Assembly (NCBI GenBank): GCA_002189035.1
Contig: NEEC01000223.1
Span: forward strand, 1 to 35,152
DNA length: 35,152 nucleotides
Origin: Utricularia gibba
Taxonomy: Eukaryota; Streptophyta; Magnoliopsida; Lamiales; Lentibulariaceae
Reading direction: 5' to 3'
Of this stretch, positions 1 through 35,152 are shown one piece after another (the first letter of the stretch is position 1; each line of letters starts with the position of its first letter). The notes beneath the pieces are model-generated. The model worked only from the letters and a program-made list of their open reading frames with translations. It ran no database searches and was not told where the DNA came from. The position numbers were made by a program, and so were the translations under genes.

Positions 1-1338
1 CGTTTTGTGGTGGAGTCTCGCTGGGAACTTTGTCCTGGACCTCGATTCTTATGTCTTATGAGGTCAACCGGATGCAAATCGATGAAAAAAAAATTGATGC
101 ATTTGTTTAAATTACGATATCACGTGCACCTACATGATTTTTCACACTTACTTTATACTTGAGGAGGTGGTCTTGGGGGCAAGAGGAACCAGACAACGGT
201 CATATTAGGCTTGGGCCGAAAGTAAGGTTTAGCCCGGCAAAGAAAGTGATGTATTTATTAACGTTCGGTTTTCAGGGTTGCCTACATGGTTTTCCAAGGA
301 AAAGCTTTCGTTTTGTGGCGGCCGCTCTCGCAGGGCACTTGGTCCGGGCCCCTGATTCTTTATGGCTCATGAGGACAAAAGGATGCAAATCGATGAAAAT
401 AATGATGCATTTGTTTAAATTACGATGTCGCGTGCACCCCAAATGATTTTTTTAACAACATACTTTATACATGAGGAGGCGGTCTTGGGGGCACTTGGAA
501 CCGGAAAAAGATCAGCTTAGGCTTGGGCCGAAAGTAAGTTGTAGCCCGGCAAAGAAAGTGATGTATTTATTATCGTTCGGTTTTTGGGGTTCCTACATGG
601 TTTTTCAAGGAACATCTTCTCGTTTTGTGGTGGCTAGTCTCGCTGGGAACATGGTCCTTGACCCCGATTCTGTATGGCTCATGGGGTCAACCGGATGCAA
701 ATCGAAGAAAAAAAATGATGCATTTGTTTAAATTACGATATCACGTGCACCCCACATGATTTTTTCGACAACTTACTTTATACATGGGGAGGCGGTCTGG
801 GGGTACCTGGAACCGGAAAATGGTCAGCTTAGGCTTGGGCCGATAGTAAGTTGTAGCCCGGCAAAGAAAGTGATGTATTTATTAACGTTCGGTTTTCGGG
901 GTTGCCTACATGGTTTTTCAAGGAACATCTTCCCGTTTGTGTGGCTAGTCTCGCTGGGAACTTTGTCCTGGACCTCGATTCTTTATGTCTTATGAGGTCA
1001 AAAGGATGCAAATCGATGAATACAATGATGCATTTGTTTCAATTACGATATCACGTGCACCCACATGATTTTTTCGACAACTTACTTTATACATGGGGAG
1101 GCGGTCTTGGGGGGTACCTGGAACCGGAAAATGGTCAGCTTAGGCTTGGGCCGATAGTAAGTTGTAGCCCGGCAAAGAAAGTGATGTATTTATTAACGTT
1201 CGGTTTTCGGGGTTGCCTACATGGTTTTTCAAGGAACATCTTCCGTTTTGTGTGGCTAGTCTCGCTGGGAACTTTGTCCTGGACCTCGATTCATTATGTC
1301 TTATGAGGTCAACCGGATGCAAATCGATGAAAAAAATT
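1..1338 (+). repeat. Satellite block: partial monomer, then A-B-E/F-F
   Basis: The window opens inside a monomer of F-like sequence (1-95). It is followed by A (96-403, with GCGGCCGC and GGGCCC), B (404-716), an E/F chimera (717-1026, F-like body with the E tail 'gaatacaat') and F (1027-1338). The chimera suggests exchange between neighbouring subtypes. Confidence 0.75.
717..1026 (+). repeat. Representative satellite monomer, an ancient 155+155 bp dimer
   Basis: This monomer shows the internal structure clearly. Half 1 (717-871) begins GATGCATTTGTTT and half 2 (872-1026) begins GATGTATTTATTA. Collinear matches follow: 'acatgattttttc' at offset 37 against 'acatggtttttc' at offset 36, 'gaggcggtct' near offset 72 against 'gtggctagtctc' near offset 69, and ends 'aaagaaagt' against 'gaatacaat' just before the next GATG. 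The rest of the halves has diverged strongly. The dimer reading was made by eye, without an alignment score. Confidence 0.7.
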
Positions 1339-3208
1339 GATGCATTTGTTTAAATTACGATATCATGTGCACCCTACATGATTTTTTCAACACTTACTTT
1401 ATACTTGAGGAGGTGGTCTTGGGGGGCAAGAGGAACCAGACAACGGTCATATTAGGCTTGGGCCGAAAGTAAGTTTAGCCCGGCAAAGAAAGTGATGTAT
1501 TTATTAACGTTCGGTTTTCAGGGTTGCCTACATGGTTTTCCAAGGAAAAGCTTTTCGTTTTGTGGCGGCCGCTCTCGCAGGGGCACTTGGTCCGGGCCCT
1601 GATTCTTTATGGCTCATGAGGACAAAAGGATGCAAATCGATGAAAATAATGATGCATTTGTTTAAATTACGATGTCGCGTGCACCCCAAATGATTTTTTT
1701 AACAACATACTTATACATGAGGAGGCGGTCTTGGGGGGCACTTGGAACCGGAAAAAGATCAGCTTAGGCTTGGGCCGAAAGTAAGTTGTAGCCCGGCAAA
1801 GAAAGTGATGTATTTATTATCGTTCGGTTTTTGGGGTTGCCTACATGGTTTTTCAAGGAACATCTTCTCGTTTTGTGGTGGCTAGTCTCGCTGGGAACAT
1901 GGTCCTTGACCCGATTCTGTATGGCTCATGGGGTCAACCGGATGCAAATCGAAGAAAAAAATGATGCATTTGTTTAAATTACGATATCACGTGCACCCTA
2001 CATGATTTTTTCGACAACTTACTTTATACATGGGGAGGCGGTCTTGGGGGTACCTGGAACCGGAAAATGGTCAGCGTAGGCTTGGGCCGATAGTAAGTTG
2101 TAGCCCGACAAATAAAGTAATGTATTTATTATCGTTCGGTTTTCGGGCTGCCTAATGCTTTTTGAAAGAACATCTTCTCGTTTTATGGCGGCCAGTCTCG
2201 CTGGGAACTTGGTCCTTGACCCTGGTTCTGTATGGCTCATGGGGTCAACCGATGCAAATCGATGAAAAAATGATGCATTTGTTTAAATTGCGATATCACG
2301 TGCACCCACATGATTTTTTAACAACTTACTTTATACTTGAGGAGGCGATCTTAGGGGCACCTCGAACAGGACAAAGGTAAGGTTTGGCTTGCGCCAAGAG
2401 TTAGTTGTAGCCCGACAAAGAAAGTGATGTATTTATTATCGTTCGGTTTTTGGGGTTGCCTACATGGTTTTTCAAGGAACATCTTCTCGTTTTGTGGCAG
2501 CCAGTCTCGCTGGGAGCTTTGTCCTGGACCCCGATTCTGTATGGCCCATGGGGTCAAAAGGATGCAAATCGATGAATACAATGATGCATTTGTTTCAATT
2601 ACGATATCACGTGCACCCCACATGATTTTTTCGACAACTTACTTTATACATGGGGAGGCGGTCTTGGGGGGTACCTGGAACCGGAAAATGGTCAGCTTAG
2701 GCTTGGGCCGATAGTAAGTTGTAGCCCGGCAAAGAAAGTGATGTATTTATTATCGTTCGGTTTACGGGGGTTTCCTACATGGTTTTTCAAGGAACATCTT
2801 CTCGTTTTGTGGCAGCCAGTCTCGCTGGGACTTTGTCCTGGACCCGATTCTGTATGGCTCATGGGGTCAAAAGGATGCAAATCGATGAATACAATGATGC
2901 ATTTGTTTCAATAACGATATCACGTGCACCCCACATGATTTTTTCGACAACTTACTTTATACATGGGGAGGCGGTCTTGGGGGGTACCTGGAACCGGAAA
3001 ATGGTCAGCTTAGGCTTGGGCCGATAGTAAGTTGTAGCCCGGCAAAGAAAGTGATGTATTTATTAACGTTCGGTTTTCGGGGTTGCCTACATGGTTTTTC
3101 AAGGAACATCTTCCGTTTTGTGGTGGCTAGTCTCGCTGGGAACTTTGTCCTGGACCTCGATTCTTTATGTCTATGAGGTCAACCGGATGCAAATCGATGA
3201 AAAAAATT
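1339..3208 (+). repeat. Higher-order repeat A-B-C-D-E-F (six monomers)
   Basis: Monomers start at 1339 (A), 1651 (B), 1963 (C), 2272 (D with an E-type second half), 2583 (E) and 2896 (F). The unit is about 1.87 kb. The A-then-B-then-C-then-D order recurs in the following blocks, so this is a higher-order repeat and not a random mixture. Confidence 0.8.
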
Positions 3209-5680
3209 GATGCATTTGTTTAAATTACGATATCACGTGCACCCTACATGATTTTTTTCAACAACTTACTTTATACTTGAGGAGGTGGTCTTGGGGGCAA
3301 GGAACCAGACAACGGTCATATTAGGCTTGGGCCGAAAGTAAGTTGTAGCCCGGCAAAGAAAGTGATGTATTTATTAACGTTCGGTTTTCAGGGTTGCCTA
3401 CATGGTTTTCCAAGGAAAAGCTTTTCGTTTTGTGGCGGCCGCTCTCGCAGGGCACTTGGTCCGGGCCCCTGATTCTTTATGGCTCATGAGGACAAAAGGA
3501 TGCAAATCGATGAAAATAATGATGCATTTGTTTAAATTACGATGTCACGTGCACCCCAAATGATTTTTTAACAACATACTTTATACAGGAGGCGGTCTTG
3601 GGGGCACTTGGAACCGGAAAAAGATCAGCTTAGGCTTGGGCCGAAAGTAAGTTGTAGCCCGGCAAAGAAAGTGATGTATTTATTATCGTTCGGTTTTTGG
3701 GGTTGCCTACATGGTTTTTCAAGGAACATCTTCTCGTTTTGTGGCTGCGCTGGAACATGGTCCTGACCCGATTCTGTATGGCTCATGGGGTCAACCGGAT
3801 GCAAATCGAAGAAAAAAATGATGCATTTGTTTTAAATTACGATATCACGTGCACCTACATGATTTTTTTCGACAACTTACTTTATACATGGGGAGGCGGT
3901 CTTGGGGGGTACCTGGAACCGGAAAATGGTCAGCGTAGGCTTGGGCCGATAGTAAGTTGTAGCCCGACAAATAAAGTGATGTATTTATTATCGTTCGGTT
4001 TTCGGAAGCTGCCTACATGCTTTTTGAAAGAACATCTTCTCGTTTTGGCGGCCAGTCTCGCTGGGAACTTGGTCCTTGACCCTGGTTCTGTATGGCTCAT
4101 GGGGTCAACCGGATGCAAATCGATGAAAAAAAATGATGCATTTGTTTAAATTGCGATATCACGTGCACCCCACATGATTTTTTCAACAACTTACTTTATA
4201 CTTGAGGAGGCGATCTTGGGTTCACCTCGAACAGGACAAAGGTAAGGTTTGGCTTGCGCCAAGAGTAGTTGTAGCCGACAAAAAAGTGATGTATTTATTA
4301 TCGTTCGGTTTTTGGGTTGCCTACATGGTTTTTCAAGGAACATCTTCTCGTTTTGTGGGCTAGTCTCGCTGGGAACTGGTCCTTGACCCCGATTCTGTAT
4401 GGCTCATGGGGTCAAATGCAAATCGATGAAAAAAAATGATGCATTTGTTTAAATTACGATATCACGTGCACCCCACATGATTTTTTCGACAACTACTTTA
4501 TACATGGGGAGGCGGTCTTGGGGGGTACCTGGAACCGGAAAATGGTCAGCTTAGGCTTGGGCCGATAGTAAGTTGTAGCCCGGCAAATAAAGTGATGTAT
4601 TTATTATCGTTCGGTTTTCGGGCTGCCTAAATGGTTTTTTCAAGAACATCTTCTCGTTTTGTGGCGGCCAGTCTCGCTGGGAACTTGGTCCTTGACCCCG
4701 ATTCTGTATGGCTCATGGGTCAACCGGATGCAAATCGAAGAAAAAAAATGATGCATTTGTTTAAATTACGATATCACGTGCACCCTACATGATTTTTTCG
4801 ACAACTTACTTTATACATGGGAGGCGGTCTTGGGGGGTACCTGGAACCGGAAAATGGTCAGCGTTAGGCTTGGGCCGATAGTAAGTTGTAGCCCGACAAA
4901 TAAAGTAATGTATTTATTATCGTTCGGTTTTCGGGCTGCCTAAATGCTTTTTGAAAGAACATCTTCTCGTTTTGGCGGCCAGTCTCGCTGGGAACTTGGT
5001 CCGACCCTGGTTCTGTATGGCTCATGGGTCAACCGGATGCAAATCGATGAAAAAAAATGATGCATTTGTTTAAATTGCGATATCACGTGCACCCCACATG
5101 ATTTTTTCAACAACTTACTTTATACATGAGGAGGCGATCTTAGGGTGCACCTCGAACAGGACAAAGGTAAGGTTTGGCTTGCGCCAAGAGTTAGTTGTAG
5201 CCCGACAAAGAAAGTGATGTATTTATTATCGTTCGGTTTTTGGGGTTGCCTACATGGTTTTCAAGGAACATCTTCGTTTTGTGGCAGCCAGTCTCGCTGG
5301 GAGCTTTGTCCTGGACCCCGATTCTGTATGGCTCATGGGGTCAAAAGGATGCAAATCGATGAATACAATGATGCATTTGTTTCAATTACGATATCACGTG
5401 CACCCACATGATTTTTTCGACAACTTACTTTATACATGGGGAGGCGGTCTTGGGGGGTACCTGGAACCGGAAAATGGTCAGCTTAGGCTTGGGCCGATAG
5501 TAAGTTGTAGCCCGGCAAAGAAAGTGATGTATTTATTATCGTTCGGTTTTCGGGGTTCCTACATGGTTTTTCAAGGAACATCTTCTCGTTTTGTGGCAGC
5601 CAGTCTCGCTGGGAGCTTTGTCCTGGACCCCGATTCTGTATGGCTCATGGGTCAAAAGGATGCAAATCGATGAATACAAT
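3209..5680 (+). repeat. Expanded higher-order repeat A-B-C-D-E'-C-D-E (eight monomers)
   Basis: Monomers start at 3209 (A), 3521 (B, 299 bp), 3820 (C), 4135 (D), 4438 (E'-like), 4750 (C), 5059 (D/E) and 5370 (E). The block is about 2.47 kb. Relative to the basic order it carries an internal repeat of C-D, consistent with unequal exchange out of register by monomers. Confidence 0.75.
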
Positions 5681-7534
5681 GATGCATTTGTTTCAATTAC
5701 GATATCACGTGCACCCACATGATTTTTTCGACAACTTACTTTATACATGGGGAGGCGGTCTTGGGGGGCAAGAGGAACCAGACAACGGTCATATTAGGCT
5801 TGGGCCGAAAGTAAGTTGTAGCCCGGCAAAAAAAGTGATGTATTTATTAACGTTCGGTTTTCAGGGTTGCCTACATGGTTTTCCAAGGAAAAGCTTTCGT
5901 TTGGCGGCCGCTCTCGCAGGGCACTTGGTCCGGGCCCCTGATTCTTTATGGCTCATGAGGACAAAAGGATGCAAATCGATGAAAATAATGATGCATTTGT
6001 TTAAATTACGATGTCGCGTGCACCCCAAATGATTTTTTAACAACATACTTTATACATGAGGAGGCGGTCTTGGGGGCACTTGGAACCGGAAAAAGATCAG
6101 CTTAGGCTTGGGCCGAAAGTAAGTTGTAGCCCGGCAAAGAAAGTGATGTATTTATTATCGTTCGGTTTTTGGGGTTGCCTACATGGTTTTTCAAGGAACA
6201 TCTTCTCGTTTTGTGGTGGCTAGTCTCGCTGGGAACATGGTCCTTGACCCCGATTCTGTATGGCTCATGGGGTCAACCGGATGCAAATCGAAGAAAAAAA
6301 TGATGCATTTGTTTAAATTACGATATCACGTGCACCCTACATGATTTTTTCGACAACTTACTTTATACATGGGGAGGCGGTCTTGGGGGTACCTGGAACC
6401 GGAAATGGTCAGCGTAGGCTTGGGCCGATAGTAAGTTGTAGCCCGAAATAAAGTAATGTATTTATTATCGTTCGGTTTTCGGAAGCTGCCTAAATGCTTT
6501 TTGAAAGAACATCTTCTCGTTTTATGGCGGCCAGTCTCGCTGGGAACTTGGTCCTTGACCCTGGTTCTGTATGGCTCATGGGGTCAACCGGATGCAAATC
6601 GATGAAAAAAATGATGCATTTGTTTAAATTGCGATATCACGTGCACCCCACATGATTTTTTCAACAACTTACTTTATACTTGAGGAGGCGATCTTAGGGT
6701 GCACCTCGAACAGGACAAAGGTAAGGTTTGGCTTGCGCCGAGAGTTAGTTGTAGCCCGACAAAGAAAGTGATGTATTTATTATCGTTCGGTTTTCGGGGT
6801 GCCTACATGGTTTTTAAGGAACGCTTCTCGTTTTGTGGTGGCCAGTCTCGCTGGGAACTTGGTCCTGACCCCGATTCTGTATGCTCATGGGTCAACCGGA
6901 TGCAAATCGATGAAAAAAAATGATGCATTTGTTTAAATTACGATATCACGTGCACCCCACATGATTTTTTCGACAACTACTTTATACATGAGGAGGCGTC
7001 TTGGGGCAGGAACCGGAAAAGGTCAGCTTTTGGCACCGATAGTAAGTTGTAGCCCGGCAAAGAAAGTGATGTATTTATTATCGTTCGGTTTACGGGGGCT
7101 TCCTACATGGTTTTTCAAGGAGCATCTTCTCGTTTTGTGGCAGCCAGTCTCGCTGGGAGCTTTGTCCTGGACCCCGATTCTGTATGGCTCATGGGGTCAA
7201 AAGGATGCAAATCGATGAATACAATGATGCATTTGTTTCAATTACGATATCACGTGCACCCCACATGATTTTTTCGACAACTTACTTTATACATGGGAGG
7301 CGGTCTTGGGGGGTACCTGGAACCGGAAAATGGTCAGCTTAGGCTTGGGCCGATAGTAAGTTTGTAGCCCGGCAAAGAAAGTGATGTATTTTATTATCGT
7401 TCGGTTTTCGGGGGTTCCTACATGGTTTTCAAGGAACATCTTCTCGTTTTGTGGCGCCAGTCTCGCTGGGCTTTGTCCTGGACCCCGATTCTGTATGGCT
7501 CATGGGTCAAAAGGATGCAAATCGATGAAACAAT
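5681..7534 (+). repeat. Higher-order repeat A-B-C-D-E-E (six monomers)
   Basis: Monomers start at 5681 (A), 5990 (B), 6302 (C), 6613 (D), 6922 (E with a shortened first half) and 7226 (E). Diagnostic sites are GCGGCCGC in A, 'cctaaatgctttttgaaag' in C, 'cctcgaacaggacaaagg' in D and 'gggagctttgtcctgg' in E. Confidence 0.8.
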
Positions 7535-9076
7535 GATGCATTTGTTTAATTACGATATCACGTGCACCCCACATGATTTTTTCGACAACTTACTTTATAC
7601 ATGGGGAGGCGGTCTTGGGGGGCAAGAGGAACCAGACAACGGTCATATTAGGCTTGGGCCGAAAGTAAGTTGTAGCCCGGCAAAGAAAGTGATGTATTTA
7701 TTAACGTTCGGTTTTCAGGGTTTCCTACATGGTTTTCCAAGGAAAAGCTTTTCGTTTTGTGGCGGCCGTCTCGCAGGGCACTTGGTCCGGGCCCCTGATT
7801 CTTTATGGCTCATGAGGACAAAAGGATGCAAATCGATGAAAATAAATGATGCATTTGTTTAAATTACGATGTCGCGTGCACCCCAAATGATTTTTTTAAC
7901 AACATACTTTATACATGAGGAGGCGGTCTTGGGGGCACTTGGAACCGGAAAAAGATCAGCTTAGGCTTGGGCCGAAGTAAGTTGTAGCCCGGCAAAGAAA
8001 GTGATGTATTTATTATCGTTCGGTTTTTGGGGTTGCCTACATGGTTTTTCAAGGAACATCTCTCGTTTTGTGGTGGCTAGTCTCGCTGGGAATGGTCCTT
8101 GACCCCGATTCTGTATGGCTCATGGGGTCAACCGGATGCAAATCGAAGAAAAAATGATGCATTTGTTTAAATTACGATATCACGTGCACCCTACATGATT
8201 TTTTCGACAACTTACTTTATACATGGGGAGGCGGTCTTGGGGGTACCTGGAACCGGAAAATGGTCAGCGTAGGCTTGGGCCGATAGTAAGTTGTAGCCCG
8301 ACAAATAAAGTATGTATTTATTATCGTTCGGTTTTCGGAAGCTGCCTACATGCTTTTTGAAAGAACATCTTCTCGTTTTATGGCGGCCAGTCTCGCTGGG
8401 AACTTGGTCCTTGACCCTGGTTCTGTATGGCTCATGGGGTCAACCGGATGCAAATCGATGAAAAAAAAATGATGCATTTGTTTAAATTGCGATATCACGT
8501 GCACCCACATGATTTTTTCAACAACTTACTTTATACTTGAGGAGGCGATCTTAGGGTGCACCTCGAACAGGACAAAGGTAAGGTTTGGCTTGGCCGAGAG
8601 TTAGTTGTAGCCCGACAAAGAAAGTGATGTATTTATTATCGTTCGGTTTTCGGGGTGCCTACATGGTTTTTCAAGGAACATCTTCTCGTTTTGTGGTGGC
8701 CAGTCTCGCTGGGAACTTGGTCCTGACCCCGATTCTGTATGCTCATGAGGTCAACCGGATGCAAATCGATGAAAAAAATGATGCATTTGTTTAAATTACG
8801 ATATCACGTGCACCCCACATGATTTTTTAACAACTTACTTTACATGGGAGGCGTCTTGGGGGCATTTGGAACGGGAAAAGGTAAGGTTTACCGAAGTAGT
8901 TGTAGCCGGCAAAGAAAGTGATGTATTTATTATCGTTCGGTTTACGGGGGCTTCCTACATGGTTTTTCAAGGAGCATCTTCTCGTTTTGTGGCAGCCAGT
9001 CTCGCTGGGAGCTTTGTCTGGACCCCGATTCTGTATGGCTCATGGGGTCAAAAGGATGCAAATCGATGAATACAAT
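7535..9076 (+). repeat. Higher-order repeat A-B-C-D-E (five monomers)
   Basis: Monomers start at 7535 (A, with the NotI motif reduced by a small deletion), 7848 (B), 8156 (C), 8471 (D) and 8780 (297 bp, with a G-like 'gcatttggaacggg' first half and an E second half). The unit is about 1.54 kb. Confidence 0.8.
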
Positions 9077-10636
9077 GATGCATTTGTTTCAATTACGATA
9101 TCACGTGCACCCCACATGATTTTTTCGACAACTTACTTTATACATGGGGAGGCGGTCTTGGGGGCAAGAGGAACCAGACAACGGTCATATTAGGCTTGGG
9201 CCGAAAGTAAGTTGTAGCCCGGCAAAGAAAGTGATGTATTTATTAACGTTCGGTTTTCAGGGTTTCCTACATGGTTTTCCAAGGAAAAGCTTTTCGTTTT
9301 GTGGCGGCCGCTCTCGCAGGGCACTTGGTCCGGGCCCCTGATTCTTTATGGCTCATGAGGACAAAAGGATGCAAATCGATGAAAATAATGATGCATTTGT
9401 TTAAATTACGATGTCGCGTGCACCCCAATGATTTTTTTAACAACATACTTTATACATGAGGAGGCGGTCTTGGGGGCACTTGGAACCGGAAAAAGATCAG
9501 CTTAGGCTTGGGCCGAAAGTAAGTTGTAGCCCGGCAAAGAAAGTGATGTATTTATTATCGTTCGGTTTTTGGGGTTGCCTACATGGTTTTTCAAGGAACA
9601 TCTTCTCGTTTTGTGGTGGCTAGTCTCGCTGGGAACATGGTCCTTGACCCCGATTCTGTATGGCTCATGGGGTAAACCGGATGCAAATCGAAGAAAAAAA
9701 ATGATGCATTTGTTTAAATTACGATATCACGTGCACCCTACATGATTTTTTCGACAACTTACTTTATACATGGGGAGCGGTCTTGGGGGTACCTGGAACC
9801 GGAAAATGGTCAGCGTAGGCTTGGGCCGATAGTAAGTTGTAGCCCGACAAATAAAGTAATGTATTTATTATCGTTCGGTTTTCGGAAGCTGCCTAAATGC
9901 TTTTTGAAAGAACATCTTCTCGTTTTGGCGGCCAGTCTCGCTGGGAACTTGGTCCTTGACCCTGGTTCTGTATGGCTCATGGGGTCAACCGGATGCAAAT
10001 CGATGAAAAAAAATGATGCATTTGTTTAAATTGCGATATCACGTGCACCCCACATGATTTTTTCAACAACTTACTTTATACATGAGGAGGCGATCTTAGG
10101 GTGCACCTCGAACAGGACAAAGGTAAGGTTTGGCTTGCCAAGAGTTAGTTGTAGCCCGACAAAGAAAGTGATGTATTATTATCGTTCGGTTTTTGGGTTG
10201 CCTACATGGTTTTCAAGGAACATCTTCTCGTTTTGTGGCAGCCAGTCTCGCTGGGAGCTTTGTCCTGGACCCCGATTCTGTATGGCTCATGGGGTCAAAA
10301 GGATGCAAATCGATGAATACAATGATGCATTTGTTTCAATTACGATATCACGTGCACCCACATGATTTTTTCGACAACTTACTTTATACATGGGGAGGCG
10401 GTCTTGGGGGGTACCTGGAACCGGAAAATGGTCAGCTTAGGCTTGGGCCGATAGTAAGTTGTAGCCCGGCAAAGAAAGTGATGTATTTATTATCGTTCGG
10501 TTTACGGGGGCTTCCTACATGGTTTTTCAAGGAACATCTTCTCGTTTTGTGGCAGCCAGTCTCGCTGGGAGCTTTGTTCTGGACCCCGATTCTGTATGGC
10601 TCATGGGTCAAAAGGATGCAAATCGATGAATACAAT
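9077..10636 (+). repeat. Higher-order repeat A-B-C-D-E (five monomers, cleanest unit)
   Basis: Monomers start at 9077 (A), 9390 (B), 9703 (C), 10015 (D/E) and 10324 (E), and the next A starts at 10637. The unit is 1560 bp. Spacing is 309-314 bp and each subtype marker is present, so this is the best template for the left-hand higher-order repeat. Confidence 0.82.
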
Positions 10637-12197
10637 GATGCATTTGTTTCAATTACGATATCACGTGCACCCCACATGATTTTTTCGACAACTTACTTTA
10701 TACATGGGGAGGCGGTCTTGGGGGGCAAGAGGAACCAGACAACGGTCATATTAGGCTTGGGCCGAAAGTAAGTTGTAGCCCGGCAAAGAAAGTGATGTAT
10801 TTATTAACGTTCGGTTTTAAGGGTTTCCTACATGGTTTTCCAAGGAAAAGCTTTTCGTTTTGTGGCGGCCGCTCTCGCAGGGCACTTGGTCCGGGCCCCT
10901 GATTCTTTATGGCTCATGAGGACAAAAGGATGCAAATCGATGAAAATAATGATGCATTTGTTTAAATTACGATGTCGCGTGCACCCCAAATGATTTTTTT
11001 AACAACATACTTTATACATGAGGAGACGGTCTTGGGGGTACCTGGAACCGGAAAATGGTCAGCTTAGGCTTGGGCCGATAGTAAGTTGTAGCCCGGCAAA
11101 GAAAGTGATGTATTTATTATCGTTCGGTTTCGGGGCTTCCTACATGGTTTTTCAAGGAACATCTTCTCGTTTTGTGGCAGCCAGTCTCGCTGGGAGCTTT
11201 GTCCTGGACCCCGATTCTGTATGGCTCATGGGGTCAAAAGGATGCAAATCGATGAATACAATGATGCATTTGTTTCAATTACGATATCACGTGCACCCCA
11301 CATGATTTTTTCGACAACTTACTTTATACATGGGGAGGCGGTCTTGGGGGGTACCTGGAACCGGAAAATGGTCAGCTTAGGCTTGGGCCGATAGTAAGTT
11401 GTAGCCCGGCAAAGAAAGTGATGTATTTATTAACGTTCGGTTTTCGGGGTTGCCTACATGGTTTTTCAAGGAACATCTTCCCGTTTTGTGGTGGCTAGTC
11501 TCGCTGGGAACTTTGTCCTGGACCTCGATTCTTTATGTCTTATGAGGTCAACCGGATGCAAATCGATGAAAAAAATTGATGCATTTGTTTAAATTACGAT
11601 ATCACGTGCACCCTACATGATTTTTTCAACAACTTACTTTATACTTGAGGAGGTGGTCTTGGGGGCAAGAGGAACCAGACAACGGTCATATTAGGCTTGG
11701 GCCGAAAGTAAGTTGTAGCCCGGCAAAGAAAGTGATGTATTTATTAACGTTCGGTTTTCAGGGTTGCCTACATGGTTTTCCAAGGAAAAGCTTTTCGTTT
11801 TGTGGCGGCCGCTCTCGCTGGGCACTTGGTCCGGGCCCTGATTCTTTATGGCTCATGAGGACAAAAGGATGCAAATCGATGAAAATAATGATGCATTTGT
11901 TTAAATTACGATGTCGTGTGCACCCCAAATGATTTTTTTAACAACATACTTTACATGAGGAGGCGGTCTTGGGGGCACTGGAACCGGAAAAAGATCAGCT
12001 TAGGCTTGGGCCGAAAGTAAGTTGTAGCCGCAAAGAAAGTGATGTATTTATTATCGTTCGGTTTTGGGGTTGCCTACATGGTTTTTCAAGGAACATCTTC
12101 TCGTTTTGTGGTGGCTAGTCTCGCTGGGAACTTGGTCCTTGACCCCGATTCTGTATGGCTCATGGGGTCAACCGGATGCAAATCGAAGAAAAAAAAT
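10637..12197 (+). repeat. Rearranged block A-E-F-A-B
   Basis: Monomers start at 10637 (A), 10951 (E, entered directly from A through 'gaggagacggtcttgggggtacc'), 11263 (F), 11578 (A) and 11890 (B). Elsewhere A is followed by B, so A-to-E at 10951 marks a deletion or exchange junction in the higher-order repeat. Confidence 0.7.
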
Positions 12198-13756
12198 GAT
12201 GCATTTGTTTAAATTACGATATCACGTGCACCCTACATGATTTTTTCGACAACTTACTTTATACATGGGGAGGCGGTCTTGGGGGGTACTGGAACCGGAA
12301 AATGGTCAGCGTAGGCTTGGGCCGATAGTAAGTTGTAGCCCGACAAAGAAAGTGATGTATTTATTATCGTTCGGTTTTGGGCTGCCTACATGGTTTTTCA
12401 AGGAAAATCTTCTCGTTTTGTGGTGGCTAGTCTCGCAGGAACTTGTCCTGGACCCCGATTCTGTATGGCTCATGGGTCAACCGGATGCAAATCGAAGAAA
12501 AAAATGATGCATTTGTTTAAATTACGATATCACGTGCACCCTACATGATTTTTTCGACAACTTACTTTATACATGGGGAGGCGGTCTTGGGGGGTACCTG
12601 GAACCGGAAAATGGTCAGCGTAGGCTTGGGCCGATAGTAAGTTGTAGCCCGACAAAAAAGTAATGTATTTATTATCGTTCGGTTTCGGAAGCTGCCTAAA
12701 TGCTTTTTGAAAGAACATCTTCTCGTTTTATGGCGGCCAGTCTCGCTGGGAACTTGGTCCTTGACCCTGGTTCTGTATGCTCATGGGGTCAACCGGATGC
12801 AAATCGATGAAAAAAATGATGCATTTGTTTAAATTGCGATATCACGTGCACCCCACATGATTTTTTCAACAACTTACTTTATACTTGAGGAGGCGATCTT
12901 AGGGTGCACCTCGAACAGGACAAAGGTAAGGTTTGGCTTGCGCCAGAGTTAGTTGTAGCCCGACAAAGAAAGTGATGTATTTATTATCGTTCGGTTTTCG
13001 GGGTTGCCTACATGGTTTTTCAAGGAACCTTCTCGTTTTGTGGTGGCCAGTCTCGCTGGGAACTTGTCCTGACCCCGATTCTGTATGGCTCATGAGGTCA
13101 ACCGGATGCAAATCGATGAAAAAAATGATGCATTTGTTTAAATTACGATATCACGTGCACCCCACATGATTTTTTAACAACTTACTTTATACATGAGGAG
13201 GCGGTCTTGGGGGGTACCTGGAACCGGAAAATGGTCAGCTTAGGCTTGGGCCGATAGTAAGTTGTAGCCCGGCAAAGAAAGTGATGTATTTATTATCGTT
13301 CGGTTTTCGGGGGCTGCCTACATGGTTTTTCAAGGAACCGCTTCTCGTTTTGTGGCGGCCAGTCTCGCTGGGAACTTGGTCCTGGACCCCGATTCTGTAT
13401 GGCTCATGGGGTCCACCGGATGCAAATCGAAGAAAAAAAAATGATGCATTTGTTTAAATTACGATATCACGTTCACCCTACATGATTTTTTCGACAACTT
13501 ACTTTATACATGGGGAGGCGGTCTTGGGGGGTACCTGGAACCGGAAAATGGTCAGCTTAGGCTTGGGCCGATAGTAAGTTGTAGCCCGGCAAAGAAAGTG
13601 ATGTATTTATTATCGTTCGGTTTTGGGGGCTGCCTACATGGTTTTTCAAGGAAAATCTTCTCGTTTTGTGGTGGCTAGTCTCGCAGGGAACCTTGTCCTG
13701 GACCCCGATTCTGTATGGCTCATGGGTCAACCGGATGCAAATCGAAGAAAAAAAAT
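12198..13756 (+). repeat. Transition block C/E'-C-D-E'-E'
   Basis: Monomers start at 12198 (C-like first half with an E'-like second half), 12506 (C), 12818 (D), 13127 (E') and 13443 (E'). From here rightwards subtype A becomes rare and E'-type monomers ending 'aatcgaag' become common. Confidence 0.7.
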
Positions 13757-16556
13757 GATGCATTTGTTTAAATTACGATATCACGTGCACCCTACATGAT
13801 TTTTTCGACAACTTACTTTATACATGGGGAGCGGTCTTGGGGGTACCTGGAACTGGAAAATGGTCAGCGTAGGCTTGGGCCGATAGTAAGTTGTAGCCCG
13901 ACAAATAAAGTAATGTATTTATTATCGTTCGGTTTTCGGAAGCTGCCTAAATGCTTTTTGAAAGAACATCTTCTCGTTTTATGGCGGCCAGTCTCGCTGG
14001 GAACTTGGTCCTTGACCCTGGTTCTGTATGGCTCATGGGGTCAACCGGATGCAAATCGATGAAAAAAATGATGCATTTGTTTAAATTGCGATATCACGTG
14101 CACCCCACATGATTTTTTTCAACAACTTACTTTATACTTGAGGAGGCGATCTTAGGGTGCACCTCGAACAGGACAAAGGTAAGGTTTGGCTTGCGCCGAG
14201 AGTTAGTTGTAGCCAGACAAATAAAGTGATGTATTTATTATCGTTCGGTTTTCGGGGGCTGCCTACATGGTTTTTCAAGGAACCGCTTCTCGTTTTGTGG
14301 TGGCCAGTCTCGCTGGGAACTTGGTCCTTGACCCCGATTCTGTATTGCTCATGAGGTCAACCGGATGCAAATCAATTAAAAAAATGATGCATTTGTTTAA
14401 ATTACGATGTCACGTGCACCCCACATGATTTTTTTAACAACATACTTTATACATGAGGAGGCAGTCTTTGGGTGCATTTGGAACGGGACAAAGGTAAGGT
14501 TTTGCGTGCACCGAGAGTTAGTTGTAGTCCGGCAAATAAAGTGATGTATTTATTATCGTTCGGTTTTCGGGGCTGCCTACATGGTTTTTCAAGGAACCGC
14601 TTCTCGTTTTGTGGCGGCCAGTCTCGCTGGGAACTTGGTCCTGGACCCCGATTCTGTATGGCTCATGGGTCACCGGATGCAAATCGAAGAAAAAAATGAT
14701 GCATTTGTTTAAATTACGATATCACGTGCACCCTACATGATTTTTTCGACAACTTACTTTATACATGGGGAGGCGGTCTTGGGGGGTACCTGGAACCGGA
14801 AAATGGTCAGCTTAGGCTTGGGCCGATAGTAAGTTGTAGCCCGGCAAAGAAAGTGATGTATTTATTATCGTTCGGTTTTTGGGGGCTGCCTACATGGTTT
14901 TTTCAAGGAACATCTTCTCGTTTTGTGGTGGCTAGTCTCGCAGGGAACTTTGTCCTGGACCCCGATTCTGTATGGCTCATGGGGTCAACCGGATGCAAAT
15001 CGAAGAAAAAAAATGATGCATTTGTTTAAATTACGATATCACGTGCACCCTACATGATTTTTTCGACAACTTACTTTATACATGGGGAGGCGGTCTTGGG
15101 GGTACCTGGAACCGGAAAATGGTCAGCTTAGGCTTGGCCGATAGTAAGTTGTAGCCCGGCAAAGAAAGTGATGTATTTATTATCGTTCGGTTTTCGGGGC
15201 TTCCTACATGGTTTTTCAAGGAACATCTTCTCGTTTTGTGGCGGCTAGTCTCGCTGGGAACTTTGTCCTGGACCCCGATTCTGTATGGCTCATGGGGTCA
15301 ACCGGATGCAAATCGATGAAAAAAATGATGCATTTGTTTAAATTACGATATCACGTGCACCCTACATGATTTTTTCAACAACTTACTTTATACATGGGAG
15401 GCGGTCTTGGGGGTACCTGGAACCGGAAAAGGTCAGCTTAGGCTTGGGCCGAGTAAGTTGTAGCCCGGCAAAGAAAGTGATGTATTTATTATCGTTCGGT
15501 TTTGGGGGCTGCCTATGGTTTTTCAAGGAAAATCTTCTCGTTTTGTGGGGCCAGTCTCGCTGGGAACTTGGTCCTTGACCCCGATTCTGTATGGCTCATG
15601 GGGTCAACCGGATGCAAATCGATGAAAAAAAATGATGCATTTGTTTAAATTACGATGTCACGTGCACCCCATGATTTTTTAAACAACATACTTTATACAT
15701 GAGGAGGCGTCTTGGGGGTACCTGGAACCGGAAAAGGTCAGCTTAGGCTTGGGCCGAAGTAAGTTGTAGCCCGGCAAAGAAAGTGATGTATTTATTATCG
15801 TTCGGTTTTGGGGCTGCCTACATGGTTTTTCAAGGAACGCTTCTCGTTTTGTGGCGGCCAGTCTCGCTGGGAACTTGGTCCTGGACCCCGATTCTGTATG
15901 GCTCATGGGGTCACCGGATGCAAATCGAAGAAAAAAAATGATGCATTTGTTTAAATTACGATATCACGTGCACCCTACATGATTTTTTCACAACTTACTT
16001 TATACATGGGGAGGCGTCTTGGGGTACCTGGAACCGGAAAATGGTCAGCTTAGGCTTGGGCCGATAGTAAGTTGTAGCCCGGCAAAGAAAGTGATGTATT
16101 TATTATCGTTCGGTTTTGGGGGCTGCCTACATGGTTTTTCAAGGAAATCTTCTCGTTTGTGGCGGCTAGTCTCGCAGGGAACTTGTCCTGGACCCCGATT
16201 CTGTATGGCTCATGGGGTCAACCGGATGCAAATCGAAGAAACAATGATGCATTTGTTTAATTACGATATCACGTGCACCCCACATGATTTTTTCGACAAC
16301 TTACTTTATACATGGGGAGGCGGTCTTGGGGGTACCTGGAACCGGAAAATGGTCAGCTTAGGCTTGGGCCGATAGTAAGTTGTAGCCCGGCAAAGAAAGT
16401 GATGTATTTATTAACGTTCGGTTTTCGGGGTTGCCTACATGGTTTTTCAAGGAACATCTTCCCGTTTTGTGGTGGCTAGTCTCGCTGGGAACTTTGTCCT
16501 GGACCTCGATTCTTTATGGCTTATGAGGTCAACCGGATGCAAATCGATGAAAAAAT
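13757..16556 (+). repeat. Block C-D-G followed by E'-type monomers and F
   Basis: Monomers start at 13757 (C), 14070 (D with tail 'aatcaatta'), 14386 (G, the first clear G subtype), 14698, 15015, 15327, 15634 and 15940 (E'-like, several with small deletions) and 16246 (F). C-D-G-E' is the order that later flanks the copia copies. Confidence 0.7.
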
Positions 16557-18711
16557 GATGCATTTGTTTAAATTACGATATCACGTGCACCCTACATGAT
16601 TTTTTCAACAACTTACTTTATACTTGAGGAGGTGGTCTTGGGGGCAAGAGGAACCAGACAACGGTCATATTAGGCTTGGCCGAAAGTAAGTTGTAGCCCG
16701 GCAAAGAAAGTGATGTATTTATTAACGTTCGGTTTTCAGGGTTGCCTACATGGTTTTCCAAGGAAAAGCTTTCGTTTTGTGGCGGCCGCTCTCGCAGGGC
16801 ACTTGGTCCGGCCCCTGATTCTTTATGGCTCATGAGGACAAAAGGATGCAAATCGATGAAAATAATGATGCATTTGTTTAAATTACGATGTCGCGTGCAC
16901 CCCAAATGATTTTTTTAACAACATACTTTATACATGAGGAGGCGGTCTTGGGGGCACTTGGAACCGGAAAAAGATCAGCTTAGGCTTGGGCCGAAAGTAA
17001 GTTGTAGCCCGGCAAAGAAAGTGATGTATTTATTATCGTTCGGTTTTGGGGTTGCCTACATGGTTTTTCAAGGAACATCTTCTCGTTTTGTGGTGGCGTC
17101 TCGCTGGGAACTTGTCCTGACCCCGATTCTGTATGGCTCATGGGGTCAAGGATGCAAATCGAAGAAAAAAAATGATGCATTTGTTAAATTACGATATCAC
17201 GTGCACCCTACATGATTTTTTCGACAACTTACTTTATACATGGGAGGCGGTCTTGGGGGTACCTGGAACCGGAAAATGGTCAGCGTAGGCTTGGGCCGAT
17301 AGTAAGTTGTAGCCGGCAAAAAGTAATGTATTTATTATCGTTCGGTTTTCGGAAGCTGCCTAAATGCTTTTTGAAAGAACATCTTCTCGTTTTATGGCGG
17401 CCAGTCTCGCTGGGAACTTGGTCCTTGACCCTGGTTCTGTATGGCTCATGGGGTCAACCGGATGCAAATCGATGAAAAAAATGATGCATTTGTTTAAATT
17501 ACGATATCACGTGCACCCCACATGATTTTTTAACAACTACTTTATACATGAGGAGGCGGTCTTGGGGTACTGGAACCGGAAAATGGTCAGCGTAGGCTTG
17601 GCCGATAGTAAGTTGTAGCCCGACAAATAAAGTAATGTATTTATTATCGTTCGGTTTTCGGTGCCTAAATGCTTTTTGAAAGAACATCTTCGTTTTATGG
17701 CGGCGTCTCGCTGGAACTTGGTCCTTGACCCTGGTTCTGTATGGCCCATGGGGTCAACCGGATGCAAATCGATGAAAAAAAATGATGCATTTGTTTAAAT
17801 TGCGATATCACGTGCACCCCACATGATTTTTTCAACAACTTACTTTATACTTGAGGAGGCGATCTTAGGGTGCACCTCGAACAGGACAAAGGTAGGTTTG
17901 GCTTGCGCCGAGAGTTAGTTGTAGCCCGACAAAAAGTGATGTATTTATTATCGTTCGGTTTCGGGGCTGCCTACATGTTTTTCAAGGAACCGCTTCTCGT
18001 TTTGTGGTGGCCAGTCTCGCTGGGAACTTGGTCCTTGACCCCGATTCTGTATGCTCATGAGGTCAACCGGATGCAAATCATTAAAAAAATGATGCATTTG
18101 TTTAAATTACGATGTCACGTGCACCCCACATGATTTTTTTAACAACATACTTTATACATGAGGAGGCGTCTTGGGTGCATTTGGAACGGGACAAAGGTAA
18201 GGTTTTGCTGCACCGAGAGTTAGTTGTAGCCGGCAAATAAAGTGATGTATTTATTATCGTTCGGTTTTCGGGTTGCCTACATGGTTTTCCAAGGAACATC
18301 TTCTCGTTTTGTGGCGCCAGTCTCGCTGGGAGCTTTGTCCTGGACCCCGATTCTGTATGGCTCATGGGGTCAAAAGGATGCAAATCGATGAATACAATGA
18401 TGCATTTGTTTAAATTACGATATCACGTGCACCCTACATGATTTTTTCGACAACTTACTTTATACATGGGGAGGCGGTCTTGGGGGGTACCTGGAACCGG
18501 AAAATGGTCAGCTTAGGCTTGGGCCGATAGTAAGTTGTAGCCCGGCAAAGAAAGTGATGTATTTATTATCGTTCGGTTTTTGGGGGCTGCCTACATGGTT
18601 TTTCAAGGAAATCTTCTCGTTTTGTGGTGGCCAGTCTCGCTGGGAACTTGTCCTGACCCCGATTCTGTATGGCTCATGGGGTCAACCGGATGCAAATCGA
18701 AGAAAAAAAAT
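16557..18711 (+). repeat. Block A-B-C-C-D-G/E-E'
   Basis: Monomers start at 16557 (A), 16867 (B), 17174 (C), 17483 (second C, 301 bp with several deletions), 17784 (D), 18091 (G first half, E second half) and 18399 (E'). This is the last monomer with the full A first half ('gaaccagacaacgg') in the window. Confidence 0.7.
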
Positions 18712-20860
18712 GATGCATTTGTTTAAATTACGATATCACGTGCACCCTACATGATTTTTTCAACATACTTTATACATGGGAGGCGGTCTTGGGGGCACCT
18801 GGAACGGAAAGGTCAGCTAGGCTTGGGCCGATAGTAAGTTGTAGCCCGACAAATAAAGTGATGTATTTATTATCGTTCGGTTTTCGGGCTGCCTAAATGG
18901 TTTTTCAAAGAACATCTTCTCGTTTTGGCGGCCAGTCTCGCTGGGAACTTGGTCCTTGACCCTGATTCTGTATGGCTCATGGGTCAACCGGATGCAAATC
19001 GATGAAAAAAAATGATGCATTTGTTTAAATTGCGATATCACGTGCACCCCACATGATTTTTTCAACAACTTACTTTATACTTGAGGAGGCGGTCTTGGGG
19101 TGCACCTCGAACAGGACAAAGGTAAGGTTTGGCTTGCCGAGAGTAGTTGTAGCCCGACAAATAAAGTGATGTATTTATTATCGTTCGGTTTTCGGGGGCT
19201 TGCCTACATGGTTTTTCAAGGAACCTTCTCGTTTTGTGGTGGCCAGTCTCGCTGGGAACTTGGTCCTTGACCCCGATTCTGTATGCTCATGAGGTCAACC
19301 GGATGCAAATCAATTAAAAAAAATGATGCATTTGTTTAAATTACGATGTCACGTGCACCCCACATGATTTTTTAACAACATACTTTATACATGAGGAGGC
19401 GTCTTGGGTTTTGGAACGGGAAAAGGTAAGGTTTTGGCCCGAGAGTTAGTTGTAGCCGGCAAATAAAGTGATGTATTTATTATCGTTCGGTTTTCGGGGT
19501 TGCCTACATGGTTTTCCAAGGAACATCTTCTCGTTTGTGGCAGCCAGTCTCGCTGGGAGCTTTGTCCTGGACCCCGATTCTGTATGGCTCATGGGGTCAA
19601 AAGGATGCAAATCGATGAATACAATGATGCATTTGTTTAAATTACGATATCACGTGCACCCTACATGATTTTTTTTCGACAACTTACTTTATACATGGGG
19701 AGGCGGTCTTGGGGGTACCTGGAACCGGAAAATGGTCAGCTTAGGCTTGGGCCGATAGTAAGTTGTAGCCCGGCAAAGAAAGTGATGTATTTATTATCGT
19801 TCGGTTTTCGGGGCTGCCTACATGGTTTTTCAAGGAAATCTTCTCGTTTTGTGGTGGCTAGTCTCGCTGGGAACTTGTCCTGGACCCCGATTCTGTTATG
19901 GCTCATGGGGTCAACCGGATGCAAATCGAAGAAAAAAGATGCATTTGTTTAAATTACGATATCACGTGCACCCTTCATGATTTTTTCACAACATACTTTA
20001 TACATGAGGAGGCGTCTTGGGGACCTGGAACGGAGGTCAGGTAGGCTTGGGCCGAAGTAAGTTGTAGCCCGGCAAAGAAAGTGATGTATTTATTATCGTT
20101 CGGTTTTCGGGGCCTAATGGTTTTTGTCTTCTCGTTTTTGGCGGCCGCTCTCGCTGGGCACTTGGTCCGGGCCCCTGATTCTTTATGGCTCATGAGGACA
20201 AAATGATGCAAATCGATGAAAATAATGATGCATTTGTTTAAATTACGATGTCGCGTGCACCCCAAATGATTTTTTAACAACATACTTTATACATGAGGAG
20301 GCGGTCTTGGGGGCACTTGGAACCGGAAAAAGATCAGCTTAGGCTTGGGCCGAAAGTAAGTTGTAGCCCGGCAAAGAAAGTGATGTATTTATTATCGTTC
20401 GGTTTTTGGGGTTGCCTACATGGTTTTTCAAGGAACATCTTCTCGTTTTGTGGTGGCTAGTTTCGCTGGGAACTTGGTCCTTGACCCCGATTCTGTATGG
20501 CTCATGGGGTCAACCGGATGCAAATCGAAGAAAAAAAATGATGCATTTGTTTAAATTACGATATCACGTGCACCCTACATGATTTTTTCGACAACTTACT
20601 TTATACATGGGGAGGCGGTCTTGGGGGTACCTGGAACCGGAAAATGGTCAGCTTAGGCTTGGGCCGATAGTAAGTTGTAGCCCGGCAAAGAAAGATGTAT
20701 TTATTATCGTTCGGTTTTTGGGGCTGCCTAAATGTTTTTGAAAATCTTCTCGTTTTATGGCGGCCAGTCTCGCTGGGAACTTGTCCTTGACCCCGTTCTG
20801 TATGGCTCATGGGGTGATGAAAAAAAATGATGCATTTGTTTAAATTACGGTATCACGTGC
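18712..20860 (+). repeat. Block leading into copia copy 1: C-D-G/E-E'-A-like-B-junction monomer
   Basis: Monomers start at 18712 (C-like), 19014 (D), 19325 (G/E), 19626 (E'), 19938 (289 bp, E'-like start and A-type end, with clear internal losses near 20110-20150), 20227 (B) and 20540 (E-like first half). The last monomer lacks 16 bp at 20815/20816 ('ggggt' joined to 'gatga'). After the next anchor at 20829 the satellite stops at 20860, just past 'tatcacgtgc', where the copia fragment begins. Confidence 0.75.
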
Positions 20861-21595
20861 CCTGGTTATATTCATATTGTGCATTTTGGTGAGGAGAGCA
20901 GATTCACCATAAGTTTTCTCAACTTCATTACCATCTCTTAGTTCCAATCTCTTTTCTGTAGATTGCAACTCAATCATGATCTCTCTAAATGTTGGCTCTG
21001 GTGTAACAGGATATTCAGGATACAGCTGATGGAGCTTTCCTTCAATAATGTCAAGGATTTTTCTTTCTGTCTCAAGTGCACATAACTTTGGCTCGAATCT
21101 TGCAGGTAGGCTCATGATTGCCTTGCTAATCACCTTTTGATCCTCAAGTTTTTCCCCCAATCCTCGAATCTCCTTCACAAGCTTCGCAGTACGTTCATAA
21201 TAGACTTGTATGGTTTCATTGTCTAACATTTTGTTCCTCTCAAAGTCCTCCAGCTTGTTTTTGCATAATATCTCTCTGAGTTTGGCATCGCCTTCATAAT
21301 GGGATTTGAGAGTATCCCATATTTCTTTTGCTGATTGACACTCTGCAATATCATCAAATAGATGTTCAGAGATGGCTTGATACAAGGCATCCATTGCTTC
21401 ATCTTTTCTCTGTTGAAGATACTCAGCTTCCTCTTGCTGTTCTGATGTGGATTTGCTTGTTATTGTAATAGCCGGAATCTCCCTTTCAACAACATCCCAA
21501 ATCTTTCTGACCCGAAGGTAGCTGCGCATCTTTTTGACCCAGCTTCCATACTCTGAACCATCAAATATTGGAGGTCCTCTACCAGATGCCATCAT
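20840..21595 (-). CDS. gag: Copia Gag polyprotein, C-terminally truncated and fused to satellite
   Basis: This is a 251-codon open frame, the only intact gag among the four copies. The start is the first ATG (21595), with an in-frame stop upstream in the leader. Residues 11-23 (FDGSEYGSWVKKM) and the WDVVE motif at 33-37 match the N-terminal region of plant copia Gag. Residues from about 60 to 220, including AKEIWDTLKSHYEG, correspond to the UBN2-type Gag domain that assembles the virus-like particle in the cytoplasm. The CCHC zinc knuckle and everything after it are missing. Residues 1-245 come from the element. The last six (ARDTVI) and the stop codon come from satellite DNA. An intact frame does not show expression. 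An RNA-binding knuckle would be needed for normal packaging, so function is doubtful. Confidence 0.85.
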   Translation of the reverse strand: MMASGRGPPIFDGSEYGSWVKKMRSYLRVRKIWDVVEREIPAITITSKSTSEQQEEAEYLQQRKDEAMDALYQAISEHLFDDIAECQSAKEIWDTLKSHYEGDAKLREILCKNKLEDFERNKMLDNETIQVYYERTAKLVKEIRGLGEKLEDQKVISKAIMSLPARFEPKLCALETERKILDIIEGKLHQLYPEYPVTPEPTFREIMIELQSTEKRLELRDGNEVEKTYGESALLTKMHNMNITRARDTVI

Positions 21596-21624
21596 AGCCA
21601 CCGCTTGACAAGCTTTGGGTTGAT

Positions 21625-21643
21625 ACTTGGTAATCTACCAAGT
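21625..21643 (-). other. Hairpin in the gag leader (copy 1)
   Basis: An 8-bp inverted repeat with a 3-nt loop (acttggta-atc-taccaagt) lies between the PBS and the gag ATG. It is present in all four copies (also 28461-28479, 31598-31616 and 34738-34756). Leader hairpins can serve in RNA dimerisation or packaging, but nothing here proves that. Confidence 0.5.
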
Positions 21644-21701
21644 AAAAAACGCTGAACGGTATATAAAATACTGAAACGAACACAGGTTTGAGAACCTTAC
21701 T

Positions 21702-21713
21702 GCTCTGATACCA
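21702..21713 (-). other. Primer-binding site, initiator-Met tRNA type (copy 1)
   Basis: The minus strand reads TGGTATCAGAGC immediately after the LTR end. This is the complement of the 3' end of plant initiator-Met tRNA and the usual primer site for minus-strand synthesis in plant copia elements. Confidence 0.9.
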
Positions 21714-22038
21714 TGTTGTTGCAAGAAAAATAGAGTCTTGGGAAGTAACAAAAAGGTAATGCTTATGAGATCACCTTGGATGAAAAACGACTCATGAACA
21801 ATAAGAATGACCGAAAACCTAATTGACATGCATTTCTAGTAGGGCTTATATATACCAAATACCTAGGTTACCCAACAGTGGGCCACAATCATTGAAAACA
21901 CACAAAAAGCCCAACAACTCGAATCCAACACTTCCATGCTCGAACCCAACACCTTTTTTTATCTGAAATATGACATTATGACACAAGTTTAGTTCTTCCA
22001 ATCACCTTCAAGCTTTGGATTGAGGCTGATCTCCAACA
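21714..22038 (-). repeat. Copia 5' LTR, copy 1 (325 bp, complete)
   Basis: On the minus strand it opens TGTTGGAGATCAG and ends GCAACAACA, giving the short inverted terminal repeat TGTTG/CAACA expected of LTRs. The PBS lies directly after it. A TATA-like box lies inside. Only this LTR of the original pair remains. Confidence 0.85.
21846..21854 (-). promoter_or_regulatory. TATA-like box in LTR, copy 1
   Basis: The minus strand reads TATATATAA inside the LTR, about 130 bp before its 3' end, where a U3 promoter is expected. Transcription would run leftwards through gag into satellite. Activity is inferred only from the motif and its position. Confidence 0.6.
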
Positions 22039-22104
22039 CTTGGTCCGAGCCCCTGATTCTTTATGGCTCATGAGGACAAAAGGATGCAAATCGATGAATA
22101 CAAT

Positions 22105-22419
22105 GATGCAATTGTTTAAATTACGATATCACGTGCACCCTACATGATTTTTTCAACAACTTACTTTATACTTGAGGAGGTGGTCTTGGGGGGCAAGAGG
22201 AACCGGACAAAGGTCAGCTTATGCTTGGGTCGAAAGTAAGTTGTAGCCTGACAAAGAAAGTGATCTATTTATTAACGTTCGGTTTTCGGGGCTACCTACA
22301 TGGTTTTTCAAGGAACCGCTTCTCGTTTTGTGGCGGCCAGTCTCGCTGGGAACTTGGTCCTTTACCCCGATTCTGTATGGCTCATGAGGTCAACCGAATG
22401 CAAATCGATTAAAAAAAAT
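22105..22419 (+). repeat. LTR-flanking private monomer I, copy 1
   Basis: This monomer carries mutations found only beside the copia LTR: CAATTG in place of 'catttg' after the anchor, 'cttatgcttgggtcg', 'gtagcctgacaaag', 'gtgatctatttatt' and 'cctttaccccgatt'. The same set recurs at 28940-29254 and 32078-32391, so the monomer has been copied together with the copia fragment. Confidence 0.85.
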
Positions 22420-23043
22420 GATGCATTTGTTTAAATTGCGATATGACGTGCACCCACATGATTTTTTTCAACAACTTACTTTATACTTGGGGAGGCGGTC
22501 TTGGGTGCACCTGGAACGGGACAAAGGTCAGCTTAGGCTTGGGCAGAAGTAAGTTGTAGCCCGCAAATAAAGTGATAAATTTGATATCGTTCGGTTTTCG
22601 GGCTACCTACATGGTTTTTAAGGAACCGCTTCTCGTTTTGTGGCGGCCAGTCTCGCTGGGAACTTGGTCTTTGACCCCGATTCTGTATGGCTCATGAGGT
22701 CAACCGGATGCAAATCGATTAAAAAAAATGATGCATTTGTTTAAATTGCGGTATGACGTGCACCCACATGATTTTTTTCAACAACTTACTTTATACTTGA
22801 GGAGGCGGTCTTGGGGTGCACCTGGAACGGGACAAAGGTCAGCTTAGGCTTGGGCAGAAAGTAAGTTGTAGCCCGGCAAAGAAAGTGATGTATTTATTAT
22901 CGTTCGGTTTTTGGGGGCTGCCTACATGGTTTTTCAAGGAACCGCTTCTCGTTTTGTGGTGGCCAGTCTCGCTGGGAACTTGTCCTGGACCCCGATTCTG
23001 TATGGCTCATGGGTCAACCGGATGCAAATCGAAGAAAAAAAAT
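22420..23043 (+). repeat. Adjacent pair of closely similar monomers with altered G-box
   Basis: The two monomers (22420-22729 and 22730-23043) both read 'tatgacgtgcacccac' where the rest of the array reads 'tatcacgtgcacc', so CACGTG is lost. Both have 'gcacctggaacgggacaaaggtc' type sequence and 'gggcag' in place of 'gggccg'. They look like a recent local duplication. Confidence 0.7.
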
Positions 23044-23352
23044 GATGCATTTGTTTAAATTACGATATCACGTGCACCCACATGATTTTTTCGACAACTT
23101 ACTTTATACATGGGAGGCGGTCTTGGGGTGCACCTGGAACGGGACAAAGGTAGCTTAGGCTTGGCAGAAAGTAAGTTGTAGCCCGGCAAAGAAAGTGATG
23201 TATTTATTATCGTTCGGTTTTTGGGGGCTGCCTACATGGTTTTTCAAGGAAAATCTTCTCGTTTTGTGGTGGCTAGTCTCGCTGGGAACTTGTCCTGGAC
23301 CCCGATTCTGTATGGCTCATGGGTCAACCGGATGCAAATCGAAGAAAAAAAT

Positions 23353-24593
23353 GATGCATTTGTTTAAATTACGATATCACGTGCACCCTACATGATTTTT
23401 TCGACAACTTACTTTATACATGGGGAGGCGGTCTTGGGGGTACCTGGAACGGAAAATGGTCAGCGTAGGCTTGGGCCGATAGTAAGTTGTAGCCCGACAA
23501 ATAAAAGTAATGTATTTATTATCGTTCGGTTTTCGGGCTGCCTAAATGCTTTTTGAAAGAACATCTTCTCGTTTTATGGCGGCCAGTCTCGCTGGGAACT
23601 TGGTCCTTGACCTGATTCTGTATGGCTCATGGGGTCAACCGGATGCAAATCGATGAAAAAAAATGATGCATTTGTTTAAATTGCGATATCACGTGCACCC
23701 CACATGATTTTTTCAACAACTTACTTTATACTTGAGGAGGCGATCTTGGGTGCAGAACGGACAAAGGTAAGGTTTGGCTTGCGCCGAAAGTTAGTTGTAG
23801 CCCGACAAATAAAGTGATGTATTTATTATCGTTCGGTTTTCGGGGGCTGCCTACATGGTTTTTCAAGGAACCGCTTCTCGTTTTGTGGTGGCCAGTCTCG
23901 CTGGGAACTTGGTCCTTGACCCCGATTCTATATGCTCATGAGGTCAACCGGATGCAAATCAATTAAAAAAAATGATGCATTTGTTTAAATTACGATGTCA
24001 CGTGCACCCACATGATTTTTTTAACAACATACTTTATACATGAGGAGGCAGTCTTTGGGTGCATTTGGAACGGGAAAGGTAAGTTTTGCGTGCACCGAGA
24101 GTTAGTTGTAGTCCGGCAAATAAAGTGATGTATTTATTATCGTTCGGTTTTCGGGGTTGCCTACATGGTTTTTCAAGGAACATCTTCTCGTTTTGTGGCA
24201 GCCAGTCTCGCTGGGAGCTTTGTCCTGGACCCCGATTCTGTATGGCTCATGGGGTCAAAAGGATGCAAATCGATGAATACAATGATGCATTTGTTTAAAT
24301 TACGATATCACGTGCACCCTACATGATTTTTTCGACAACTTACTTTATACATGGGGAGGCGGTCTTGGGGGGTACCTGGAACCGGAAAGGTCAGCTTAGG
24401 CTTGGGCCGATAGTAAGTTGTAGCCCGGCAAAAAAGGGATGTATTTATTATCGTTCGGTTTTTGGGGCTGCCTACATGGTTTTTCACGGAAATCTTCTCG
24501 TTTTGTGGTGGCTAGTCTCGCAGGGAACCTTGTCCTCGACCCCGATTCTGTATGGCTCATGGGTCAACCGGATGCAAATCGAAGAAAAAAAAT
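23353..24593 (+). repeat. Block C-D-G/E-E' in array 2
   Basis: Monomers start at 23353 (C), 23665 (D, first half shortened near 23753), 23974 (G first half, E second half) and 24284 (E'). The same order occurs at 13757 and 17483, and in looser form at 18712. This links the array to the right of the first copia copy with the one to its left. Confidence 0.7.
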
Positions 24594-26117
24594 GATGCAT
24601 TTGTTTAAATTATCACGTGTACATGATTTTTTCGACAACTTTATACATGGGGAGGCGGTCTTGGGGGGTACCTGGAACTGGAAAATGGTCAGCGTAGGCT
24701 TGGGCCGATAGTAAGTTGTAGCTAAGTAATGTATTTATTATCGTTCGGTTTTCGGAAGCTGCCTAAATGCTTTTTGAAAGAACATCTTCTCGTTTTATGG
24801 CGGCCAGTCTCGCTGGGAACTTGGTCCTTGACCCTGGTTCTGTATGGCTCAGGGGTCCGGATGCAAATCGATGAAAAAAAATGATGCATTTGTTTAAATT
24901 GCGATATCACGTGCACCCCACATGATTTTTTCAACAACTTACTTTATACTTGAGGAGGCGATCTTAGGGTGCACCTCGAACAGGACAAAGGTAAGGTTTG
25001 GCTTGCGCCGAGAGTTAGTTGTAGCCCGACAAATAAAGTGATGTATTTATTATCGTTCGGTTTTCGGGGGCTGCCTACATGGTTTTTCAAGGAACCGCTT
25101 CTCGTTTTGTGGTGGCCAGTCTCGCTGGGAACTTGGTCCTTGACCCCGATTCTGTATTGCTCATGAGGTCAACCGGATGCAAATCAATTAAAAAAAATGA
25201 TGCATTTGTTTAAATTACGATGTCACGTGCACCCCACATGATTTTTTAAACAACATACTTTATACATGAGGAGGCAGTCTTTGAGTGCATTTGGAACGGG
25301 ACAAAGGTAAGGTTTTGCGTGCACCGAAAGTAAGTTGTAGCCCGGCAAAGAAAGTGATGTATTTATTAACGTTCGGTTTTCAGGGTTGCCTACATGGTTT
25401 TCCAAGGAAAGCTTTTCGTTTTGTGGCGGCCGCTCTCGCTGGGACTTGGTCCGGGCCCGATTCTTTATGGCTCATGAGGAAAAATGATGCAAATCGATGA
25501 AAATAATGATGCATTTGTTTAAATTACGATGTCGCGTGCACCCCAAATGATTTTTTTAACAACTACTTTATACTGAGGAGGCGGTCTTGGGGGGCACTTG
25601 GAACCGGAAAAATCAGCTTAGGCTTGGGCCGAAAGTAAGTTGTAGCCCGGCAAAGAAAGTGATGTATTTATTATCGTTCGGTTTTTGGGGTTGCCTACAT
25701 GGTTTTTCAAGGAACATCTTCTCGTTTTGTGGTGGCTAGTCTCGCTGGGAACTTGGTCCTTGACCCGATTCTGTATGGCTCATGGGGTCAACCGGATGCA
25801 AATCGAAGAAAAAAAATGATGCATTTGTTTAAATTACGATATCACGTGCACCCTTTTTCACAACTTACTTTATACATGGGGAGGCGGTCTTGGGGTACCT
25901 GGAACCGGAAGGTCAGCTTAGGCTTGGGCCGATAGTAAGTTGTAGCCCGGCAAAGAAAGTGATGTATTTATTATCGTTCGGTTTTTGGGGGCTGCCTACA
26001 TGGTTTTTCAAGGAAAATCTTCTCGTTTTGTGGTGGCTAGTCTCGCAGGGAACTTGTCCTCGACCCGATTCTGTATGGCTCATGGGGTCAACCGGATGCA
26101 AATCGAAGAAAAAAAAT
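24594..26117 (+). repeat. Pentamer C-D-G/A-B-E' not linked to copia
   Basis: Monomers start at 24594 (C, 289 bp with several deletions), 24883 (D), 25199 (G first half, A second half), 25508 (B) and 25818 (E'). The same C-D-G/A-B series follows at 26118, 1524 bp further on, and again in the composite units at 29255 and 32392. Here it ends in an ordinary E' monomer with no copia junction, so it may represent the pre-insertion repeat. Confidence 0.75.
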
Positions 26118-27700
26118 GATGCATTTGTTTAAATTACGATATCACGTGCACCCTACATGATTTTTTTCGACAACTTACTTTATACATGGGGAGGCGGTCT
26201 TGGGGGGTACCTGGAACTGGAAAATGGTCAGCGTAGGCTTGGGCCGATAGTAAGTTGTAGCCCGACAAATAAAGTAATGTATTTATTATCGTTCGGTTTT
26301 CGGAAGCTGCCTAAATGCTTTTTGAAAGAACATCTTCTCGTTTATGGCGGCCAGTCTCGCTGGGAACTTGGTCCTTGACCCTGGTTCTGTATGGCTCATG
26401 GGGTCAACCGGATGCAAATCGATGAAAAAAAATGATGCATTTGTTTAAATTGCGATATCACGTGCACCCACATGATTTTTTCAACAACTTACTTTATACT
26501 TGAGGAGGCGATCTTAGGGTGCACCTCGAACAGGACAAAGGTAAGGTTTGGCTTGCGCCGAGAGTTAGTTGTAGCCCGACAAATAAAGTGATGTATTTAT
26601 TATCGTTCGGTTTTCGGGGCTGCCTACATGGTTTTTCAAGGAACCGCTTCTCGTTTTGTGGTGGCCAGTCTCGCTGGGAACTTGGTCCTTGACCCCGATT
26701 CTGTATTGCTCATGAGGTCAACCGGATGCAAATCAATTAAAAAAATGATGCATTTGTTTAAATTACGATGTCACGTGCACCCCACATGATTTTTTTAACA
26801 ACATACTTTATACATGAGGAGGCAGTCTTTGAGTGCATTTGGAACGGGACAAAGGTAAGGTTTTGCGTGCACCGAAGTAAGTTGTAGCCCGGCAAAGAAA
26901 GTGATGTATTTATTAACGTTCGGTTTTCAGGGTTGCCTACATGGTTTTCCAAGGAAAAGCTTTTCGTTTTGTGGCGGCCGCTCTCGCTGGGCACTTGGTC
27001 CGGGCCCCTGATTCTTTATGGCTCATGAGGACAAAATGATGCAAATCGATGAAAATAATGATGCATTTGTTTAAATTACGATGTCGCGTGCACCCCAAAT
27101 GATTTTTTTAACAACATACTTTATACATGAGGAGGCGGTCTTGGGGGGCACTTGGAACCGGAAAAATCAGCTTAGGCTTGGGCCGAAAGTAAGTTGTAGC
27201 CCGGCAAAGAAAGTGATGTATTTATTATCGTTCGGTTTTGGGGTTGCCTACATGGTTTTTCAAGGAACATCTTCTCGTTTTGTGGTGGCTAGTTTCGCTG
27301 GGAACTTGGTCCTTGACCCCGATTCTGTATGGCTCATGGGGTCAACCGGATGCAAATCGAAGAAAAAAAATGATGCATTTGTTTAAATTACGATATCACG
27401 TGCACCCTACATGATTTTTTCGACAACTTACTTTATACATGGGGAGGCGGTCTTGGGGGGTACCTGGAACCGGAAAATGGTCAGCTTAGGCTTGGGCCGA
27501 TAGTAAGTTGTAGCCCGGCAAAGAAAGTGATGTATTTATTATCGTTCGGTTTTTGGGGCTGCCTAAATGTTTTTGAAGGAACATCTTCTCGTTTTATGGC
27601 GGCCAGTCTCGCTGGGAACTTGGTCCTTGACCCCGTTCTGTATGGCTCATGGGGTGATGAAAAAAAATGATGCATTTGTTTAAATTACGGTATCACGTGC
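26118..27700 (+). repeat. Pentamer C-D-G/A-B-junction monomer before copia copy 2
   Basis: Monomers start at 26118 (C), 26434 (D), 26747 (G/A), 27060 (B) and 27372 (junction monomer, 297 bp). The last anchor at 27669 is followed by satellite only to 27700. The junction monomer lacks 16 bp after 'catggggt' and the following sequence reads 'acggtatcacgtgc', as at copy 1. Confidence 0.8.
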
Positions 27701-28431
27701 CCTGGTTATATTCATATTGTGCATTTTGGTGAGGAGAGCAGATTCACCATAAGTTTTCTCAACTTCATTACCATCTCTTAGTTCCAATCTCTTTTCTGTA
27801 GATTGCAACTCAATCATGATCTCTCTAAATGTTGCTCTGGTGTAACAGGATATTCAGGATACAGCTGATGGAGCTTTCCTTCAATAATGTCAAGGATTTT
27901 TCTTTCTGTCTCAAGTGCACATAACTTTGCTCGAATCTTGCAGGTAGGCTCATGATTGCCTGCTAATCACCTTTTGATCCTCAAGTTTTTCCCCCAATCC
28001 TCGAATCTCCTTCACAAGCTTCGCAGTACGTTCATAATAGACTTGTATGGTTTCATTGTCTAACATTTTGTTCCTCTCAAAGTCCTCCAGCTTGTTTTTG
28101 CATAATATCTCTCTGAGTTTGGCATCGCCTTCATAATGGGATTTGAGAGTATCCCATATTTCTTTTGCTGATTGACACTCTGCAATATCATCAAATAGAT
28201 GTTCAGAGATGGCTTGATACAAGGCATCCATTGCTTCATCTTTTCTCTGTTGAAGATACTCAGCTTCCTCTTGCTGTTCTGATGTGGATTTGCTTGTTAT
28301 TGTAATAGCCGGAATCTCCCTTTCAACAACATCCCAAATCTTTCTGACCCGAAGGTAGCTGCGCATCTTTTGACCCAGCTTCCATACTCTGAACCATCAA
28401 ATATTGGAGGTCCTCTACCAGATGCCATCAT
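27680..28431 (-). pseudogene. gag: Copia gag, copy 2, frameshifted
   Basis: This is the counterpart of the copy 1 gag frame. Single-base losses relative to copy 1 break it near 28367-28371 (T run close to the N-terminus), near 27960, near 27928 and near 27833. The longest surviving stretch, 27950-28366, keeps most of the UBN2-type region (MRSYLRVRKIWDVVE through GLGEKLEDQKV). The frame would otherwise end in satellite as in copy 1. The losses are mostly at short runs of one base, so some may be sequencing errors rather than true mutations. Confidence 0.75.
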
Positions 28432-28537
28432 AGCCACCGCTTGACAAGCTTTGGGTTGATACTTGGTAATCTACCAAGTAAAAAACGCTGAACGGTATAT
28501 AAAATACTGAAACGAACACAGGTTTGAGAACCTTACT

Positions 28538-28549
28538 GCTCTGATACCA
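28538..28549 (-). other. Primer-binding site, initiator-Met tRNA type (copy 2)
   Basis: The minus strand reads TGGTATCAGAGC directly after the LTR, identical to copy 1. Confidence 0.9.
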
Positions 28550-28873
28550 TGTTGTTGCAAGAAAAATAGAGTCTTGGGAAGTAACAAAAAGGTAATGCTT
28601 ATGAGATCACCTTGGATGAAAAACGACTCATGAACAATAAGAATGACCGAAAACCTAATTGACATGCATTTCTAGTAGGGCTTATATATACCAAATACCT
28701 AGGTTACCCAACAGTGGGCCACAATCATTGAAAACACACAAAAAGCCCAACAACTCGAATCCAACACTTCCATGCTCGAACCAACACCTTTTTTTATCTG
28801 AAATATGACATTATGACACAAGTTTAGTTCTTCCAATCACCTTCAAGCTTTGGATTGAGGCTGATCTCCAACA
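28550..28873 (-). repeat. Copia 5' LTR, copy 2 (324 bp)
   Basis: It has the same TGTTG/CAACA termini as copy 1. One C is missing in 'gaaccaacacc'. Otherwise it appears near-identical by eye. Confidence 0.85.
28682..28690 (-). promoter_or_regulatory. TATA-like box in LTR, copy 2
   Basis: The minus strand reads TATATATAA at the same LTR position as in copy 1. Leftward transcription would enter the 5.66 kb satellite array 2. Confidence 0.6.
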
Positions 28874-30834
28874 CTTGGTCCGAGCCCCTGATTCTTTATG
28901 GCTCATGAGGACAAAAGGATGCAAATCGATGAATACAATGATGCAATTGTTTAAATTACGATATCACGTGCACCCTACATGATTTTTTCAACAACTTACT
29001 TTATACTTGAGGAGGTGGTCTTGGGGGGCAAGAGGAACCGGACAAAGGTCAGCTTATGCTTGGGTCGAAAGTAAGTTGTAGCCTGACAAAGAAAGTGATC
29101 TATTTATTAACGTTCGGTTTTCGGGGCTACCTACATGGTTTTTCAAGGAACCGCTTCTCGTTTTGTGGCGGCCAGTCTCGCTGGGAACTTGGTCCTTTAC
29201 CCCGATTCTGTATGGCTCATGGGGTCAACCGGATGCAAATCGAAGAAAAAAAATGATGCATTTGTTAAATTACGATATCACGTGCACCCTACATGATTTT
29301 TTCGACAACTTACTTTATACATGGGGAGGCGGTCTTGGGGGTACCTGGAACTGGAAAATGGTCAGCGTAGGCTTGGGCCGATAGTAAGTTGTAGCCCGAC
29401 AAATAAAGTAATGTATTTATTATCGTTCGGTTTTCGGAAGCTGCCTAAATGCTTTTTGAAAGAACATCTTCTCGTTTTATGGCGGCCAGTCTCGCTGGGA
29501 ACTTGGTCCTTGACCCTGGTTCTGTATGGCTCATGGGGTCAACCGGATGCAATCGATGAAAAAAAATGATGCATTTGTTTAAATTGCGATATCACGTGCA
29601 CCCCACATGATTTTTTCAACAACTTACTTTATACTTGAGGAGGCGATCTTAGGGTGACGGGACAAAGGTAAGGTTTGGCTTGCGCCGAGAGTTAGTTGTA
29701 GCCCGACAAATAAAGTGATGTATTTATTATCGTTCGGTTTTCGGGGGCTGCCTACATGGTTTTTCAAGGAACCGCTTCTCGTTTTGTGGTGGCCAGTCTC
29801 GCTGGGAACTTGGTCCTTGACCCCGATTCTGTATGCTCATGAGGTCAACCGGATGCAAATCAATTAAAAAAAATGATGCATTTGTTTAAATTACGATGTC
29901 ACGTGCACCCCACATGATTTTTTTAACAACATACTTTATACATGAGGAGGCAGTCTTTGAGTGCATTTGGAACGGGACAAAGGTAAGGTTTTGCGTGCAC
30001 CGAAAGTAAGTTGTAGCCCGGCAAAGAAAGTGATGTATTTATTAACGTTCGGTTTTCAGGGTTGCCTACATGGTTTTCCAAGGAAAAGCTTTTCGTTTTG
30101 TGGCGGCCGCTCTCGCTGGGCACTTGGTCCGGGCCCCTGATTCTTTATGGCTCATGAGGACAAAATGATGCAAATCGATGAAAATAATGATGCATTTGTT
30201 TAAATTACGATGTCGCGTGCACCCCAAATGATTTTTTTAACAACATACTTTATACATGAGGAGGCGGTCTTGGGGGGCACTTGGAACCGGAAAAAGATCA
30301 GCTTAGGCTTGGGCCGAAAGTAAGTTGTAGCCCGGCAAAGAAAGTGATGTATTTATTATCGTTCGGTTTTTGGGGTTGCCTACATGGTTTTTCAAGGAAC
30401 ATCTTCTCGTTTTGTGGTGGCTAGTTTCGCTGGGAACTTGGTCCTTGACCCCGATTCTGTATGGCTCATGGGGTCAACCGGATGCAAATCGAAGAAAAAA
30501 AATGATGCATTTGTTTAAATTACGATATCACGTGCACCCTACATGATTTTTTCGACAACTTACTTTATACATGGGGAGGCGGTCTTGGGGGTACCTGGAA
30601 CCGGAAAATGGTCAGCTTAGGCTTGGGCCGATAGTAAGTTGTAGCCCGGCAAAGAAAGTGATGTATTTATTATCGTTCGGTTTACGGGGGCTTCCTAAAT
30701 GCTTTTTGAAAGAACATCTTCTCGTTCTATGGCGGCCAGTCTCGCTGGGAACTTGGTCCTTGACCCTGGTTCTGTATGGCTCATGGGGTGATGAAAAAAA
30801 ATGATGCATTTGTTTAAATTACGGTATCACGTGC
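28874..30834 (+). repeat. Satellite array 3 between copia copies 2 and 3 (I-C-D-G/A-B-junction)
   Basis: After the partial A-like end, monomers start at 28940 (I), 29255 (C), 29568 (D, first half shortened near 29655), 29875 (G/A), 30189 (B) and 30504 (junction monomer, E first half and C-type second half, 16-bp loss at 30789/30790). The last anchor is at 30803 and satellite ends at 30834. At about 29220 the sequence switches from the copy-1-type I monomer to sequence matching array 2 near 26080. Confidence 0.9.
28940..29254 (+). repeat. LTR-flanking private monomer I, copy 2
   Basis: It carries the same private changes as 22105-22419, up to about 29215. From there its tail reads 'ggggtcaaccggatgcaaatcgaag', whereas copy 1 reads 'gaggtcaaccgaatgcaaatcgatt'. 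The switch marks the exchange point. Confidence 0.85.
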
Positions 30835-31568
30835 CCTGGTTATATTCATATTGTGCATTTTGGTGAGGAGAGCAGATTCACCATAAGTTTTCTCAACTTC
30901 ATTACCATCTCTTAGTTCCAATCTCTTTTCTGTAGATTGCAACTCAATCATGAACTCTCTAAATGTTGGCTCTGGTGTAACAGGATATTCAGGATACAGC
31001 TGATGGAGCTTTCCTTCAATAATGTCAAGGATTTTTCTTTCTGTCTCAAGTGCACATAACTTTGGCTCGAATCTTGCAGGTAGGCTCATGATTGCCTTGC
31101 TAATCACCTTTTGATCCTCAAGTTTTTCCCCCAATCCTCGAATCCCTTCACAAGCTTCGCAGTACGTTCATAATAGACTTGTATGGTTTCATTGTCTAAC
31201 ATTTTGTTCCTCTCAAAGTCCTCCAGCTTGTTTTTGCATAATATCTCTCTGAGTTTGGCATCGCCTTCATAATGGGATTTGAGAGTATCCCATATTTCTT
31301 TTGCTGATTGACACTCTGCAATATCATCAAATAGATGTTCAGAGATGGCTTGATACAAGGCATCCATTGCTTCATCTTTTCTCTGTTGAAGATACTCAGC
31401 TTCCTCTTGCTGTTCTGATGTGGATTTGCTTGTTATTGTAATAGCCGGAATCTCCCTTTCAACAACATCCCAAATCTTTCTGACCCGAAGGTAGCTGCGC
31501 ATCTTTTTGACCCAGCTTCCATACTCTGAACCATCAAATATTGGAGGTCCTCTACCAGATGCCATCAT
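30814..31568 (-). pseudogene. gag: Copia gag, copy 3, one frameshift
   Basis: Compared with copy 1, a single T is missing near 31143-31146 (within the codons for the KEIRGLGEKL region). This splits the gene into an N-terminal frame (31104-31568 from the ATG) and a C-terminal frame (30814-31134). One base difference near 30953 changes an Ile of copy 1 to Phe. The N-terminal FDGSEYGSW motif and the AKEIWDTLKSHYEG segment are intact in the first part. The C-terminus ends in satellite-derived residues as in copy 1. With only one lost base, an error in the sequence is a plausible alternative to a true pseudogene. Confidence 0.75.
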
Positions 31569-31674
31569 AGCCACCGCTTGACAAGCTTTGGGTTGATACT
31601 TGGTAATCTACCAAGTAAAAAACGCTGAACGGTATATAAAATACTGAAACGAACACAGGTTTGAGAACCTTACT

Positions 31675-31686
31675 GCTCTGATACCA
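31675..31686 (-). other. Primer-binding site, initiator-Met tRNA type (copy 3)
   Basis: The minus strand reads TGGTATCAGAGC directly after the LTR end. Confidence 0.9.
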
Positions 31687-32011
31687 TGTTGTTGCAAGAA
31701 AAATAGAGTCTTGGGAAGTAACAAAAAGGTAATGCTTATGAGATCACCTTGGATGAAAAACGACTCATGAACAATAAGAATGACCGAAAACCTAATTGAC
31801 ATGCATTTCTAGTAGGGCTTATATATACCAAATACCTAGGTTACCCAACAGTGGGCCACAATCATTGAAAACACACAAAAAGCCCAACAACTCGAATCCA
31901 ACACTTCCATGCTCGAACCCAACACCTTTTTTTATCTGAAATATGACATTATGACACAAGTTTAGTTCTTCCAATCACCTTCAAGCTTTGGATTGAGGCT
32001 GATCTCCAACA
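31687..32011 (-). repeat. Copia 5' LTR, copy 3 (325 bp)
   Basis: It is the same length as in copy 1, with TGTTG/CAACA termini. I saw no difference from copy 1 by eye. Confidence 0.85.
31819..31827 (-). promoter_or_regulatory. TATA-like box in LTR, copy 3
   Basis: The minus strand reads TATATATAA at the same LTR position as in the other copies. Leftward transcription would enter gag and then satellite array 3. Confidence 0.6.
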
Positions 32012-33975
32012 CTTGGTCCGAGCCCCTGATTCTTTATGGCTCATGAGGACAAAAGGATGCAAATCGATGAATACAATGATGCAATTGTTTAAATTACGAT
32101 ATCACGTGCACCCTACATGATTTTTTCAAAACTTACTTTATACTTGAGGAGGTGGTCTTGGGGGGCAAGAGGAACCGGACAAAGGTCAGCTTATGCTTGG
32201 GTCGAAAGTAAGTTGTAGCCTGACAAAGAAAGTGATCTATTTATTAACGTTCGGTTTTCGGGGCTACCTACATGGTTTTTCAAGGAACCGCTTCTCGTTT
32301 TGTGGCGGCCAGTCTCGCTGGGAACTTGGTCCTTTACCCCGATTCTGTATGGCTCATGGGGTCAACCGGATGCAAATCGAAGAAAAAAAATGATGCATTT
32401 GTTTAAATTACGATATCACGTGCACCCTACATGATTTTTTCGACAACTTACTTTATACATGGGGAGGCGGTCTTGGGGGGTACCTGGAACTGGAAAATGG
32501 TCAGCGTAGGCTTGGGCCGATAGTAAGTTGTAGCCCGACAAATAAAGTAATGTATTTATTATCGTTCGGTTTTCGGAAGCTGCCTAAATGCTTTTTGAAA
32601 GAACCTTCTCGTTTTATGGCGGCCAGTCTCGCTGGGAACTTGGTCCTTGACCCTGGTTCTGTATGGCTCATGGGGTCAACCGGATGCAAATCGATGAAAA
32701 AAAATGATGCATTTGTTTAAATTGCGATATCACGTGCACCCCACATGATTTTTTCAACAACTTACTTTATACTTGAGGAGGCGATCTTAGGGTGCACCTC
32801 GAACAGGACAAAGGTAAGGTTTGGCTTGCGCCGAGAGTTAGTTGTAGCCCGACAAATAAAGTGATGTATTTATTATCGTTCGGTTCGGGGGCTGCCTACA
32901 TGGTTTTTCAAGGAACCGCTTCTCGTTTTGTGGTGGCCAGTCTCGCTGGGAACTTGGTCCTTGACCCCGATTCTGTATTGCTCATGAGGTCAACCGGATG
33001 CAAATCAATTAAAAAAAATGATGCATTTGTTTAAATTACGATGTCACGTGCACCCCACATGATTTTTTTAACAACATACTTTATACATGAGGAGGCAGTC
33101 TTTGAGTGCATTTGGAACGGGACAAAGGTAAGGTTTTGCGTGCACCGAAAGTAAGTTGTAGCCCGGCAAAGAAAGTGATGTATTTATTAACGTTCGGTTT
33201 TCAGGGTTGCCTACATGGTTTTCCAAGGAAAAGCTTTTCGTTTTGTGGCGGCCGCTCTCGCTGGGCACTTGGTCCGGCCCCTGATTTCTTTATGGCTCAT
33301 GAGGACAAAATGATGCAAATCGATGAAAATAATGATGCATTTGTTTAAATTACGATGTCGCGTGCACCCAAATGATTTTTTTAACAACATACTTTATACA
33401 TGAGGAGGCGGTCTTGGGGGCACTTGGAACCGGAAAAAGATCAGCTTAGGCTTGGGCCGAAAGTAAGTTGTAGCCCGGCAAAGAAAGTGATGTATTTATT
33501 ATCGTTCGGTTTTTGGGTTGCCTACATGGTTTTTCAAGGAACATCTTCTCGTTTTGTGGTGGCTAGTTTCGCTGGGAACTTGGTCCTTGACCCGATTCTG
33601 TATGGCTCATGGGGTCAACCGGATGCAAATCGAAGAAAAAAAATGATGCATTTGTTTAAATTACGATATCACGTGCACCCTACATGATTTTTTCGACAAC
33701 TTACTTTATACATGGGGAGGCGGTCTTGGGGGTACCTGGAACCGGAAAATGGTCAGCTTAGGCTTGGCCGATAGTAAGTTGTAGCCCGGCAAAGAAAGTG
33801 ATGTATTTATTATCGTTCGGTTTTCGGGGGCTTCCTAAATGCTTTTTGAAAGAACATCTTCTCGTTCTATGGCGGCCAGTCTCGCTGGGAACTTGGTCCT
33901 TGACCCTGGTTCTGTATGGCTCATGGGGTGATGAAAAAAAATGATGCATTTGTTTTAAATTACGGTATCACGTGC
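32012..33975 (+). repeat. Satellite array 4 between copia copies 3 and 4
   Basis: After a partial A-like end, monomers start at 32078 (I), 32392 (C), 32706 (D), 33020 (G/A), 33334 (B) and 33645 (junction monomer, 16-bp loss at 33929/33930). The last anchor is at 33943 and satellite stops at 33975. Its order is identical to array 3, with only small scattered differences. Confidence 0.92.
32078..32391 (+). repeat. LTR-flanking private monomer I, copy 3
   Basis: It has the same CAATTG, 'cttatgcttgggtcg' and 'gtgatctatttatt' markers as 22105 and 28940, with the array-3-type tail 'aatcgaag'. Confidence 0.85.
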
Positions 33976-34708
33976 CCTGGTTATATTCATATTGTGCATT
34001 TTGGTGAGGAGAGCAGATTCACCATAAGTTTTCTCAACTTCATTACCATCTCTTAGTTCCAATCTCTTTTCTGTAGATTGCAACTCAATCATGATCTCTC
34101 TAAATGTTGGCTCTGGTGTAACAGGATATTCAGGATACAGCTGATGGAGCTTTCCTTCAATAATGTCAAGGATTTTTCTTTCTGTCTCAAGTGCACATAA
34201 CTTTGGCTCGAATCTTGCAGGTAGGCTCATGATTGCCTTGCTAATCACCTTTTGATCCTCAAGTTTTTCCCCCAATCCTCGAATCTCCTTCACAAGCTTC
34301 GCAGTACGTTCATAATAGACTTGTATGGTTTCATTGTCTAACATTTTGTTCCTCTCAAAGTCCTCCAGCTTGTTTTTGCATAATATCTCTCTGAGTTTGG
34401 CATCGCCTTCATAATGGGATTTGAGAGTATCCCATATTTCTTTGCTGATTGACACTCTGCAATATCATCAAATAGATGTTCAGAGATGGCTTGATACAAG
34501 GCATCCATTGCTTCATCTTTTCTCTGTTGAAGATACTCAGCTTCCTCTTGCTGTTCTGATGTGGATTTGCTTGTTATTGTAATAGCCGGAATCTCCCTTT
34601 CAACAACATCCCAAATCTTTCTGACCCGAAGGTAGCTGCGCATCTTTTGACCCAGCTTCCATACTCTGAACCATCAAATATTGGAGGTCCTCTACCAGAT
34701 GCCATCAT
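33955..34708 (-). pseudogene. gag: Copia gag, copy 4, frameshifted
   Basis: Two single-T losses relative to copy 1 break the frame. One lies in the T run at 34645-34648 near the N-terminus, a change shared with copy 2. The other lies near 34439-34443, in the codons for QSAKEIWD. The open parts left are about 34338-34643 and 33955-34455. Together they cover the UBN2-type region and the satellite-derived C-terminus. The shared N-terminal loss could mean common descent of copies 2 and 4, or a recurrent sequencing error at the same T run. Confidence 0.75.
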
Positions 34709-34814
34709 AGCCACCGCTTGACAAGCTTTGGGTTGATACTTGGTAATCTACCAAGTAAAAAACGCTGAACGGTATATAAAATACTGAAACGAACACAGGT
34801 TTGAGAACCTTACT

Positions 34815-34826
34815 GCTCTGATACCA
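34815..34826 (-). other. Primer-binding site, initiator-Met tRNA type (copy 4)
   Basis: The minus strand reads TGGTATCAGAGC directly after the LTR end. Confidence 0.9.
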
Positions 34827-35143
34827 TGTTGTTGCAAGAAAAATAGAGTCTTGGGAAGTAACAAAAAGGTAATGCTTATGAGATCACCTTGGATGAAAAA
34901 CGACTCATGAACAATAAGAATGACCGAAAACCTAATTGACATGCATTTCTAGTAGGGCTTATATATACCAAATACCTAGGTTACCAACAGTGGGCCACAA
35001 TCATTGAAACACAAAAAGCCCAACAACTCGAATCCAACACTTCCATGCTCGAACCCAACACCTTTTTTATCTGAAATATGACATTATGACAAGTTTAGTT
35101 CTTCAATCACCTTCAAGCTTTGGATTGAGGCTGATCTCCAACA
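34827..35143 (-). repeat. Copia 5' LTR, copy 4 (317 bp)
   Basis: TGTTG/CAACA termini are present. It is about 8 bp shorter than the LTR of copy 1, with losses in the part between the TATA-like box and the outer end (for example 'ttaccaacag' and 'gacaagtttag'). Confidence 0.85.
34959..34967 (-). promoter_or_regulatory. TATA-like box in LTR, copy 4
   Basis: The minus strand reads TATATATAA at the same LTR position as in the other copies. Leftward transcription would enter gag and then satellite array 4. Confidence 0.6.
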
Positions 35144-35152
35144 CTTGGTCCG
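35144..35152 (+). repeat. Start of the next satellite array (cut by window end)
   Basis: The nine bases 'cttggtccg' match the satellite that follows the LTR in the other three copies, so the composite repeat very probably continues beyond the window. Confidence 0.7.

Follow-up and report, generated by a model that had tools for sequence, protein, structure and literature searches.

The unit of the bovine 1.711b satellite includes an inserted LTR-bearing sequence. ATHILA retrotransposons, which are of the Ty3/gypsy type, reportedly sit in the centromere arrays of Arabidopsis, where some are said to have been duplicated after insertion. In the rye satellites pSc200 and pSc250, transposable elements flank arrays at many junctions, the joins often falling at LTR termini with a minimal spacer or none, and the sequenced BACs showed no non-array DNA embedded in monomer arrays; multimeric units of 2–8 monomers are also described, and illegitimate recombination was proposed (PMC4857426). 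In Lathyrus, satellites have arisen out of tandem repeats that lie within LTR retrotransposons (PMC7004042), and composite satellite monomers with transposable-element-like stretches are mentioned in a review (PMC12692304). The putative centromeres of Utricularia gibba itself are stated to lack satellite repeats (PMC8333044).

Satellite and copia inserts in the window

The window considered here is the whole 35,152-nt stretch of U. gibba DNA that was analysed. All 35 kb of it consists of a single ~312-bp satellite and four inserts of a 1.17-kb copia fragment. TRF gives a period of 312, with 109 copies across positions 1–33929 of the window, and the anchor TATCACGTGC has 88 matches there at ≤1 mismatch, against 1.15 expected by chance. 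Rfam returned no matches in the window at the gathering score, and the satellite was rejected as a known RNA gene on these grounds, although it could still conceivably have come from a ribosomal spacer. The main features, with copy 1 in most detail, are as follows.

1–20860, + strand: insert-free satellite with monomer patterns of its own (TRF, nhmmer, monomer types)
20816–20860, + strand: monomer end with a 16-bp deletion (between 20815 and 20816), reaching the left junction TATCACGTGC
20861–22038, − strand: insert copy 1, comprising copia 5' LTR, primer-binding site and partial gag
20861–21592, − strand: partial gag with ATG at 21592, Retrotran_gag_2 (PF14223), broken at the left junction
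21702–21713, − strand: primer-binding site TGGTATCAGAGC, adjoining the LTR
21714–22038, − strand: LTR of copy 1, 325 bp, with TG...CA termini and its natural outer end at 22038
22039–27700, + strand: satellite from copy 1 to copy 2, with 18 full monomers and one partial; different from the 6-monomer unit
27701–28873, − strand: insert copy 2
27701–30834, + strand: 6-monomer higher-order repeat unit, 3134 bp
30835–32011, − strand: insert copy 3, with the intermediate haplotype AT at two variable sites
30835–33975, + strand: 6-monomer higher-order repeat unit, 3141 bp
33976–35143, − strand: insert copy 4, with just 9 bp of satellite between it and the contig end

The copia-type gag of the insert is recognized by PF14223 at E = 1.9e-27 (96.3 bits, cut-off 27), and in copy 1 its reading frame extends about six codons into the satellite. 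The LTR contains a TATA-like stretch, and the primer-binding site TGGTATCAGAGC is presumably a match to the plant initiator tRNA-Met. With both gag and an LTR with its primer-binding site present, the fragment belongs to a Ty1/copia LTR retrotransposon; pol is missing, and one element end is lost from the satellite-embedded inserts.

The four inserts in the window share one strand and are 99.2–100% identical to copy 1, with a single substitution; the remaining differences are small gaps. A sequence-only reading of this region had described a common left and a common right junction for the four copies; the left one (TATCACGTGC to gag) and the right one (LTR end CCAACA to CTTGG) are indeed identical in all of them. 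Insert spacings are 6840, 3134 and 3141 bp, the last two in agreement with the consecutive periods given in that reading. The first does not correspond to two units (2 × 3137 = 6274 bp) and holds 18 full monomers, against six in each of the others.

Over the whole assembly, a satellite 23-mer has 7,280 matches at ≤2 mismatches; among the matches listed, contigs C7, C8, C10 and C11 are represented, and none of C1–C6. Diverged relatives of the satellite are found at some contig ends, on C402 adjoining a copia cluster.

Ordinary copies of the parent family

The primer site and adjoining LTR have 82 matches at ≤3 mismatches, 58 of them outside satellite contigs, and the parent copia family is clustered on several large contigs. 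Of 211 first-look candidates 40 were scored, and 24 ordinary copies were listed, 20 of which were fetched. In each of these 20 the element stops at the LTR terminus CAACA, the flanking DNA is non-satellite, and the outer LTR end is the same as in the insert. The next 280 bp past the break are present in each of the 20 at 96–100% identity, and this stretch, which is element body, finds no match in the 170 kb of satellite-contig sequence examined. Copies elsewhere with different target sites had been named in advance as evidence against a single event. Such copies exist, but the 20 fetched are without satellite junctions and retain the next 280 bp, so that they stand for the parent family and do not contradict a single event. 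It was also rejected that an already truncated element had transposed, the satellite flanks being common on both sides and the fetched ordinary copies untruncated at this point (20/20).

Junctions and insert variation across the assembly

Searching the assembly gave 25 left junctions on five contigs, always on the + strand and without mismatches where up to three were allowed; a reversed-pattern control gave no matches. Wherever the right junction can be read it is there, in 24 of 24 copies, 22 found by pattern and two by eye (C477:191272, with a 1-base deletion, and window copy 4, where the contig ends 9 bp later). This is the outcome predicted for an assembly-wide count, and the constant junctions on both sides (25/25 left, 24/24 readable right) are those of a composite satellite with a transposable element in it. 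The 25th copy, on C21, is cut within the insert by a contig end and does not count among the 24 complete inserts.

Among these 24, substitutions are found at just two sites. Haplotypes AC, AT and TT are present and TC is absent; since AC is also the commonest state among the ordinary copies, a stepwise change starting at AC fits the pattern. At five sites (19, 42, 69, 985 and 997) all 24 inserts share a base that is absent from 20/20, 20/20, 20/20, 19/19 and 19/20 readable ordinary copies, respectively. The satellite variant with the 16-bp deletion lies upstream of all 25 inserts (one edit allowed). Its 22 strict matches are all within 100 bp of an insert, and none was found away from inserts in the same 170 kb of satellite-contig sequence.

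Higher-order repeat structure

In comparing monomers, pairs with ≤80 shared columns were excluded from mean identities, a unit's initial partial monomer entered the equal-position comparisons but not the unequal-position ones, and gaps were not scored as differences because small gaps were judged to be probable assembly errors. Twelve of the 20 insert-to-insert intervals are true higher-order units, eight of six monomers and four of eight, with unit lengths of 3.13 kb and 3.77 kb. Monomers at equal positions in different units have identities of 0.981–1.000, and those at unequal positions 0.882–0.903; adjacent monomers inside a unit average 0.896, and neighbouring units are up to 0.999 identical. 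Both hallmarks of a higher-order repeat are present, namely equal-position likeness and several head-to-tail repeats of the unit. The other eight intervals are irregular, with 9, 10, 12, 13, 14, 14, 18 and 139 full monomers (18 in the 6.84-kb interval), and two of the twelve regular units have monomer types unlike their fellows. The block of monomer types A, E, J and B from the 6-monomer unit also occurs without an adjoining insert. C477 has 13 insert copies in two groups 44 kb apart, which differ in unit length and, for the most part, in insert type; one AC-type insert is found among 6-monomer units (C477:188146).

The proposal that the retroelement has become a component of the tandem repeat is supported, within two limits. 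Equal-position monomers at 98–100%, against 88–90% for unequal ones, bear it out, but the insert is found in only part of the satellite and unit size is variable, 8 of the 20 intervals having neither six nor eight monomers.

Single origin and amplification

The exact junctions, the higher-order structure, the bases common to the inserts and the 16-bp deletion next to them support the earlier proposal of a single event followed by amplification, and the last two argue against separate insertions. The inserts have a single origin and, judging from these sequence comparisons, very probably result from one insertion and one truncation, followed by amplification as satellite rather than by transposition. 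One copia element would have entered a ~312-bp satellite monomer in reverse orientation, with the outer end of its 5' LTR adjoining satellite position 227. A deletion would then have taken the element from within gag onward along with ~216 bp of satellite (or this amount and whole monomers besides), so that gag came to adjoin satellite position 10 close to the short shared sequence TGCACC. The left joint is three bases short of the simple TGCACC product, so microhomology here is only suggestive. The chimeric block, marked by the neighbouring 16-bp-deletion monomer, would have been duplicated along with the satellite around it, through unequal exchange or conversion, to give at least two unit types, one of eight monomers with the ancestral insert type and one of six mostly with the derived type.

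Repeated insertion by a copia element preferring one position in the satellite monomer might be considered, since the parent family is numerous (82 primer-site/LTR matches at ≤3 mismatches), partly clustered, and may favour such regions. The internal truncation point, however, is identical in 25/25 inserts and is passed through by 20/20 fetched ordinary copies, the bases at five sites common to 24/24 inserts go against the ordinary copies, and the 16-bp-deletion monomer is the neighbour in 25/25. Shared internal breakpoint and flanks refute separate insertions, whose probability is negligible. An assembler artefact, with long reads duplicated or mis-joined in a satellite, is also a very unlikely source of the tandem copies or of the likeness between contigs. 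C513 is colinear with C477:147079–185021 (median identity 0.990 over 96 monomer pairs), as is C39 with C477:172150–187221 (median 1.000 over 36 pairs), small gaps between copies are frequent, and C513 and C477 each end shortly after an insert, all in keeping with such an error; yet substitutions still separate C513 from C477 (mean 0.987), as do 5 and 17 unpaired monomers, and the 13 copies in C477 alone fall into two groups that are unlike in unit length and mostly in insert type. C513 was rejected as a plain duplicate of C477 on the 1.3% mean monomer difference and the unpaired monomers, which make it look like an allele or related locus rather than the same reads used twice. Given the colinearity of C513, C39 and C15 with parts of C477, the physical copies may number fewer than 25, and the loci behind these contigs may be few.

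Within a single origin, the truncated form could be a partial cDNA captured at a satellite break, instead of the remnant of a complete insertion. A perfect LTR terminus at one end, an internal point near a short shared sequence at the other, and no visible target-site duplication (one element end being lost) would suit this. Capture nevertheless seems unlikely: ordinary integration and later deletion simply explain the kept 5' LTR and gag, and the in-phase loss of ~216 bp of satellite (consensus positions 11–226) fits a deletion into the satellite, neither point being decisive. Comparably unlikely is amplification through an eccDNA circle, with rolling-circle copying and reinsertion, in place of unequal exchange within the array. 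Near-identical adjoining units (up to 0.999) and the two unit groups 44 kb apart in C477 would suit it, but the 25 copies are all oriented alike with respect to the satellite, and the variable monomer numbers and the AC-type insert among 6-monomer units (C477:188146) resemble exchange in place. Truncation by deletion and amplification by unequal exchange is the course we infer. A role for the LTR of each unit, which points through gag into the satellite, is a further suggestion, prompted by the TATA-like stretch and by the gag frame that runs on into satellite in copy 1: it might drive satellite transcription, aid silencing or centromere chromatin, and so have favoured amplification in a plant described as free of centromeric satellites, but this appears improbable.

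Comparison with known systems

The bovine 1.711b satellite is similar in having a retroviral-type fragment fixed in the satellite unit with constant junctions; here the fragment is a plant copia 5' LTR with gag, copies in the assembly are few, and there are several unit lengths. As with ATHILA, an LTR element lies within a satellite and is copied along with it, but here it is a copia fragment that recurs in regular higher-order units. The LTR-terminus junction and multimeric units are shared with rye pSc200 and pSc250, whereas here one embedded junction pair is repeated (PMC4857426). In Lathyrus a retroelement likewise contributes satellite sequence, but there the monomer itself is element-derived, while here the satellite exists also without the element (PMC7004042). 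Composite monomers, as mentioned in the review, also have element sequence within the satellite unit; the present case differs in that a 1.17-kb piece with an intact LTR end has been added, and the other monomers of the higher-order unit are plain (PMC12692304). The 7,280 satellite 23-mer matches bear on the statement that the putative centromeres of U. gibba are satellite-free (PMC8333044). The kind of event, a transposable element taken into a satellite, is already known, and this is a clear example of it. It is also a well-resolved one: the parent family, the internal breakpoint, the marker deletion, ancestral and derived inserts and two unit lengths are all visible, so that a good deal of the course of events can be followed.

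The inserts in the window

The assembly comprises 516 contigs (100.09 Mb), of which the window is one, C513. It is satellite over its full length (TRF, period 312, 109 copies), with 101 monomer matches by nhmmer, all on the + strand, and is broken by four foreign pieces of 1.17 kb, here called inserts:

20861 (start), minus strand: insert copy 1
27701 (start), minus strand: insert copy 2
30835 (start), minus strand: insert copy 3
33976 (start), minus strand: insert copy 4
21714-22038, minus strand: LTR of copy 1, 325 bp, TG...CA termini
21702-21713, minus strand: primer site TGGTATCAGAGC, copy 1
21592 (ATG) to 20861 (cut), minus strand: partial gag, copy 1

The gag is copia-type (PF14223, E = 1.9e-27), and the primer site TGGTATCAGAGC is presumably a fit to plant initiator tRNA-Met. 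The gag reading frame of copy 1 spans 250 codons without a stop, about six of them inside the satellite; in copies 2, 3, and 4 it stops after 43, 153, and 43 codons, which is put down to small assembly gaps. Almost all differences of copies 2-4 (27701-35143) from copy 1 are small gaps, which probably stem from errors in the long-read consensus.

A single origin

Reading the window alone had suggested one event rather than independent insertions, and a junction search of the whole assembly bears this out. The left junction (satellite to cut gag) has 25 matches, spread over C15, C21, C39, C477, and C513; up to three mismatches were allowed, but none is present in any of them, and all are on the + strand. 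A reversed-pattern control for this junction had no matches in the assembly. The right junction (outer LTR end to satellite) has 22 matches by pattern. It is also kept in the insert at C477:191272, with a 1-base deletion; the contig ends 9 bp beyond it in window copy 4, and the C21 insert is truncated internally by the contig end.

Scoring 40 of 211 candidates for the copia family gave at least 16 satellite copies, at least 24 full-length matches of the ordinary family (“ordinary” copies), and at least four fragments; 20 of the 24 ordinary copies listed were fetched for comparison. Substitutions among the 24 complete inserts are confined to sites 120 and 969. At sites 19, 42, 69, 985, and 997 all 24 share one base, which is absent from 20/20, 20/20, 20/20, 19/19, and 19/20 readable ordinary copies, respectively. 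The satellite itself carries a further mark, a 16-bp deletion in the monomer directly before the insert, found at 25 of 25 inserts with one edit allowed. Over the 170,101 bp read, every one of the 22 strict matches to the deleted variant falls no more than 100 bp from an insert, while the normal form of the segment has 266 matches (up to two substitutions). With both junctions, five insert bases, and the satellite deletion all in common, the inserts go back to one event.

The truncation

All 20 fetched ordinary copies run leftward past the break into one common stretch, 96-100% alike over the 280 bp compared, so the satellite copies were truncated at a point internal to the element. No match to this stretch occurs in the satellite-contig sequence read (170 kb). 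On the right, all 20 end in CAACA followed by non-satellite DNA. These flanks are all different, apart from those of L011 and L014, which start alike and may therefore represent one copied insertion. The natural LTR end of the insert adjoins position 227 of the 314-bp satellite consensus and the cut gag end position 10; thus about 216 bp of one monomer are missing, in phase. The break point in most ordinary copies is TGCACCTGAGG or TGCACCTGAGT, the satellite there is TGCACCC, and the joint in the insert is TGCCCTGG, i.e., the TGCACC product without three bases. From these sequences the left joint would have been made by end joining near a short shared sequence. The nearest fetched ordinary copy to the insert is L005 (C510:93282-94458), with 13 substitutions in 1176 bp; its host contig has satellite relatives at both ends.

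Higher-order structure and haplotypes

Twenty intervals between successive inserts were analyzed on four contigs. Eight hold six full monomers (3113-3149 bp; C513, C39, and C477) and four hold eight (3764-3779 bp; C477); the others hold 9, 10, 12, 13, 14, 14, 18, and 139. Mean identity of equal-position monomers is 0.981-1.000 between pairs of six-monomer units and 0.991-0.999 between pairs of eight-monomer units, against 0.882-0.903 for unequal positions and 0.896 for neighbors inside one unit. With monomer types assigned at a 97.5% cut-off, the short unit is pCAEJB followed by Z or P (one exception in eight, pC.QJBP) and the long unit pCUQRSMBA (one in four, pCWQR.MBA). AEJB is also found as a block with no insert next to it. 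Insert-free satellite (window 1-20860; C477:128655-173083) has short recurring monomer patterns, e.g., SDBAFG, IDYF, and HAEJB.

Haplotypes are named by the bases at sites 120 and 969. Because ordinary copies mostly have A at 120 (18/20) and C at 969 (16/18 readable), AC is taken as putatively ancestral, AT as intermediate, and TT as derived. AT occurs in two inserts, and one other combines T at 120 with a gap at 969. Long-unit inserts are AC; short-unit inserts are mostly TT, plus one AC and two AT, a mixture pointing to exchange or common history between the two groups.

Contigs and loci

Three contigs are colinear with parts of C477: C513 with 147079-185021 (96 monomer pairs, identity median 0.990, mean 0.987; 5 and 17 unpaired), C39 with 172150-187221 (36 pairs, median 1.000), and C15 with 102596-117029 (32 pairs, median 0.994; 3 and 5 unpaired). 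C21 gave only six pairs. Loci are thus perhaps fewer than contigs, and by this alignment the 25 copies may be several versions of one or two loci rather than five. Since C513 and C477 both terminate soon after an insert, 25 is an assembly count, from which the true copy number may differ. Ten pieces of 1.2-1.5 kb from otherwise unread parts of C477, C15, C21, and C39 all contain satellite, nine with 94-100% coverage; in C477:1-1500 it covers 885 bases, with about 600 bp of non-satellite DNA at 887-1500. None of the ten, which leave most of C477:1-95000 outside the sample, has chromosome-arm-like DNA.

Genomic distribution

A satellite 23-mer has 7,280 matches in the assembly (4050 + 3230; up to two mismatches), which at 312 bp each correspond to more than 2 Mb. 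Among the matches listed, all exact, the contigs are C7, C8, C10, and C11; since these start at C7, C1-C6 probably carry no exact (as opposed to diverged) matches. Telomere repeats of the plant type, TTTAGGG, are found at both ends of C3 and C4 and one end of C1 and C2. The 82 primer-site/LTR matches comprise 24 in satellite contigs and 58 elsewhere, with clusters on C4 (10/10 in 68 kb), C402 (7/7 in 45 kb), and C2 (5/7 in 91 kb); the four on C451 are scattered across 1.8 Mb.

Diverged relatives of the satellite, whose longer matches score about 80-265 bits (vs. 315-356 for full monomers of the fetched piece L052), were found at 4 of 20 contig ends sampled (C402 right, C414 left, C460 both) and at 3 of 13 further readable large-contig ends (C213 right, C510 both). 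C213 has a telomere at its left end. On C402, a copia cluster at 2.546-2.591 Mb is followed by satellite relatives in the 2.610- and 2.620-Mb samples, with none in that at 2.600 Mb; they were also absent from two C4-cluster samples and one C413-cluster sample. The position of the relatives at contig ends, and on C402 beyond the copia cluster, suggests that some arrays sit inward, in a putative pericentromeric place, and the contig-end relatives could possibly mark unassembled centromeres. The satellite is abundant although PMC8333044 reports putative centromeres of Utricularia gibba without satellite repeats.

Relation to known cases

Incorporation of a transposable element in a satellite unit is already known in principle, as in the bovine 1.711b satellite and, for a satellite more generally, Arabidopsis ATHILA. 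Rye satellite arrays with adjacent transposable elements are a related case (PMC4857426), and composite monomers with element-like stretches are mentioned in a review (PMC12692304). Titles and abstract beginnings, with subscription journals mostly uncovered, yielded no literature on the ~312-bp satellite or its insert. Among such cases, that of U. gibba is one in which the steps of satellite uptake of an element are unusually clear.
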